A stretch of DNA of 64,000 nucleotides from Arthrobacter sp. AFG7.2. GTDB taxonomy: Bacteria > Actinomycetota > Actinomycetes > Actinomycetales > Micrococcaceae. Below the pieces are notes generated by a model. The model had not been told where the DNA came from. It ran no database searches and saw nothing but the letters and a program-made list of their open reading frames with translations. Numbering within the stretch: the first letter of the stretch is position 1; every line of letters begins with the position of its first letter. Where the stretch lies: NCBI RefSeq assembly GCF_002892835.1, contig NZ_PJMB01000003.1:124001-188000 (forward strand). Reading direction: 5' to 3'. Both the position numbers and the translations under genes were made by a program. Shown one piece after another: positions 1 to 64,000 of this stretch.

Positions 1-409
1 CCGGGATGTCCCCGGTGCGTGCCCGGAACAGCAGGTCGTTGAGGCAGTGCCCCATCTTGGACACCATCACCAGCACCCGGCGTTTCCGGCCGTGCGGTTC
101 CAGCTGCCAGTTCATCTGCCACTTTTCCCCAACAGATGTGAAGCTGCGGCGCAGGTCTTCGGTAGCCTGCAGCTCCTGCCCTGAGGCAAAGTGCACCCGC
201 ATGAAGAAGTGGCCCTGCGCCTTGTCGCCGTACTGCTTGATGTCGATGATGTCGCAGCCCTGCTCCAGCAGGAACTCCGAGACTGCGTGGACAATCCCGG
301 GAGACTCCACGCAGTCGACAGTCAGGACATGCTCGACGGCGGTGCTGGGTTCCGATGCAACGGCACCTGCGGCAGGGCTTGGGACGGGCGTCTCCAGTGA
401 CGTGCTCAT
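1..409 (-). CDS. purU: Formyltetrahydrofolate deformylase (3' part beyond window)
   Basis: Hydrolyses 10-formyl-THF to formate and THF, returning free THF to the one-carbon pool. The visible N-terminal part has the ACT-domain segment (LTVDCVESPGIVHAVSEFL, then IIDIKQYGD) followed by the start of the formyltransferase-type catalytic domain (RVLVMVSKMGHCLNDLL). The C-terminal half lies left of the window. The ATG at 409 overlaps the stop of the upstream permease gene in an ATGA junction, which indicates translational coupling. As last visible gene of the glycine cluster it fits release of one-carbon units made by glycine cleavage. Family call is firm; the rest of the gene is not visible. Confidence 0.9.
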   Translation of the reverse strand, partial: MSTSLETPVPSPAAGAVASEPSTAVEHVLTVDCVESPGIVHAVSEFLLEQGCDIIDIKQYGDKAQGHFFMRVHFASGQELQATEDLRRSFTSVGEKWQMNWQLEPHGRKRRVLVMVSKMGHCLNDLLFRARTGDIP

Positions 410-1878
410 TTCTTCACTCCGTCAAAATCCCGGCCGACGGCCGCTGCCTCAGTGTCCAGGTCCTGCGCGAGCTCGGACTTGAAGGCCGCGTAGCGGGCCA
501 GGTGGGCAGGGCGACGGCGGAGCACCAGCCATGCGGCGCCGAGCACCAGGAACCACACCGGCGTGACCAACAGGGCCAGAAGGGTGTCCGGTTGCGTGGT
601 CAGCGCCCACAGGACGAAGGCGAAGAACGCGAACACCACCCACACCATGGGCACGCCGCCGGGCATCCGGTACTTGGATGATTCGTGCAGGTGTGAGCGG
701 CGGCGCCGGAAGGCCAGGTAGCTGGCCAGGATGATGGACCAGACAAACACAAAGCAGACGGCGGACACGGTGGTGACCATCTCAAAGGCCTTGCCGATGT
801 CCTGGCCCGCGTACATCAGGATGACGCCGGAGAGCAGCAGGACGCAGGACAGGAACAGGGCGTTCTGCGGCACCTTGCGGGTGGACAGGTTGCGGAAGAC
901 CGACGGCGCGTCCCCCTCCTGCGCAAGCCCGTAGACCATGCGGGAGGTGGAGTAGATGCCGGAGTTGGCCGATGACATTGCTGAGCTGAGCACCACCAGG
1001 TTCACCACAGTTGCTGCCGCGCCGAGGCCGGCCAGGGAGAACATGGCGATGAACGGGCTGTGGCCGGCTTGGAACTGGGTCCAGGGGGTGACGGACATGA
1101 GGATGATCAGTGCACCCACGTAGAAGAGCAGCACGCGGATGGGAATTGAGTTGATGGCCCGGGGCAGGTTCTTTTCCGGGTCCTTGGCTTCGGCAGCGGT
1201 GGTGCCCACCAGTTCGATGCCCACAAACGCGAACACCGCAATCTGGAAGCCGGCCACAAAACCCATGAACTCGTTCGGGAACATGCCGCCGTGGCTCCAC
1301 AGGTTCGTGAAGGTGGCAGGGCCGGCGTCGGACTCGAAGCCCGTGAAGATCATGAACATACCCACGATGATCAGCGCCGCGATGGCAATGATCTTGATCA
1401 GGGCAAACCAGAACTCGGTCTCGCCGAACGCCTTCACAGTCACCAGGTTCAGGAGCAGGAGGATGGCCACGGTGGACAAACCCGGAATCCACAGCGGGAG
1501 GCCCGGCCAAAGCTCCTTGGAGTAGCCGGCAATCGCGATCACGTCTGCAATGCCCGTGATCACCCAGCAGAACCAGTAGGTCCAGCCGGTGAAAAAGCCC
1601 GCCCAGGGGCCCAAAAGGTCCGCTGCGAAGTCGCTGAAGGATTTGTAGTTCAGGTTGCTCAGCAGCAGTTCGCCCATGGCCCGCATGACGAAGAACAGCA
1701 TGAAGCCGATGATCATGTAGACGAAAATGACGGACGGTCCGGCCGCCGAGATGGTTTTGCCCGAGCCCATGAACAGGCCGGTGCCGATGGCGCCGCCAAT
1801 GGCGATCAGCTGGATGTGCCTGTTGGTCAGCTGCCGCTCGAGATGCGGCTCCTGGGAAAGTACAGGGTTAGTTGTCAC
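406..1878 (-). CDS. cycA: APC-family amino-acid permease, CycA-like (glycine/D-serine/D-alanine)
   Basis: A 490-aa cytoplasmic membrane permease of the amino acid-polyamine-organocation superfamily. It begins with a short polar N-terminus, then the family hallmark IGGAIGTGLFMGSG in helix 1, and shows about 12 hydrophobic segments. Residues near EFWFALIKI and GFQIAVFAFVGIEL match the AAT/CycA branch, which imports glycine, D-alanine and D-serine by proton symport. The start is GTG at 1878, with GAGGAG 6 bases upstream, overlapping the end of the MTHFR-like gene by 11 bp. Its place in a glycine-cleavage cluster makes glycine or serine the likely substrate. Other AAT-type substrates cannot be excluded from sequence alone. 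Confidence 0.85.
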   Translation of the reverse strand: MTTNPVLSQEPHLERQLTNRHIQLIAIGGAIGTGLFMGSGKTISAAGPSVIFVYMIIGFMLFFVMRAMGELLLSNLNYKSFSDFAADLLGPWAGFFTGWTYWFCWVITGIADVIAIAGYSKELWPGLPLWIPGLSTVAILLLLNLVTVKAFGETEFWFALIKIIAIAALIIVGMFMIFTGFESDAGPATFTNLWSHGGMFPNEFMGFVAGFQIAVFAFVGIELVGTTAAEAKDPEKNLPRAINSIPIRVLLFYVGALIILMSVTPWTQFQAGHSPFIAMFSLAGLGAAATVVNLVVLSSAMSSANSGIYSTSRMVYGLAQEGDAPSVFRNLSTRKVPQNALFLSCVLLLSGVILMYAGQDIGKAFEMVTTVSAVCFVFVWSIILASYLAFRRRRSHLHESSKYRMPGGVPMVWVVFAFFAFVLWALTTQPDTLLALLVTPVWFLVLGAAWLVLRRRPAHLARYAAFKSELAQDLDTEAAAVGRDFDGVKK

Positions 1879-2701
1879 GTGCTGCTCCTCGAATCAATGC
1901 TGTCTGGAGGGCGGAAGGGGAAGAAGCGGCCGCTGCGCTGCGGACCGCGTCCAGGCTGTTGAAGCTGTAAAGATGGATGCCGGCGATACTGTCCGGCTGG
2001 CTTTCGAGCCCGGCCACCAAGGCGTCCGGGGAGTAACGGTCTCCGCTGAGGAGTTTGCGTGCCAGCGGCCCTTTGCGGCTGAGGAATTTCAGGGAACTTC
2101 CGACGCCGATCTGCGTGGCAAGTGCCACCAGTTTGGCCCGCGGGACGGACCCGGCCACGCCCGCCCACACGGGCAGGTGGACGCCTTCGCGGCGCAGGAG
2201 CGCGGCGTAATCGTGGATCCTTTCGGCAGAGAAGCACATCTGGGTGACCACGTGGGAAGCCAGGTGCTGCTTGGCCAGCAGGCTGTCCAGCAGGTCGAGC
2301 GGGCTGACGGCCGGGTGGCCTTCCGGGTAGCCTGCCACCCCGGCCCGCATCAGGCCGCTGGTGTACTGGGCGATGTCCTCGAGGACCGGCAGGGCTGATT
2401 CGTACTCGCCGGCCGGCTGTTTCCGATCTCCGCCGATCACGAACACCTCGCGGATCCCTGCCGCATCACAGCCGCGAATGATCCCGGTGAGTTCGGCGCG
2501 GCTGCGGATGCTCCGGGCGGCCAGGTGCGGGATCACGGTGTAGCCGGCGTCGCTGAGCTCCACGGCCGTACGCATGGTGCGTTCGATGCCATGGTGGGGC
2601 AGGCACGTGACGCTGAGGGTTGTGGTCGCGGGCACCAGGGCCCGGACCTGCTCAACAATTCCCTCGGAAGGGATGATCTCAATTCTGATGGGGAACATCA
2701 T
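1868..2701 (-). CDS. Methylenetetrahydrofolate reductase-like protein
   Basis: A 277-aa single-domain TIM-barrel protein of the MetF/PF02219 family. Residues 25-40 (ATTTLSVTCLPHHGIERT) and VIPHLAARSIRSRAEL match the barrel core, followed by REVFVIGGDRKQPAGEY and QMCFSAERIHDYAALLR, typical folate and FAD contact regions. The family interconverts methylene-THF and methyl-THF. Being inside the glycine cluster rather than beside metH, and only about 280 residues long, it resembles variants found with glycine-betaine/sarcosine catabolism. It may run oxidatively to feed methylene-THF, which is an inference. Start ATG at 2701, with a second ATG directly after. The 3' end overlaps the permease start by 11 bp. 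Confidence 0.8.
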   Translation of the reverse strand: MMFPIRIEIIPSEGIVEQVRALVPATTTLSVTCLPHHGIERTMRTAVELSDAGYTVIPHLAARSIRSRAELTGIIRGCDAAGIREVFVIGGDRKQPAGEYESALPVLEDIAQYTSGLMRAGVAGYPEGHPAVSPLDLLDSLLAKQHLASHVVTQMCFSAERIHDYAALLRREGVHLPVWAGVAGSVPRAKLVALATQIGVGSSLKFLSRKGPLARKLLSGDRYSPDALVAGLESQPDSIAGIHLYSFNSLDAVRSAAAASSPSALQTALIRGAARDN

Positions 2702-2756
2702 TGGTCCTGTCTGGTCATCAGTGTTGTGGGATATCAGCTTTGGACTTGATACGCCA

Positions 2757-3764
2757 TCAGGCCGAGGCGGCGAGCAGTGAGCTGGCTTCCTGGCGGGTGG
2801 TGCCGGAGGACTCGATGTGGGCGAGTTCTGCGGGGATCTCCCAGCCCTTCTTCCGCATCGCGGTGGCCCAGAGCCGGCCGGCGCGGTAGGAGGAGCGGAC
2901 CAGCGGGCCGGACATCACGCCGAGGAAGCCGATCTCGGTGGCCTCGTCCTGGAGGTCCACGAATTCCTGCGGCTTGACCCAGCGGTCCACCGGCAGGTGC
3001 CGCTCGGACGGTCGCAGGTACTGGGTGATGGTGATCAGGTCGCAGCCGGCCTCGTGCAGGTCCCGGAGTGCTTCGGAGATTTCCTCGCGGGTTTCGCCCA
3101 TGCCCAGGATCAGGTTGGACTTGGTCACCATGCCCAAGTTCCGGCCCTGCGTGATCACATCCAGGGACCGCTCATACCGGAACGCCGGCCGGATCCGCTT
3201 GAAAATCCTGGGCACGGTCTCGACGTTGTGCGCGAACACCTCAGGCTTGGAGTCGCAGATCGCGGCGATGTTCTCGGGTTTGCCGGAGAAGTCCGGGATC
3301 AGCAGCTCAACGCCGGTGCCGGGGTTCAGTTCGTGGATTTTCCGGACTGTCTCGGCGTACAGCCATACGCCCTCGTCCTCGAGGTCGTCCCGGGCCACGC
3401 CGGTGACGGTGGCGTAGCGCAGCTGCATCGCCTGCACGGACCGGGCCACCTTGGTCGGCTCGAACCTGTCGACCGGGGAGGGTTTGCCGGTATCGATCTG
3501 GCAGAAATCACACCGCCGCGTGCATTCGGACCCGCCGATCAGGAAGGTGGCTTCCTTGTCCTCCCAGCACTCAAAAATGTTGGGGCAGCCGGCCTCCTCA
3601 CACACCGTGTGCAGGCCCTCTTTCTTCACCAGGTTCTTGAGCTGGACGAACTCCGGGCCCATCTGGACCTTGGCCTTGATCCACTCCGGCTTACGCTCCA
3701 CCGGAACAGCAGAGTTGCGCTGTTCAACGCGCAAAAGCTTCCGGCCTTCAGGTGCCAATGTCAT
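2757..3764 (-). CDS. lipA: Lipoyl synthase
   Basis: A 335-aa radical SAM enzyme that inserts two sulfurs into octanoyl chains on lipoyl domains, including GcvH encoded upstream. Both iron-sulfur signatures are present: the auxiliary cluster motif [12 protein letters not shown] near residues 55-67 and the radical-SAM motif CTRRCDFC near residue 82. The C-terminal RSSYRAG supplies the conserved serine ligand. Length is normal. The start ATG at 3764 has AAGGAAG 7 bases upstream and lies 13 bp after the sdaA stop. Supplying the lipoyl cofactor of the glycine cleavage system explains the location. No lipB was found in the window. Confidence 0.95.
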
Positions 3765-3777
3765 TTCTGTACTTCCT

Positions 3778-5220
3778 TTAGCATTCGACGACGTTGACGG
3801 CGAGGCCGCCCATGGCCGTTTCCTTGTATTTGGAGCTCATATCCTTGCCGGTCTCCCGCATGGTCACGATGACCTCATCGAGGGAGACCCGGTGGGACCC
3901 GTCGCCCCAGAGCGCCATCTTCGCAGCGTTGATCGCCTTCGCCGCAGCAATCGCGTTCCGCTCGATGCAGGGCACCTGCACCAGTCCCCCGATCGGGTCA
4001 CAGGTCAGGCCCAGGTTGTGCTCCATCGCGATCTCCGCGGCGTTCTCCACCTGCGCCGGGGTCCCGCCCATCACCTCGGCCAGGCCGGCCGCGGCCATCG
4101 AGGACGCCGACCCCACCTCACCCTGGCAACCCACCTCGGCCCCCGAAATCGACGCCTGCTCCTTGTACAGCACCCCGACAGCGGCCGCGGCCAGCAAAAA
4201 CCTGACGACGACGTCATCCCGGTCCTCCTGGGTGGCTTTGTCCATGCCCGGCGCGAAATGCAGCGCGTAATACAACACCGCAGGGATGATCCCCGCCGCC
4301 CCGTTCGTCGGCGCAGTCACCACCCGCCCACCGGAGGCGTTCTCCTCATTCACCGCCAGGGCGATCAAGTTAACCCACTCCTGCCAATACTTCGGATCAT
4401 GGAACTCAGCATCCCCGGTGTCCCCGTCCTGGCTGTCACCGGCAGGCCGCGCGGATTCCTTCCGCAACCGGTCATACCAGTCCGGCGCCCGACGCCGGAC
4501 CTTCAACCCGCCCGGCAGCACACCCTCACGCTTCAGGGACGTGGCCACGCAGCCCTCCATGACGGAGTAGATATGCAGCAGGCCTTCGCGGATCTCCTCC
4601 GGGGTGCGGCTGTCCTCCTCGTTGACCCGCATCACGTCGCTGATACCGAGGCCGGTCTCCCGGCAGTGCTCCAGCAACTCCGCGGCCGTCCGGAACGGCA
4701 AGGGAAGTTCCTTCTTGGACTCCTCCAGCTCCTGCTGGGCTGCGTCTTCCTCGCCCTCGCGGACAATGAACCCGCCGCCCACCGAGAAGAACGTCGCCGT
4801 GTGCAGAACCCGGCCGCCGGCGTCGGAGACCGTGAACGTCATGCCGTTGGTGTGCCGCGGCAGGACCGTCAACGGCCGCAGCACCATGTCCTTCACCCCA
4901 TACGGCAACGCCACCGAACCGGCCAGCTGCAGCAGGCCCGTCTCCGCGATCGCCGCCAGGCGTTCCTCCACCTCATCGGGCAGGATCAACTCCGGATGAA
5001 ACCCCTCCAACCCCAGCAGGACCGCAGTCATCGTGCCATGGCCATGGCCCGTCGCGGCCAGGGACCCGTACAGGTCCACCCGCAACGACGCCACCTTCGC
5101 CAACACACCGGAGCCCTTCAACTCCTCAGCAAAAACAGCAGCAGCCCGCATCGGCCCCACAGTATGAGAAGACGAAGGACCAATCCCGATCGAAAAAAGA
5201 TCAAAAACGCCGACTGCCAT
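3778..5220 (-). CDS. sdaA: L-serine ammonia-lyase, single-chain iron-sulfur type
   Basis: A 480-aa cytoplasmic enzyme deaminating L-serine to pyruvate and ammonia. The N-terminal beta domain starts with [20 protein letters not shown]. The C-terminal alpha domain carries the cysteines for the labile 4Fe-4S cluster in [30 protein letters not shown] and the terminal Cys of the ..VVEC tail. Both domains are in one chain, as in E. coli SdaA. ATG at 5220 is preceded by AAGGAA. Downstream of glyA it completes glycine to serine to pyruvate. A 388-bp gap with two structured repeats separates it from glyA, so it may also have its own promoter or be affected by RNA processing there. Confidence 0.95.
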
Positions 5221-5268
5221 GGCAATTCCTTACTGATAACTGTGATGAGGGGCGTGGCTGGCTTGGTT

Positions 5269-5345
5269 GGGTGGCTGCGGAATTCCTCCGCGTGCTGGCT
5301 CGTTCCTCGCCTCTGACGCACGCTTCCGGAATCCCCCAGCCACCC
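5269..5345. repeat. Long imperfect inverted repeat, hairpin family element A
   Basis: The arm from 5269 (GGGTGGCTGCGGAATTCC) pairs with the arm ending at 5345 (GGAATCCCCCAGCCACCC), continuing to an inner GCGTGC/GCACGC stem. The tip contains GCGTGCGTC on the minus strand. It belongs with elements at 5495-5587 and 7422-7503, which share this tip. It lies just upstream of sdaA in the glyA-sdaA gap. Confidence 0.6.
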
Positions 5346-5494
5346 AGGGTTCCGTCACCAATGCGACAGGGCAAGCAGGAGACAACCTCCGCGACCCGGC
5401 ATGTGCGGAAGGAAACAACACACACGTTGTCCGCTCCTGCCCGTGCTGGCAGCGAACTCGTGTCCGTGCCTAAGGTGCCTTGACCGCGCCCCTG

Positions 5495-5587
5495 TGGGAC
5501 CGGTATCCGGAAGCGTGCGTCTAAGGGAGCGACACGTCCGCTCAGCGGGCGTCTTCGCGACCGAGCACGCGGAGGATGCCGGGCCCA
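5495..5587. repeat. Long imperfect inverted repeat, hairpin family element B
   Basis: Outer arms TGGGACCGGTATCC (5495-5508) and GGATGCCGGGCCCA (5574-5587) pair with one mismatch and one G-U. The inner part has AAGCGTGCGTC on one side and GAGCACGCGG on the other. It is the second copy of the family in the glyA-sdaA gap, ending 22 bp before the glyA stop codon. Confidence 0.55.
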
Positions 5588-5608
5588 CCGGGCAAGGGTG
5601 ACCACTGC

Positions 5609-6931
5609 TCAGGACAGGTTTGCGACGCCCGGGTAGAGCGGATGCGCCGCAGCCAGGGTCTCGACGCGGTGACGCAGCCCTGATAGGTCCGCATCGGCGT
5701 CGGCCGTCAAAGCCTCGGCGATGATGTCCGCAACCTCGCGGAAGGCTGCCTCACCGAAGCCGCGGGTTGCCAGCGCAGGCGTGCCGATCCGCAGGCCGGA
5801 GGTGACCATGGGCGGGCGGGGGTCGAACGGTACGGCGTTGCGGTTGACGGTGATGTCGATGGCCGCGAGCCGGTCCTCGGCCTGCTGGCCGTTGAGCTCG
5901 CAGTTGCGCAGGTCCACCAGGACCAGGTGCACGTCGGTGCCGCCGGAGATTACGCTGATGCCCTTGGCGGTGACGTCCGGCTGGACCAGGCGTTCGGCCA
6001 GGATCCGGGCACCGGCGAGGACGCGCTCCTGGCGCTCCTTGAACTCGGCGGACGCGGCGATCTTGAAGGCCACGGCCTTGCCCGCAATCACGTGCTCCAG
6101 CGGGCCGCCCTGCTGGCCGGGAAACACAGCCGAGTTGATCTTCTTGGCGATGTCGGCGTCGTTGCTCAGGATGATGCCGCCGCGCGGACCGGCGAGGGTC
6201 TTGTGCGTGGTGGACGTGGTGACGTGCGCGTGCGGCACCGGCGACGGGTGCAGCCCGGCGGCCACGAGCCCGGCGAAGTGTGCCATGTCCACCATGAGGT
6301 AGGCGCCCACGGAGTCGGCGATCCGGCGGAACTCCGCGAAGTCCAACTGCCGGGCGTAGGCGGACCAGCCGGCCACGATCAAAGCGGGCTTGGTTTCCTG
6401 CGCCAGGCGCTCCACCTCGGCCATGTCCACGGTGTGGGTGTCCTCGCGGACGCCGTACGGCACCACGTTGTAGAGCTTGCCGGAGAAGTTGATCTTCATG
6501 CCGTGCGTGAGGTGGCCGCCGTGGGCCAGGTTGAGTCCCATGATGGTATCGCCGGGCTTGATCAGCGCGTGCATCACCGAGGCGTTCGCCTGTGCGCCGG
6601 AGTGTGGCTGCACGTTGGCGAACTCCGCGCCGAACAGTGCCTTGATCCGGTCAATGGCGAGCTGCTCGACGACGTCCACGTGCTCGCAGCCGCCGTAGTA
6701 GCGCTTGCCCGGGTAGCCCTCGGCGTACTTGTTGGTCAGCACCGAGCCCTGTGCCTGCATCACGGCGACGGCGGTGTGGTTCTCGGAGGCGATCATCTCC
6801 AGGCCGTCGCGCTGGCGGGTGAGTTCGTCGTCAATCTTTGCGGCGATCTCCGGGTCCAGCGCCCGGAGATCCGCGTCCAATGACGGCGAGACTACCTGCT
6901 GGAAGGCGGTCACGTCAGCCGGGGCGCTCAC
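5609..6931 (-). CDS. glyA: Serine hydroxymethyltransferase
   Basis: A 440-aa PLP enzyme interconverting glycine plus methylene-THF with serine plus THF. The PLP lysine is K244 within [15 protein letters not shown]. Other family signatures are [11 protein letters not shown] near residue 44, [13 protein letters not shown] near 69-81 and [12 protein letters not shown] near 109-120. Length and motifs are typical. The start is GTG at 6931, overlapping the gcvH stop in a GTGA junction, so the two are translationally coupled. With GcvPTH it condenses two glycines to one serine, which SdaA then deaminates. Confidence 0.97.
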
Positions 6932-7311
6932 AGCTCACCGCCGTTGGCTGAGGCGTACTCTTCAGCGGACATCAGGGGGCCTTCTTCGGTGACGGCCACC
7001 TTGAAGAGCCAGCCGGCGCCGTAGGGATCGTTGTTGATCAGGGCGGGGTCGGAGACCACGTCGTCGTTGATTTCGGTTACCTCGCCGGTGACGGGGGCGT
7101 AGAGGTCGGAGACCGATTTGGTGGATTCCACCTCGCCGCAGGTCTCCCCCGCAGTTACGGTGGAGCCGACCTCGGGCAGGTCCACGTAGACGATGTCGCC
7201 CAGGGCTTCGGCAGCCACGGCCGAGATGCCGATGTTGGCGGGGCCGGATCCGTCAGCAGCAACCCATTCGTGCTCGGCGGAGTACTTCAGTTCAGCAACA
7301 ACTTTTGCCAT
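6928..7311 (-). CDS. gcvH: Glycine cleavage system H protein
   Basis: A 127-aa lipoyl carrier shuttling the aminomethyl group from GcvP to GcvT. The lipoylated lysine is K65 in [18 protein letters not shown]; the YSAEHEWV opening and [13 protein letters not shown] are family typical. ATG at 7311 has AGGAAA 7 bases upstream. It is coupled to glyA by a 4-bp overlap but separated from gcvT by a 209-bp gap full of repeats, so expression may be partly uncoupled from gcvPT. Confidence 0.97.
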
Positions 7312-7340
7312 GGTGTGTTTCCTTAGGTTCGTGTGTGAAA

Positions 7341-7419
7341 AGTGAGAGAGCGTTTGGTCAAACGGCGCATCAGGTGAGAGAGCGTTAGTTTAAGACGCGC
7401 GAAAGGTGAGCGAGCCTCG
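7341..7419. repeat. Tandem direct repeat, about 2.5 units of 32 bp
   Basis: Units begin at 7342, 7374 and 7406 with GTGAGAGAGCGTTTG, GTGAGAGAGCGTTAG and GTGAGCGAGCCTCG. The first two contain a short inverted repeat (GCGTTTGGTCAAACGGCGC; GCGTTAGTTTAAGACGC). Located in the gcvT-gcvH gap, directly abutting hairpin element C. Function unknown. Confidence 0.55.
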
Positions 7420-7421
7420 AG

Positions 7422-7503
7422 GGCCGGCGGAGCCGGGCTTTTCGAAAGCGTGCGTCAAAGCGACGAAGGAGCAGCACGCGTGAAAAGTCCGGTCTGCCGG
7501 TCC
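7422..7503. repeat. Long imperfect inverted repeat, hairpin family element C
   Basis: GGCCGGCGGAGCCGGGCTTT (from 7422) pairs with AAAGTCCGGTCTGCCGGTCC (ending 7503); the inner stem is GCGTGC/GCACGC around a loop near 7455-7474. The inner tip GCGTGCGTC is shared with elements A and B. It ends 17 bp from the gcvT stop codon and could act as terminator, processing site or mRNA stabiliser for gcvPT. No U-tract follows. Confidence 0.55.
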
Positions 7504-7520
7504 GAAGCCGACCCCCGAAA

Positions 7521-8642
7521 CTACTTCTGGCGCTTGTAGAACGGGAGCTCTACTACTTGGAAGGGCTCGGGCTTGCCGCGCAGGTCGATGTCCAGGGCGG
7601 TGCCGGGCGCTGAATGTTCGACGTCGACATAGGCCAGGGCGATCGGGTAACCCAGGGTGGGGCTTGGCTGGCCGGAGGTCACCTCGCCGACGACGTTGCC
7701 GTCCTTGAGGACCGGATAGTGGCTGCGTCCGGCGCGGCGGCCCAGGCCTTTGAGGCCCACGAGCTTGCGGCCGGAGGTGGAGCCGGCACCAAGTTCCTTG
7801 AGCTCGGCCAGCACGGCCTTGCCCACGAAGTCCGACTCCTTCTTGAGCGAGACCACGGGACCCAGTCCTGCGGCGTAGGGGTTGCCCTCGCGGGAAAGCT
7901 CGTTGCCGTACAACGGCATGCCGGCTTCGAGGCGGAGCGAGTCGCGGCAGGCCAGGCCGGCGGGGATGAGCCCGTGGCCGGCGCCGGCCTCGAGCAGGGC
8001 ATCCCACAGCCCGGCGGCATCCTCATTGGGGATGTAGATTTCGAAGCCGTCCTCGCCGGTGTACCCGGTGCGCGCCAGCAGCAGCTCCTGCCCGTTGATC
8101 TCCGCCTCAACCGCGGCGTAGTACTTCAGCTCGGTCACCAGCGGGTGCTGCTCGGCGGGGACCAGCTGAAGCAGGATGGCCTCGGCGTTCGGTCCCTGCA
8201 CCGCGATGAGGGAGGTCTCGGCGGAGACGTCGTCAACAACAACATGGAAGCCCGCAGCCCGCTCGGCGAGTGCGGCGGCAACTACCGCAGCGTTGCCGGC
8301 GTTGGGGACCACCAGGTACTTGTCTTCGGCACGGCGGTAGGAGATGAGGTCATCGATGATCCCGCCGTCTTCCTGGCAGATCAGCGAGTACTTGGCCTTG
8401 CCTACGGCCACGGCGGACAGCTTCCCAGCCAGTGCGTAGTCCAAAAAGGCGCCAGCGTCCGGGCCGGTGACCCAGACTTCCCCCATGTGGGAGAGGTCGA
8501 ACAGGCCGGCGGCGTTGCGGACGGCGTGGTGCTCGGCCAGTTCGGAGCTGTACTTCAGGGGCATCTGCCAGCCGCCGAAGTCGGTGAAGGAGGCGCCGGC
8601 GATCTTGTGCTGCTCGTAGAGCGCGGTGTAGTTCTCAGTCAT
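7521..8642 (-). CDS. gcvT: Aminomethyltransferase, glycine cleavage T protein
   Basis: A 373-aa THF-dependent enzyme that takes the methylene carbon from lipoyl-GcvH to make methylene-THF and ammonia. The N-terminal FTDFGGWQMPLKYSSELAEH and FDLSHMGEV, the central ARTGYTGEDGFEIY and the C-terminal GEVTSGQPSPTLGYPIAL are GcvT hallmarks. A longer open frame runs upstream into gcvP, but the ATG at 8642 has AAGGA 5 bases upstream and gives the family N-terminus. It begins 10 bp after the gcvP stop, so the two are co-transcribed. Confidence 0.96.
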   Translation of the reverse strand: MTENYTALYEQHKIAGASFTDFGGWQMPLKYSSELAEHHAVRNAAGLFDLSHMGEVWVTGPDAGAFLDYALAGKLSAVAVGKAKYSLICQEDGGIIDDLISYRRAEDKYLVVPNAGNAAVVAAALAERAAGFHVVVDDVSAETSLIAVQGPNAEAILLQLVPAEQHPLVTELKYYAAVEAEINGQELLLARTGYTGEDGFEIYIPNEDAAGLWDALLEAGAGHGLIPAGLACRDSLRLEAGMPLYGNELSREGNPYAAGLGPVVSLKKESDFVGKAVLAELKELGAGSTSGRKLVGLKGLGRRAGRSHYPVLKDGNVVGEVTSGQPSPTLGYPIALAYVDVEHSAPGTALDIDLRGKPEPFQVVELPFYKRQK

Positions 8643-8652
8643 CACGGAATCC

Positions 8653-11505
<2,853 letters not shown>

Positions 11506-11569
11506 GAGGGGAACTCCATAATTCAGGTGGCGTAAGGTGCCACTTTGATTCGGGTTCCTCCCCACTCTG

Positions 11570-11757
11570 TATTGGACCTGAGAGTTTTGCATTGCCCTGC
11601 TGTTCAGCGGGACGCCACTTGCACCGTCGGTGAGCCCGGTTGCCCGGACTGCTTTCCAGAGTTGCCTTGCCGCGGCGGTACGTGGGCCTGAGAGATTCCT
11701 GGGGAGGATTTGCTCCTACGGCGCCTGCAGAACGTACCGGCAGGACTCTCCCGCCGC
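11570..11757 (-). ncRNA. Tandem glycine riboswitch upstream of gcvP
   Basis: Read on the minus strand, two consecutive aptamers are seen. The first (about 11757 to 11684) opens with GCGGGAGAGTCC and closes with AATCTCTCAGGCCC. The second (about 11665 to 11572) contains AACTCTGG, CACCGACGG and closes with AAAACTCTCAGGTCC. GGAGAG and CTCTCAGG are the conserved glycine-aptamer ends. It should switch on gcvPT and possibly the downstream cluster when glycine is high. I see no clear terminator after aptamer 2, so control may be at translation of gcvP. The pattern match is strong; exact boundaries are approximate. Confidence 0.93.
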
Positions 11758-11892
11758 AGATCATAAGCACGTGCCACTGGTGGGTGACACGCCTCACACC
11801 TTACCGGGCCCGGCCGCGGAATGCAAAATTAAGGATCATTGCACTGTGGGAATTGGTTGAGCGCCTTGCACCGCCGTGGCTAGGCTGGGCGG

Positions 11893-12252
11893 ATGTTGAC
11901 CATCGGCAGCACCGTCCTCGGCGTCAATGACGTCGCCCGCGCAACCGCCTTTTGGCACGCCGCCCTCGGCTATGTCCCGCGCGAGCCAGGTGACGACACC
12001 TGGGTGACGCTGGTCCCGGCGTCGGGCTCGGGGGCTCACTTGGCCCTTATGCTCAGCCGGACTCCTGTCCAGGACCACCCGCGCATCCACTTGGACTTGT
12101 ACGCGGACCACCAAGCCGCAGAGGTGGAACGGCTGGTCTCCCTGGGCGCCCAGCGTGTCAACTGGGACCTGTATCCGGAAGACCCGGATTTCGTTGTGCT
12201 TGCAGACCCGGACGGAAACCGTTTCTGCGTTGTAGACAAAAGCCCGCGGTAG
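11893..12252 (+). CDS. VOC-family (glyoxalase/bleomycin-resistance fold) protein
   Basis: A 119-aa cytoplasmic protein with one vicinal-oxygen-chelate domain. It opens with GSTVLGVNDVARATAFWHAALGY, the typical first beta-alpha module, and ends with FVVLADPDGNRFCVV, the usual last strand pair before the C-terminus. Candidate metal ligands are limited, so enzymatic activity is uncertain. It is divergent from gcvP with the riboswitch between them. ATG at 11893 is chosen; the ribosome site is weak (GGGCGG). Substrate is unknown. Confidence 0.85.
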   Translation: MLTIGSTVLGVNDVARATAFWHAALGYVPREPGDDTWVTLVPASGSGAHLALMLSRTPVQDHPRIHLDLYADHQAAEVERLVSLGAQRVNWDLYPEDPDFVVLADPDGNRFCVVDKSPR

Positions 12253-12309
12253 CCCCGCCGCAGGACCCCGGGCAGGTGCCACGCTGCGGGAACGAGCCGG
12301 CTCGGCACG

Positions 12310-12396
12310 GCATGGTTCTACCCGGAGCCCAAGGCACGCGCCAGGCAGATCGAGGACCGGATCGCGTTCTGGCGCGGCGTGACTATCGAGAGCTAA
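12310..12396 (+). pseudogene. Remnant of a DUF427 gene (last 28 codons only)
   Basis: Frame 12310-12396 reads AWFYPEPKARARQIEDRI, then AFWRGVTIES and a stop. This is the C-terminus of the DUF427 protein encoded intact at 33107-33391 (AWFYPEPKPRAAQIEDRI, AFWRGVTIED). By hand count 14-15 of 87 bases differ. Homology stops abruptly upstream and no start codon or N-terminal part is present, so this is a truncated paralogue or old duplication scar. Confidence 0.75.
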
Positions 12397-12405
12397 CGGT
12401 CAGCC

Positions 12406-13134
12406 TCACAGGGTGGCGGCTTCCTCCTCCGCCAGCCTGATCATGCGGAGCTCATCCTCCACCGCGCGGGACGGCCAGTAGTCCTTGGCCAGTTCACTTG
12501 CCCGCACCCTGTCCGCCGTCGGGAAGAGCTTGCCGAGCAGCCCAGCCGCTTGCAGCAGCGCGATCAGGGCGATAGTCCTGTCCTCGGGCTTCTGTGGGTC
12601 GGGTTTTGCGGTATCGGGTGCCTTGGGTTCTGGCGTTCCGGCATCGGTGTCCGTAGACGGCGGCTGGAGTTTCGCAGGAGAACCCCTGAGTGCCGTTTCG
12701 ATCTTTTCCAGCAGCGCGGCCTCCGGCGCGTGGTCCTTCTCCGGATACCGCACGGGCCGGAACCGGCCCAGGTGCTTTTCTCCCACATGTTCCACGAGGC
12801 CCGCCGACACCATGCCCTCGTACATGCGCTGGGTTTCGGCGCGGCCCTCCAGCATGGAGACCCACCGCCGGGGACTGTGCGGCCGCGACTTGCCGCGGAT
12901 GACGTCCAGTTCGTGCTGGAGGTCCGTTTCAGGCGTAGCCCCGGTAGCCCTGACGTGCTTTCCCTGGAGCTCGATGGCGCCGAGCAGGTCCAGTTCGGCC
13001 AGTATTGCCCCTGCCACGGTGGTCCGGAGGGCGAACACCGGAACTTCAGGTTTGCCGTCCTTGTCATTGGTGGCCAGGAGAAGGAATGCCTGGGGAAGAC
13101 TCAGTTCACCGGTACGGGGTGTTTCCGCGTTCAT
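12406..13134 (-). CDS. GPP34-family (Golgi phosphoprotein 3-like) protein
   Basis: About 242 aa. It has the GPP34 N-terminus ELSLPQAFLLLATNDKDGKP, the helical core (AILAELDLLGAIEL) and the C-terminal LIALLQAAGLLGKLFP segment. A Pro/Asp/Lys-rich linker (about residues 160-190) splits the domain. Eukaryotic members bind PI4P at Golgi membranes; actinobacterial members are of unknown function, often near stress genes. The ATG at 13134 gives NAETPRTGELSLP; an upstream in-frame start at 13164 is less likely. Divergent from arsA with a palindromic repeat between. Confidence 0.8.
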   Translation of the reverse strand: MNAETPRTGELSLPQAFLLLATNDKDGKPEVPVFALRTTVAGAILAELDLLGAIELQGKHVRATGATPETDLQHELDVIRGKSRPHSPRRWVSMLEGRAETQRMYEGMVSAGLVEHVGEKHLGRFRPVRYPEKDHAPEAALLEKIETALRGSPAKLQPPSTDTDAGTPEPKAPDTAKPDPQKPEDRTIALIALLQAAGLLGKLFPTADRVRASELAKDYWPSRAVEDELRMIRLAEEEAATL

Positions 13135-13273
13135 GGCACCATGATGCGCGCATTCGGCGGTCACCGCTACGGCCGAAGTACCCGGGTTTCCCGCACGGAT
13201 CGGCAGGCGGATTGATCCAGGCCAACTCGCAGGGTGTCCCCGAACCTCACCACCTGAGCGCAGCTAAAGGGGG

Positions 13274-13311
13274 AAGCGGACGACGGCGTGACCTCCCGCC
13301 GTCGTCCGCTT
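13274..13311. repeat. Dispersed palindromic element, copy 1
   Basis: Hairpin with arms AAGCGGACGACGGCG and CGCCGTCGTCCGCTT around TGACCTCC. It lies between divergent genes (GPP34 and arsA starts), so it cannot be only a transcription terminator. Confidence 0.85.
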
Positions 13312-13322
13312 GCGTCAGCTCC

Positions 13323-13368
13323 GGGACGTTTGGCTCTGGGCCCATCCCCGGCCGGTTGGAAGACTGGC
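13323..13368 (+). promoter_or_regulatory. Candidate DevR/DosR-type promoter block of arsA
   Basis: GGGACGTTTGGCTCT at 13323-13337, then GACTGGC at 13362-13368, just before the GTG start at 13373. The same two blocks recur with identical 39-base offset upstream of the flavodoxin gene (16101 and 16140). GGGAC-N4-GGCCCT resembles DevR/DosR boxes of actinobacteria. Inference from two copies only. Confidence 0.45.
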
Positions 13369-13372
13369 TGGC

Positions 13373-15137
13373 GTGAAGTTCCTCGAAAACCCGCCACGGT
13401 TCCTGTTCTTTACCGGCAAGGGCGGCGTGGGCAAGACGTCCGTTGCGTGCGCTTCGGCGCTCTCCCTTGCGCGTGCCGGCAGGAAGGTGCTGCTGGTCAG
13501 CACGGACCCGGCCTCCAACCTCGGCCAGGTGTTCGGCCTGACCATTGGAAATACCGTCACCGCTGTGCAGGATGTGCCGGGTCTTTTTGCCCTGGAAATA
13601 GACCCGGAACAGGCAGCCGAAGCCTACCGGGAACGGATCCTCGCTCCCGTCCGTGGAGTCCTGCCGGAGACGGAACTGGCAGGTATCGCCGAAAGCCTTT
13701 CAGGTTCCTGCACCACGGAGGTGGCCTCTTTCGACGAATTCACTAGCCTGCTCGGCGACGATACTTCCTACGCCGAGTACAACCACATCATCTTTGATAC
13801 CGCCCCGACCGGCCACACCATCCGGTTGCTGCAACTGCCCGGCTCGTGGACCGATTTCCTCGCCACCGGCGCGGGGGAACCGTCCTGCCTGGGCCCCCTG
13901 TCCGGGCTGGACAAGCACAAAGAGGTCTACGCCCGGGCCGTCCAGGCACCTTGCTGACCCGCAGCGCACCCGGCTTGTCCTGGTGACCCGCGCGCAACCG
14001 TCGTCCCTGAAGGAGGTTGAACGGACCTGCCTCGAACTTAACCAGATCGGAATCGGCGGCGGGTACCTCGTGGTCAACGGGGTCCTGCCGGAAGCAGCCG
14101 GCGGGGAGGAACTGGCCAAGGCCCTGCGCGCCCGGGAGGGAGCAGCCCTCGCCGCCATTCCCGCAGCTGTTGCCGGGCTCCCCCGCGACATCCTGGAACT
14201 GAAGCCTGGCAACATGGTGGGGATCCCGGCCCTCGAATCCCTCTTTATTCCAACGTCCGGGGCCGAGGCTGCCGGGGCCCTGGCGTCGGGCGTTGACGTC
14301 GGGGACGCCCCGCTCGCGGCCCTGGTGGACGGGATCGAGGCCAACGGCCACGGGCTGGTGATGTGCATGGGCAAGGGCGGCGTGGGAAAAACGACGGTGG
14401 CTGCCGCCATCGCGGTTGCCCTGGCCAAGAGGGGGCATGCGGTCCACCTCACCACCACCGACCCGGCAGCCCACCTGTCGGAGACGCTCCACGGGTCCGT
14501 CGCCGGCCTGACAGTCTCCCGCATTGACCCGGCCGCGGCCATCCAGGAATACCGCGCCCACGTGATGGACACCAAGGGCAGGAGCATGGACAACGAAGGC
14601 CGGGCGGCCCTGGCGGAGGACCTGATGTCCCCCTGCACGGACGAGGTGGCCGTGTTCCGGCAGTTCTCCCGGGTGGTCCAGGAATCCCGGCGCCACTTCG
14701 TGGTGATGGACACCGCACCCACCGGCCATACCCTGCTGCTCCTGGATGCCACGGGTTCGTACCACCGTGAGATTTCCCGGCAGGTGGGGAACTCAATGGG
14801 GTTCGTGACTCCGCTGATGCGCCTTCAGGACCCGGTAGGAACCAAGGTCATCCTGGTCACCCTGGCCGAGACCACACCCGTGCTGGAGGCGGCGGAACTC
14901 AAGAATGACCTTGAGCGGGCCGGTATCCGGCCGTGGGCCTGGGTCATCAACAACTCAATCGCTGCTGCCCGCCCGGCCTCGCCGTTCCTCCGGGCCCGCG
15001 CGTCATACGAGGCGGACCAGATCACCAAGGTGCGGGCCATGACGGACAGGATCGCATTGATTCCCCTGCTGCCCGAAGAGCCCGTGGGTGAGGCGAAACT
15101 GACGGCCTTGACCTCTTTCACCACCCAGCGCGTGTAG
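13373..15137 (+). pseudogene. arsA: ArsA-type anion-pump ATPase, two-domain, interrupted by a +1 frameshift
   Basis: Together the two frames encode a roughly 587-aa ArsA-like ATPase that would energise an ArsB arsenite pump. The GTG start at 13373 gives KFLENPPRFLFFTGKGGVGKTS with the first P-loop; the second is CMGKGGVGKTTVAAAI. DTAPTGHT occurs in both halves, and cysteines equivalent to the metal-site cysteines occur in SGSCTTEV, EPSCLGPL and MSPCTDEV. The first frame stops at 13957, while homology continues one base out of phase (LADPQRTRLVLV). One extra base near 13946-13950 explains this. It is either a real recent inactivation, a recoding site or a sequencing error. No arsB, arsC or arsR is nearby, so the role may not be arsenic export. 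Confidence 0.85.
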
Positions 15138-15149
15138 CCGGAAGGCGGG

Positions 15150-15183
15150 ACGGACGACGGCGGGGCCTCCCGCCGTCGTCCGT
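15150..15183. repeat. Dispersed palindromic element, copy 2
   Basis: Arms ACGGACGACGGCGGG (15150-15164) and CCCGCCGTCGTCCGT around GCCT, followed by TTTT. It lies between the convergent ends of arsA and the DUF3846-like gene, where it could terminate arsA. Confidence 0.85.
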
Positions 15184-15199
15184 TTTGCTGTGAATCTGG

Positions 15200-15544
15200 C
15201 TAGGCAGCCAGCGGCATGTCGAACAGTTGCTCGGCGAGCCTGATGAGGTGGCTCGGGGTGTCGGTCTCTTCGCCGGGATCCACGAAGCCGAGGAACATGG
15301 CCGTTCCGTGGACGGTTTGCTCCAGTTCGACGCCGGCTTCCCGGATGAGGACTTCCGCCCGCAGGTTGGGAAAGGCCCGGCTTCCGTCGTTGTCGAGGTA
15401 CGCACGCCAGCCGCTGCTGGCGATGTACCCGATGTCCCCTGCGGCCACTCGCTGGAGGGCTGTGTCGTCGAGGTCCAGCGGTTTGATGTGCACGGGATAG
15501 GCGAGGCGGGCCGGGACCACCAGGGCGTTGAAGGAGGTGTTCAT
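15200..15544 (-). CDS. Small protein, probably DUF3846-like
   Basis: A 114-aa acidic protein with no signal peptide or membrane segment. DDTALQRVAAGDIGYIA, then the FPNLRAEVLIREAG segment and GTAMFLGFVD, resemble the DUF3846 layout, in which a short alpha/beta domain ends with a strand near GTAV(V/F)xG. Function unknown; such proteins are common in actinobacteria and their phages. ATG at 15544 has AAGGACA upstream. Similarity judged by eye only. Confidence 0.65.
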   Translation of the reverse strand: MNTSFNALVVPARLAYPVHIKPLDLDDTALQRVAAGDIGYIASSGWRAYLDNDGSRAFPNLRAEVLIREAGVELEQTVHGTAMFLGFVDPGEETDTPSHLIRLAEQLFDMPLAA

Positions 15545-15597
15545 TGGTCATGTCCTTGTGGCTGAAAAACGAGGGCTTGCTTGGCAGCGGGGAGGGC

Positions 15598-15641
15598 GCG
15601 GGCGGCCGGCCGGGCTAGGAGTCCCGCTCCCGGCCGCCCGC
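15598..15641 (-). terminator. GC-rich hairpin downstream of the 44-aa gene
   Basis: Perfect 12-bp arms GCGGGCGGCCGG (15598-15609) and CCGGCCGCCCGC (15630-15641) with a 20-base loop, 8 bp after the stop of the small gene. No U-tract follows, so termination is only probable. Confidence 0.55.
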
Positions 15642-15648
15642 TGGCTGG

Positions 15649-15783
15649 TTAGCGCTGGTTCTTGCGCGGCTTTGCGAAATTCAGTTCGCTGTTCTCGTTC
15701 TTGGCCCTTTTATCGGCCCGCTTCTCGAGAATTGTCTTACCGGCCTTTTTTGCGGCTCCGCTTTTGGGGGATTTTCCGGACAT
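15649..15783 (-). CDS. Small highly basic protein, 44 aa
   Basis: The frame encodes a 44-residue protein starting MSGKSPKSGAAKKAGKTILE and ending NFAKPRKNQR. About one third is Lys or Arg, with no hydrophobic segment. ATG at 15783 has GAAAGG 8 bases upstream, and a strong hairpin follows the stop. The Lys/Ala-rich N-terminus and basic C-terminal tail suggest nucleic-acid or ribosome binding, which is inference. I recall similar short proteins annotated in Arthrobacter-type genomes but know no function. Confidence 0.75.
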   Translation of the reverse strand: MSGKSPKSGAAKKAGKTILEKRADKRAKNENSELNFAKPRKNQR

Positions 15784-16100
15784 CGGAATCACGCCTTTCT
15801 ATGCTTTGCGTTACCCGATACCATACCTACTTTTATTTTTTAGTCCAGTCCGCAAAAACCGCAGAATGCAGGTCTTGATGCGACCACTTGGGCGGATGCA
15901 CAGCTTGACCAAAACAGTAAGGGCCGGTTTTCCTGTTGTGACCGAAAAGGGCATGGCAGGTCTTTTTCAGTCATTAGTGGATTTCCACTGCCGTAAAAGC
16001 GGAATTTACAGATCCCCATGCATTTGTGCTTCATTCGGGCCGTCTCAAGAAAAAGGCGGGACTCCCTGCGGACCCCTTGATTCAGAACACGCCCCGCTCC
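15784..16100. other. AT-richer divergent intergenic region
   Basis: About 320 bp between the 44-aa gene and the flavodoxin promoter block. Locally AT-rich (TTTTATTTTTTAG near 15831) and probably holds the promoter of the 44-aa gene. No convincing open frame or known RNA motif seen. Confidence 0.4.
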
Positions 16101-16146
16101 GGGACGTTCGGCCCTACGGCCTGGTGCCGAGGCTTGGCAGACTGGC
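16101..16146 (+). promoter_or_regulatory. Candidate DevR/DosR-type promoter block of the flavodoxin gene
   Basis: GGGACGTTCGGCCCT at 16101-16115 and GACTGGC at 16140-16146, with the same spacing as the arsA copy. GGGAC and GGCCCT form the inverted half-sites of a DevR-like box. Confidence 0.5.
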
Positions 16147-16179
16147 GTGTGCCGGCTACCGACAACGCAAGGACCCATC

Positions 16180-16725
16180 ATGGCCGTGATCTACATTCCC
16201 TACGGAACCACTGAGGGCCAGGCCGCCCGGATCGCCGAGTTCATTTCGGACGTTGTCCACGCACACGGGCACAAGGCGCAGACTGCGGACATCAAGCACG
16301 CCGGGAACTTCATACCCGACTGGTACGACGCCGTGATCGTCGGCGGGTCCGTCCATCAGGGCAAGCACGAGGACTACGTCCTGGAGTTCGTGCAGAAGAA
16401 CAAAGCCGTCCTGGAGAGCGTGCCGTCTGCATTCTTCTCCGTCAGCCTCTCAGCCCACGGGGACAGTGAGAGCGCCGAGGGCTATGTGACGAAGTTCGAG
16501 GAAGAGACGGGATGGCGGCCGGCCCAGGTGGGGCTCTTCAGCGGGGCCCTTGCCTACACGCAGTATGGGTTCATCAAGCGTCTCGTGATGAAAAGGATCG
16601 CCAGTACCAAGGGCTCCCTGGACACCGACACCTCGCAGGACTACGTCTACACCGAGTGGGACGGCGTGAAGCGGTTTACCGAAGACTTCCTGGAGAGGGC
16701 TACGACGCCGGGCGAGATGCTGTGA
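16180..16725 (+). CDS. Flavodoxin-domain protein, HemG-like
   Basis: A 181-aa cytoplasmic protein of the flavodoxin fold related to HemG, the FMN-dependent protoporphyrinogen oxidase. Evidence is the N-terminal IYIPYGTTEGQAARIAEFI phosphate loop, DAVIVGGSVHQGKHEDYV, FFSVSLSAHGD and the C-terminal helix with ETGWRPAQ before FSGALAYTQYGF. Actinobacterial paralogues are often stress or redox proteins rather than the haem enzyme, so the exact reaction is open. ATG at 16180 is preceded by CAAGGACCC. It shares the DevR-like promoter block with arsA, hinting at hypoxia or redox control. Confidence 0.82.
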   Translation: MAVIYIPYGTTEGQAARIAEFISDVVHAHGHKAQTADIKHAGNFIPDWYDAVIVGGSVHQGKHEDYVLEFVQKNKAVLESVPSAFFSVSLSAHGDSESAEGYVTKFEEETGWRPAQVGLFSGALAYTQYGFIKRLVMKRIASTKGSLDTDTSQDYVYTEWDGVKRFTEDFLERATTPGEML

Positions 16726-16740
16726 GGGCACAACAGGGTT

Positions 16741-16777
16741 AGCGGACGACGGCGGTAGCCTCCCGCCGTCGTCCGCT
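16741..16777. repeat. Dispersed palindromic element, copy 3
   Basis: Arms AGCGGACGACGGCGG and CCGCCGTCGTCCGCT around TAGCCTC, between two plus-strand genes (flavodoxin and metalloprotease). Confidence 0.85.
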
Positions 16778-16938
16778 TCCGTTCGGCTTTCATGCGGCCT
16801 GAATGTCGGACCGTCTGGTTGGGGCGGAGTGAGTCCGTCCGCCGCTGAGTGCTGCCGCCTGTGGCGGGGGTTGGAAGCAGCCATTATGCTGAGCGAACCT
16901 GTCTTAAAGGATGGGTTTGGGGGCACAAGGGGGCGCCG

Positions 16939-17943
16939 GTGGTACCGGATTTCGGCACGAAGGATTTCTCAGGCACGCCTGCCAGAGGGCGTGACATCTC
17001 GGGCGTCCGGCGTTCGCCGAGCGGGCGCATCCCGCAGTGGGCAATTGACGAAGCTCTTGGCAAGCTGCAGGATCCCGAACCCTGGCGTACAGTCCCTGCA
17101 CCACGTCCGAAGAAGCGACGCGGCTATCGCCGGATCAAGCCGGGAGGCACTCGAAAATGGAGGGCCCGGTCAGCCACGGTCTTGGGCCTTGCACTCGTCG
17201 TGGTGCTCTACTTCAGTCCGACCCTCTTCGACCGGTTCGTCCTGTCCGCGGCGCTGCCCCACCTGCCCGAATCAGACGTGCCTCCCCCGGGGTTTGAAGC
17301 TGCTTCGTCTCCGCTCGGCGTCCCGCCTGCCATGACCGGTTCCGCCGCGTTCGTCCTGCAGGAGTCGCCTGACCCGGGCCAACCATTTGTGGCCTATGAC
17401 CCATGCCGCCCGGTCCATTACGTGGTCCGCCCGGAATTGGCGCCGCCGGGTACGGACCAGCTCGTCAGGGAATCCGTGGCCGCGGTTTCTGCCGCGACCG
17501 GGCTGCAGTTTGTCTACGACGGGCCAACGGACGAAGCACCGTCACAAGAACGGGAGGCGTACCAGCCTGACCGGTACGGCAAGAAGTGGGCGCCGATCCT
17601 TATCTCGTGGTCCACGCCGGAGGCAGCGCCGGAGCTCGAGGGAAGTGTTGCGGGAACCGGCGGCAGTTCGTCCATCCAGATGCTAGGCGAGCCCTATGTA
17701 TACGTCAGCGGCCAGGTCCTTCTTGACGCACCGGACCTCGCGGAAACGCTTGCCTGGCCGGACGGGCCGGCATTGGTCCGGGCCATCATCATGCATGAGC
17801 TGGCGCATGTGGTCGGGCTGGACCACGTCAACGACCCCACACAGCTCATGTACGAAGCGAACAGCGGGCAGCTGGACTTCAATGCCGGCGACCGCGCCGG
17901 CCTGGCCTTGTTGGGGACCGGCGAGTGCGTCCCGCGGATATGA
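16939..17943 (+). CDS. Membrane-anchored metzincin-type zinc metalloprotease
   Basis: About 334 aa from the GTG at 16939, which has AAGGGGG 7 bases upstream; the frame is open further upstream to 16849 without a better start. A basic cytoplasmic N-terminus (PRPKKRRGYRRIKPGG) precedes one transmembrane helix (ATVLGLALVVVLYF), then an extracellular domain. HELAHVVGLDH at residues 286-296 is the full HExxHxxGxxH zinc site of metzincins, followed by PTQLMYE where the Met-turn is expected. It resembles matrixin-like (M10) proteases of actinobacteria. Substrate unknown. Confidence 0.85.
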   Translation: MVPDFGTKDFSGTPARGRDISGVRRSPSGRIPQWAIDEALGKLQDPEPWRTVPAPRPKKRRGYRRIKPGGTRKWRARSATVLGLALVVVLYFSPTLFDRFVLSAALPHLPESDVPPPGFEAASSPLGVPPAMTGSAAFVLQESPDPGQPFVAYDPCRPVHYVVRPELAPPGTDQLVRESVAAVSAATGLQFVYDGPTDEAPSQEREAYQPDRYGKKWAPILISWSTPEAAPELEGSVAGTGGSSSIQMLGEPYVYVSGQVLLDAPDLAETLAWPDGPALVRAIIMHELAHVVGLDHVNDPTQLMYEANSGQLDFNAGDRAGLALLGTGECVPRI

Positions 17944-18045
17944 CAGCGGGCTGACCTGCCGGTCCACAATCGGCTTCAGCGTGCTGTGGGTGCCGGTGCA
18001 TCCTAACCGGTGCTTCGTCCACCGAGTGGTGCATCCGCTCTGCGC

Positions 18046-18080
18046 GCGGACGACGGCGGGAGGCGCCCGCCGTCGTCCGC
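18046..18080. repeat. Dispersed palindromic element, copy 4 (inverted orientation)
   Basis: Arms GCGGACGACGGCGGG and CCCGCCGTCGTCCGC around AGGCG. The loop is the reverse complement of the other copies (CGCCT), so this copy is flipped. Between convergent gene ends. Confidence 0.85.
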
Positions 18081-18127
18081 TGCCTGTTTGTGAGGCGATG
18101 AGTCCTTAGCTGATCCCATGGGCGGTT

Positions 18128-18601
18128 CTAGAACTGCCCGGTGGGGCCGCTGTCCGTGACTTCACCGCGCCATCCGCCGGTTTCGGACCCGCGCGATTCA
18201 ATGAAGTTTTTAAACTTCCGCATGTCGGCCTTGACCTGCATCTCGTCGATGTTCAGGGCCGCGCCTGCCTTTTCAGTGACGGTTTCCGGCGCCCATTCGA
18301 AGTGCACCTTGACCTTCGTGTGGTTGGCATCCAGCGGCGTGAACCTGATGATGCCGGCATGGGACTTGCCGTCGGTGCTGCGCCAGGCGATGCGGTCGTC
18401 AGGCTCCTGATCGACGATCTCAGTATCGAATTCCCGCTGGACGCCACCCACCTTTGTCACCCAGTGATTGGTGGTTTCCGTCATCTGGGTTACCGACTCC
18501 ACACCGGACATGAATTGCGGAAAGGATTCGAACTGGGTCCACTGGTTGTACGCGGTCCGGACCGGGACAGCGACATCGACGGTCTCTTCAACGTGTTCCA
18601 T
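18128..18601 (-). CDS. SRPBCC (START-like) family protein
   Basis: About 157 aa with one polyketide-cyclase/dehydrase-type START-like domain. Typical features are EETVDVAVPVRTAYNQWTQF at the N-terminus, FPQFMSGVESV, then DRIAWRSTDGK and a long C-terminal helix (VKADMRKFKNFIESRG). The fold binds hydrophobic ligands; the ligand here is unknown. ATG at 18601 has a strong AGGAGG 7 bases upstream, preferred over an in-frame start at 18631. Confidence 0.85.
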   Translation of the reverse strand: MEHVEETVDVAVPVRTAYNQWTQFESFPQFMSGVESVTQMTETTNHWVTKVGGVQREFDTEIVDQEPDDRIAWRSTDGKSHAGIIRFTPLDANHTKVKVHFEWAPETVTEKAGAALNIDEMQVKADMRKFKNFIESRGSETGGWRGEVTDSGPTGQF

Positions 18602-18781
18602 CTGCTTCCTCCTTATGACGGACGGCCGCAATGGCGGACCGGCAACACGGCATCCTGCCGGTCAGGCAGCCGCCACCCTTGCACGATAAATCCGGTGGAT
18701 GCCGGTGTCCAGACCATCGAAATTGACGTGACCATCGACTTTGCTGCGGGGCCGATTGCAGCGGCCGTACGGAGCCAGCCG

Positions 18782-20305
18782 CTATGAAACCAACACCGCC
18801 CGGCGGTTGGCCCGCCGATGCCGGAGGTGCTGGACTGCGCTGAGGACGAGGGCCGCGGCGAGGACAATATAGAGGGTGACAGTGATGGGGCTGCCCACCA
18901 GGATGCCTAGGTTCCCTTCGGATACCGCCAGGGCGCGTCGCAGTTCGGTTTCTGCCATGGGGCCGAGGATCACTGCGATCAGTACCGGTGCCAGGGGAAT
19001 GTTGTAGCGGCGCATCATGAATCCGACAAGGCCGATGGCGATGAGGAGCCACAAGTCCAGGATTGCGGAGCTTACTGCGTAGACGCCGAGCATGGAGAAG
19101 ACGGTGATGCCGGCGTAAAGGTAGTGCTTGGGGATGCTCAGCAGTTTGGCCCAGACGGAAGCGAACGGCATGTTGATCATCACCAGGATGACCAAGCCTA
19201 TGAAGAGTGAGGCCAGCAGGGCCCAGACCAGGTCGCCGCTTCGTTCGAAGAGCAGGGGTCCTGGTTGCATTCCGTATTGCTGGAATGCGGCCAGCATGAT
19301 CGCTGCGGTGGCTGACGTGGGCAGTCCCAGGGCCAGGAGGGCGCCCATCGCCGTTCCGGCGGTGGCGTTGGCTGCCGCTTCCGGTGCGGCAAGACCGCGG
19401 ATGGAGCCGGTGGTGCCGAATTCCGGGTCGCTTCGCCGCTTAGCTAACTGCTTTTCAGTGCCGTAGGCCAGGAAGGTGGGTACTTCTGCGCCGCCGGCAG
19501 GTATCAGGCCAAACGGGGCGCCGAATGCGGTGCCCCGCAGCCAGGCCGGCAGGGCTTTCCTGAAGTCGGCCAGGTTCAAGCGGGCCCGGCCCTTGGCGTC
19601 GATCTGGGTTGCGGCGGGGTCGCGGTGGATGCGGGAGGCGATGTGGAAGACCTCGCCGAGTGCCAGGAGACCGACGGTGATGACGATGACGGAGATGCCG
19701 TCGAAGAGCTGGGGCATGCCCAGGGTGAACCGGGAAGTCCCGCTGGGGCCGTCGATGCCGACGAGGGCCAGGGCGAGGCCGATGCCCAGGGCTGCGAGAC
19801 CGCGGATCACGGATTCGGAGACGACGGCGGAGATGGCCAGAAACGCAAAGACTGCCAGGGCGAAGTATTCGGCCGGGCCGAAGACCGTGGCCATCTTGAC
19901 GAGGGTCGGAGCGAAGAACACCACAAGGGTGGTGGCTATCAGGCCGCCAATGAAGGCTCCGATCGCGCAGGTGGCCAGGGCCTTGGCGGCCTGTCCGCTT
20001 TTGGCCATGCGGTGGCCTTCGAAGGTGGAAGCCATGGCAGAGGAGTTGCCCGGGGTGTTAAGCAGGATTCCGGAGGTGGAGTCACCGAAGAGTCCGCCGA
20101 AGTAGATGCCGGCAAACATGATGAACGCCGCTGTGGGTTCCAGTGAAAAGGTGACGGGCAGCAGCAGCGCGACGGCCATTGCTGAACCAAGTCCGGGAAG
20201 GACGCCGACGGCGGTCCCCAGGATGGCGCCGATCAGCACCCACAGGAGGTTGATGGGGGTCAGGGCGCTGGCAAAGCCGCCCATGAGCAGTTCGAGTTGT
20301 TCCAT
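18782..20305 (-). CDS. tctA: Tripartite tricarboxylate transporter, large permease TctA
   Basis: A 507-aa cytoplasmic membrane protein of the TctA/DUF112 family with about 11-12 hydrophobic segments. The signature GVLPGLGSAMAVALLLP and its mirrored second-half counterpart (GLPTSATAAIMLAAFQQYG) are present, as is GDSTSGILLNTPGNSSAMA. It imports tricarboxylate-like acids with TctB and periplasmic-type binder TctC. The start ATG overlaps the tctB stop (TGATG). Together with the divergent flavoprotein, a tricarballylate- or citrate-like substrate is likely. Confidence 0.94.
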   Translation of the reverse strand: MEQLELLMGGFASALTPINLLWVLIGAILGTAVGVLPGLGSAMAVALLLPVTFSLEPTAAFIMFAGIYFGGLFGDSTSGILLNTPGNSSAMASTFEGHRMAKSGQAAKALATCAIGAFIGGLIATTLVVFFAPTLVKMATVFGPAEYFALAVFAFLAISAVVSESVIRGLAALGIGLALALVGIDGPSGTSRFTLGMPQLFDGISVIVITVGLLALGEVFHIASRIHRDPAATQIDAKGRARLNLADFRKALPAWLRGTAFGAPFGLIPAGGAEVPTFLAYGTEKQLAKRRSDPEFGTTGSIRGLAAPEAAANATAGTAMGALLALGLPTSATAAIMLAAFQQYGMQPGPLLFERSGDLVWALLASLFIGLVILVMINMPFASVWAKLLSIPKHYLYAGITVFSMLGVYAVSSAILDLWLLIAIGLVGFMMRRYNIPLAPVLIAVILGPMAETELRRALAVSEGNLGILVGSPITVTLYIVLAAALVLSAVQHLRHRRANRRAVLVS

Positions 20306-20952
20306 CAGAGGATCCCTCCTATGAAGCCGGAGGGCAGGCTGAGGCCCAGTCCGGCGCCGAAGGCCAGTTGAGTTATTGAGGAAAAGAGCAGGCCCACACC
20401 GGCATCGAAAATTGGGCGGCGGCTGCCGAGGGCGCAGGCGACCACCCAGAACAGCGTGGCGGCGCTGATGATCCAGCCCAGCGGATTCAGGATCAGAACA
20501 AAGGCCACGAGGCCACCCAGCATCAGGCCTACCGTCCGCCAGTCCGTGTAGGTCTTCCAGGTTTTGCCGGGTGTTGCGGATAGTCCTTCCTCAAACGCCG
20601 CGTCTTCTTCCTTTCCCAGATGCCCCAGGTCGTGCAGCATGTCCGCGGAGAACTGCCCGTGTCCGGGGTGGATGGAATGGTCGGGTACTTTCGGTGACCT
20701 GAGGATCTGGATGGCCAGCAGGGTGGCTACCAGGTAAAGGACGACGCACACCAGGATGGGGAAGAACTGCGGGCCGGGCGCCGACTTGCCTTGCACTTTC
20801 ATGGTGACAGTGCCGATGGTGAGGAAGACGGCCAGGGCGTAGAGCACGGCGACGACAACAAATTCGCTGCGGCCCGCTCCGAAGCGGGGCTTGGGTTTGC
20901 CCTGACTTTTCTTGACGGATCCTGCTTCTGGCTGGTGCTGGGTGATGCTCAT
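20305..20952 (-). CDS. tctB: Tripartite tricarboxylate transporter, small permease TctB
   Basis: A 215-aa membrane protein with four hydrophobic segments of the TctB family, for example FVVVAVLYALAVFLTIGTV and the C-terminal NPLGWIISAATLFWVVACAL. TctB is poorly conserved, so the call rests on topology plus position between tctC and tctA. A long hydrophilic loop (about residues 95-135) is a common TctB feature. Its start overlaps the tctC stop by 4 bp (ATGA) and its stop overlaps the tctA start. Confidence 0.88.
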   Translation of the reverse strand: MSITQHQPEAGSVKKSQGKPKPRFGAGRSEFVVVAVLYALAVFLTIGTVTMKVQGKSAPGPQFFPILVCVVLYLVATLLAIQILRSPKVPDHSIHPGHGQFSADMLHDLGHLGKEEDAAFEEGLSATPGKTWKTYTDWRTVGLMLGGLVAFVLILNPLGWIISAATLFWVVACALGSRRPIFDAGVGLLFSSITQLAFGAGLGLSLPSGFIGGIL

Positions 20953-21929
20953 AGGCCGAGGTCCTTTACGATTTCTTGGGCCGTTGCAACTTCGTCAGTG
21001 ATGAACTCTTCGAACTCCTGTCCGGTTGAGAAGGTGTCCGTCCAGCTGTTGCGCTTTAGGGCTCCCTGCCAGTGATCGGAGCTGCGCATCTCGGTAACGA
21101 TCTCGATGAATGCTGCCTTCGTTTCTTCCGTGGTTCCGGGCGCCGCTACAAAACCACGCCAGTTGGACATGGACGCGTCAACTCCCTGTTCCTTGAACGT
21201 GGGAACATCCACGCCCTCGAGCCGTTCGTCCGATGAGATGGCCAGGGCACGCAGGGTCCCGGCTTCGATTTGGTCCCGGACCTCGTTATAGCCGGACATG
21301 CCGGCGGAGGTGGTGTGAGACAGAAGTGAGGTCAGGGCTTCGCCGCCTCCGGAGTAGGCGATGTAGTTCACGTCCTTGGGGTCGATGCCCGCGGTCTTGG
21401 CCACCATGGCGCTGAGGAGATGGTCGATGGAGCCCAGGGAGCCGCCGCCGATCGAGGTTCCTCCCGGATCCTTTTTCCAGGTTTCCAAGAAGTCATTCAG
21501 CGTCTGGAACCTGGAATCGGCAGGAACCACCAGGGCTGCGTAGTCGTCCGCCATTCGGGCAATGGGGACAACGTCCGCCATGGACTCCGGGTTGTCGCCG
21601 AGCTCGATGGCCCCCACCATCACTCCGCCGGTCACGAGGAGCGCATCTTCGCGCCCCGGCGTCTGCACGAACTGGCTCAGGCCAATCGTTCCGCCCGCTC
21701 CCGGGACGTTGACCACCTGGACGTTGTTGACCACGCCGCCGCTTTTGAGCGACTGCTGTCCTTCACGGGCAAAACCGTCCCAGCCACCACCAGGGGCGGC
21801 GGGAGCGATCAAAGTGAGCTTGTTGCGCGCCGTGCTCGTTCCGCCGGCACTGCCTGCATTGATGAACGCAAGGGCGGCCACCACGGCAACAACCAGGCCA
21901 AACATGGCATTGCGTAAGGGGATTTTCAT
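20949..21929 (-). CDS. tctC: Tripartite tricarboxylate transporter substrate-binding protein TctC
   Basis: A 326-aa Bug/TctC-type extracytoplasmic solute receptor. The N-terminal hydrophobic stretch (AMFGLVVAVVAALAFINAG) acts as signal peptide or anchor; there is no lipobox cysteine. LTLIAPAAPGGGWDGFARE, VVNVPGAGGTIGLSQF and NYIAYSGGGEAL are the family binding-loop motifs. First gene of the tctCBA operon, with ATG at 21929, reading away from the flavoprotein gene across a 236-bp region with two TGTATACA palindromes. Confidence 0.93.
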   Translation of the reverse strand: MKIPLRNAMFGLVVAVVAALAFINAGSAGGTSTARNKLTLIAPAAPGGGWDGFAREGQQSLKSGGVVNNVQVVNVPGAGGTIGLSQFVQTPGREDALLVTGGVMVGAIELGDNPESMADVVPIARMADDYAALVVPADSRFQTLNDFLETWKKDPGGTSIGGGSLGSIDHLLSAMVAKTAGIDPKDVNYIAYSGGGEALTSLLSHTTSAGMSGYNEVRDQIEAGTLRALAISSDERLEGVDVPTFKEQGVDASMSNWRGFVAAPGTTEETKAAFIEIVTEMRSSDHWQGALKRNSWTDTFSTGQEFEEFITDEVATAQEIVKDLGL

Positions 21930-22037
21930 AGTTCTCGTTCCGTAACGACGTTGTTGGGCGGTGCGAAAGTGACTCTGCTGTGCTGCGGATCAGTCGTGTC
22001 ACCGATCCTGACGGGACGACACCAGCAAGAATACGAG

Positions 22038-22133
22038 TGTATACAATGAAATACAGTTATACATGTGATGACAGTCACCGGCAAGTTTTGCGTCCAGAAC
22101 TGCCCCTTGCTAGCACGGATACAGTTGTATACA
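22038..22133. promoter_or_regulatory. Paired GntR-type operators TGTATACA
   Basis: Perfect 8-bp palindromes TGTATACA at 22038-22045 and 22126-22133, with further ATAC/GTAT half sites between (ATACAGTTATACAT near 22051; ATAC-N4-GTAT at 22119). The T-GTATAC-A core is typical for FCD-subfamily GntR regulators, and such a regulator is encoded at 23718. It sits between the divergent tctCBA and flavoprotein units, so one regulator can control both. Confidence 0.7.
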
Positions 22134-22165
22134 GTCACATACACAACCTGATGAAAGGACTGCAC

Positions 22166-23659
22166 ATGTCTATCGGTAACGGAGCCGGACCCCACAGTGT
22201 GGACAGCATCGACGTGATTGTGGTGGGCGGCGGCAACGCCGGTTTCACTGCGGCCCACGCAGCGGCGGAGCGCGGACGGCGCGTCGTACTGCTGGAAAAG
22301 GGCGAGCAGGATATGGCCGGCGGAAACAGCTTCTATACGGCCGGCGCCACCAGGATCGTGCACAACGGCCTGGATGATCTGGAGGGATTGGTGGAAGCGG
22401 ACGAGCGTCACGCCCGCACCGTTGTTCCCCCTTACAGCGCAGAAGAATACGCCTCGGACCTGGAAAAGGTCACTGAAGGCCGGAACGACCCCGCCTTGAC
22501 GGAGGTCCTCATCGCTGAAAGCCAGTCCACCCTGCGGTGGCTTAACAGCCTGGGTCTGAAATACCGGCTGATGTACGAGCGGCAGGCCTATGAACGCCCG
22601 GATGGGTCCTTCCTCTTCTGGGGCGGCCTTCACGTGGGTAACGTCGCCGGCGGTGAAGGCCTGATCGAGGACCACACCCGCGTAGCCACCGGGCTGGGCG
22701 TTGATATTCGCTACGGCCACGCAGCGCAGAGCCTCATTGTCGAGAACGGGCGCATTGGCGGAGTCGTCGTTAAAACAGCTGAAGGTGAGCTGCGCCTGAC
22801 CGCAGAATCCGTGATCCTCACTGCCGGCGGCTTTGAATCCGATCCCCAGTGGCGGCGGGAGCATCTTGGCGAAGGCTGGGAAAATGCCAAAGTCCGCGGA
22901 ACGCCGTACAACACCGGCGACATGATCGCTGCAGCGCTGGAGATCGGCGCCACGAAGGGCGGGGACTGGAGCACCTGCCACAGCGTGCAGTGGGACGCCT
23001 TCACTGCCACGAACGAAAGCAACCGTGAACTCACCAACAGGCTGACCCGGCAGAGTTACCCGCTGGGCATCATTGTCAACAGGGAGGGCAAGCGCTTCCT
23101 GGATGAGGGCGCTGACTTCAGGAACTACACCTACGCCAAGTACGGCAAGGAAATTCTGAAGCAGCCCGGGTCGGTGGCCTACCAGATCTTCGATGCGAGC
23201 CTTCGCCCGATGCTGCGCGGCGAGGAATACGACATGCCCGGTATCTCCGTAGAAGTAGCGGACACCATTGAAGACCTGGCTGCAAAAATCGGGATTGACC
23301 CCGAGAGCCTGGCCAAGACCGTTACAGACTTCAACAACTCGATCGACCGTTCCGTACCGTTTGACCCCACGATCAAGGACGGGCGTGCAGCGGCAACTGA
23401 GCCGGTCAAGAGCAACTGGGCTGCCCCCATCGAAACCGGACCCTTCTATGCCTACGGCGTTACCTGCGGCATCACCTTCACATTCGGCGGTATTAAATCC
23501 GACACCCACGGCCGTGTCCTCAACGCCGAGGGCAAGCACATCGAAGGCCTCTTTGTGGCTGGTGAAATGCTGGGCGGACTGTTCAGCACCAACTATCCGG
23601 GCGGTACCGGACTTGCGGCCGGATGCGTGTTTGGGCGGCGGGCCGGCGTTCTGGCGTAA
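22166..23659 (+). CDS. tcuA: FAD-dependent oxidoreductase, TcuA-like (tricarballylate dehydrogenase)
   Basis: About 497 aa of the fumarate-reductase/succinate-dehydrogenase flavoprotein family. The dinucleotide-binding motif DVIVVGGGNAGFTAAHAA lies near residues 17-34; GGNSFYTAGATR matches the TcuA FAD region, and the C-terminal GEMLGGLFSTNYPGGTGLA closes the FAD site. TcuA oxidises tricarballylate to cis-aconitate in Salmonella. The usual electron-transfer partner TcuB is not encoded here, so electrons may leave another way or the substrate may differ. ATG at 22166 has AAAGGA 7 bases upstream. Divergent from tctCBA, followed by the GntR gene. Confidence 0.82.
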   Translation: MSIGNGAGPHSVDSIDVIVVGGGNAGFTAAHAAAERGRRVVLLEKGEQDMAGGNSFYTAGATRIVHNGLDDLEGLVEADERHARTVVPPYSAEEYASDLEKVTEGRNDPALTEVLIAESQSTLRWLNSLGLKYRLMYERQAYERPDGSFLFWGGLHVGNVAGGEGLIEDHTRVATGLGVDIRYGHAAQSLIVENGRIGGVVVKTAEGELRLTAESVILTAGGFESDPQWRREHLGEGWENAKVRGTPYNTGDMIAAALEIGATKGGDWSTCHSVQWDAFTATNESNRELTNRLTRQSYPLGIIVNREGKRFLDEGADFRNYTYAKYGKEILKQPGSVAYQIFDASLRPMLRGEEYDMPGISVEVADTIEDLAAKIGIDPESLAKTVTDFNNSIDRSVPFDPTIKDGRAAATEPVKSNWAAPIETGPFYAYGVTCGITFTFGGIKSDTHGRVLNAEGKHIEGLFVAGEMLGGLFSTNYPGGTGLAAGCVFGRRAGVLA

Positions 23660-23717
23660 AGTTCCTTTCGGAACCAGCGCCCGGCAATTACCACTCCAAT
23701 GTTTCAAGGACCAGCCA

Positions 23718-24407
23718 GTGACGGATACAGCAGCCCCCCGCGTTGACGGAGAAAGCATCTTCCAGAGCCTGCGCAGCGAAATCCTGTCCGGAGTGCACCA
23801 GCCTGGCACTGCCATTCGAGAGACTTCGCTTGCCCAGCGCTTCGGCGTCTCCCGGACACCCGTCCGGGAGGCGCTGTCCCGCCTTCAACAGGAACGGCTC
23901 CTGGAGCGCGCTGCCCGGGGCCTTCAAGTACCCCAGGTGGACCCCCAGCAGGTCATCCAGATTTATGACATGCGCATCCTCCTGGAAGAGGAGGCCGCGC
24001 GCCAGGCAGCACGCGCACGACAGTTCCCGGACCTGATGCGGCTTGAAGCGTTGCTCCAGCGGGACAGGCAACTGCAGGAACCGGATGACCACACCAGGAT
24101 CACCACCAACCTGGACTTTCACGCTGCCATGTGGGACTGCACCCACAACCCTGTCCTCCGGGACCTGCTGGACCGTTTGTCCACCCACCTGATCCACGCA
24201 CCCCGGTCCACGCTCTCGACCGGAAACCGTTGGGCCGAATCGCTGGACGAGCATGAAGCACTCGTACACGCCATCGAACAGCAGGACAGCGATGCCGCCG
24301 CGAAAATCGCGCGTCAGCACATGGAGACAGCGCGCACCTTGCGGCTGCAGCTGCTCCGGGAGACGGCCCTGCAACATCCAGTTGCCAGCCACGGTCCCCG
24401 CCGGTAA
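23718..24407 (+). CDS. GntR-family transcriptional regulator (FCD subfamily)
   Basis: About 229 aa. The N-terminal winged helix-turn-helix shows the GntR pattern (IFQSLRSEILSGVHQPGTAI, then QRFGVSRTPVREALSRL). The C-terminal helical FCD effector domain has the pattern DFHAAM, HEALVHAI and a late RQHMETA helix with histidine/acidic ligands, typical of carboxylate-sensing members. Start chosen as GTG at 23718, 58 bp after the flavoprotein gene; weak ribosome site (AAGGACC). Probably senses the transported acid and controls the divergent operon through the TGTATACA sites (inference). Confidence 0.88.
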   Translation: MTDTAAPRVDGESIFQSLRSEILSGVHQPGTAIRETSLAQRFGVSRTPVREALSRLQQERLLERAARGLQVPQVDPQQVIQIYDMRILLEEEAARQAARARQFPDLMRLEALLQRDRQLQEPDDHTRITTNLDFHAAMWDCTHNPVLRDLLDRLSTHLIHAPRSTLSTGNRWAESLDEHEALVHAIEQQDSDAAAKIARQHMETARTLRLQLLRETALQHPVASHGPRR

Positions 24408-24447
24408 TTCCCGGCGCCAATTTCATCGACAGCCGCAAAAGAAAAAG

Positions 24448-24483
24448 AGCGGACGACGGCGGGACCTCCCGCCGTCGTCCGCT
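24448..24483. repeat. Dispersed palindromic element, copy 5
   Basis: Arms AGCGGACGACGGCGGG and CCCGCCGTCGTCCGCT around ACCT, the closest copy to the consensus. It lies between the convergent ends of the GntR gene and the phosphoesterase gene. Confidence 0.9.
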
Positions 24484-24495
24484 TCCGTTAAGTGC

Positions 24496-25536
24496 CTAGG
24501 AGCTGAAGGGGACCTTCTCCCAGCTCAGGACCTCTCCGCCGTCGGCGCTGTTGCCGGCCACCGAGAACCGGACGTAGTTTGTGGCGTTAGCCGAGCCGTC
24601 CACCGTGATGCGCTGCAGGTTGTCAGCGGCCGGCTGGCCGTAGATCTCCAGCCACGGCGACCCCTCGGCCAGCGGCTGGTTCTCGGCGAAAACATGGCTG
24701 TCGCCGTTGATGAGGTACACCGGCGCATCGAAGCTGTTGGTTTCCGCCACGATGGCTGCAACGATCTCCCGGAAGCCGGACATGATCTCCGGGTTGGCGG
24801 TGGCAGCGGTGAGCAGCGAGGGGTCGAACATGTCGGCCTGGAGCATCAGGACAACCGTGCGGTCATTGCGGCGCTCAGCGTCGGCGAATGTCTCACGGAT
24901 CTGGGCCAGGGCGGCGTCCGTCCGGTATTCCACCTCGGCCAACTGCTCCGGGGTGGCCGAGGTCTCGCCAAGGCCGGTCCACGGTTGCAGCGAGTTGTTG
25001 CTGCCCTGGATGTTCAGCACGGAGAAGGCCACCCGGTTCTGGGTGAAGCGGACGTTCTCGGGCAACCCAAGGTTCTCCTGCGTCTTGACTGGCATGGTGG
25101 CGCCCAGGGTCTTGCCGGGTTCGTCGAAGAAGACCTCCCGCAGCCTGTCCAGCCGTTCCAGCGGGTTGTAGGCGCCGTTGTTGGTGCGGTGGCAGTCCAC
25201 CCACTCGTTATCTCCCGGGGTGAAGACCAGCGGATGGGTGAAAGTGTCGAACTCGGTGCGGATGGCGTCGAAGTACTCGTCGGAGCAGACTGAGGAGCCG
25301 TTCTTGATGTCGCCCACGTGTGCTACAAAGTCGAGCGTGGTGTCAGCGTTGATGTCCTGGATGCGGGCGGGAAACTTGGCAATTTCCGCGTCACCGTAAG
25401 GGATGTCACCGATGACGCCGAAGGTGAAGGCCTGCCTGTCGGTGGTGTCTTCAGCGGCGAAGGCGGGCTGGGACGCCAGGAGGCCGAGCGCCATGACGGC
25501 TGCCGCCGTCGTCGTTTTGATGGTCTTTGAAGGCAT
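24496..25536 (-). CDS. Secreted metallophosphoesterase (calcineurin-like)
   Basis: A 346-aa exported protein with Sec-type signal peptide (KTIKTTTAAAVMALGLLA, cleavage near AFA-AE). The metal-binding core is seen as VIGDIPYGD near residue 40, HVGDIKNG, PGDNEWVDCH and later NGDSHVF, matching the D-x-H/GD/GN(D)E/H pattern of calcineurin-like phosphoesterases. Substrate unknown. ATG at 25536, weak ribosome site (CAGGACC). It follows the GDPD-type gene by 42 bp, so the two likely form an operon for extracellular phosphoester breakdown. Confidence 0.87.
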   Translation of the reverse strand: MPSKTIKTTTAAAVMALGLLASQPAFAAEDTTDRQAFTFGVIGDIPYGDAEIAKFPARIQDINADTTLDFVAHVGDIKNGSSVCSDEYFDAIRTEFDTFTHPLVFTPGDNEWVDCHRTNNGAYNPLERLDRLREVFFDEPGKTLGATMPVKTQENLGLPENVRFTQNRVAFSVLNIQGSNNSLQPWTGLGETSATPEQLAEVEYRTDAALAQIRETFADAERRNDRTVVLMLQADMFDPSLLTAATANPEIMSGFREIVAAIVAETNSFDAPVYLINGDSHVFAENQPLAEGSPWLEIYGQPAADNLQRITVDGSANATNYVRFSVAGNSADGGEVLSWEKVPFSS

Positions 25537-25578
25537 GGGGATGGTCCTGTTTCTGCTAGGAGCGGCTGAGGAGGCGGC

Positions 25579-26442
25579 TTAGGCCGTGCGGGCGTTGAGG
25601 AACTGCTGCAGGCCGGCGAGGTCGTCGGTGTTGATGTGGTCCACGCCGGCGTCGAAGAGTTCATTCCAGAGGGCGTCGCGGGCTGAGCCGGGAACATCCG
25701 GGGTGGCCCAGAAGCGGACGCGGTAGCCGTTGGCGTGGGCCTCGGCAACATATGCGTGGAGCCTGGCGCGCTCGGCCGCGGGCATGGGGCCGACGCCCTG
25801 CCAGGTGAAGAGCCTGGTCCAGTTGTCGCTGACCAGCGGCATCAGGTCCGCGGGCTTGCCGCTGGTGAGGTCGGCGGAGCGGCCGTCGTAGAAGCTGAAC
25901 CGCTTGTCCTGGGCCTGCATGGTGGCGAGCGGGCGGTTGCCGCTGATGACAGCGGTGACCGGTCCGGTCTTGACGTTGCCGTTGGTGTAGCGGCTCATGA
26001 TGTCGCGGTGTTCGGCCAGTTCCTGCTCAATGGCAGCGTAGGTGGCCTCGCCTTCGCTCTTGATGTCGATCAGGAGCTGCAGGCTGCCGTCCCAGTGCGG
26101 GTAGACGCTGTGCCCGGGCTGGCTGCGGACGAGGTCCTGGAGCGGGTCCAGGTAGAGGCTTTCGAGCGTGACCCCGGGCCGGACGTCCTCCCGGTCGTGC
26201 GCCACCAGCAGTTCGCCGTCCACCAGCCAGACGTCGGCTTCGACGCTGGTGAAGCCGTGCTCCAGGGCGTCGAACAGGGGGCGGCCATGTTCGTAGTCAT
26301 TGTGGGCATGTGCCTGGGCCAGCGGTTGGCCGACGACGACGGGAGCCGGCTTGGCTGCCTCGGCTTGGGCGGGTGCAGCTGCTGCGGTTCCTGCCAGGGA
26401 GGCGAGGACAGCGACGGCGGCGAGGGTGCTTTTCACGAACAC
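25579..26442 (-). CDS. Secreted glycerophosphodiester phosphodiesterase-like protein
   Basis: A 287-aa exported protein; signal peptide with core AAVAVLASLAGTAAAAP. AHAHNDYEHGRPLFDALEHG, then SVEADVWLVDGELLVAHD, give the GDPD/PLC-like TIM-barrel start with catalytic His and Glu-x-Asp metal ligands. The HNDYEH form is typical of the branch annotated as phosphatidylinositol-specific phospholipase C/GDPD-like rather than classical GlpQ. The start is GTG at 26442 with AGGAG 7 bases upstream. Operon partner of the metallophosphoesterase. Confidence 0.85.
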   Translation of the reverse strand: MFVKSTLAAVAVLASLAGTAAAAPAQAEAAKPAPVVVGQPLAQAHAHNDYEHGRPLFDALEHGFTSVEADVWLVDGELLVAHDREDVRPGVTLESLYLDPLQDLVRSQPGHSVYPHWDGSLQLLIDIKSEGEATYAAIEQELAEHRDIMSRYTNGNVKTGPVTAVISGNRPLATMQAQDKRFSFYDGRSADLTSGKPADLMPLVSDNWTRLFTWQGVGPMPAAERARLHAYVAEAHANGYRVRFWATPDVPGSARDALWNELFDAGVDHINTDDLAGLQQFLNARTA

Positions 26443-26630
26443 GGAGTACTCCTACGTACTGCTGGGATGTCCGCCCGGCTGTCTGGTGTGCCGGGCGAAA
26501 GGGGGCGTGAAAAGACTGCTGGCTGCAGGAGAACGGGTCGGAGCCGGCGGGTTGCTGTCTGGTGAACGGGGAGGGACATCGGCAGGAGGCGCGGTTCACC
26601 CGGCGCCGTCACCCCTGGTCTGCTGCCGGG

Positions 26631-26669
26631 TCAGCTCCACGCCGAGGATGCGGTCGTCGCGGTGTTCAT
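26631..26669 (-). CDS. Possible 12-aa leader peptide
   Basis: ATG at 26669 preceded by AGGAGG at ideal spacing encodes MNTATTASSAWS. It lies in the 288-bp gap between the MFS gene and the GDPD-like gene. The gap otherwise shows nothing I recognise. It may be a leader peptide or a chance ribosome site. Confidence 0.2.
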   Translation of the reverse strand: MNTATTASSAWS

Positions 26670-26730
26670 GGGATCCTCCTCGTTGCTCCAGGACGTTTGG
26701 CAGCACGGCGGCAGGTTGCAGCCGCTGTGG

Positions 26731-27999
26731 CTAGCTGGGGAATGCTGTCCGGCGTCCGGTAACGGCGATAACGAGCGCGACGGCGGCAAGTCCCGCCGGG
26801 GCGGCGGGCAGGACCATCCCGTTGAAGGTGCTGATCACCAGCGCCCCCGTTACACCCGCGGCGAAGATGGCAAGGTTGAAGGCAACGCCAAGCATTGAGT
26901 TGGCGACGTCCGCGTTTTCCCCGCTTGCCGCACTGATGGCCGTTTGCAGCTGGGCTGCCGCGCCCCCGAAGGCGATGCCCCACAGGACGATCACTGCGAG
27001 GACTGCCACTAAGGACGAGTGGCCCACGATGAAGATGAGGCCGGCCAGAACGAAGCTCCCGAGGCTGAGCAGGACCAGGCGTCGAAGGCCCTTGTCGATC
27101 ACGGCACCAGTGATGCCGATCCCTGCAATGGCGGCACCGCCGAACGTGACGAGTGCGATGTCCACCGGGAGATCAAGGCTTGCCTCGCGGATGTCAGTGC
27201 CGATGTAGGTGTACATGATGTTGTGTCCCAGCATCCAGGTGACGATGACGCCGAGGACAACCGCGACGCCCGGAATGGCGAAGACCCGTGCAAGGGGTAC
27301 GCGTGTCCCTGCCCGTTGGCCCGGAGCGTCCGGGACCAGGAAGACCGCCAGCAGCAGTGTGACCACCGTAAGGAGTGAGAGCACCCCGAAGGACCAGCGC
27401 CAGTCGAAGGTGGTGCCCAGCCAGGAGCCGAAGGGAGTCCCGACCGCCAGGCCGACGGGCGTTCCAAGGGAGGCGACGGACAAGGCGCGGCCCGCATGTT
27501 CCGGGGCGGTGATGCGGCGGGCATACCCGGCAATCATCCCCCACAGCAGGCCGGAGAAGGCACCGGCCAAAAGCCGCGCTGCCAGTGAGAAGACGATGTC
27601 CGTGGAGAATCCGGCGATGAGGTTCGCGGCCAGGAAGCCGATGATCCCGACAAGGAAGACGGGCTTCCGGCGCATGCCCCGTGTCAGGGCGATTGCGGGC
27701 ATGGCCGCAATGACTGTTCCCAGGGCGTAGGCGCTGACAAACTGGCCCGCAGTGCCCTCGCTGACACCCAGTCCCGAGGCGATGTGCGGCAGCAGGCCCG
27801 CGGGCATGGTCTCGGTGGCAATCAGGAGGAACCCCGTCAGGGCCATGACCAGCAGGGCGGCCCACGGAAAGGGCCCGGCGGGGACGGAAAAGTTGCGTGC
27901 CGGGACCGGGCCCTTCGGTTCTTCAAGGGTGTTGTCTTGGTGTTCCAGGGTGTCGACGGGCGCTTCGTGCCCGCCATCCTCAAGGGTTGCTCGAGTCAC
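26731..27999 (-). CDS. MFS transporter (DHA1/AraJ-Cmx-like)
   Basis: A membrane transporter with about 12 hydrophobic segments and a polar 55-residue N-terminus. The motif A region between helices 2 and 3 is ALTRGMRRKPVFLVGIIG, and GTPVGLAVGTPFGSWLG is the motif C-like helix 5 of drug/sugar antiporters. Related members export drugs or sugars; substrate here unknown. Start uncertain: GTG at 27999 is used, with in-frame TTG at 28044 directly after the lipoprotein stop also possible. Co-oriented and nearly contiguous with the lipoprotein gene. Confidence 0.85.
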   Translation of the reverse strand: MTRATLEDGGHEAPVDTLEHQDNTLEEPKGPVPARNFSVPAGPFPWAALLVMALTGFLLIATETMPAGLLPHIASGLGVSEGTAGQFVSAYALGTVIAAMPAIALTRGMRRKPVFLVGIIGFLAANLIAGFSTDIVFSLAARLLAGAFSGLLWGMIAGYARRITAPEHAGRALSVASLGTPVGLAVGTPFGSWLGTTFDWRWSFGVLSLLTVVTLLLAVFLVPDAPGQRAGTRVPLARVFAIPGVAVVLGVIVTWMLGHNIMYTYIGTDIREASLDLPVDIALVTFGGAAIAGIGITGAVIDKGLRRLVLLSLGSFVLAGLIFIVGHSSLVAVLAVIVLWGIAFGGAAAQLQTAISAASGENADVANSMLGVAFNLAIFAAGVTGALVISTFNGMVLPAAPAGLAAVALVIAVTGRRTAFPS

Positions 28000-28049
28000 A
28001 TCGGGTCCGTTCTTTTGCGAAGAATTTTTGGAGCAGGCGGTCAACCCGC

Positions 28050-28586
28050 TTAGTTTGCGTGAGCCAGCCTGGCGGTAAAACTGTCTGTCCGGTCGCGGAT
28101 CGCCCCGAGGTTGTCGAACGATCCGATCCGCACAATTCCGCGGGCGTATCCGACGCTCTCGTAGTAGAGAACGAGGGCCTGGTCGGGCGCGTAGTAGCCG
28201 ATGGTCAGTGGTTCTGCACTGTCGCCAGCAGGCACGCCGTCGAGCGAAAGCGCCTCCGGCAGCTCGGCGATCTTTTCCTGGCCGCCGTAGTCCCTGAAGG
28301 AGAGCGTCAGGGGAAGCTGGCGGACCAGGGAGCGTGCCGTCGCGTTGCTGGAAAGGGTGGCTGTCACGGACTCCTCATCGATCTCGATGATGACCGGAGT
28401 GCTGTCCGCCTCAGCCGCCTGGGACGGGTCCGGCGACGTCTGCGAAGACCCAGCGGCCGCCGTCGGTGTCTCCAGAGGGGAGGACTGAGGCCCGGTGGTG
28501 GCGGGGCCGTTCGAGGAGCTGCTGCATCCGGCAAGGGGCAACGCGAGCGCGATGATCGCAATCAGGGCCGGCATCTTCAGGCGCAT
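28050..28586 (-). CDS. Lipoprotein with cyclophilin-like domain
   Basis: About 178 aa. A lipoprotein signal (MPALIAIIALALPLAGC) ends with the lipobox LAGC, followed by a Ser/Pro/Thr-rich linker (residues 24-60). The remaining 115 residues (VTATLSSNATARSLVRQLP, then FRDYGGQEKIAELP, TIGYYAPDQALVLYY) match the bacterial cyclophilin-like fold. This fold is often encoded near hydrolase and reductase genes; its role is unknown. The ATG at 28586 is chosen because upstream codons lack a signal sequence; GGGGAA precedes it. Confidence 0.8.
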   Translation of the reverse strand: MRLKMPALIAIIALALPLAGCSSSSNGPATTGPQSSPLETPTAAAGSSQTSPDPSQAAEADSTPVIIEIDEESVTATLSSNATARSLVRQLPLTLSFRDYGGQEKIAELPEALSLDGVPAGDSAEPLTIGYYAPDQALVLYYESVGYARGIVRIGSFDNLGAIRDRTDSFTARLAHAN

Positions 28587-28612
28587 GGGAGATGTTCCCC
28601 TTTCAAGAAAAA

Positions 28613-28626
28613 CTGGACCATTCCAG
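28613..28626. promoter_or_regulatory. Inverted repeat upstream of the lipoprotein-MFS unit
   Basis: CTGGA-CCAT-TCCAG at 28613-28626, 27 bp upstream of the lipoprotein start. Possible operator for the neighbouring XRE regulator; not tested by a second exact copy. Confidence 0.3.
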
Positions 28627-28722
28627 CAAAGCAGACGACACAGAAGAGGAGGAGCCCCTGCTGTGAGGGGTACCGGGAGGGACCCCCAGGACGGCCAGTT
28701 CTTGAGTAGCTGCGTGGGACCG

Positions 28723-29619
28723 TCAGCTGTCTGTGGATGTCCTTTCGGACGCACTTTGGACGGCCTTCCCGTATTCACTGGCCGCCCATGATGCGAGCAG
28801 CTGCATGCGCTCAGCCGACGGCGACCCCGGCTCTGCGGTGTAGATCGTGAGAGTCAGTCCGGGTTCGGCGGCCATCTCCAACCCCTCGAAAGCAAGGGTC
28901 ATACCGCCAACAATGGGGTGGTTAAAAGTCTTGAAACCGGTGCCGTGGTGGCGGACGTTGTGCGCACCCCAGCGGCGGCGGAACTCCTCGCTGCGGGTAC
29001 TCAACTCACCGATCAGGTCGTGGAGTTCCTTGTTGTGCGGATCCCGGCCAGCTTCCGTCCGCAGGATGGACACGGTCACCTCCGCGAAGGCATCCCAGTC
29101 CGGGTAGAACTCGGGGGCACGTTCATCCAGAAACGTGAAGCGGGCGATGTTCGGAGGCTGGCCGGGCATGTCGTAGCAGTCCCTGTAGAACGCGCGGGCC
29201 AAGGGATTGACGGCCAGCAGGTCCATCCGGCCGTTGCGGACGAACGCGGGGCCTGCAGTGATCGCGTCCAGCGCCCACTGCAGGCTCTGGTGGGGCACGT
29301 AGGATTTCGAGGTCCGCCGCCGGGGCGGCCGCGCAACCGGACTGGCGGCCTGGGCGAGGTTGAACAGGTGCGCCCGCTCGGCGTCGTCCAGGCACAAGGC
29401 CCTGGCGATGCTCTCCAGCACCTGGCCAGAGGCGCCGCTGATGACGCCGCGTTCCAGGCGCGTGTAATACTCCACACTCAGCCCGGCGAGGGTGGCCACT
29501 TCGCTACGACGCAAACCCTTGACCCGCCGGTTTGTCCCGGCTGGCAGTCCAACCTGCTCCGGGGCGACCTGGCCGCGCCGCGAGACAAGGAATTCGCGTA
29601 CTTCCGATCGGTTGTCCAT
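28723..29619 (-). CDS. XRE-type regulator with MmyB-like ligand-binding domain
   Basis: About 298 aa. N-terminal helix-turn-helix (RRSEVATLAGLSVEYYTRLE) follows the family opening (REFLVSRRGQVAPEQVGLP). The rest (LQWALDAITAGPAFVRNGRM, LAVNPLARAFY, RRWGAHNVRHHGTGFKTFNHP) is the MmyB-like PAS-type sensory domain. Start taken as ATG at 29619, since the in-frame GTG 9 bases upstream has no better ribosome site. These regulators usually control a neighbouring hydrolase, reductase or exporter. Confidence 0.88.
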   Translation of the reverse strand: MDNRSEVREFLVSRRGQVAPEQVGLPAGTNRRVKGLRRSEVATLAGLSVEYYTRLERGVISGASGQVLESIARALCLDDAERAHLFNLAQAASPVARPPRRRTSKSYVPHQSLQWALDAITAGPAFVRNGRMDLLAVNPLARAFYRDCYDMPGQPPNIARFTFLDERAPEFYPDWDAFAEVTVSILRTEAGRDPHNKELHDLIGELSTRSEEFRRRWGAHNVRHHGTGFKTFNHPIVGGMTLAFEGLEMAAEPGLTLTIYTAEPGSPSAERMQLLASWAASEYGKAVQSASERTSTDS

Positions 29620-29694
29620 GCCATTCACGCTAGGCCAAGTCCCGCGGCGGAGGGAGTCCCTTTCAGTACCTCTATCCCGCGTGCCCCTTCCTTC

Positions 29695-30834
29695 CTAGAG
29701 CTGTGTGCGGAAGAAGTCGGTGAGCTTGTCGAAGGGGATCAGGCCCACACGGTCGTAGAGGTCAACGTGCCCGGCTCCGGGAACCCAGAAGAGTTCCTTG
29801 GGCCCGGTGGCGAGCCGGTAGGCCTCTTCGCTGAACTCCCTCGAGTGGGCCTGGTCACCGGCGATGAACAGCAGCGGCCGAGGCGAGATCAGCTCGAGAT
29901 CGTTGAAGGGGTGGAAGTTCATGAACATGGTGTTAGTGGCCAGGGCGGGGCGCGTGGTGGTGTTCGGGTGGTAGCCGCGGGCGGTCCGGTAGAAGTCGTA
30001 GAACTCCCGGTCCACCTCCGTGGAGCCTACCGTGAGTTCTTCCGGCGTGCCGCCGGTGTACTCGATGGCGCCGCCAGCGAACTCGACGTCGCGCTGGGCA
30101 GCTGCCTGCGCAATGAAGGCCTTGCGCTGTTCCAGGGTTACGGACTTGTTGAGCCCGTCGCGGTTGGCGGCGCCCATGTCGTACATGCTCACCGTGGCGA
30201 TAGCCTTGATCCGGGGATCAATCTTGGCTGCGCTGATCACAAAGCTGCCGCTGCCGCAGATCCCGATGGCCCCGACTCGTTCCCTGTCAACGAAGGCTTG
30301 GGCGCGCAGGTAGTCGGCGGCGGCGCTGAAGTCTTCGGCGTAAATGTCGGGTGAGACCGAGTTTCCGGGCTTGCCGGCGCTCTCGCCCCAGAACGAAAGG
30401 TCAAAGGAAAGGGTGACGTAACCCTGTTCGGCCATCTTGGTGGCGTAGAGGTTGGCGCTCTGTTCCTTCACGGCGCCCATGGGATGGCCCACCACCAGCG
30501 CCGGGTGGGTGGTGCCGCGGTTCAGGTTGTTGGGGACGAACAGGTTGCCAACGACCTTCATCCCGTACTTGTTCTTAAAGGAGATCTTCTTCACCGTGAC
30601 CTGGTCGCTGGTGTAGAAGTTGTCAGCCCCGTTGGAGGTGTCGCCCGATTCCAGGTTATTGCGTGAAGCAGCCGGGGCTGCGAAAGCCGGTCCGGCTCCT
30701 GCGAGCCCCGCCGCGCTGGAGAGCCCAAGGGCTGCCGCGCCGGCACCCGTCAGCTTGATGATGTTCCGGCGCGATACACCCTCCACCCGGAATTCCTTCG
30801 TGATGGTGTGGTTTTCGTTGTGGTCCGTTGTCAT
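29695..30834 (-). CDS. Tat-exported alpha/beta hydrolase
   Basis: About 379 aa. A Tat signal with twin arginine (GVSRRNIIKLTGAGAAALGL) precedes AGPAFAAPA, the likely cleavage region. The mature part is an alpha/beta hydrolase: HPALVVGHPMGAVKEQSANL as oxyanion region, GICGSGSF as a nucleophile elbow whose central residue is Cys or Ser, and late DQAHSREFSEE and GAGHVDLYD with catalytic Asp/His. It resembles DLH/YcjY-like hydrolases. Start chosen as ATG at 30834, with GAGG 9 bases upstream; ATG at 30843 is nearly overlapped by that site. Confidence 0.87.
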   Translation of the reverse strand: MTTDHNENHTITKEFRVEGVSRRNIIKLTGAGAAALGLSSAAGLAGAGPAFAAPAASRNNLESGDTSNGADNFYTSDQVTVKKISFKNKYGMKVVGNLFVPNNLNRGTTHPALVVGHPMGAVKEQSANLYATKMAEQGYVTLSFDLSFWGESAGKPGNSVSPDIYAEDFSAAADYLRAQAFVDRERVGAIGICGSGSFVISAAKIDPRIKAIATVSMYDMGAANRDGLNKSVTLEQRKAFIAQAAAQRDVEFAGGAIEYTGGTPEELTVGSTEVDREFYDFYRTARGYHPNTTTRPALATNTMFMNFHPFNDLELISPRPLLFIAGDQAHSREFSEEAYRLATGPKELFWVPGAGHVDLYDRVGLIPFDKLTDFFRTQL

Positions 30835-30977
30835 CGTATTCATCCTCGTGATCGTCCGTTGCATATCTTGATTGGACTTCGTCGTCTTTTCGAGCAGACC
30901 ACGGTGCAAGGGTCAACGGGAGTCCCTGCTGAGACTGGTTCTGCCAGAGCCCCCATGGCCGGGGAGGCAGTGGAGGG

Positions 30978-31011
30978 CGTGGACGACGGCGATGCCTCCC
31001 GCCGTCGTACG
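30978..31011. repeat. Dispersed palindromic element, copy 6 (degenerate)
   Basis: CGTGGACGACGGCG and CGCCGTCGTACG around ATGCCTCC, with decayed ends. It lies between divergent genes (hydrolase and kinase). Confidence 0.7.
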
Positions 31012-31176
31012 TTTGCCTTAGGTGCCCCTCGGCCCAGCAGCGGCTGGCCACCAAGGTGCTAAGTATGCTTACCATGTTAAGCGACCCATCCGATCGACGA
31101 CGGCCGGAGGACTCCGGTGGGAAGAGGTAACCATGGCCACGTTTCCTGGTGCAGAGCCGCGGAGGGCAGGTGACAC

Positions 31177-32163
31177 ATGGGTTCCGTAGTGATTTTCGCC
31201 CCGTCCCCCGTCCTGACAGTCACGGTGGAGGACGTCCAGGACACCGCTGACATCCACATTCACGCCGGCGGGCAGGGCGTCTGGCAGGCCCGCATGCTGA
31301 AGGCCCTCGGCGCCGAGGTGACCATGTGCGGGGTCTTCTCCGGCGAAACCGGACGCATCCTGAAGCACCTGATCGATGATGAAGGGGTTAGGGTCCTGCC
31401 GGTTTCCGGCGAAGGCAACAGCGGGGCCTACATCCATGACCGCCGCAGCGGTGAACGCGATGTGGTGGCGGAATCCCCCGGACACCGGCTGACGCGGCAC
31501 GAGCTGGACGAACTGTACGGAGCCACCCTGCAGGCGGGGATGGAAGCCGGCACCGTGATCCTCAGCGGCACCGGGCGCGAGGACTCGGTCCCGCCGGACA
31601 TGTACCGGAGGCTGACAGCCGACCTCCGCACAGCCGGATGCACGGTCATTGCCGACCTTGCCGGCGAACGGCTGAACGGCATTCTGGCCGGCAAGCCGTC
31701 AGTGGTGAAAATGTCGGACTCTGAAGTCGTGGACAGCGGCCGCGCAGGAGCTTCGGAAACAGGGCAGCTGATCGAAGCGATGCACGCCCTCGCGGCTGAA
31801 GGCGCGTCAGTGGTCATCATTACCCGCGCCAAGCTGCCTTCCCTGCTCCTCAGCGACGGTGAGGTCAGCGAAATCCACGTCCCGCAGTTCGAAACCGTGG
31901 AAACAAGCGGCGCCGGTGATTCCCTCACCGCAGGAGTGGCAGCCGTACTGGCAGATGGCGGGAACCTCCACGACGCGGTGGTTCTTGGTACCGCGGCAGG
32001 TGCCCACAATGTGACCCGGCACGGCCTGGGCTCCGGCGAGGGATCGGCCATCCGCGAAGTGGCCAAGCTGGTACAGATCGTCCCGCTGGATGACACCAGT
32101 GAGGACGAACCGGCCGAGCAGATGAGCCCCGATGAGCTGGCACGAAAGGTCAGGAAATCATGA
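31177..32163 (+). CDS. PfkB-family sugar or nucleoside kinase
   Basis: A 328-aa cytoplasmic ribokinase-family kinase. DIHIHAGGQGVWQARMLKALGA is a PfkB signature-1 variant (AGGQGVW in place of GGxxxN). The C-terminal signature VETSGAGDSLTAGVAAVLADG carries the anion hole and catalytic Asp (GAGD). It resembles 1-phosphofructokinase/tagatose-6-phosphate kinase types. The stop overlaps the surE start by 4 bp (ATGA), so kinase and nucleotidase are coupled. Substrate unknown; the linkage suggests a nucleoside or sugar released by SurE. Confidence 0.85.
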   Translation: MGSVVIFAPSPVLTVTVEDVQDTADIHIHAGGQGVWQARMLKALGAEVTMCGVFSGETGRILKHLIDDEGVRVLPVSGEGNSGAYIHDRRSGERDVVAESPGHRLTRHELDELYGATLQAGMEAGTVILSGTGREDSVPPDMYRRLTADLRTAGCTVIADLAGERLNGILAGKPSVVKMSDSEVVDSGRAGASETGQLIEAMHALAAEGASVVIITRAKLPSLLLSDGEVSEIHVPQFETVETSGAGDSLTAGVAAVLADGGNLHDAVVLGTAAGAHNVTRHGLGSGEGSAIREVAKLVQIVPLDDTSEDEPAEQMSPDELARKVRKS

Positions 32164-32942
32164 ACCAGCCCACCCGTGTCCTTATTACCAACGACGACGG
32201 CATCGGCTCCCCCGGCCTGCATGCCTTGGCAGCCGCAGCCCTTGAGGCGGGGCTGAGCGTAGTTGTCGCAGCCCCCGCCTCCGAGGCCAGCGGCAGCAGT
32301 TCCTCGATCACCGCGGTAGAAGAGGACGGCAGGATTTCGATTGAAGAGCGCCAGCTCGAGGGCCTGGACGGCGTTGAAGCCTTCGCCGTGCACGGAGCGC
32401 CTGCGTTCATCACCATGATCGCCACGCATGGCGCCTTTGGTCCCCCGCCGGACATCGTCCTGTCCGGAGTCAACCGCGGCGCCAATGTGGGCCGGGCGAT
32501 TCTGCACTCGGGAACGGTGGGAGCGGCGCTCACGGCAGGCGTCAATGACGGACGCGGCATGGCGGTGTCCCTGGATACGGGCCTCAATCCCGAGAAGATC
32601 CATTGGGACACAGCTGCGCGGCTGGCCACCGGCCTGCTGCCGTTCCTGATGGACCAGGAAGCGGGAAGCGTGCTGAACCTCAATGTTCCCAACAGCGCCG
32701 GTCCCGAACTGCCGGAGTATCGCAGCGCCACGCTGACCAGGTTCGGCATTGTCCAGACCACCCTCGCCGAACGTGGCCAGCAGCATGTGCGGCTGGCTAT
32801 CGCGGACACCACGGAAACGCCCGATCCGGACAGTGACGCGGCACTGCTGGCGGCAGGCTACGCCACGGTGACCGCCCTCCAGCCGGTCACTGGAACCGCG
32901 CTGCCCTCCCTCGCCGCACAGCCGCAGGCTTCACGGGGGTAA
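32160..32942 (+). CDS. surE: 5'/3'-nucleotidase SurE
   Basis: A 260-aa metal-dependent phosphatase hydrolysing nucleoside monophosphates. RVLITNDDGIGSPGLHALA holds the metal-binding Asp pair, and GSSSSIT, DIVLSGVNRGANVGRAILHSGTVGAA the Ser and Asn ligands. The normal SurE core is complete, with a short C-terminal tail. Start ATG at 32160 overlaps the kinase stop. Coupling SurE to a PfkB kinase is unusual relative to its classical pcm/rpoS neighbourhood. Confidence 0.93.
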   Translation: MNQPTRVLITNDDGIGSPGLHALAAAALEAGLSVVVAAPASEASGSSSSITAVEEDGRISIEERQLEGLDGVEAFAVHGAPAFITMIATHGAFGPPPDIVLSGVNRGANVGRAILHSGTVGAALTAGVNDGRGMAVSLDTGLNPEKIHWDTAARLATGLLPFLMDQEAGSVLNLNVPNSAGPELPEYRSATLTRFGIVQTTLAERGQQHVRLAIADTTETPDPDSDAALLAAGYATVTALQPVTGTALPSLAAQPQASRG

Positions 32943-32975
32943 TGCACCTTTCCTGGGGCGTAGGGATACAAGTGG

Positions 32976-33014
32976 AAGCGGACGACGGCGGGGACGTCCC
33001 GCCGTCGTCCGCTT
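32976..33014. repeat. Dispersed palindromic element, copy 7
   Basis: AAGCGGACGACGGCGGG and CCCGCCGTCGTCCGCTT around GACGT (32976-33014), between surE and the DUF427 gene, followed by TGCCTTTG. Confidence 0.88.
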
Positions 33015-33106
33015 GCCTTTGCCGGGGAACAAGTCAGCAGTCCCTTCCGTTGGCATACCTACACGCGTCGTCCCTCGGCGCCTGCAGCAGCCACGAAAGG
33101 AATCAC

Positions 33107-33391
33107 ATGGTCAGGGCTATCTGGAACGGAAAAGTCATTGCCGAATCCACGGACACCGTGGTGGTGGAAGGGAACCACTACTTCCCCCGCGACGCCGTCA
33201 ACGCCGGCTACCTCCGGGACAGCGACCTGGACTCCTTCTGCCCGTGGAAGGGCACAGCCAGCTACCACACGCTGGAGGTGGACGGGAAGCAGAACGTGGA
33301 CGCGGCCTGGTTCTACCCCGAGCCCAAGCCGCGTGCCGCCCAGATCGAGGACCGGATCGCCTTCTGGCGCGGCGTCACCATCGAGGACTGA
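33107..33391 (+). CDS. DUF427 family protein
   Basis: A 94-aa single-domain protein. RAIWNGKVIAESTDTVVVEG, then NHYFPRDAV, CPWKGTASYHTLEVDG and the C-terminal WFYPEPKPRAAQIEDRIAFW match DUF427 along its length. The CPWKG cysteine is invariant in many members; the fold is all-beta. Function unknown; common in actinobacteria. ATG at 33107 follows GAAAGGAA. A diverged copy of its last 28 codons lies at 12310. Confidence 0.93.
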   Translation: MVRAIWNGKVIAESTDTVVVEGNHYFPRDAVNAGYLRDSDLDSFCPWKGTASYHTLEVDGKQNVDAAWFYPEPKPRAAQIEDRIAFWRGVTIED

Positions 33392-33410
33392 CGTAAAGAT
33401 TTGCTCTCTG

Positions 33411-33444
33411 GCGATGCTGGCGCCAGTGCGATGCTGGCGCCAGG
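33411..33444. repeat. 17-bp tandem duplication with nested palindrome
   Basis: GCGATGCTGGCGCCAGT at 33411-33427 is repeated at 33428-33444 with one change. Each unit contains the perfect palindrome CTGGCGCCAG. It lies just upstream of the GNAT gene and could be an operator pair or a replication slip. Confidence 0.6.
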
Positions 33445-33460
33445 CGGTACATTGGAGCCG

Positions 33461-33934
33461 ATGATTTCCATTGACCGGGACGACCCCGCGCGCGGTGACG
33501 TCCATAAGCTCCTCAGTGAACACTTGGCAGACATGTTCGCTACCTCCCCTGCTGTAAGCGTCCACGCCCTGGACCACTCTGCTCTTTCCGCGCCGTCAAT
33601 GACGTTCTGGACCGCCCGTGAGGACGGGGATCTGCTGGGATGCGGTGCACTCAAGCTCCTGGATGTATCCTCCGGGTCCGCCACACAGGGCGAAATCAAG
33701 TCCATGCGCACCACCGCAAGTGCACGGAAACGGGGCGTAGCCACTCTGATGCTCCGGCACATTCTCGATGACGCCCGCACCAGGAACCTCGAGCGCGTCT
33801 ACCTTGAGACTGGCACCGAGGACTACTTCGCCCCTGCGCGGCGCCTCTACGCCCGGCACGGCTTTACCGAGTGCCCGCCGTTCGCGGACTACGTTCTGGA
33901 TCCCCACAGCGTCTTCATGGAGCTGGATCTCTGA
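33461..33934 (+). CDS. GNAT-family N-acetyltransferase
   Basis: A 157-aa enzyme of the GNAT fold using acetyl-CoA. GEIKSMRTTASARKRGVATL holds the acetyl-CoA pyrophosphate loop (R-x-x-G-V-A), followed by VYLETGTEDYFAPARRLYAR and the terminal GFTECPPFADYVLDP. The pattern is closest to PaiA/YedL-like acetyltransferases. ATG at 33461 with GGAG 5 bases upstream; a longer frame to 33401 runs through the 17-bp repeat and is less likely. Acceptor unknown. Confidence 0.88.
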   Translation: MISIDRDDPARGDVHKLLSEHLADMFATSPAVSVHALDHSALSAPSMTFWTAREDGDLLGCGALKLLDVSSGSATQGEIKSMRTTASARKRGVATLMLRHILDDARTRNLERVYLETGTEDYFAPARRLYARHGFTECPPFADYVLDPHSVFMELDL

Positions 33935-34005
33935 ACAAGGCCGCTCCACAAACACCGCAGAGACAGCCCGGAGCACCAGGCGCTCGGCCGTCGGGCAGCC
34001 GGCTG

Positions 34006-34082
34006 TCAGGCGGCGAGGCGCGCCAGGCAGCTGGATCGCGAGCCATCAGGGCGCAGGTCGTCAGGCAGCGAGGCGCGTCAGG
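34006..34082. repeat. Direct repeat at the 3' end of the HNH gene
   Basis: The 22 bp at 34006-34027 recur at 34061-34082 with two changes. The second copy encodes the last codons (LTRLAA and stop); the first would encode LARLAA and stop. This looks like a remnant tail of another DUF222-type gene. Confidence 0.55.
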
Positions 34083-35533
34083 ATGGCCTGTTCGAACGGG
34101 CTAGTGACCTGTCGTGGTGGGGTGACGGGGACCGGCAGGCAATCCGGTGGAATGAGTGGCGGCTCCCGGTCCGGGTGCTCGGCCGGATACTGGCGGCCAG
34201 TCGGTGACATCCAGCCAGGTGGCTCGTTCTTTGTTGCCTGCGTCGGTGTCCAACCCGACCGGTGTTTGAGGCTGTGATGTTTTGGGCATGCCTGTCCAAG
34301 GTTGCTGATCCCGGTGGCCCCGCCGTGCTGCCACGCGGTGAGATGATCGGCTTCATTGTCCAGGCTGTGGTTGCTGCAGCCCGGGAAAGTGCATCTGCCG
34401 TCCCGCATCTTGAGCCAGCGCTTCAAAGCTTCGGGGAGCCGGTAGCTGGTACGGCCAATTTCCAGCGGCGCCCCATCCCTCGGGTTGACCAGGACGCGGT
34501 ACAACGAACTGGCACCGTCCGCAACAAGCCTGCGTGCCACCGATGGCGGTACCGGCCCCAGCCCATCGACCTCGGCTGGTTCATCAGTGAGGCCGAGGAG
34601 GGAGAAGACCGGAACGGTCACGAGCACCTCAGCCTTGGGAGAAGGCACGTCTCCTAAGTCCTGGTTGGCACTGCCCAGCAGCAGCCCGGCGGTAACGTCG
34701 GCGCGCAACTGGCTAAGGGTGCGTGGTTCGTCCGGGCCTTGCAGTCCGCGGGCGAGCGCCGTCGACCTGTTCCTGATGGCCAAGGCGATGTCTCCGGGAA
34801 GGTAGAGCGATAGCCAGGCCATCCCATCCCGGTCCGGGCTGAACTCCATTCGCCGGTCTGCCACGCCCTTCGTGTGGCGTTCCTCAAGGGACTCGGGGTG
34901 GTGGCGCTCCCGCCAAACCCGGACCTTCCGCCGGAACCGGCCGGGCACCAGATCTCCTGGCGCGGCGCCGCGGGCCAGGTTCGCTGCGTCCGGGCCAAAG
35001 AAGTGAGCCTCCAGGGCGGAGACAGCAGCGGGAGTGAGCCCTGCGGCTTCGTCGACCATGATGCGGGCGTGCAGCCAGCCGATGTTGCCTGCCTGCAGCG
35101 CATCGAATGCCGCCGGCAGCGAGGTGGTCAACGCGTGGGCTTCTCCAAGCAAAGCAGACGCGGCGCGTTCTCCGATGGTGAGCACGCACGCGACTTCTGC
35201 CACCCGGCTCATCTCCTGCGCCGTCGCCTCGTAAGCGCTGGCCGGCGGGCCTTCAATTGCGTCTGCCGCCTCCGTGTAGGCAGCCACCAGCCGCACCTTC
35301 AGCGCCGCCGTCGCGGCCTCGAGGCGCGCCACCACCCCTAACCCGTCCAGGCAAACCTCGGAAAATTCCTGCAGCGGATCAGCATCATCGTCGGAAACAC
35401 GCGTAGGCCCATCCAGGGCGTCCGGCTGCCCCGCAACAACGCCCGCGAGCTCATCAACCATCCCGGCCACCGACGCAACGGCAGTCGCCAGTACGGTTCT
35501 ACCTCCCGCATCTGTTACCGCGCTGGTTTCCAT
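34061..35533 (-). CDS. DUF222-HNH endonuclease-like protein
   Basis: About 490 aa. The N-terminal 300 residues form the helical DUF222 domain (AATAALKVRLVAAYTEAAD, LHARIMVDEAAGLTP). The C-terminal HNH module is CTFPGCSNHSLDNEADHLTA, then HGGATGISNLGQACPKHHSLKH, with the zinc-type cysteines and catalytic histidines intact. This family is multicopy in actinobacteria (the 13E12-repeat type), and its biological role is unclear; some copies behave as mobile or recombining genes. Start ATG at 35533; an in-frame GTG lies 6 bp upstream. Confidence 0.92.
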   Translation of the reverse strand: METSAVTDAGGRTVLATAVASVAGMVDELAGVVAGQPDALDGPTRVSDDDADPLQEFSEVCLDGLGVVARLEAATAALKVRLVAAYTEAADAIEGPPASAYEATAQEMSRVAEVACVLTIGERAASALLGEAHALTTSLPAAFDALQAGNIGWLHARIMVDEAAGLTPAAVSALEAHFFGPDAANLARGAAPGDLVPGRFRRKVRVWRERHHPESLEERHTKGVADRRMEFSPDRDGMAWLSLYLPGDIALAIRNRSTALARGLQGPDEPRTLSQLRADVTAGLLLGSANQDLGDVPSPKAEVLVTVPVFSLLGLTDEPAEVDGLGPVPPSVARRLVADGASSLYRVLVNPRDGAPLEIGRTSYRLPEALKRWLKMRDGRCTFPGCSNHSLDNEADHLTAWQHGGATGISNLGQACPKHHSLKHRSGWTPTQATKNEPPGWMSPTGRQYPAEHPDREPPLIPPDCLPVPVTPPRQVTSPFEQAILTRLAA

Positions 35534-35623
35534 AACCACAGCATCGCAGGGGGGTCTGACATTCTCTGCTCATCGTCGCCCTGCTCGTCGAAGGCGACCC
35601 CTCCTAAGGACCCCCGAAGGAAC

Positions 35624-35663
35624 AAAGCGGACGACGGCGGGCCCTCCCGCCGTCGTCCGCTTT
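35624..35663. repeat. Dispersed palindromic element, copy 8
   Basis: Arms AAAGCGGACGACGGCGGG and its complement around CCCT, 40 bp in total, followed by GCCTTGG. Between two minus-strand genes (downstream of WS/DGAT, upstream of HNH). It is the last copy in the window. Confidence 0.9.
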
Positions 35664-35687
35664 GCCTTGGCATGGGCCAGGGAACTC

Positions 35688-36968
35688 TTACCCGCCCAGG
35701 CGTGACAGTTCCTCCCCCATGGCCTGCGCAAACATGTCACCCGGGACGTTGGGGGCGTCGAAGTGGATGCCGCAGCACAGGTTCCCCGCGTAGGAGACTG
35801 CCGCGGCGCCGAGCCGCACGTTGCCGGCGAGCACCGCAACCGGCCAGAGCGCCACGACCGGGGCCCCGGCGAGCCGAAAGGTTCCTCCCGGACCCGGCAC
35901 ATTCGTGATAAACCCGCCCACCAGATGCTGCCGCCGGGCGAGGTGGTCCATGATCCGCGCGCCGACGGGGCCGCGCATGAACTCCAGGGTGCCTTGCTCC
36001 CTTGCCTGCGGCTTCTCCGCAAACGTCTGCCCGGCGATGAGCCGCAAACGCTCATCAGGGTCGGGCTCGCCGAGGGGCAGCCGCACAAGCATGACCCCCA
36101 CCTGGTTCCCCGCAGTCCCGCGGCGCCGCAGCGCCACCGGCTCCGACACCGGCAGCCACGCCGGAACCGGTTCACCAGCCGCCACCAGGGCTGCCCGGAA
36201 GCCGGCCGCGGATGCAGCGAGAAGTCCATCGTTTACCGTGGCACCCTTCGGACGTAGCGCCGATTCGAGGGTGCCGATGTCTGTACGCAGGAAAGCGACG
36301 CCGTGGTGCGCGCTGCGTTCACCGAGCAGCGCCGTGCGGCCCACGCCATGGCCCCACAAGGTCTTGCGGATACGGCGCAAACCTGTCCCGAGGCGGCGCA
36401 GGGTGCGGCGCACATCAATCCTCGGATGGCGCCGGGGAGCCTCCGCTGGCGCAAACGCAGGCGGCTCATTCCCGGCACCCTCCCCCGCTTCGCCGGGATC
36501 GAAGAGCCGCTGCACAATGACTGCCGCCGTCACTCCGTCGGCCACGGCGTGATGGATTCGCAGCACGATGCCGAGCCCTCCCACCGTGGCACCCGGGACA
36601 ACCAGGATCTCCCACATGGGACGGTCCCCGGCCAGCGGCTGCCCCATGAGCTCGGCGCATCTGTCCTGAAGTCCCGCAAGACCGTCCACGGGCTCCACCA
36701 GGCGGACGTGGTGCTCCAAGTCGGGCTGGGATTCGACCCAGTGGTACCGGCGGCCCACCTGGGCTGCCCTTTTGCGGAGCGCCGGCAACTCCCCGATCCG
36801 CTCACGGAGGACCGCCCTGAGCCTTGCCATGTCCGGCGTGCCGTCCGGAGCCAGGAAACCACCCGGCTCAAGCAGGCTGGCGACGAGGAACACGTTGACC
36901 TGGCCGGCGTGGTCGAGCACCAGGTTCGCCTCATCAGCCGGGGCCAGTCTTTGCGTCGCTGAGTGCAT
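35688..36968 (-). CDS. WS/DGAT/MGAT-family O-acyltransferase
   Basis: A 426-aa acyltransferase of the wax-ester synthase/diacylglycerol acyltransferase family. It has the N-terminal acceptor half (MHSATQRLAPADEANLVLD), the catalytic HHxxxDG motif as HHAVADG near residue 140, and the C-terminal NVPGPGGTFRLAGAPV, where family members have the N-x-P-G motif. It makes triacylglycerol or wax esters at the cytoplasmic membrane from acyl-CoA. ATG at 36968 with AAGG 4 bases upstream. A TTGACGTTAACG inverted repeat directly upstream suggests acyl-CoA- or branched-chain-linked control (inference). Confidence 0.9.
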   Translation of the reverse strand: MHSATQRLAPADEANLVLDHAGQVNVFLVASLLEPGGFLAPDGTPDMARLRAVLRERIGELPALRKRAAQVGRRYHWVESQPDLEHHVRLVEPVDGLAGLQDRCAELMGQPLAGDRPMWEILVVPGATVGGLGIVLRIHHAVADGVTAAVIVQRLFDPGEAGEGAGNEPPAFAPAEAPRRHPRIDVRRTLRRLGTGLRRIRKTLWGHGVGRTALLGERSAHHGVAFLRTDIGTLESALRPKGATVNDGLLAASAAGFRAALVAAGEPVPAWLPVSEPVALRRRGTAGNQVGVMLVRLPLGEPDPDERLRLIAGQTFAEKPQAREQGTLEFMRGPVGARIMDHLARRQHLVGGFITNVPGPGGTFRLAGAPVVALWPVAVLAGNVRLGAAAVSYAGNLCCGIHFDAPNVPGDMFAQAMGEELSRLGG

Positions 36969-36970
36969 GC

Positions 36971-36989
36971 CTTGACGTTAACGTTGAAG
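36971..36989. promoter_or_regulatory. Candidate MerR/LiuR-type operator before the WS/DGAT gene
   Basis: CTTGACGTTAACGTTGAAG at 36971-36989 contains the perfect palindrome ACGTTAACGT and near-perfect outer arms. It resembles the TTGACGTTAACGTCAA operator class that I recall for MerR-family regulators of fatty or branched-chain acid catabolism. It ends 2 bp from the start codon. Confidence 0.4.
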
Positions 36990-37095
36990 AGCCGGCTTGT
37001 CAGGCGGGTTCCGTTGAAGCCTCACGTCATACAACGCCACGGCCTCCGGATCCTGGCAGGCAACGCCCTACCCTTAACAGGTGACTTTGACTAAG

Positions 37096-37665
37096 ATGCG
37101 CACCGCCGCCGCGAGCTCCCTCGCCGCCGCCGGTCTCCTGTTTTCCCTTGCAGCATGTTCCGCGCCGGCTACCCAGCCTGCTGCCTCCGAGCCGGCTTCC
37201 ACGGCAGCGGCTACTTCCACGGCTGCGGCTTCATCGAGCGCCGCACCCAGCACCTCCGACGGGCCGTGCGACGGCGTCAAGGTCATCGTTGATTCGGGCG
37301 CCCTGAAGGAGGCTGCAGCCGACACCTCCGTGTGCGTGGACGTGGATGAGCCCACTGTCGCTGCGGATGTGCTCAAAGAGGCCAACATCAAGACTGAGGG
37401 CACCGAGCAGTACCCCACCGAACTCGTATGCCGGGTCAACGGCGTGCCCGCTGCTGACTTGGACATCACGCATAAGGCCGGCACGTACCGGGAAGAATGC
37501 AAGGGCATGCCCGCTGCCTTTGCCTACTGGTCCCTCTGGACCAAGCCGGCCGCCGGTGACTGGGCCTACGCCCAGGAAGGCCTGGCCACCCTCAAGGTGA
37601 GCCCCGGCGAGAGCCTGGAACTGCTCTTCACGGTCGACGGCGAACCGGCCGCCCCCGCGGCATGA
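37096..37665 (+). CDS. Lipoprotein, SCO2322-like, coupled to an ECF transporter
   Basis: About 189 aa. A lipoprotein signal (AASSLAAAGLLFSLAAC) ends with lipobox LAAC, followed by an Ala/Ser/Thr-rich linker to about residue 55. The domain core DGVKVIVDSGALKEAAADTS, TELVCRVNGVPA and AYWSLWTKPAAGDWAYAQEG resembles the SCO2322-type exported proteins found beside actinobacterial ECF transporters (from memory). It probably presents or recognises ligand outside the cell, an inference. Start ATG at 37096 with AGGTGA upstream; in-frame GTG at 37081 is possible. The stop overlaps the transporter start (ATGA). Confidence 0.75.
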   Translation: MRTAAASSLAAAGLLFSLAACSAPATQPAASEPASTAAATSTAAASSSAAPSTSDGPCDGVKVIVDSGALKEAAADTSVCVDVDEPTVAADVLKEANIKTEGTEQYPTELVCRVNGVPAADLDITHKAGTYREECKGMPAAFAYWSLWTKPAAGDWAYAQEGLATLKVSPGESLELLFTVDGEPAAPAA

Positions 37666-40523
37666 CCTTCCGACCCGCGCCGTTACGTGCAGCGGCGGCC
37701 CTCGCCGTCGTCTTCGTCGCGGCGCGGGTCATCTACCGCGTCCTTTTCAACGGGGCGGGCATTGGCGACCCCGTCCTGCTCGACCTGCCGGCGATGCGGC
37801 TGCCTGCCCCGTACTCGCATGTGGTCCTCCTGGGCCCGGTCACTGGTCCCGGGCTGTGGGCGGCAGTCCTGTCCGCCCTGCCAATTGCCGGGATGTTCCT
37901 CGGCTTCGGGCTGCTCAACGCCTGGGTGGACGTGGCCCGCGGCTTCGTGCACCTGGCCCGCCGCGGCCCCCTGCAGGGCGTCGGCCGGATGCTGGTGGTG
38001 GCCTGGGCGGCGCTCCCCGCGCTTGCCGACGCCGTGACCTCCGTGCGCCTGGCGTTCCGGTTGCGGGGCGAAAAGTTTGGACCCCGCGCCCTGGTGCCCA
38101 TCCTCGAACGCACCCTTGAGCACGCCGGCCGGGTTGCCGCGGCCCTCGAACTGCGCGGCTTTGGGAGCCGGACGGAGCACCGTTTCAGGAACGACGACGA
38201 CGGCCCGCTTCTGGTGCGGGACGGCGGGTTCCGCATTGGGGACGCGCAGGTCCGGGTGGACGATTTTGCGCCGCCGGGCGGGTCCATCACGGTCATTACC
38301 GGGCCGACGGGCTCCGGCAAGTCCACCATCCTGAGGGGCATCGCCGGCCTGCTCTCCCACGTCGACGGGGGCCAAGTTTCCGGGACGGTGCGCGTCGCCG
38401 GAACGGACCGGGCCGCCACGCCGCCGCGCGACACTGCCCGCAGCGTCGGCGTCGTCTTGCAGAACCCCCGCGCCGCCTTCGCCACCACCAAGGTCCGGGA
38501 CGAAATCTCCCTGGCCCTTGAACTACGCGGCGTTGCATCTACTGCCGCCAAGGCCCGGGTGCTGGAGGCCGCCGAACGTGTCGGAGTGACGGCGCTGCTG
38601 GACCGGAATGTCAGCACGCTCTCGGCGGGCGAGGCAACACTCGTGGCCATCGCCGCCGCAGTGGTGGAACAGCCGGCCCTGCTCCTGGTGGATGAGCCTC
38701 TGGCCGACCTCGACACTACAGCCCGCGGGCACGTCATCGCCGTGCTCCACGCCCTCGCTCGGGACGCCGGCGTCTGCGTCATCGTGGCCGAGCACCGGGC
38801 CGAGGCGTTGCTATCGGTTGCCGACTCGTGGTGGACCATCGACGACGGCGCCCTGGTACCTCCCACCGCTCCGTCGCCTTCCGTCCCCGTCCACACCACC
38901 CCAGCACCTGAACGGCAGTCTGACGCGGCGCCCGTACTCACGGCGACCAACCTCACCGTGCACCGCAAGGGCAATCCCCTGGTACGCGACGCATCCGTGA
39001 CCCTGCACCGCGGCGAAGTGGTGGCGTTGGTGGGGCCGAACGGGGCGGGGAAGTCGTCCTTCCTGGTGGCGCTCGCCCTGGGTGAGGGCAAGCCCGGTAA
39101 CGGTACCAGTGGTGAGATAACGCTCGACGGCGGCCGCGTTGCCCTGGTGCCGGACGCCTCGGACGACCTCTTCACCAGGGATACGGTGGCAGGCGAACTC
39201 CGGGCAGCTGAACGGCGCCTTGCCCGCGAAAAGGACGGCCGCCAGCTTGCGCCCGGCTTCGCAGCTGCACACCTCGCCCGGCTGCGCGGCGACGTCACTA
39301 TCCCCATTGGCCAAGAGCATCCGCGGGACCTCTCCGCCGGCGAGCGCAGGATCCTCGCCATCGCGCTGCAGACCATGGACAACCCCCAGGCCCTCCTGAT
39401 CGACGAGCCCACGAGAGGACTCGATCCTGCGGCACGCATAGCAGTTTCGGCGGCGCTGCGGGCGGCGGCTGACGCGGGCGCTGCAGTCCTCGTCGCCACC
39501 CACGACCACGACTTTGCCCACGGCCTCCGGGCCCGGATCCTCCCGATGCGCGACGGCGTCGCGCCCTCAACCAAGAGCGAGACCGCACCGGCTGTTGCCG
39601 CTACAGTCCAGCCGGCCACAGTGTCCAGAGTCCCGGCAGCTCGGTTCACCCACGAACGAACTAGCGTGCACAGCGCTAAGGAGCCCCGCCGCATCAGGAT
39701 GCCACGCGGCGTCGAACTCGGCGTCCTCGCTGCGGCGAACGTCCTGGCCCTGGGTGCGTTCTGTTGGCCGCTGCTCGCCGCGGCCTTCCCGCAGGATGCC
39801 GCCGCAGCCCTCCCCTACGCTGCCCTGGCGATCGCACCCATAGCCGCCGTCGCCGTCGTCGTGTCCCTCGATGGTTCCGTCCGTTCGGCACACACCGTGG
39901 CGTTTCTCGGTGTCCTGGCCGCCGTAGGTTCCGCGGTCCGGGTGGCGAGCACCGGCGTCGGGGGCGTGGAAGCTGTCTTTATCCTGCTGATCCTGGCCGG
40001 ACGGGCGTTCGGTCCCCGTTTCGGCCTGCTGCTCGGCGTCGCAACCATCGCCGTGTCCAGCGTTCTGTGGGGCGGGATCGGGCCGTGGACGCCGTTCCAG
40101 ATCTTCGCGTGTGCGTGGGTGGGCGCGGGCGCCGGGCTGCTCCCCCGCCGGGTGCGCGGGCGGGCGGAACTGTGGATGCTGTGCGGCTACGGCGCCGTGG
40201 CGTCCTACCTGTTCGGCCTGCTGACCAACCTGTGGTTCTGGCCCTTCGCGGTGGGTGCCGGCACCGGCATCTCCTACCAGCCGGGTGCGCCGCTGGCCAC
40301 GAACCTCAGCAGCTTCCTGCTGTACTCGCTGGTGACGTCGACGGCGGGCTGGGACACCCTGCGTGCCGTCACCACGATCATCGGAATCGTTGTGGTGGGC
40401 CGGGCCGTCCTCGCCGCGTTCCGGCGGGTGAAGCCGGTCTCCAGCTCAGGCGGAAGCTCTGGGAGCCACGCCGCACAAGTGCCGTCCGATCAGTCCGGGG
40501 ATTGGCTTGAACTCAAGGTCTGA
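37662..40523 (+). CDS. Single-chain ECF transporter: T-A-A'-S fusion
   Basis: A 953-aa membrane protein that appears to hold a whole energy-coupling-factor importer. Residues 1-175: hydrophobic CbiQ/EcfT-like T part ending with AALELRGFGSR, the coupling-helix Ala-Arg-Gly signature. Residues about 195-400: first ABC ATPase (Walker A GPTGSGKST at 214-222, LSAGE signature near 320, VDEPLADLD). Residues 425-632: second ATPase (GPNGAGKSS at 458-466, LSAGE near 557, IDEPTRGLDP). Residues 682-930: five to six helices with GPRFGLLLGVATIAVSSVLW, like the SCO2324-type S component. Usually these are two to four genes. Substrate unknown. No frameshift signs. Confidence 0.85.
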   Translation: MTFRPAPLRAAAALAVVFVAARVIYRVLFNGAGIGDPVLLDLPAMRLPAPYSHVVLLGPVTGPGLWAAVLSALPIAGMFLGFGLLNAWVDVARGFVHLARRGPLQGVGRMLVVAWAALPALADAVTSVRLAFRLRGEKFGPRALVPILERTLEHAGRVAAALELRGFGSRTEHRFRNDDDGPLLVRDGGFRIGDAQVRVDDFAPPGGSITVITGPTGSGKSTILRGIAGLLSHVDGGQVSGTVRVAGTDRAATPPRDTARSVGVVLQNPRAAFATTKVRDEISLALELRGVASTAAKARVLEAAERVGVTALLDRNVSTLSAGEATLVAIAAAVVEQPALLLVDEPLADLDTTARGHVIAVLHALARDAGVCVIVAEHRAEALLSVADSWWTIDDGALVPPTAPSPSVPVHTTPAPERQSDAAPVLTATNLTVHRKGNPLVRDASVTLHRGEVVALVGPNGAGKSSFLVALALGEGKPGNGTSGEITLDGGRVALVPDASDDLFTRDTVAGELRAAERRLAREKDGRQLAPGFAAAHLARLRGDVTIPIGQEHPRDLSAGERRILAIALQTMDNPQALLIDEPTRGLDPAARIAVSAALRAAADAGAAVLVATHDHDFAHGLRARILPMRDGVAPSTKSETAPAVAATVQPATVSRVPAARFTHERTSVHSAKEPRRIRMPRGVELGVLAAANVLALGAFCWPLLAAAFPQDAAAALPYAALAIAPIAAVAVVVSLDGSVRSAHTVAFLGVLAAVGSAVRVASTGVGGVEAVFILLILAGRAFGPRFGLLLGVATIAVSSVLWGGIGPWTPFQIFACAWVGAGAGLLPRRVRGRAELWMLCGYGAVASYLFGLLTNLWFWPFAVGAGTGISYQPGAPLATNLSSFLLYSLVTSTAGWDTLRAVTTIIGIVVVGRAVLAAFRRVKPVSSSGGSSGSHAAQVPSDQSGDWLELKV

Positions 40524-40803
40524 GGACACCGCTGCGATCGCCATGCGTGCCGCGGAAAAGGGAGTGAGCCTCAGCCTGCTCGAAGTCGATGTTGACAGTG
40601 AATCTGCCGACCGCGGTCTGCTGGGTATCGTTAAGGACACTCCTGCAGGTCCACTCGCTCTGCGCACAGTGGTCCGCATAGCAGCCCACGACACCGAAAA
40701 GAGCATTCTCCGCGACATTGTTGAATGGGCAGATGAACACTCCCCCGTTGACGATGCGGTCCGCCGCGCTGTCCCAGTGGAGTTGACCGTTGTAGTCGGC
40801 TGA
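40507..40803 (+). pseudogene. C-terminal fragment of an OsmC/Ohr-family protein
   Basis: A 98-codon frame from TTG 40507. AAIAMRAAEKGVSLSLLEVD, RGLLGIVKDTPAGPLAL, then HSPVDDAVRRAVPVELTVVV, match the C-terminal half of OsmC-family thiol peroxidases. The N-terminal half with the first catalytic Cys is missing, and the position of the second Cys is replaced. The frame overlaps the end of the ECF gene and has no proper ribosome site, so it is probably a decayed remnant. Confidence 0.65.
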
Positions 40804-40886
40804 GTCGAGAACAACTGATGGCGCCCAAGGGGCCCGGTGCACGCTTTCCACCGACCTGGGAAGCAGCCCACTGATCCCGGCACAGT

Positions 40887-41456
40887 TCAGTCCGACAGCG
40901 AGCGCACCACCCGTGCAGGCGAGCCCACAACGATGGACCGTGCCGGTACGTCCTTCGTGACCACGGATGCAGCAGCCACCACTGCGTCATCACCAATCGT
41001 CACACCGGGCAGAATTGTGGCGTTTGATCCGATCCAGACATTGCGGCCGATGACAACAGGGGCAGGGTGCATATCTGCGCGACGTTTCGGCGCCAGATCG
41101 TGGTTGAGTGTGGCGATCACGGTGTTATGGCCGATCAGGCAGTCATCCCCGATGACCACCCCGCCCTGGTCCTGGAACTTGCAGCCGGAATTGATGAAGA
41201 TGCGCTTGCCGAGGGTGATGTTCTTCCCGAAGTCGGAGTAGAACGGCGGAAAAACCGTTACGGATTCGTCTACTGGATTGCCGGTCAGCTGAGCCAGGAG
41301 CTCCCTCACCAGTGCAGGTTCCTGGTACCCACCATTGAGCTCACCCGTGATGCGCAGGGCATCCTGGCTGACCCTGTGCATAACCGCATGCAGTGGCGAG
41401 TCCCCGGTGATGGTTTCTCCGGCGTTCAGTGCCTTCAGGAGGTGGTGCAGTTCCAT
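40887..41456 (-). CDS. Sugar O-acetyltransferase (maltose acetyltransferase-like)
   Basis: A 189-aa left-handed beta-helix acetyltransferase of the Maa/LacA/NodL group. TVFPPFYSDFGKNITLGKRI, NSGCKFQDQGGVVIGDDCLI and the catalytic histidine in IATLNHDL are seen, then the hexapeptide repeats (VVIGRNVWIGSNATILPGVT) and the C-terminal VVGSPARVVRSL. Start ATG at 41456 has GGAAGGGA 4 bases upstream, preferred over an in-frame start at 41501. Physiological acceptor unknown; it lies next to the fructose operon but is 155 bp from it. Confidence 0.9.
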   Translation of the reverse strand: MELHHLLKALNAGETITGDSPLHAVMHRVSQDALRITGELNGGYQEPALVRELLAQLTGNPVDESVTVFPPFYSDFGKNITLGKRIFINSGCKFQDQGGVVIGDDCLIGHNTVIATLNHDLAPKRRADMHPAPVVIGRNVWIGSNATILPGVTIGDDAVVAAASVVTKDVPARSIVVGSPARVVRSLSD

Positions 41457-41611
41457 GGTGTCCCTTCCATCAAAGCCGTGGCGCGGTCTGCGCAAGACCA
41501 AGGCCTTCAGGCAAAAGCGCTAAGGCCCCACGACGAGCGTACGCGCCGTGTTTCTGCCGCGAAGAATTGCGTGTGCAGCATCAGGGTTCTGGTGTCGAGG
41601 AATGATGTGCG

Positions 41612-42571
41612 TCAGGCATTTGAGTATTGAGCAGAGTCATGTGCTTCGACGGCTGCGTGTAGTTCCTCAAGGGTGGGTGGGTTCGCTCCCGGGCGCCGCA
41701 CGGTAATGGCCGCGGCTGCAGCTGCGGTGTGTCCAACCTGCTCCAGGACGGCCGGGGCGAAGCCTTCGGTTCCTCGAGTGAGGAAGCCCAGGATCAGGGC
41801 TGACATGTACGAGTCCCCGGCGCCGATGGTGTCTGCGACTGTCGTTTTCACTGCAGGGATGTTGATGTTGGCGTCGGCGGACGCGAATTGTGAACCTTCG
41901 GCGCCCTTGGTGATGACAGTCAGCCGGGTGCCCAGGCCGAGGATGTGTGCCGCGGTTTCGCCCAGGCTCTTCCGGGGGTACAGCCACCGCGCGTCCTCAT
42001 CGCTGAGTTTGACCACGTCGGTCAGGGCCACGAGCTCCTCGAAAATGGCTTTCGCTTCCGCGTGGCTGCCCAGCAGGGCCGGCCTGATGTTGGGGTCGTA
42101 CGTGATCATGCAGTGACGGTGGGCCTGTTCGAGCAGGGCTTTTACGGCCGCGGCGCCTGGGCTAAGGAAAGTGGCGATGGATCCCGTGTGCAGGATTTTA
42201 GGGAAGTACGCGGGCGGCGTGGTGGCCAGGTCCCAGGAAATATCGAACTCGTACGTGGCGGAGCCGTCAGGTGCGAGGGTTGCTGTTGCCGACGGCGTCC
42301 GGGTGAGGGATTTTGAGCCGGGCAGAAGTACGACGCCTGCGCTGCGGAGATGGTTTTCGATGGCTGTTCCCCGGACGTCCGGGGCGATGGCTGTGAGCAG
42401 ACCTGTGGTGACGCCGAGGCGGCCGAGACCGTAGGCGACATTGGCCGGAGAGCCGCCCGGGTGTTCCACCTGGCCGTGTGAGGTGGTGACCACGTCGGTC
42501 AGGGCTTCGCCTACGACAGTGACGTCAAGCGTCGGGTGAGCGTCGGGCCGGGCTGTTGTGAGGTAATCCAT
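41612..42571 (-). CDS. frcK: Fructokinase, PfkB family
   Basis: A 319-aa ATP-dependent sugar kinase. Signature 1 is GQVEHPGGSPANVAYGLGRLG near residues 33-53; signature 2 is DTIGAGDSYMSALILGFL with the catalytic GAGD. LTVITKGAEGSQF is the usual ATP-site strand. It phosphorylates imported fructose, fitting the order frcB-frcC-frcA-frcK known from rhizobial fructose uptake. ATG at 42571; a perfect 16-bp hairpin lies in the 103-bp gap after frcA, which may lower kinase expression relative to the transporter. Confidence 0.9.
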   Translation of the reverse strand: MDYLTTARPDAHPTLDVTVVGEALTDVVTTSHGQVEHPGGSPANVAYGLGRLGVTTGLLTAIAPDVRGTAIENHLRSAGVVLLPGSKSLTRTPSATATLAPDGSATYEFDISWDLATTPPAYFPKILHTGSIATFLSPGAAAVKALLEQAHRHCMITYDPNIRPALLGSHAEAKAIFEELVALTDVVKLSDEDARWLYPRKSLGETAAHILGLGTRLTVITKGAEGSQFASADANINIPAVKTTVADTIGAGDSYMSALILGFLTRGTEGFAPAVLEQVGHTAAAAAAITVRRPGANPPTLEELHAAVEAHDSAQYSNA

Positions 42572-42620
42572 GGTCTGTCTCTCGTGGGGAGCTGATGGTG
42601 TGAGGGTTGTTCAAGCGACG

Positions 42621-42656
42621 TCAGTCCGCGCACCGGTAACCCGGTGCGCGGACTGA
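42621..42656 (-). terminator. Perfect hairpin between frcA and frcK
   Basis: 16-bp arms TCAGTCCGCGCACCGG and CCGGTGCGCGGACTGA around TAAC (written on the plus strand). No U-tract, so partial terminator or mRNA-stabilising element. Confidence 0.65.
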
Positions 42657-42674
42657 TGTATGGGCAGCAGTTGG

Positions 42675-43469
42675 CTAGGCGGTGGCTGCGCCGGTCATGA
42701 TCGCAACTGCTTCGGTCATGTTGTGGGTTTGCGGTGTGATCGTGGCCGCGCATTTGCCGAGGCGCTGGATGTGGATCCTGTCTGCCACATCGAAGACGTG
42801 GGGCATGTTGTGGCTGATCAGGATGACTGGCAGGCCGCGGTCCCGGAGGTCCCGGACCAGCTGCAGGACCTGGTTGGATTCGCGGACACCGAGGGCAGCT
42901 GTGGGCTCATCCAGCACCACAACTTTGGAGCCGAATGCAGCGGCACGGGCAACGGCAACGGCCTGGCGCTGGCCGCCTGAGAGGTTCTCCACCGGGACGG
43001 TGACGTCCTGGAGCGTGGAGATGCCGAGCCGTGTGAGCTCGTCCTTGGCTTTGCGGCGCATTCCCTTCGTGTCCAGGACGCGGAAGAGTTTGCCCAACGG
43101 ACCCGGGAGCCGTTCTTCCCGCCCGAGGAACAGGTTTGAGGCCACGTCGAGTGCCGGTGACACCGCAAGGTTCTGGTAGACCGTCTCGATGCCGTGGGCG
43201 CGGGCGTCCTGCGGCCGTTTGAAATGCACCGGTTGGCCTGAGACAAAGAGTTCGCCGGAATCGGGGATTTCTGCTCCGGTGAGGCATTTGATCAGGGTTG
43301 ATTTGCCTGCGCCGTTGTCGCCGATGACTGCCAGGACTTCGCCCGGGTACAGGTCGAGGCTGACGCCGTCCAGGCCGACGACGCGGCCGAAGGTCTTGAC
43401 GAGGTTCCTGGCCTTCAGGATGGGCTCGCGCGTTGCGGTGCCGGCGGCTGCTGATTCTGTCATGGTCAT
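42675..43469 (-). CDS. frcA: Fructose ABC transporter ATP-binding protein
   Basis: About 264 aa: one ABC ATPase domain. Walker A GDNGAGKST, Q-loop in TVYQNLAVSP, signature LSGGQRQAVAVARA, Walker B VVVLDEPTAALGV. Single rather than duplicated ATPase is the FrcA pattern, unlike RbsA/MglA. ATG at 43469 overlaps the frcC stop (ATGA). It energises the FrcC permease for fructose uptake. Confidence 0.92.
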   Translation of the reverse strand: MTMTESAAAGTATREPILKARNLVKTFGRVVGLDGVSLDLYPGEVLAVIGDNGAGKSTLIKCLTGAEIPDSGELFVSGQPVHFKRPQDARAHGIETVYQNLAVSPALDVASNLFLGREERLPGPLGKLFRVLDTKGMRRKAKDELTRLGISTLQDVTVPVENLSGGQRQAVAVARAAAFGSKVVVLDEPTAALGVRESNQVLQLVRDLRDRGLPVILISHNMPHVFDVADRIHIQRLGKCAATITPQTHNMTEAVAIMTGAATA

Positions 43470-44512
43470 GACTTGACCTTTCGGATCCACTGGTCGATGG
43501 ACACAGCGAGGATGATCAGGACGCCTACCGCGAGGGTCTGGTACAGAACGTCCAGGCCTGCGAGGGAGAGTCCGTTGCGGAAGACGCCGACGATCAGGGC
43601 GCCGAGGAGGGTGCCCCAGACGGAGCCGCGGCCGCCGAAGAGGCTGGTTCCGCCGATGACGACGGCGGTGATGGAGTCCAGGTTCAGGTCCACGCCGGCG
43701 TTGGGGCTGGCTGCGTTGGTGCGGCCGATCTGGATCCAGGCGCCGATGGCCAGGACGGCGCCGGCGGCGAGGTAGACGCTCATGAGGACTTTGTTCACCG
43801 CGATGCCAGCCAGGCGGGCGGCTTCCTTGTCATCGCCCACGGCGTAGACGTGCCGGCCCCAGGCGGTTTTGCCCAAGATGAATGCGATGGCCACGTAGAG
43901 CAGGAGCATCACCACGACGCCTGTGGAGATGCGCACCGGCCCTACGGGGAAGGTGCTGCCGGTCCAGGTCAGCAGGTCCGGCATAGCGGAGCCGCGCACG
44001 GTCGCCCCGTTGGAGTAGAGCAGTGTCAGGGCGATGAAGATGTTCAGCGTGCCAAGGGTAACGATGAAGGGTGGGAGCCGGAACCGGGTGACCAGGAATC
44101 CGTTCAGGGCTCCTGTCGCGAGTCCGACGACCAGGCCTGCGAGCAGGGCAACAGGAGCGGGCAGCCCGTTGTTGACGGCGAGCTGGGCCACGACCATGGA
44201 GGAGAGGATCATGACGGCGCCGACGGACAGGTCAATGCCGGCCGTGAGGATGATGAGTGTCTGGGCGATGGCCAGGGTGCCGACGACGGAGACCTGCTGG
44301 GTAATCAGCGAGAGGTTTTCGACCCGCAGGAACCTGTCATTGAGGAGGCCGAACACGACCACCGCGATGAGGAGTACAAGGGCGGGGCTGACGGCGGGAT
44401 AACGGTGGAGGATGTTGCGGATGCGGCTGAGCGGTGTCTGGCGGTCAAGGAATTCCTCCGCCAGGTCGGCATGCCCGGCGCTGGGCGGGCCGGCGGTCTG
44501 TTGCTGGGTCAC
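43466..44512 (-). CDS. frcC: Fructose ABC transporter permease
   Basis: A 348-aa membrane protein of the RbsC/BPD_transp_2 family with about 10 helices. ILTAGIDLSVGAVMILSSMV and GRHVYAVGDDKEAARLAGI are the family signatures (the latter is the EAA-like coupling loop), as is AVVIGGTSLFGGRGSVWGTL. Start GTG at 44512 with AGGACC 6 bases upstream. Between frcB and frcA; a hairpin separates it from frcB. Confidence 0.93.
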   Translation of the reverse strand: MTQQQTAGPPSAGHADLAEEFLDRQTPLSRIRNILHRYPAVSPALVLLIAVVVFGLLNDRFLRVENLSLITQQVSVVGTLAIAQTLIILTAGIDLSVGAVMILSSMVVAQLAVNNGLPAPVALLAGLVVGLATGALNGFLVTRFRLPPFIVTLGTLNIFIALTLLYSNGATVRGSAMPDLLTWTGSTFPVGPVRISTGVVVMLLLYVAIAFILGKTAWGRHVYAVGDDKEAARLAGIAVNKVLMSVYLAAGAVLAIGAWIQIGRTNAASPNAGVDLNLDSITAVVIGGTSLFGGRGSVWGTLLGALIVGVFRNGLSLAGLDVLYQTLAVGVLIILAVSIDQWIRKVKS

Positions 44513-44570
44513 GGTTGGTCCTGATCTTTGGTGAGGGTTGCTGGCGTTTAGCTAACGCGGGGGTTGTGCT

Positions 44571-44602
44571 CCGGGGAGGCCACAGCGGTGCGGCCTCCCC
44601 GG
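44571..44602 (-). terminator. Hairpin between frcB and frcC
   Basis: Arms CCGGGGAGGCC (44571-44581) and GGCCTCCCCGG (44592-44602), 17 bp after the frcB stop. Typical intercistronic stem-loop that keeps binding-protein transcript levels above permease levels. Confidence 0.6.
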
Positions 44603-44618
44603 GCACATGGCAGGGGTT

Positions 44619-45737
44619 TTACTTGCCCCAGCAGATCTCGGAAGCTTCGGTGGTGGTGATGCTCTTGATGCCGTCGGCCGGCTTGTCAGTGACGAGTTCG
44701 ACACCGGTGTTGTAGAAGTCCAGGCCCGGTGAGTTGGCCGGCTTTTCACCGGTCTTAGCGAGGTCCACGATTGCCTTCACGCCGAGTTCGGCCATCTTGA
44801 CCGGGTACTGCTGGGCAGTGGCGCCGATGACGCCGGACTTGACGTTGTTCACGCCGGTGCAGCCGCCGTCGATCGAAACGACCAGCACGTCTTTGTCCTT
44901 GCCGGCTGACTTCAAGGCTTCGAATGCTCCCGCCGCCGCAGGTTCATTGATCGTGTAGATCACGTTGATGTCGGGGTTGCTCGACAAGAGGGTTTCCATG
45001 GCCGTCCGGCCGCCGTCCTCGTTGCCCTGGGAGGCCTGGTTACCGACGATTTCGTAGTCGCCGCCCTTGCCGCCGGTGTACTTTCCGGTTTTGGCCTCAT
45101 CGCCATTCTTCTTCTTGTCCGCAGTGTCGATGCCTAGGCCGGTAAGGAAGCCCTGGTCCCGGTTGTAGTCAACGGAAACAATCTTGTCGTCGAAGAGGTC
45201 GACGAGGGCGATCGTGGCCTTCTTGCCGTCCAGCTGAGCAGCGGTCCATTTGCCGATCAGCTCGCCGGCGGCGAAGTTGTCGGTGGCGAAAGTGATGTCG
45301 GCGGCGTCGGCGGGGTCCGGCGGGGTATCCAAAGCGATGACGAACAGGCCGGCTTCCTTCGCCTTCTGAAGAGCGTCGACCACCGAGGGGCCGTTGGGCG
45401 TGATCAGGATGCCCTTGTCGCCCTTGGAAATGGCGTTCTCGATGGCCTGGATCTGCGTGTCCTCGTCGCCGTCAGCCTTACCGGCCGCCAGCTTCAAATC
45501 AACACCGCCAGCCTCTGCGGCTTTCTTGGCGCCGTCCTGCATCGAAACAAAGAAGGGGTTCGTCGTGGTCTTGACGATCAAGGAAACGCCGACTTTCTCG
45601 TCTGACGTGCCTTCGCTGGCACCCGGCGCAGTGGAACTTCCTCCACAAGCGGAAAGGCTGAGCGTTCCTAAGGTCAGGGCCGCGCCGGCGGCAAAGATGC
45701 GGGTGGCCTTTGAAAGGTGGGACTTGGAACTCAACAT
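44619..45737 (-). CDS. frcB: Fructose ABC transporter substrate-binding lipoprotein
   Basis: About 372 aa. Lipoprotein signal (RIFAAGAALTLGTLSLSAC) with lipobox LSAC. It is a periplasmic-binding-fold type 1 protein: VGVSLIVKTTTNPFFVSMQD, ILITPNGPSVVDALQKAKE and VLVVSIDGGCTGVNNVKSG fit the ribose/fructose binder family. ATG at 45737 has AGGAG 7 bases upstream. First gene of frcBCAK; a GACATCGTTGTC palindrome lies 35-46 bp upstream. Confidence 0.93.
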   Translation of the reverse strand: MLSSKSHLSKATRIFAAGAALTLGTLSLSACGGSSTAPGASEGTSDEKVGVSLIVKTTTNPFFVSMQDGAKKAAEAGGVDLKLAAGKADGDEDTQIQAIENAISKGDKGILITPNGPSVVDALQKAKEAGLFVIALDTPPDPADAADITFATDNFAAGELIGKWTAAQLDGKKATIALVDLFDDKIVSVDYNRDQGFLTGLGIDTADKKKNGDEAKTGKYTGGKGGDYEIVGNQASQGNEDGGRTAMETLLSSNPDINVIYTINEPAAAGAFEALKSAGKDKDVLVVSIDGGCTGVNNVKSGVIGATAQQYPVKMAELGVKAIVDLAKTGEKPANSPGLDFYNTGVELVTDKPADGIKSITTTEASEICWGK

Positions 45738-45771
45738 TGAATCTCCTGGTGTTTGAGGCCTCCATGGCCTC

Positions 45772-45783
45772 GACAACGATGTC
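45772..45783. promoter_or_regulatory. LacI-family operator upstream of frcB
   Basis: GACAACGATGTC; one mismatch from the perfect palindrome at 47451. On the minus strand it follows TTGACT (rc at 45815-45820), spacer 17 and TTACCT, so it lies just downstream of a plausible frcB promoter, as expected for repression. Confidence 0.7.
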
Positions 45784-45848
45784 ATAACCGAGGTAAGCAG
45801 GATCACACGCTAGAGTCAATAGGAAAAGAACGATAAGGAGCTACTTTC

Positions 45849-46901
45849 TTGACAACGATGTCTGATCGTTACCAGCCACCCCTGTCCCCGACCCGGCCCA
45901 CGATGCGTCACGTGGCGGCACTCGCGGGTGTTGGAATCAAAACCGTTTCACGGGTGATCAATGACGAGGCCGGGGTCTCCGAAGTCACTCGGCAAAAAGT
46001 GCTCGATGCCATCGCGCAGCTCAACTATCAGCTGGACGTCACAGCGGGCAGCCTCCGTCGAGCGGGCAGAAGGACCCTCTCGGTTGGCCTCTTGCTGCCC
46101 AGTGTTTCCAACCCGTTCAGCGGCGAAATACACCGCGCCATGGAGGATGCCCTTGGCGCCAGGGGAATAGCCGTTTTCGCCGCCAGCCTCGATGACGACC
46201 CCAAGCGGGAGCAGGCCATCATCGCAGCTTTCCTGGGCAGGCGGGTGGACGGCCTTGTCCTGACGCCGATCGCTAAAAACCAGGCCTACATGATCCCGGA
46301 GCACTCCAGGAACCTGCCAATGGTCTTTATTGACCGGGAGCCGGTAGGGGTTGAGGCTGATGCTGTGGTTACCGACAACGCAGTGGGCGCGGCAGGGGCG
46401 GCCGCACATCTGCTGGCGCACGGACACACCAAATTGGCCTACCTGGGTGACCGCACTGACATTCAGACGGCACGGGAGCGACGGCGGGGCTTCCTTGAGG
46501 AGGTCGGCAGGGCAGGACTTCCCACCTCTACGCTGCCCGTTGTCGAGAATCTTCACGATGAGGAAGCAGCGAGGCGGGCAGCCCTTGAACTGTTGACTTC
46601 CGAGGATCCTCCGACGGCAATCTTCTCCAGCCAGAACCTCGTCACCTTCGGAACGATGCGCGCCCTGAAGGAGCTTGGCGTGCACAAGCGTGTGGCCCTT
46701 GTCGGTTTTGACGACTTTACACTTGCCGACATGATGGACCCCGGGGTTACTGTCGTCGCTCAACACCCGGAGCGGATCGGCGTGATGTCGGCCGAACGGC
46801 TTCTAGCCAGAATGGATGGCGACGATCAACCGGCGCGGACCTACATTGTCCCCTCCGAGCTGATCCAAAGAGGCTCCGGCGAAATCCGCCCGCCGGCATA
46901 G
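45849..46901 (+). CDS. LacI-family transcriptional regulator of fructan/fructose use
   Basis: A 350-aa repressor. The N-terminal helix-turn-helix and hinge are MRHVAALAGVGIKTVSRVIN and VLDAIAQLNYQ (residues 19-62). The C-terminal periplasmic-binding-type sensor starts SVGLLLPSVSNPFSGEIHRA and contains VFIDREPVG and ALVGFDDFTLADMMDPG. Start TTG at 45849 has AGGAG 8 bases upstream; ATG 9 bases later is the alternative. The operator GACAACGATGTC overlaps the TTG, so autoregulation is likely. Divergent from frcBCAK and followed by the ABM gene and levanase. Confidence 0.92.
   Translation: MTTMSDRYQPPLSPTRPTMRHVAALAGVGIKTVSRVINDEAGVSEVTRQKVLDAIAQLNYQLDVTAGSLRRAGRRTLSVGLLLPSVSNPFSGEIHRAMEDALGARGIAVFAASLDDDPKREQAIIAAFLGRRVDGLVLTPIAKNQAYMIPEHSRNLPMVFIDREPVGVEADAVVTDNAVGAAGAAAHLLAHGHTKLAYLGDRTDIQTARERRRGFLEEVGRAGLPTSTLPVVENLHDEEAARRAALELLTSEDPPTAIFSSQNLVTFGTMRALKELGVHKRVALVGFDDFTLADMMDPGVTVVAQHPERIGVMSAERLLARMDGDDQPARTYIVPSELIQRGSGEIRPPA
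45851..45862. promoter_or_regulatory. LacI-family operator overlapping the regulator start
   Basis: GACAACGATGTC, identical to the frcB site, 68 bp between them. It covers codons 1-5 of the regulator gene, so binding would block its own initiation region. Confidence 0.65.
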
Positions 46902-46952
46902 CCCCCTTCCCAAAAGAACTTCGCCTCTGTAAAACCAACCCGAAGAGAGATC

Positions 46953-47246
46953 ATGACCAAAACCTTGTATGCCGAGTTCACCGTCAAAGCCGGCAGTGAG
47001 GCCCGCGTTGCCGAAATGATGGCCGAATTGACCCAGCACGTCCGGAAGGAACCAGGCAACGAACTGTTTCTCCCCTACACCCGCGAAGAGAATCCCCGGG
47101 AATACTTCGTCTTCGAGGTCTACCGGGATGAAGCCGCGTTCCAGGAGCACATCAACGCCGATTACGGAGCCAGGTTCAACAAGGAATTGGCCCGTCACAT
47201 TGAGGGTGACGGCTCGGAGCTGACCTGGCTCAACCCGGTCGTATAG
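46953..47246 (+). CDS. ABM-domain protein (putative quinol monooxygenase type)
   Basis: A 97-aa dimeric-ferredoxin-fold protein. TKTLYAEFTVKAGSEARVAE, HVRKEPGNELFLPYT and EVYRDEAAFQEHINADYGAR match the antibiotic-biosynthesis-monooxygenase domain along its length. ATG at 46953 with AGAGAG upstream, 51 bp after the LacI-type regulator, so probably co-transcribed with it. Its link to fructan metabolism is unclear; similar proteins often sit in sugar operons without known role. Confidence 0.88.
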   Translation: MTKTLYAEFTVKAGSEARVAEMMAELTQHVRKEPGNELFLPYTREENPREYFVFEVYRDEAAFQEHINADYGARFNKELARHIEGDGSELTWLNPVV

Positions 47247-47319
47247 CCCAGCAAAAACGGCCGTCATAGGGTAGGTGCCACCCAGGGTTTTCCCTCTGGG
47301 CCCCCAGTCGTACGTCTCA

Positions 47320-47342
47320 GCCCCCGTCCTGCGGACGGGGGC
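47320..47342 (+). terminator. Hairpin terminator after the ABM gene
   Basis: GCCCCCGTCC and GGACGGGGGC around TGC, 73 bp after the stop codon. Very stable stem; no long U-tract. Confidence 0.6.
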
Positions 47343-47406
47343 CAATCGTCGTTCCCAAGCATTCATGCCGCAACCAGACTCAAGAAAATCGGCCTCAAAA
47401 TGACCG

Positions 47407-47475
47407 TTGACTTGTCCGATAGACATCTTTTAGAGTCCAACGCATTGACTGACAACGTTGTCTATTTGCTAGACA
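47407..47475 (+). promoter_or_regulatory. Levanase promoter with LacI operator and second inverted repeat
   Basis: TTGACT at 47407-47412, spacer 17-18, TTAGAG/TAGAGT at 47430-47436 is a plausible promoter. GACAACGTTGTC at 47451-47462 is the perfect palindromic version of the frcB and regulator sites. TGTCTA-N5-TAGACA at 47459-47475 overlaps it and may be a second site or extend the first. The location downstream of the promoter fits repression. Confidence 0.65.
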
Positions 47476-47502
47476 CGCGCAACGAAGGGCGACACAAGCG
47501 AC

Positions 47503-50124
47503 ATGAAACAATCCACTATGCGGAGCACGCGCAGCGTCTCTGCACTGACACTGGCCAGCCTTTCGCTCGCCGCAGCACTGGCCGGCGCCATGCCCGCTTC
47601 CGCCGCCGAACTCGGGGATGAGCAGCACCGGCCGGCTATCCACTACACGCCGGAAAAGAACTGGATGAACGACCCCAACGGGCTCGTATTCCACAAGGGC
47701 GTGTACCACATGTACTACCAGCACAACCCCTCCGGGAACACCTGGGGGAACATGTCCTGGGGCCACGCCACGTCCAAGGACCTCGTCCATTGGGAAGAGC
47801 AGCCTTTGGCCATCTCCACCGATGCCCAGGAAGATGTCTTCTCCGGCAGCGTGGTCGTGGACAAAAACAACACATCCGGACTCGGAACCGCGGAAAACCC
47901 GCCCCTGATCGCGATTTACACAAGTGCTTATAAAGAAGCGTCCCCGTACCGCGGCCTGCAGGCCCAGTCACTGGCCTACAGCCTGGACGACGGCCAGACA
48001 TGGACCAAGTACGACGGCAACCCAGTCCTGAACCGGAACTCAGCCAACTTCCGCGACCCGAAGGTCTTTTGGTACGACAACCCGGCCGGCGGAGGCTACT
48101 GGGTCATGACCGCGGTGGAATCGCAGGAGCACAAGGTTGTCCTCTACAAGTCCGACAACCTTAAGGATTGGACCGCACTGAGCGATTTCGGGCCCGCCAA
48201 CGCCACCGGCGGGCAGTGGGAATGCCCCGACCTGTTCCCATTGGCTGTTGACGGTGACCCGAACAACGTCAAATGGGTCATGATAGTCAGCATCAACCCC
48301 GGCGGCGTCGCTGGCGGTTCTGCCGTCCAGTACTTCGTGGGCAACTTCGACGGCACCACGTTCACCTCCGAAACCACCGAGCCGGCCAGTGCCCCGCCGG
48401 CCGGAACAGTCCTCGCCGGATTCAACGACGGAACCTACAACGGCTGGACGGTGAACAACGAACCGGGCAACTGGAAGAATGGCCCCTTCGGTGACGCCCC
48501 TGCGACCGGTTCCCTGCCTGGTCAGAGCCCCGTGACCGGATTCGGCGGCAGCGGACTGATCAACTCTTTCAATGATGGGGACTGGCCCCTCGGTTCCATG
48601 CAGTCACCCACATTCACCGTGACAGACGACTATCTGAACTTCCTCGTGGGCGGAGGCAAGCACCCCCATGTCTCCGACAAACTGGACAATAACCCGCCCG
48701 AGGGAGAGCTCAAGTTTGAAGGCTTTGAGGTTCCCGAGGGAACGACGCTGGCCGATGCCGCCTGGACCGGCACAGGAGACCTGACCCCCAATTTCCAGCC
48801 AGCCACCAGCGGAGGGGACTATTACCTTGGCGCCAAACGGATCAATACGTTCGAAACCGGGACCGTGCCCGGTGATGACCGCCAAGGTACCCTGACGTCC
48901 CCAGAGTTCCCCATCACGAAGAATTTCATGAGCATGCTGGTGGGAGGCGGCAACCGCTCCACCGACTCCGGGCAGACCCTGGCCGTCCAGCTGCTCATCA
49001 ATGGCAACGTGGTCCGCTCCCTGGCCGGCGACAACGGCGGGTTGCTGAACTGGAAAGGCTGGGACGTCTCCGAATTTGCCGGGCAAAACGCCCAGCTGCG
49101 GGTCGTTGACGAAGCTACCGGCGGGTGGGGACACCTGACGCTTGACCACGTCATGCTCACCGACTCCGCAGCTGTTCCCAGGTCCGATGAGGAAACGGTG
49201 AACCTGGTAGTCAACGGACAAGTGGTCCGTACGGCCACCGGCAACGACAGTGAATCCCTGGACTGGACATCATGGGACGTCAAGGAATTCATTGGCCAGC
49301 AGGCACAAATCAAGGTTGTCGACAACAACAGGTTCGGCTGGGGGCACATACTCGCGGACGAATTCACAGCAAGCCCCACACCCGCGGCGTCCCGCCTGGA
49401 GTCCTATGACTGGCTGGATTACGGACGGGACTACTACGCCACCGTATCCTTCGCCAACATGCCCGACGACAAGCGGATCATGCTGGGTTGGATGAGTAAC
49501 TGGGACTACGCCAACAACACCCCAACCAACCCCTGGCGCAGCGCCATGGCCCTTCCCCGCGAAGTGAAACTCACCCAAACCCCTGACGGCCCCCGCCTCA
49601 GCCAAAGCGCCGTAAAGCAAGTGGAAAAGCTGGGAGGGAAAGTCACCTATAACGACAAGAAGGGCGGCCCGATTTCCGCAGGCAGGCACCCGCTGCCTGC
49701 ACAGTCGGCAGGCCAGGTGCAGCAGGTGGACATCACGTTCGCCCCCGGTACCGCAACAAAATCCGGCATGACCGTGCTCGGCGATGGACAGTCGGCTACG
49801 ATCATCGGCTATGACGCCACGACCGGGAAGATGTTCGTTGACCGCACAAACTCCGGCAACACCACATTCCACCCGGCCTTCGCATCCATCGAGGACGCCC
49901 CCGTCACGCTGGACAAGAACGGCAACGTCACCATGCGTATCTACCTTGACCACTCCTCCGTAGAGGTGTTCGCCCAGAACGGACTGAGGACCATCACCGA
50001 CCAGGTATTCCCCAACCCGGGAGCCGACAAGATGGCCCTCTTCGCCGAAGGCGGTACTGCCCAGCTCAAATCACTCACCGTGACCCCGCTGGAAAAGGCA
50101 ATGTTCCTCCCCCAAAAGAAATAA
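47503..50124 (+). CDS. Secreted GH32 fructan hydrolase (levanase-type) with nested insert domains
   Basis: An 873-aa exported glycoside hydrolase. Signal peptide core SVSALTLASLSLAAALAG, cleavage near ASA-AE. The five-bladed propeller shows nucleophile D57 in WMNDPNG, D185 in FRDPK and acid/base E240 in WECPD. From about residue 294 to 630 the propeller is interrupted; it resumes at LESYDWLDYGRDYYATVSF, and the C-terminal beta-sandwich ends SSVEVFAQNG. The insert has two related modules, one nested in the other. Exo- versus endo-acting and levan versus inulin preference cannot be told. It releases fructose for FrcBCA. No cell-wall anchor seen. Confidence 0.93.
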   Translation: MKQSTMRSTRSVSALTLASLSLAAALAGAMPASAAELGDEQHRPAIHYTPEKNWMNDPNGLVFHKGVYHMYYQHNPSGNTWGNMSWGHATSKDLVHWEEQPLAISTDAQEDVFSGSVVVDKNNTSGLGTAENPPLIAIYTSAYKEASPYRGLQAQSLAYSLDDGQTWTKYDGNPVLNRNSANFRDPKVFWYDNPAGGGYWVMTAVESQEHKVVLYKSDNLKDWTALSDFGPANATGGQWECPDLFPLAVDGDPNNVKWVMIVSINPGGVAGGSAVQYFVGNFDGTTFTSETTEPASAPPAGTVLAGFNDGTYNGWTVNNEPGNWKNGPFGDAPATGSLPGQSPVTGFGGSGLINSFNDGDWPLGSMQSPTFTVTDDYLNFLVGGGKHPHVSDKLDNNPPEGELKFEGFEVPEGTTLADAAWTGTGDLTPNFQPATSGGDYYLGAKRINTFETGTVPGDDRQGTLTSPEFPITKNFMSMLVGGGNRSTDSGQTLAVQLLINGNVVRSLAGDNGGLLNWKGWDVSEFAGQNAQLRVVDEATGGWGHLTLDHVMLTDSAAVPRSDEETVNLVVNGQVVRTATGNDSESLDWTSWDVKEFIGQQAQIKVVDNNRFGWGHILADEFTASPTPAASRLESYDWLDYGRDYYATVSFANMPDDKRIMLGWMSNWDYANNTPTNPWRSAMALPREVKLTQTPDGPRLSQSAVKQVEKLGGKVTYNDKKGGPISAGRHPLPAQSAGQVQQVDITFAPGTATKSGMTVLGDGQSATIIGYDATTGKMFVDRTNSGNTTFHPAFASIEDAPVTLDKNGNVTMRIYLDHSSVEVFAQNGLRTITDQVFPNPGADKMALFAEGGTAQLKSLTVTPLEKAMFLPQKK

Positions 50125-50161
50125 CACACCCCACGGTGTGACCGGCTCACCTGCGAGCTGG

Positions 50162-50213
50162 AGCTGAAGGGACTGGGTTCGGTAATACACCGGGCCCAGT
50201 CCCTTCAGCTTTT
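50162..50213 (+). terminator. Rho-independent terminator of the levanase gene
   Basis: 16-bp arms AGCTGAAGGGACTGGG (50162-50177) and CCCAGTCCCTTCAGCT (50195-50210), followed by TTT. Confidence 0.9.
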
Positions 50214-50346
50214 CCCGCGCACACCTGTTGCTAGATCACTGCTCTCTCTTCGTGCACTTATTTTGCATGGTTATCTATAAAATCTTGCGCTTTTGTTGCA
50301 GCTACCGTGACCCTAGTCTCGTCTTTACAAGGGAGGTGTCCCGTGT

Positions 50347-50475
50347 CCGTGAAGGGTGCTTCGGTGGCTGAAACCTGGGGAGGTATCCTCATCGAAGCAT
50401 CCTTCACGGGCTACGGGGCAACGCCTGCAACTTTGCCGGACCAGTGCCAGGCCATCCGCACGGAAGGCCTGGCAC
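50347..50475 (+). ncRNA. Long structured leader of fdhA, class unknown
   Basis: A 20-bp stem forms between 50347-50366 and 50390-50409 (two G-U pairs); an internal loop (GCTGAA against ATCCT) is capped by ACCT-GGGG-AGGT. A second perfect hairpin follows (GTGCCAGGCC at 50444-50453 with GGCCTGGCAC at 50466-50475), 15 bases before the AAAGGAG ribosome site. A TATAAAAT box at 50276 may be the promoter. The layout resembles a cis-regulatory RNA, but it matches no riboswitch class I know. Confidence 0.5.
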
Positions 50476-50502
50476 CACATGCCCCTACCAAAAGGAGTGT
50501 CC

Positions 50503-51732
50503 ATGTCAGGAAACAGAGCCGTCGCCTACAAAGAACCCGGTGTCGTCGAAATCATCAACACCGACTATCCGACGTTGGAACTCAAGGATGGGCCTGGCGT
50601 TAATCCGGCTAATGTGGGCCGAAAAGTACCCCACGGTGCGATCCTGCGTACAGTGACCACCAACATCTGCGGCTCGGACCAGCACATGGTACGGGGCCGG
50701 ACCACGGCTCCCAAGGACCTGGTCCTCGGCCACGAAATCACCGGCGAAGTGGTGGAAGTCGGACCGGACGTGGAGTTCATCAAGGTGGGAGATATTGTCT
50801 CTGTACCTTTCAATATCTCCTGCGGCCGTTGCCGGAACTGCAAGGAGCGCAAGACCGGCATCTGCCTGAACGTCAACCCTGACCGCCCGGGCAGCGCCTA
50901 CGGCTATGTGGATATGGGCGGCTGGGTGGGTGGCCAGGCGGAATACGTGCTGGTCCCCTACGCTGACTGGAACCTGCTCAAGTTCCCGGACCGCGACCAG
51001 GCCCTGGAAAAGATCATGGACCTGACCATGCTTTCCGATATCTTCCCCACCGGCTTCCACGGTGCCGTCACTGCCGGAGTGGGCGTTGGATCCACCGTGT
51101 ACATTGCCGGTGCCGGCCCGGTGGGCCTCGCAGCCGCCGTGGGCGCGCAGCTGCTCGGTGCCGCCGTCGTGATTGTCGGTGACATGAACGAAGACCGGCT
51201 GGCTCAGGCACGCTCCTTCGGCTGCGAAACGGTGAACGTCTCCAACGGTGATCCGAAGGACCATATCGAGCAAATCCTGGGCGTCCCCGAAGTGGATTGC
51301 GGCGTGGACGCCGTAGGGTTCGAAGCCCGGGGGCACGGCAAGGACGCCTCCCATGAGGCTCCGGCCACCGTGCTGAACTCCCTTATGGACATCACCGCTG
51401 CAGGCGGGGCCCTCGGCATTCCCGGCCTGTATGTCACGGGTGACCCCGGTGGAATCGACGACGCCGCCAAGCACGGCTCGCTGTCGCTGTCCTTGGGCAC
51501 GGGCTGGGCGAAGTCCCTGTCCTTCACCACCGGCCAGTGCCCTGTCATGTCGTATAACCGGCAGCTTATGATGGCGATCCTGCACGACAAGGTCCAGATC
51601 GCCAAGGCCGTAAACGCCAAAGCGATCCCGCTTGAGGACGCACCGAGCGGCTACGCCGAATTCGACGCCGGCTCGGCAACGAAATTCGTGCTGAACCCGA
51701 ACGGATACGTCAAGGCGGCGAACTCCAACTAA
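50503..51732 (+). CDS. fdhA: Glutathione-independent formaldehyde dehydrogenase
   Basis: A 409-aa zinc-dependent medium-chain dehydrogenase. TTNICGSDQHMVRGRT holds the catalytic-zinc Cys, GHEITGEVVEVG the His-Glu, and CGRCRNCKERKTGIC the structural zinc. The NAD site is VYIAGAGPVGLAAAVGAQL, and AYGYVDMGGWVGGQAEYV is specific for the FdhA-type (Pseudomonas putida-like) enzyme, which needs no added thiol. It oxidises formaldehyde to formate. ATG at 50503 has AAAGGAG 5 bases upstream. It fits the one-carbon genes at the left of the window, but no demethylase gene adjoins it. Confidence 0.93.
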   Translation: MSGNRAVAYKEPGVVEIINTDYPTLELKDGPGVNPANVGRKVPHGAILRTVTTNICGSDQHMVRGRTTAPKDLVLGHEITGEVVEVGPDVEFIKVGDIVSVPFNISCGRCRNCKERKTGICLNVNPDRPGSAYGYVDMGGWVGGQAEYVLVPYADWNLLKFPDRDQALEKIMDLTMLSDIFPTGFHGAVTAGVGVGSTVYIAGAGPVGLAAAVGAQLLGAAVVIVGDMNEDRLAQARSFGCETVNVSNGDPKDHIEQILGVPEVDCGVDAVGFEARGHGKDASHEAPATVLNSLMDITAAGGALGIPGLYVTGDPGGIDDAAKHGSLSLSLGTGWAKSLSFTTGQCPVMSYNRQLMMAILHDKVQIAKAVNAKAIPLEDAPSGYAEFDAGSATKFVLNPNGYVKAANSN

Positions 51733-51747
51733 GTAGCAACCCGCCCT

Positions 51748-51778
51748 GGTGGCACGGGCCTTCCTGGCCCGTGCCACC
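51748..51778 (+). terminator. Terminator hairpin after fdhA
   Basis: 13-bp perfect arms GGTGGCACGGGCC and GGCCCGTGCCACC around TTCCT, 15 bp after the fdhA stop. Strong stem without U-tract. Confidence 0.75.
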
Positions 51779-51819
51779 GGCCCGCATCCACTCCCCCCCG
51801 CATCAGCAAAGGTAAGCAC

Positions 51820-52005
51820 ATGAATCGCAACGACCAAGAATCAATTCTCCGTCTCAGCAGCAACGGGAAGGAGCAGGGTGACATCCAGCTGGAAGCATCG
51901 AGTCCCGTGACCGTTCGGCTGCAGCTGGATCATGGCTGCGGTTGCCAGCATCGCACCCAGAACCGCCCGGGTTCGTATGTCGACAGCGACCTCGGCGTCC
52001 GCTGA
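51820..52005 (+). CDS. Hypothetical short frame, 61 aa
   Basis: ATG at 51820 has AAAGGT 8 bases upstream and opens a 61-codon frame (MNRNDQESILRLSSNGKEQG, ending in SYVDSDLGVR). I recognise no family. The second half has low-quality coding character, and the opposite strand here also shows hydrophobic frames, so it could be the start of a gene broken downstream. Region 51779-52122 holds nothing else I can support. Confidence 0.25.
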   Translation: MNRNDQESILRLSSNGKEQGDIQLEASSPVTVRLQLDHGCGCQHRTQNRPGSYVDSDLGVR

Positions 52006-52122
52006 CAGTGGCTGCCCCGGCCATCTGGCATCAGTTCTAAGGCCGGGACTACACAGATAGGCATCTGTGCAGCAACCTTCGCTGCAGAGATGATCATGAG
52101 CGTCATGCCAATGATGCCCGGA

Positions 52123-53019
52123 CTACAGCCCAGCCTGCAGGTGCTGCTTGTCCGCCTGGTCCCGGCTCCCGCTCCAGCGCCGAAGGCGCAGCGCGAAGGC
52201 GTTAGCGCCGACAATGAGGATTATCCCGGCCCATTCCACCGCGCCCAGTTCCTCATTGAGTGCGATGGCTCCGATGGCCGCAGCGAACACAGGATTGATG
52301 CTCATGAGTACGCCAAAGATGTGGGCGGGGACGCTGCGCAGCGCTATCAGGTCCGCAATATAGGGTACGACGGATGCCAGGAGTCCGGCGGCGACGGCGC
52401 AAAGCACCGTTGCGGCGTCGGGTCTTTGGGTAATGAAGATGGTGAGCCCGATGGGGAGGAACAGTGCGGCTGACACTCCTGTTGCGGTGGCGGTTCCCTG
52501 GACACCGGGTATCCGGTTACCTACCGTTCTGTTCAGCAGAATGTACGCGGCCCAGCTCGATGCCGCGATGAGTGCAAGACCGATTCCGGCGTAGTCTGTG
52601 GAAGCCTCGGGCTGTGTGATGGCAACAACCCCCGCACCAGCAATGGCAGCACAGAACATGCTGCCTTTACTTCTGGTTGTGGCCAAGGCAACTGCCAGAG
52701 GCCCAAGGAATTCCAGCGTCACGGCCAGTCCCAGACCGATTTGCTCGATGGCGGCGTAGAGCGAAAGGTTCATCGTTCCGAAGACAAGCGCGAGCAGAAG
52801 TATCGGCCACCATTGGGAAAGCGTGAAATCCCGGACTCTTGGCCGGACCAGCGGCAGGAGTACCGCGGCAGCAACAAGTTGACGAACTGCAACAACACCG
52901 ACGGGGCCCACTGCGGGAAAGGCCATCGAGCCACTGGCCGCACCCAATTGGTTTGAGAGGGCACTTGCTACGAGCGTGGCGGTTGCCCGCCCCTGACGCC
53001 CTTTCCCTGCTTTATCCAT
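52123..53019 (-). CDS. EamA/RhtA-type amino-acid or metabolite exporter
   Basis: A 298-aa membrane protein with ten predicted helices forming two EamA repeats. LVASALSNQLGAASGSMAFP, then GLGLAVTLEFLGPLAVALA, and the second repeat GIGLALIAASSWAAYILLNR and HIFGVLMSINPVFAAAIGA match the RhtA (threonine/homoserine exporter) branch. ATG at 53019 is preferred over an upstream in-frame extension that lacks helices. Divergent from the LysR gene, which probably controls it. Substrate unknown. Confidence 0.9.
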   Translation of the reverse strand: MDKAGKGRQGRATATLVASALSNQLGAASGSMAFPAVGPVGVVAVRQLVAAAVLLPLVRPRVRDFTLSQWWPILLLALVFGTMNLSLYAAIEQIGLGLAVTLEFLGPLAVALATTRSKGSMFCAAIAGAGVVAITQPEASTDYAGIGLALIAASSWAAYILLNRTVGNRIPGVQGTATATGVSAALFLPIGLTIFITQRPDAATVLCAVAAGLLASVVPYIADLIALRSVPAHIFGVLMSINPVFAAAIGAIALNEELGAVEWAGIILIVGANAFALRLRRWSGSRDQADKQHLQAGL

Positions 53020-53074
53020 GACTGGATTCTCCGCAACGGCCGCACTCCCCCATAATGCATAAGTGCGCCGACTA

Positions 53075-53089
53075 ATGCAGATCCTGCAT
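53075..53089. promoter_or_regulatory. LysR-type operator between EamA and LysR genes
   Basis: ATGCAG-ATC-CTGCAT at 53075-53089 is a perfect inverted repeat with the T-N11-A form (T76, A88). A second ATGCAT half site lies at 53055-53060. It is 16 bp before the regulator start, suiting autoregulation and control of the divergent exporter. Confidence 0.65.
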
Positions 53090-53104
53090 GAATAGACTGG
53101 TGGC

Positions 53105-53995
53105 ATGGACTTCGAGATACGGCACCTGAGATCTTTCCTCAGGGTTACAGAGGCTGGGACGTTCACCGACGCAGCCATTGAGCTGGGTATTTCCCAGGCC
53201 GCTGTTTCCCGGAACGTCGCTGCTCTTGAACGGGCATTAGGAGTCCGGTTGCTGGTGCGGACCACCCGTAGTGTGGAACTCACTCCCGCGGGAAAGCGCG
53301 TGATAGGTCGCGCTCGACATGCCCTCTCCGCGCTGGAGGATCTTCAGCGGGAAGCGTCCTCCTCCAAGAGCACCGTAAGGATCGGGTATGCGTGGTCTGC
53401 CTTAGGCAGACACACCCCTGAATTGCAGCGCCGCTGGTCCGCCGCCTTCCCCGACAAAGACCTGCTGCTCATCAGGACAAACACCCCGACGGCGGGGCTG
53501 GCCGAAGGAACAACCGATCTTGCAATCCTGCGCCGCACCCCGGAACCAGGAACCCTCGGCTTCGTCCTCACTGGATACGAGAAGCGCTACTGCGCAATGG
53601 CAATCGCTGACCCCCTGGCAGCCAAACGAACCGTCACGCTAGCCCAAGTCAGCGATGCCACTTTGGCCATTGATCCACGGACCGGAAGCACCCGCCTGGA
53701 CCTCTGGCCCGAAGAAAAGCAACCCGTTCAGACGGTAATCACCGACGACGTGGACGATTGGCTAACGGTCATCGGCAGCGGCAAAGCCCGCGGCATAACC
53801 GCCGAATCCACCGCCCACCAATACCGAAGGGCCGGTCTGGCCTACCGGCTCGTCCGAGATGCACCGCCAGTCCCCGTTTACCTGGCCTGGTCCAGAAACG
53901 ACCCGCCCGCAATCCAAACCGGAGCGGCCGACCTCATCCGCAGCCTATATGAAGGGCTGGAACTAACGCCCGGGGCCGGGGGGCACAAGCCTTAG
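53105..53995 (+). CDS. LysR-family transcriptional regulator
   Basis: A 296-aa regulator. The N-terminal winged helix is DFEIRHLRSFLRVTEAGTFT, then AAIELGISQAAVSRNVAALE (residues 2-45). The C-terminal effector domain starts VRIGYAWSALGRHTPELQRR and ends IRSLYEGLEL. ATG at 53105. Divergent from the EamA exporter with a T-N11-A site between; it probably responds to the exported compound. Confidence 0.92.
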   Translation: MDFEIRHLRSFLRVTEAGTFTDAAIELGISQAAVSRNVAALERALGVRLLVRTTRSVELTPAGKRVIGRARHALSALEDLQREASSSKSTVRIGYAWSALGRHTPELQRRWSAAFPDKDLLLIRTNTPTAGLAEGTTDLAILRRTPEPGTLGFVLTGYEKRYCAMAIADPLAAKRTVTLAQVSDATLAIDPRTGSTRLDLWPEEKQPVQTVITDDVDDWLTVIGSGKARGITAESTAHQYRRAGLAYRLVRDAPPVPVYLAWSRNDPPAIQTGAADLIRSLYEGLELTPGAGGHKP

Positions 53996-54111
53996 CGAAT
54001 GGGTCGGCACCTGTTTTTGGTTACACGGCGCGGCGACCATGCTTGTCTTCAACGCCTTGGGAGGAGCGCCCAGCCCAGGGGGCGTCCGCTCAGTACACGG
54101 GCTACCCCAAC

Positions 54112-57100
54112 TCAAACCTTGAAGTACTTCGCCTCCGGGTGGTGGAACACGAACGCGTCGGTGGACTGCTCGGGGTGCAGCATCAGCTCATCGTTCAGGA
54201 TCACGCCCATCCGCTCGGGCTTAAGCAGCTCCGTCACCTTGCGGCGGTCCTCCATGTCCGGGCACGCGGGGTAGCCGAGCGAGAACCGGGCGCCGCGGTA
54301 ATCGAGCTTGAAGTACCCTGCCGTGTCCTTGGGCTCCTCGGCCGCGAAACCCAGCTCCTTGCGGATCCGCGCGTGCCAGAACTCCGCCAGCGCCTCGGTG
54401 AGCTGCATGACCAGGCCGTTGAGCTCGTAGTAGTCGCGGTACTGGTTGGCGGCGAACATCTTGGAGGTGAACTCCTCGATCTTCGAGCCGGCGGTCACCA
54501 GCTGGACCGGCAGCACGTCGATCTGGCCCGATTCGCGGGACTTCACAAAGTCGGCCAGGCACAGGTGCCGGTCGCGGCGCTGCCGCGGGAAGTCGAAGCG
54601 CAAGCGGTCGGTGCCGATCGGACCGCCTGAACCACCGTCGGGGGCGAGCAAACCCGCGGTGCCGAGGACGCCGTCGTGGTCCTCCCCGTGGTGCAGCACC
54701 ACCACTTGTTCCCCCTCGGAGACCACGGGGAAGTAGCCGTAGGCGACGGACGCGTCAAGCATTCCCTCGGCGAGGATGCGGTCCAGCCAGTAGCGCAGGC
54801 GCGGCCGGCCCTCGCGTTCAACGAGCTCCTCATAGGAGGCGCCGTCGTCGCCGCGGCCGGGCTTGAGCCCCCACTGCCCCATGAAGGTGGCGCGCTCGTC
54901 GAGCAAGGCGGCGTAGTCGTGGAGTGCCACGCCGCGCACGATGCGGGTGCCCCAGAATGGCGGGGCGGGCAGGGGGTTGTCGGTGACGACGTCGGACCGG
55001 CCGGGCATCGCTTCCGGCTCGGTCACCGTGAACTTCGCGCCGCCCTTGTGGATGCGCTTCTTCAAAGGCGGCAGGCCGACGTCGTCCGGGGACGCGCCGC
55101 GGGCCACCTTCACCAGCGGTTCCATCAGGGCGAGGCCCTCGAAGGCGTCCTTGGCGTACCGGACCACGCCGTCAAACTGCTCCGCCAGGTCCTGCTCCAC
55201 ATAGGCGCGGGTCAGGGCTGCGCCGCCAAGGATGATGGGCCACTTCTTCGCCAGGCCGCGGGACTGCAGCTCGGCGAGGTTCTCCTTCATCACCACGGTG
55301 GATTTCACCAGCAGCCCGGACATGCCGATCACGTCGGCGTTGTGCTCCTCGGCCGCGGCCATGATCTCAGCGATGCCCTGCTTGATGCCGATGTTGATGA
55401 CGTTGTAGCCGTTGTTGGTGAGGATGATGTCCACCAGGTTCTTGCCGATGTCGTGCACGTCGCCGCGCACGGTGGCGATCACCATGGTGCCCTTGCCCGA
55501 GGAATCGGACTTTTCCATGTGCGGCTCGAGCAGCGCGACGGCGTTCTTCATCACCTCGGCGGACTGCAGCACGAACGGCAGCTGCATTTCGCCGGCGCCG
55601 AAGCGCTCACCCACCACCTTCATGCCCTCAAGCAGGTGGTCGTTGATGATGCCGAGCGGGGTCAGGCCCTCGCTGCGGGCAAGGTCGAGGTCCTCTTCGA
55701 GGCCCTTGCCTTCGCCGTCGATGATGCGCCGTTCCAGGCGCTGGCCGGTGGGCAGGGCCGCGAGTTCGGCGGCGCGCTGGTCCTTGAGCGCTGCGGTGTC
55801 GACGCCGGCGAACATGTCGAGCATGACAGCGAGGGGGTCGTAGGTGGTATTGCCCTCGGCGTCGTATTCGCGGCGGTCCCAGACGAGGTCCAGCGCCACC
55901 TTGCGCTGCTCTTCCGGCAGGGAGGCCAGCGGCACGATCTTGGCGGCGTCGATGATGCCGCTGGTCAGACCCGCCTGCGCGGCCTCGTGCAGGAACACCG
56001 AGTTCAGGACGACGCGCGCCGCGGGGTTTAGGCCGAAGGACACGTTGGAGACGCCGAGCGTGGTGTTGATGCCGGGGTACTTCGCGGTGATCTGGCGGAT
56101 GGCCTCGATGGTTTCGATACCGTCCCGGCGGGTTTCTTCCTGGCCGGTGGCGATGGGGAAGGTCAGGGCGTCGACGATGATGTCCTCGACGCGCATCCCC
56201 CATTCGCCTACCAGGGCGTCGACCAGGCGGGAGGCGATGGCCACCTTGCCCTCGGTGGTGCGTGCCTGGCCCTCTTCGTTAATAGTCAGGGCGATCACGG
56301 CTGTACCGTGTTCCTTCACGAGCGGCATGATGCGCGCGAACCGGCTGCTGGGGCCGTCGCCGTCCTCGTAGTTGACCGAGTTGACCACCGGGCGGCCGCC
56401 GATGAGTTCAAGCCCGGCCTGCAGGACGGGCGGTTCGGTGGAGTCGATGACGAGCGGGAGGGTGGAGGCCGACGCGAAACGCGAGACGATCTCCTTGATG
56501 TCCGCCACGCCGTCGCGCCCCACGTAGTCGATGCAGACGTCCAGCAGGTGCGCGCCGACGCGGACCTGCTCGCGGGCGATGTCCACGCAGTCGTCCCAGC
56601 GCTCCTCGAGCATCGCCTGGCGGAACGCCTTCGAACCGTTGGCGTTGGTGCGCTCACCGATGGCGAGGTAGGCGGAATCCTGGTCGAACGGCACGTGGTG
56701 GTAGAGGGAGGCGATGCCTGCTTCCCGCTCGGTGGGGGTGCGGGCGGGGCCGTTGTTGGCTTTCGTCTCCGTGGTGACGGGGGCTGCGGTGCGGAAGGGG
56801 GCAAGACGTTCGACGACGGCGGCCATGTGCTCCGGCGTCGTACCGCAGCAGCCGCCCACCAGGCCCAGGCCGAACTCGCGGACGAACTGCTCGTGGGCGG
56901 TGGCGAGTTCGGTGGGCGAGAGCGGGTAGTGCGCGCCGTTGGGGCCGAGGACCGGCAGGCCGGCGTTGGGCATGCAGGCGATGGCGACGGAGGACTGCTT
57001 GGAGAGGTGGCGCAGGTGCTCGCTCATCTCGTCCGGCCCGGTGGCGCAGTTCAGGCCGATGGCGTCGACGCCGAGCGGTTCGAGCGCGGTGAGCGCGGCG

Positions 57101-57765
57101 CCGATTTCTGAGCCCATGAGCATGGTTCCGGTGGTTTCGACCGTCACCTCGACGAAGATGGGGAGCCGGATGCCGCGGGTGACGATGGCCTGCTTGCAGC
57201 CGTTGACCGCGGCTTTGGTCTGCAGGAGGTCCTGGCTGGTTTCGATGAGGAAGGCGTCCGCTCCCCCGTCGATGAGGCCCTCGGCCTGCAGGGCGAAGGT
57301 CTGTTTGAGGTAGTCGTAGCTGGTGTGGCCGAGGCTGGGGAGCTTGGTGCCCGGGCCCATGGAGCCGAGGACCCAGCGCACGCGTCCGTCTGTTTTTTCT
57401 GCCGCTTCTGCGCGTTCCCGGGCGATCTGGGCACCCTTGCGGGCGAGCTCCTCGATTCGGTCGTCGATGCCGTAATCGGAGAGGTTGGACCAGTTGGCGC
57501 CGAAAGTGTTGGTTTCGACCGCGTCGATGCCCGTGGCGAAGTACGCATCGTGGATGTCTGCGAGGACATCCGGGCGGGTGTCGTTGAGGATCTCGTTGCA
57601 GCCTTCCAGGCCCTGGAAGTCTGTTTCGAGCGACAGATCCCGGCCCTGCAGCATGGTGCCCATCGCGCCATCGGCAATGACGACCCGGTGGTTCACGGCA
57701 TCCAGCAACTCCTGCGAACGGTCAGGACGGGGCACGGACTCAATATCAAGTGCAAAACGAGGCAT
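54112..57765 (-). CDS. metH: Cobalamin-dependent methionine synthase
   Basis: A 1217-aa modular enzyme transferring methyl from methyl-THF to homocysteine. In order: homocysteine domain with zinc motif GGCCGTTPEH; pterin-binding domain (LAIGERTNANGSKAFRQAML); cap and B12 domain with DVHDIGKNLVDIILTNNGYN, whose His is the lower cobalt ligand; C-terminal AdoMet activation domain (ELGFAAEEPKDTAGYF, RGARFSLGYPACPD). Length and order are normal. ATG at 57765; no cobalamin riboswitch recognised upstream. It connects the folate genes at the left to methionine; it needs B12, and the ECF transporter is one possible but unproven supply route. Confidence 0.97.
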   Translation of the reverse strand: MPRFALDIESVPRPDRSQELLDAVNHRVVIADGAMGTMLQGRDLSLETDFQGLEGCNEILNDTRPDVLADIHDAYFATGIDAVETNTFGANWSNLSDYGIDDRIEELARKGAQIARERAEAAEKTDGRVRWVLGSMGPGTKLPSLGHTSYDYLKQTFALQAEGLIDGGADAFLIETSQDLLQTKAAVNGCKQAIVTRGIRLPIFVEVTVETTGTMLMGSEIGAALTALEPLGVDAIGLNCATGPDEMSEHLRHLSKQSSVAIACMPNAGLPVLGPNGAHYPLSPTELATAHEQFVREFGLGLVGGCCGTTPEHMAAVVERLAPFRTAAPVTTETKANNGPARTPTEREAGIASLYHHVPFDQDSAYLAIGERTNANGSKAFRQAMLEERWDDCVDIAREQVRVGAHLLDVCIDYVGRDGVADIKEIVSRFASASTLPLVIDSTEPPVLQAGLELIGGRPVVNSVNYEDGDGPSSRFARIMPLVKEHGTAVIALTINEEGQARTTEGKVAIASRLVDALVGEWGMRVEDIIVDALTFPIATGQEETRRDGIETIEAIRQITAKYPGINTTLGVSNVSFGLNPAARVVLNSVFLHEAAQAGLTSGIIDAAKIVPLASLPEEQRKVALDLVWDRREYDAEGNTTYDPLAVMLDMFAGVDTAALKDQRAAELAALPTGQRLERRIIDGEGKGLEEDLDLARSEGLTPLGIINDHLLEGMKVVGERFGAGEMQLPFVLQSAEVMKNAVALLEPHMEKSDSSGKGTMVIATVRGDVHDIGKNLVDIILTNNGYNVINIGIKQGIAEIMAAAEEHNADVIGMSGLLVKSTVVMKENLAELQSRGLAKKWPIILGGAALTRAYVEQDLAEQFDGVVRYAKDAFEGLALMEPLVKVARGASPDDVGLPPLKKRIHKGGAKFTVTEPEAMPGRSDVVTDNPLPAPPFWGTRIVRGVALHDYAALLDERATFMGQWGLKPGRGDDGASYEELVEREGRPRLRYWLDRILAEGMLDASVAYGYFPVVSEGEQVVVLHHGEDHDGVLGTAGLLAPDGGSGGPIGTDRLRFDFPRQRRDRHLCLADFVKSRESGQIDVLPVQLVTAGSKIEEFTSKMFAANQYRDYYELNGLVMQLTEALAEFWHARIRKELGFAAEEPKDTAGYFKLDYRGARFSLGYPACPDMEDRRKVTELLKPERMGVILNDELMLHPEQSTDAFVFHHPEAKYFKV

Positions 57766-58093
57766 CTAAACAGGTTACGTGTGGGGGCTGAAACGTTGCG
57801 CTGTGTGTCCGTGTACTACGGCGTGGGGTGGTGGTTGGGCTTGCTAGTCGCCGTTCGCAGGCGCTTGGGTCAGCGGTTGGTGACGACGACGGGCGCCAGC
57901 TTGGGAGCTTCAGTTTGGAACGTTGTAGCCGTTGCACAAGCCAGAGAGGTTGTTATGCCCTCTTTTCGACATGGAGTCATAGCTGCAACCAGATGAGTGT
58001 CATTCAGGACAATCGCATGTAGTTTGTTGCTTCATCAGCTTGGATCTTTGCTGCACTTCGTTGTGCAACATCGACGGTCTTGTAGGGGGACAA
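57766..58093. other. Divergent intergenic region at the island boundary
   Basis: About 330 bp between metH and the nuclease gene. G+C falls visibly from about 57950 rightward, which suggests the left edge of acquired DNA. No tRNA, integrase or long direct repeat with the right edge (about 63000-63083) seen. Confidence 0.4.
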
Positions 58094-59185
58094 ATGGAGT
58101 TCGCAGAGAAGCTTTCAGCGTTGGCAGCAAAGGTGCGCCAACAGCGCGGTGTTATCCAGACAGAAGAGGCGACGAAAAACGCGTTCGTGATGCCGTTCAT
58201 TTCGACGATTCTTGGCTACGACGTATTCAATCCCATGGAAGTCGTTCCGGAATTCATCGCAGACGTGGGGCTCAAAAAGGGCGAGAAAATCGACTATGCG
58301 ATCGTCAAGGACGGCGAAGTCCAGATCCTGATCGAGTGTAAGAAGTCCAGCGAACCGGTCAAAATCGAGCACGCGTCGCAGCTTTTCCGGTACTTCGCCG
58401 TAACCAATGCTCGGATTGCGATCCTTACCAACGGGGAGGTCTACCAATTCTTTACGGACCTTGACGCGCCTAACCGCATGGATGCGAAGCCGTTCCTCGT
58501 GCTCGATTTGAATGACATCGACCAAATGCTAATCCCCGAACTTCAGAAGCTGTCCAAGGATGTTTTCGATCTCGACTCGATCATCAGTGCGGCTGGCGAG
58601 CTGAAGTACATCGGCGAGCTGAAGCGGACTCTAGCCGCGCAGTTCAAGGAGCCTGAAGACGAATGGGTCAAGTTCCTCACTGGACGCGTGTATTCCGGCC
58701 CGTACACCCAGAAGGTGCGGGAACAATTCACTGCCCTGGTTACCAAAGCATCAAAGCAGTTCTTGAATGATCAGGTGAACGAGCGCTTGAAAAAGGCCCT
58801 CGGCAACCCGGGCTTCCCCCAGAACGAGGAAGCCGCAGTGGCGGCTAGCGTCACCAGCGCTCCAGTAGCCGAAGCGGACCTGGCCGAAGCTGATGGGCTC
58901 GAGACGACGCTGGAAGAGATCGAGGGTTACCAAATTGTGCGGGCCATTGTTTGCAGCGAGGTGAAGCCAGCGCGAGTAGTTCAACGGGATGCCAAATCTT
59001 ACTTCGCAGTGCTGCTGGACGATAACAACCGCAAGCCCATCGCACGCCTGCACTTCAATCGGACTCAGAAGTACATCGGGATCTTCGACGACAACAAGGA
59101 AGAGACCCGAGTTCCCATTAGCTCTCTCGAGGAAATCTACGAGCATACTGAAGCTCTGCGCGCGAGCGTCAAGAGTTACCTATGA
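58094..59185 (+). CDS. Stand-alone type I restriction R-subunit N-terminal domain nuclease (HsdR_N-like)
   Basis: A 363-aa protein. The N-terminal domain is a PD-(D/E)xK nuclease of the HsdR_N type: TEEATKNAFVMPFISTILGY, then D67 in KIDYAI and E81-C-K83 in LIECKK. The helicase and translocase parts of HsdR are absent and no HsdM or HsdS lies nearby, so it is not a working type I system. The C-terminal 90 residues (GYQIVRAIVCSEVKPARVV, SYFAVLLDDN, IGIFDDNKEE) form a separate alpha/beta module. ATG at 58094 has AGGGGGA 5 bases upstream. Low G+C for the window. Possibly a nuclease effector, target unknown. Confidence 0.85.
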   Translation: MEFAEKLSALAAKVRQQRGVIQTEEATKNAFVMPFISTILGYDVFNPMEVVPEFIADVGLKKGEKIDYAIVKDGEVQILIECKKSSEPVKIEHASQLFRYFAVTNARIAILTNGEVYQFFTDLDAPNRMDAKPFLVLDLNDIDQMLIPELQKLSKDVFDLDSIISAAGELKYIGELKRTLAAQFKEPEDEWVKFLTGRVYSGPYTQKVREQFTALVTKASKQFLNDQVNERLKKALGNPGFPQNEEAAVAASVTSAPVAEADLAEADGLETTLEEIEGYQIVRAIVCSEVKPARVVQRDAKSYFAVLLDDNNRKPIARLHFNRTQKYIGIFDDNKEETRVPISSLEEIYEHTEALRASVKSYL

Positions 59186-59241
59186 CAGCGCCTTCTTCTC
59201 TTTGCGTGATCTTCAGGCATTTAGCTAATTAAGGAACTTTC

Positions 59242-60816
59242 TTGAAAATATCTGCATATCTCTACCGCAAGGAAGTTACTGATTTTGCTCAATTACTGAA
59301 ACCCGTTCCCAACGGGATGCTTGGCCCGGTTGCACTAAAGCCCAAGGTGAAGCTGAGCGTTCCCTTCCAAGCGTGGTCGGTGCCCGGGCGAAAGAAGCCT
59401 CCTTCATGGGCTGCGGTCGCAGGGGAACTCGTTGACACGTCAGCCTTTGTTAACGTGTCGAACAGCCTGGTATTTCTTTTTGAAGTGGATTCTCGATTCT
59501 TTGCTGTGTCCTTTGGACATGGCCACTCAATTCTCAATGCAGAACTATTGGAACCGGAGTTCGGGCTACGTACTTCAGTCAATGCTGTGGATCCAAACAA
59601 GCTTGCGGCTATGCAAGTTCGGACGTTGAATGAAAACAGCAGGCAACAACGGAGTCAAACATCGAACCAAGCCAGCATCGCCGATCTTGACCTTGACGTC
59701 GAGCGCGAAATGATCCGTTTCGTTCGTGGGAAGGTCGGCGACAGCACGTCTGCAGTCAAAAGCCTGGGCGGTTCTCAAGCTGTCGCTCTTACCACCAAAA
59801 GTGACTTGAAGGAGATTCCGAAGGTCCTGTCGTGGTTATTGAAGGCATACGAGTCCGATGCCTATAAAGCGAGCTTTCCGTATCTGGATAACTTTGTTCC
59901 ACTCAAGAAGAGCGACCCGGCCGTCCCTCCCTTGATCAAGCTTCTCCATGAAGCTATCGCGAAGCCAGCAGGTCAGAGGATCGGCGTAGCATCGCCTGAT
60001 GACATATTTGGCGAGGAACCCGACTATTACCGGATATCCGGCGACCGAAAACGACGCGACAATTTAGAGGATCTCACTCTTGCAGACATCCTGGACCAAA
60101 TTGCGAGCTCAACTAAAACCGAACCTCTAGAGGATCTGAAGATAACCCCTTACAATGCTGGCGGTGATCCGATCCGAACCGCGCGAAAGCTTCGCGACTA
60201 CTTTGTTTACGAAGTAGTTCACGAGAAACAGACGTACGTCTTCTGCCTCGGCCAGTGGTTCCGCATAGATAAAGATTATGTAAAAAAAGTGAATGATCAG
60301 GTTCGTAGTTTGCCCGACATCACAAACGACTTGGCCCTGCCTGACTGGGGTAAGGATGAGGACGGCAAGGAACTCACTGAGGGTACCTATAACGAAGATA
60401 CTGCAAAGAAGCACCAGTGGTTATTGCTGGACAAAAAGAACTTCCCGATTGGCGGTCCTCACCAAAAGGTTGAGATTGCTGACCTGATCACCCATAAGGG
60501 TGATTTTCTCTGTGTCAAACGGATGGAATCCTCTGCCACCCTGTCACATCTCTTTAGCCAAGCTGCAGTTTCTGCTGAACTGTACACTGAGGACGCTGCT
60601 GGCTATGCAACCCATGTAAACCAGAAATATGTCGCTCATTTCGGATCCGCATCGCTGCCAGCACGGCCTCGCATGGTTTTGGCGATTGCCACAGACAAAT
60701 CAGGCAACCTTGCCGATGTGCTTTTTTTCTTCAGCAAGGTGAATCTTGTCCAGCGTCGACGCATCGTTGAGCGTGCTGGTTTTACCCTCGCCCTGTCCAA
60801 GATCGAAAAGAAATGA
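59242..60816 (+). CDS. TIGR04141/DUF6119-family protein of unknown function
   Basis: A 524-aa cytoplasmic protein. KISAYLYRKEVTDFAQLLK, the FAVSFGHGHSILNAELLEPE segment, FGLRTSVNAVDPNKLAAMQV, LSWLLKAYESDAYKASFPYL and the late VCLGQWFRID/GDFLCVKRM regions follow the sporadically distributed TIGR04141 family (recalled, now DUF6119). No known catalytic motif is evident; no membrane segment. TTG at 59242 with AAGGAAC upstream, 56 bp after the nuclease gene, same strand, so likely one operon. Sporadic distribution and company of a nuclease suggest a defence or conflict role, which is inference. Confidence 0.75.
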   Translation: MKISAYLYRKEVTDFAQLLKPVPNGMLGPVALKPKVKLSVPFQAWSVPGRKKPPSWAAVAGELVDTSAFVNVSNSLVFLFEVDSRFFAVSFGHGHSILNAELLEPEFGLRTSVNAVDPNKLAAMQVRTLNENSRQQRSQTSNQASIADLDLDVEREMIRFVRGKVGDSTSAVKSLGGSQAVALTTKSDLKEIPKVLSWLLKAYESDAYKASFPYLDNFVPLKKSDPAVPPLIKLLHEAIAKPAGQRIGVASPDDIFGEEPDYYRISGDRKRRDNLEDLTLADILDQIASSTKTEPLEDLKITPYNAGGDPIRTARKLRDYFVYEVVHEKQTYVFCLGQWFRIDKDYVKKVNDQVRSLPDITNDLALPDWGKDEDGKELTEGTYNEDTAKKHQWLLLDKKNFPIGGPHQKVEIADLITHKGDFLCVKRMESSATLSHLFSQAAVSAELYTEDAAGYATHVNQKYVAHFGSASLPARPRMVLAIATDKSGNLADVLFFFSKVNLVQRRRIVERAGFTLALSKIEKK

Positions 60817-61142
60817 CGTGCTTTTGGTTCATCCCATCGAACCGGAGCATCGTTCACTGCTCGTCACTTATACAAGTGCACCCTCCCTATTATCTGCTCA
60901 CCAGCTGGAAGCACCCGCTGGCCCTTCGTCCACAAGAAGCGACCTCTTACCGCCGCTAAGAGGGCAAGAAACGGTAGTCCTATTACGCGCTGACCCGCTT
61001 TCGAGTCTACCGATGACAGGAGGTCATCTAAGTCTCAATTAGAGAGGACCTGCCCGTGGTGGCCATTTATACTCATGTGTTAAGAGCGACTCTCTTCCGG
61101 ATCGCCCCAGCAAACTTCTCGACCGTCTCGGGACCTCTTCAG
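60817..61142. other. Convergent intergenic region inside the island
   Basis: About 326 bp between the ends of the DUF6119-type gene and the XRE/ImmA gene. Scattered short frames only; no hairpin terminator, RNA gene or repeat recognised. Confidence 0.4.
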
Positions 61143-62228
61143 CTACTGAACTAACGTCAGCCTTGGACGTTCGGTGCTGCTGGAACGGCCACCACCGTCC
61201 AGAAGGGTGGGCGTAAGACCGAAGAGATAAGACTGCACTTCGTCAACTGCGAGACCAAGATCCTGAGCTATCTCATAAATTCCGGATCCACTGCCACGAA
61301 GTTGTTGTAGAACCTTAGTTAGCAATTGGGACGATTCGTGAACAGCGAGGCCACCTGGCTCGCCTCGTCTATAGCCCATCCTGGATAGATCCACGCAGGC
61401 GGCGCGATAGCACCATTCCGTCATAAGGCCAAGTTCATTAGCCCGATGAGCCAACGCCATCGCTGCAACTCCCCAGCGCTTTTTTGCTGCCAGGATTCTG
61501 TCCGCGGTGGCGTTTCGAAGGTTCTGTGCAAATACACCCGATGATGGCATTAAGAACGCTGCGGCGAATCTGTTGGCTTCTAGTTCCGCCGACGCGCCTT
61601 GTGGCTCTTTCTCTTCGCCGTGCAGAATAAGGTGTCCGAGTTCGTGCGCAGCATCAAACCGACTTCTTTCTGGGGATTTTCCACAACCCAAGAAAACGAA
61701 TGGCGTACCGTGCCAGTTGAGGCAGAACGCATCTAGGTCCTGATTATTGTGAGCCAAGGTGTAGACCCGAACGCCGTGCGATTCGAGCAGATGCACAAGG
61801 TTTCCCACCGGGCCTATACCGAGGCCCCAACGAACGCGAAGCTCTTCCGCCGCCCCTTCCGGGCTTCGGCTGCTAAGCGTGGGCAGATCAGATTTTGGCA
61901 GTCGAAAGCGGCTTTCGATCCAATCATTGATCAGGATGGCAATGCGTCCCGAAGCTAGGCCACGGTCGCGGGTTCTGGCGGTCATCTTACTGAGCGCTCG
62001 AAAGCTGACCGCTTGAATCGGAATCTCCTCCATCTCCTCGGAGAGCAGAAAGGCGGGCGCCAAGCCGAGTTTCTGTGCCAGCAGGCCGACGATTTGGTCT
62101 GTGGGCTCCTGGTGGCCATTTTCGTAGGTAGACAGACTCTTGGTACTTATACCGGTTTCTTCGGCCAGTTTTGTGAGCGTCCAGCCATGACGCTTCCGGG
62201 CAGCAGTCAGTCTTGACGGGTTGAACAT
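61143..62228 (-). CDS. XRE repressor fused to ImmA/IrrE-type metallopeptidase
   Basis: A 361-aa protein. Residues 6-58: helix-turn-helix (TLTKLAEETGISTKSLSTYE). Residues about 95-260: ImmA/IrrE peptidase with the zinc motif HELGH at 195-199 and third ligand E217 in LEANRFAAAFLMP. A C-terminal helical region follows (LLTKVLQQLRGSGSGIYEIA). Such fusions sense stress or phage signals and cleave a repressor or antitoxin; here repressor and protease share one chain. It follows the 215-aa gene by 23 bp on the same strand and probably represses it through the palindrome at 62951. Confidence 0.92.
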   Translation of the reverse strand: MFNPSRLTAARKRHGWTLTKLAEETGISTKSLSTYENGHQEPTDQIVGLLAQKLGLAPAFLLSEEMEEIPIQAVSFRALSKMTARTRDRGLASGRIAILINDWIESRFRLPKSDLPTLSSRSPEGAAEELRVRWGLGIGPVGNLVHLLESHGVRVYTLAHNNQDLDAFCLNWHGTPFVFLGCGKSPERSRFDAAHELGHLILHGEEKEPQGASAELEANRFAAAFLMPSSGVFAQNLRNATADRILAAKKRWGVAAMALAHRANELGLMTEWCYRAACVDLSRMGYRRGEPGGLAVHESSQLLTKVLQQLRGSGSGIYEIAQDLGLAVDEVQSYLFGLTPTLLDGGGRSSSTERPRLTLVQ

Positions 62229-62251
62229 CAGTGCAGTGCTTTCTAAGAGTG

Positions 62252-62899
62252 TCAGAGCATGGCGACGTCTACTGTGTAGTCGCCGGCCCCGTCGTCCGGG
62301 CTCTCGCCGATAGGCAGGGAAACGGATGAAGCTCGATCTATTGGATCGATAATTATCCGCTCTGCCCAGTGGGTTATACGTCCGCCTTCAATCCGATCAG
62401 GGAGCGACAACTCGACGAAGATCTTGTCTTCGGTCACGTTGTAGAGCAAATACCACACCACCTGCCCATCGTCATCGATAGGTGCTTCGAGTTGGAAGGC
62501 CTGTCCAAGGTCGAATGAGGTTTGAAAAAAGTTCTGTGTTACGGCCTTTTCCGTGGTCTCGCCCTTGCGATACTTTGTCGATGGCGAGCGGTTTGGCGTC
62601 CAGAGACCGGTATCACTATCACCGGAGCTGGCGACGATTGCCCATTCCCGACCTGGATGAACGGTCCGACAATACCCTTGAGTATTGTCAGGAAACCAGC
62701 CACTCGGCATTAGCTCCTCACGGATGTACCGGTTTGTTTTGTTGTACCGCGTGACGCCTTCCGCGTTTGGTGGCTCCAGGTCGCTGATCAGCCGCGCTTC
62801 AGCATCCGCTCGTAGCACAGTCCTTTGCAGGCTCTGGGCCTCCAAGCCCAAAGAGGCAAGACGATTGCTCGCCTCCTGATGAATCGCAACTGCTGTCAC
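62252..62899 (-). CDS. Hypothetical protein paired with the XRE/ImmA gene
   Basis: A 215-aa protein, no signal or membrane helix. VAIHQEASNRLASLGLEAQS, then YIREELMPSGWFPDNTQGYC, VVWYLLYNVTEDKIFVELSL and a C-terminal segment (RIIIDPIDRASSVSLP) give an alpha-plus-beta protein with an acidic end; I recognise no family. GTG at 62899 has AGGAG 6 bases upstream. First gene of a two-gene operon with the XRE/ImmA protein, a layout often seen for toxin-antitoxin or stress modules; which partner acts is unknown. Confidence 0.75.
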   Translation of the reverse strand: MTAVAIHQEASNRLASLGLEAQSLQRTVLRADAEARLISDLEPPNAEGVTRYNKTNRYIREELMPSGWFPDNTQGYCRTVHPGREWAIVASSGDSDTGLWTPNRSPSTKYRKGETTEKAVTQNFFQTSFDLGQAFQLEAPIDDDGQVVWYLLYNVTEDKIFVELSLPDRIEGGRITHWAERIIIDPIDRASSVSLPIGESPDDGAGDYTVDVAML

Positions 62900-62950
62900 T
62901 GGGTCTCCTGACGGTCGTCGTCTAGCGGAAATGCTACTTCACGAAATACT

Positions 62951-62964
62951 ACCTCATGTGAGGT
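62951..62964. promoter_or_regulatory. Operator palindrome upstream of the 62252-62899 operon
   Basis: ACCTCA-TG-TGAGGT, perfect 6-bp arms, 52 bp upstream of the GTG start. TAGTAT just downstream (minus strand) may be the -10, placing the palindrome in the core promoter. Confidence 0.55.
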
Positions 62965-63083
62965 GGAAAAACGGGAAGCGCCCGTGGCATAGCTGATATT
63001 GCGATTTAATCGAGACCCAGTTGGTTTGGGCGGTTGCAGGGCAAGTGCTCACTTTGGGCTCTAACAGCTGTGGCGCGAACTTT

Positions 63084-64000
63084 CTAGACTTCCGCAACAG
63101 GAGCCGCGAACTGCGCCTCATACAACCGCGCATAAGCTCCACCCGCTGCCAGCAGCGAAGCATGCGTCCCCTGCTCCACGATCTGGCCGGCCTCCATCAC
63201 CAGGATGAGGTCGGCGTCGCGGATCGTGGACAGGCGGTGCGCGATCACAAAGGAGGTCCGGTCGGACCGCAGCGCTCTCATCGCCTTCTGCACCAGCACC
63301 TCGGTCCGGGTGTCCACCGAAGACGTCGCCTCGTCCAGAATCAAGACAGACGGCCGCGCCAGGAACGCCCGGGCAATCGTCAGCAGCTGCTTCTCCCCCG
63401 CGGACACGTTCGAGCCCTCATCCTCCAGAAGCGTGTCGTACCCGTCCGGCAGCGACCGCACGAACCGGTCCACATACGTCGCCCGCGCGGCCTCCAGAAT
63501 TTCAGCGTCAGTAGCCCCGGGCCGCCCATACGCAATGTTGTCCCGTATCGACCCGGCAAACAGCCACGTATCCTGCAGGACCATCCCCATCCGCGAGCGC
63601 AGCTCGCGCCGCGGCACCGAGGTGACGTCCACGCCGTCGAGCGTTATCCGCCCCGCATCAATCTCGTAGAACCGCATCATTAGGTTCACCAGCGTCGTCT
63701 TGCCCGCCCCGGTAGGCCCCACAATCGCCACCGTCTGCCCCGGCTCCGCCACCAAAGACAAAGAAGAGATCAAAGGCTGCTCCGGCGAATACGAAAACGA
63801 GACGTCCGAGAACACCAGCCGTCCCCGCCCAAAAACCGGCCCGGCAGAAGGAGCAGGCTCAACAGACTCCTCCTCCTCATCCAGCAAAGAGAACACCCGC
63901 TCAGCGGACGCCACGCCGGACTGCAGCACGTTCGCCATGGACCCCAGCTGCGCCAGCGGCATGGTGAACTGCCGCGAGTACTGGATGAACGCCTGCACGT
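63084..64000 (-). CDS. ABC exporter, permease-ATPase fusion (5' part beyond window)
   Basis: The visible 305 residues are the end of the membrane domain ([20 protein letters not shown]) and a complete ATPase: Walker [11 protein letters not shown]-loop [19 protein letters not shown], signature [19 protein letters not shown], Walker [18 protein letters not shown]-loop [11 protein letters not shown]. This is the MsbA/LmrA-type half-transporter (lipid or drug export). The gene is cut at the right edge. G+C here returns to the high value of the rest of the window. Confidence 0.93.

Follow-up and report, generated by a model that had tools for sequence, protein, structure and literature searches.

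We asked whether four intact ORFs flanked by metH and an ABC-exporter gene in Arthrobacter sp. AFG7.2 form a single, undescribed defence system, or whether they are separate genes that share a site. The ORFs lie in a 64,000-nucleotide stretch of DNA (hereafter the window) from a 4.05-Mb genome in 23 contigs, with metH on one side and the ABC-exporter gene, at the right end of the window, on the other. A preliminary description, made from the sequence alone, had set out a layout of four ORFs, which we confirmed:

58094-59185, plus strand: HsdR_N-type nuclease ORF, ATG start, 363 aa
59242-60816, plus strand: DUF6119/TIGR04141 ORF, TTG start, 524 aa
61143-62228, minus strand: rmrA ORF (XRE + ImmA/M78), 361 aa
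62252-62899, minus strand: rmrT ORF, GTG start, 215 aa
63084-63998, minus strand: ABC-exporter gene, continuing past the window end

The earlier interpretation is partly supported, and its reading of this stretch as an acquired low-G+C island with sporadic genes holds. The G+C content is indeed lower than in the window to the left, at 53.3% for 57970-63060 versus 64.7% for window positions 1-57765. At third codon positions, the DUF6119 gene (54.1%), rmrA (56.1%) and rmrT (60.6%) all fall below the lowest value (62.7%) among 27 other window ORFs of at least 250 aa, picked mechanically (mean 76.8, s.d. 7.5). The nuclease gene has a third-position G+C of 70.1%, less than one s.d. from the window-ORF mean; elsewhere its overall G+C is 52.1-61.1% in the 24 listed of 30 other Arthrobacter-type loci, solitary copies included, so its low G+C is no proof of joint arrival with its neighbours. 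Conservation across the genus is absent: the nuclease is present in 38 of 101 congeneric genomes (full length in 34), and DUF6119 in 12 of 206.

Were the four genes, or the nuclease and the DUF6119 protein, one undescribed system as first proposed, the nuclease would be steered or licensed by the DUF6119 protein, with both under the control of the XRE/ImmA pair; the adjacency of the first two genes, on the same strand and 56 bp apart, and the low G+C throughout would fit such an arrangement. However, the genes do not recur together. Using tblastn on as much as 10 kb of DNA to either side, we found DUF6119, RmrA or RmrT at none of the 80 best of 570 nuclease relatives found in GTDB genomes (63-99% identity; 8 of the 80 loci had less than 5 kb of DNA on one side), and neither the HsdR_N nuclease nor RmrT was matched at 60, 12 and 2 DUF6119 loci. 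In Arthrobacter sp. OV608 (L015), the closest named relative found (91% identity over 5.1 kb), the nuclease sits in the same place, continuous with metH, and the 91% identity extends to 59192, just beyond the nuclease stop codon; other genes fill the interval until homology returns at 63088 in the exporter gene. At a further locus (L026), only a 0.58-kb spacer separates nuclease and exporter, and the gene after the nuclease is therefore swappable. Nuclease and DUF6119 were never adjacent at the loci compared, and we rejected both their pairing and the four-gene system, an arrangement that we now consider very improbable. The earlier view of an anti-phage locus survives in its link to anti-phage genes, and falls as regards a single system.

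Instead, we favour, with a probability of roughly 0.6, a reading in which the stretch is the contents of an exchangeable slot acting as three separate anti-phage units, namely the nuclease, the DUF6119 protein as a predicted nuclease, and the pair matching RosmerTA. These would have reached the slot at different times, the slot exchanging defence genes, and all three effectors would be of restriction-enzyme type, the nuclease by its motif and DUF6119 and, more weakly, RmrT by prediction.

Positions 57.83-63.08 kb are the contents of a hypervariable chromosomal slot extending from metH to the ABC-exporter gene. The slot, its edges and the exchange of its contents are direct observations:

57820-57833, no strand: left slot edge, where homology to other slot loci ends, outside metH at a distance of 55-68 bp from its start codon
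63084-63091, minus strand: right slot edge, at the stop-codon end of the ABC-exporter gene
59193-63083, no strand: part exchanged relative to Arthrobacter sp. OV608, with metH and nuclease common as far as 59192 and homology returning at 63088 in the exporter gene

When window positions 57501-64000 were compared by blastn with 8 of 20 fetched slot loci, the edges were alike in all eight, the left match stopping at 57820-57833 and the right match beginning at 63084-63091. A repeat search of 57700-63400 found no attachment-type repeats at the edges, only two two-copy families of 16-17 nt elsewhere. metH was matched, under a strict limit, in 55 of 101 congeneric genomes; 37 of these 55 had a same-strand exporter match within 100 kb of metH, and the other 18 had none within 100 kb on the metH contig. 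The gap between the two genes, 5.3 kb in the window, is smallest in G762 (0.6 kb) and widest in G719 (84 kb). Additional exporter 3'-end pieces sit inside the slot at L020, L026, L029, L268, L277, L283 and L285, suggesting that the exporter 3' end is involved in the exchange.

One or two chosen ORFs from each of 18 of the 20 fetched slot loci were scanned against PADLOC, and 11 of the 18 loci gave a match at E ≤ 1e-5, a raw count in which ATPase-type matches are possibly generic:

L267: PDC-S59
L269: TIR effector
L270: PDC-S06
L273: Septu PtuA
L274: subtilase
L275: PD-Lambda-5
L280: Ppl
L281: PDC-S73
L282: AbiU and PD-Lambda-1
L283: PifA
L285: Lamassu LmuB

Scanned ORFs of the remaining 7 of 18 loci (L268, L271, L272, L276, L278, L279 and L284) had no PADLOC match at this threshold. 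The cargo of L279 consists of metabolic genes, that of L280 includes an IS21-type transposase pair, and several slot loci hold ORFs with no family match, among them both main cargo ORFs of OV608.

Such a slot, which accepts anything, transposase and metabolic genes included, could also hold remnants of phages or mobile elements that do not themselves serve in defence. Nuclease relatives occur in 18 phage records, in one of them directly after an immunity repressor, and DUF6119 adjoins an integrase in one Pseudomonas phage record; DUF6119 was matched in 1 phage record and confirmed in no viral contig, and RmrT was found in no phage record. Against this, the ORFs of the stretch are intact, their catalytic residues are conserved, and no integrase, tRNA, phage structural or other phage gene was found among the ORFs seen there, for which reason a prophage was rejected; the defence-family matches in 11 of 18 scanned slot loci likewise count against remnants, an explanation we hold to be improbable.

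The slot is a defence hotspot, a familiar kind at a new address. Defence islands and integration hotspots, for example those of E. coli (PMC10121019), resemble it in their constant flanks and exchanged defence cargo; compared with these hotspots of other bacteria, the flanks here are metH and an ABC-exporter gene, the setting is an Arthrobacter-type genus, and several loci carry the additional exporter 3'-end pieces. Literature searches on Arthrobacter and defence hotspots or islands gave no paper describing the metH-exporter slot in its title or opening. If our reading is correct, this slot is a place to seek new defence genes in Arthrobacter-type genomes.

The first unit, the nuclease, is a solitary gene. 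Its assignment to the HsdR_N type held, with a match to HSDR_N (PF04313, E = 2.6e-12, 47.4 bits against a curated cut-off of 25.1), and it also matches phrog_4225, 'endonuclease', over its full length (E = 2.2e-124). The motif noted earlier, D67 and E81-C-K83, is present and has the D-x13-E-x-K spacing, and all 81 nuclease sequences compared have E25, D67, E81 and K83 unchanged; no PDB sequence relatives were found up to E = 1. The likeness to the HsdR N-terminal domain and phrog_4225 thus lies in a full-length match and intact catalytic residues, whereas, compared with the type I enzyme HsdR, the nuclease here has no helicase, HsdM or HsdS. None of these is encoded by the four ORFs, so that the components of type I restriction-modification are absent from the locus, and the earlier observation of an intact PD-(D/E)XK motif with no HsdM/HsdS partner held; N6_Mtase (PF02384) has no match in the whole genome. 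PF00145 methyltransferases were likewise unmatched, and five matches to PF01555, on contigs C10 and C15, show that the genome has DNA methyltransferases. Because 30 Arthrobacter-type loci give 12 flank clusters, the gene is solitary at many chromosomal places. A stand-alone HsdR_N nuclease is a known kind, an already catalogued phage-associated protein family, and this one may cut invading DNA according to the absence, or presence, of some feature, with no partner methyltransferase.

A second unit of known kind is RosmerTA (RmrT/RmrA), studied for Gordonia phage Kita (PMC10440598); by its match to this system, the XRE/ImmA pair is not new. The likeness consists of two adjoining co-directional genes, toxin first, an antitoxin with an XRE helix-turn-helix and an ImmA/M78 domain, and full-length family matches: rmrT is followed after 23 bp by rmrA, both on the minus strand. 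The rmrA product matches PADLOC RmrA (PDLC03949, E = 2.5e-138) and contains HTH_3 (E = 8e-12) and Peptidase_M78 (PF06114, E = 1.8e-23) domains, with a HELGH motif starting at residue 195, in agreement with its earlier description as a repressor-protease. The 215-aa protein, previously called unknown, turned out to match RmrT over residues 7-213 (PDLC03935, E = 1.1e-49), and in the three plasmids examined RmrT-type genes lie directly before XRE or ImmA genes (3/3). Foldseek on RmrT returned histidine kinases at a probability of at most 0.16, and its prediction as a restriction-enzyme type effector is weaker than that for DUF6119. RmrA would repress and neutralise RmrT, and a phage attack that removes RmrA would free RmrT and stop growth.

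The third unit is the new part. Its family, TIGR04141/DUF6119, was correctly named in the preliminary description: PF19614 is covered along the whole profile (E = 6.9e-123, 411.5 bits against a cut-off of 27) and TIGR04141 is matched at E = 6e-126 (420.9 bits against 35). PADLOC-DB 2.0.0 does not include the family and gave no match, and open PMC yielded no paper under the names DUF6119, TIGR04141 or 'sporadically distributed protein'. A structure model (pLDDT 92.6) is composed as follows:

59242-59868, plus strand: residues 1-209, N-terminal domain that resembles RdgC
60286-60813, plus strand: residues 349-524, predicted PD-(D/E)XK-like nuclease domain
codons at 60472 (E411) and 60517 (K426), plus strand: predicted site, together with D414

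RdgC is a DNA-binding ring protein and, to our knowledge, has no nuclease domain, unlike the DUF6119 model; sequence similarity between the two was not found. In the model, the RdgC-like domain is predicted to bind or encircle DNA and the C-terminal domain to be a metal-dependent nuclease acting through E380, E411, D414 and K426. The PD-(D/E)XK fold is shared by HamA, Shedu, FokI, NucS, CdiA-CT, SfsA, Cdn1, Cfr10I, PspGI, BglII, NaeI and EcoRV. The nearest known single-protein or short defence nucleases of this kind are HamA of Hachiman (8vxy), Shedu SduA (8ps5, 8ti9) and Upx (9wuf), none of which matches DUF6119 in sequence and from which it differs in its RdgC-like N-terminus and in an E-x2-D-x11-K arrangement lacking the usual acid before x-K. 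A search for PDB sequence relatives found none up to E = 1, the profile search giving one chance-level match (E = 1.9).

On its third strand the domain lacks the canonical (D/E)-x-K, residue 424 being H or C where the glutamate is expected, and with E411 and D414 invariant instead we do not class DUF6119 as a canonical PD-(D/E)XK member; at best it has a variant site. The H or C at this position, the RdgC-like N-terminus and the presence of DUF6119 within operons that already carry the nuclease HsdR would all suit an accessory that binds DNA, in which an RdgC-like clamp carries a no longer catalytic C-terminal domain that only recognises DNA ends or aids restriction complexes. However, K426 is invariant, as are E380, E411, D414, S435, H436 and Q440, in 99 of 99 DUF6119 sequences, as for an active site under selection, and solitary members have no partner to assist, which makes the accessory role unlikely, if less so than the remnant explanation above. 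Our own proposal for the protein is tentative, at somewhat less than even odds: an undescribed anti-phage nuclease family combining an RdgC-like clamp with a PD-(D/E)XK nuclease whose site has been rebuilt (E380, E-x2-D-x11-K, Q440). It would cut invading DNA alone, act as an additional nuclease plugged into type I restriction-modification or DISARM operons and, in two congeneric genomes, stand behind an RmrA antitoxin in the toxin's place. If so, a protein family that annotation pipelines label just 'sporadically distributed' gains a mechanism in which a clamp is joined to a variant nuclease site, and restriction-modification, DISARM and toxin-antitoxin systems would have one effector in common.

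The genomic company of DUF6119 bears on this proposal: the gene recurs within operons for restriction-modification, occurs in a single DISARM operon and is also found behind RmrA genes. Among the 12 annotated of 16 plasmid and phage records with DUF6119 (4 being unannotated), it lies between hsdS and hsdR in three, all plasmids, and near an hsd gene cluster in two more, in one of which DUF6119 is truncated; no hsd genes were near it in the other 7 of 12. At one locus (L013) it overlaps the hsdS end. In the DISARM operon, at L136, drmMI and drmA flank it, with a 4-bp overlap on each side (PADLOC: DrmMI E = 0, DrmA 2.1e-272, DrmB 6.8e-83, DrmC 1.3e-76). An HsdM-type methyltransferase occurs within 5 kb of DUF6119 at 25 of 34 Streptomyces loci, compared with 0 of 20 fixed-offset control regions from 10 of the same genomes, and this is the only methyltransferase count with references from other genera; those for 'family' (1/6) and 'other phylum' (6/8) are partly circular, as five of the seven positive loci supplied reference proteins. 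Within the genus of the window, no such methyltransferase was found within 5 kb at any of 12 loci, which disfavours a general link. Neighbours vary by lineage, and one partner common to all DUF6119 was rejected.

The closest relatives of the window protein with known context (48% identity; L293 and L294) are genes of 51-52% G+C on Streptomyces chromosomes, and their surroundings gave no match to a methyltransferase, a nuclease or Rmr; since they are solitary, we place the window DUF6119 with the solitary sort. An RmrA neighbourhood is rare, RmrA lying beside DUF6119 at 3 of 76 loci at most, as counted with a profile whose sequences came from the window and from these three loci themselves. In two congeneric genomes (L263 and L264), a same-strand RmrA gene (PADLOC E = 7.8e-79 in L263) stops 21 bp short of DUF6119, and both genes lie in a 4.5-kb block that is 92% identical between two places with otherwise unlike outer flanks.

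In two congeneric genomes, the gene for the DUF6119 protein, a predicted PD-(D/E)XK-like nuclease, directly follows an RmrA gene (RosmerTA antitoxin family) at a spacing of 21 bp (L263:6163-9078 and L264:6190-9078). Comparison of these two loci showed that a 4.5-kb block with RmrA and DUF6119 is 92% identical between them, whereas the outer flanks are unlike, and that a 0.75-kb piece is found on the opposite side in L264.

A DISARM operon (L136:3732-15295) carries drmMI, DUF6119 and drmA in this order, with 4-bp overlaps, and at another locus (L137:4681-9778) a DruM-type cytosine methyltransferase gene and a putative Vsr-like gene, so named from its sequence, are followed by DUF6119.

In the hypervariable slot between metH and the ABC-exporter gene, seven loci (L020, L026, L029, L268, L277, L283 and L285) contain additional partial copies of the exporter 3' end, which look as if this end were used for exchange in the slot. 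Another genome's copy of the slot holds a broken RmrA-like stretch (L284:3264-4271). Arthrobacter sp. OV608 carries at this position a 448-aa and a 243-aa gene on the minus strand (L015:9671-11781); neither had a match in Pfam or PADLOC, and we regard the two as a candidate unknown pair.

A relative of the solitary HsdR_N-type nuclease, 47% identical, is gene 33 of Corynebacterium phage Juicebox (L298:3001-4092), whose place directly after the phage immunity repressor suggests a protective gene carried by the prophage.
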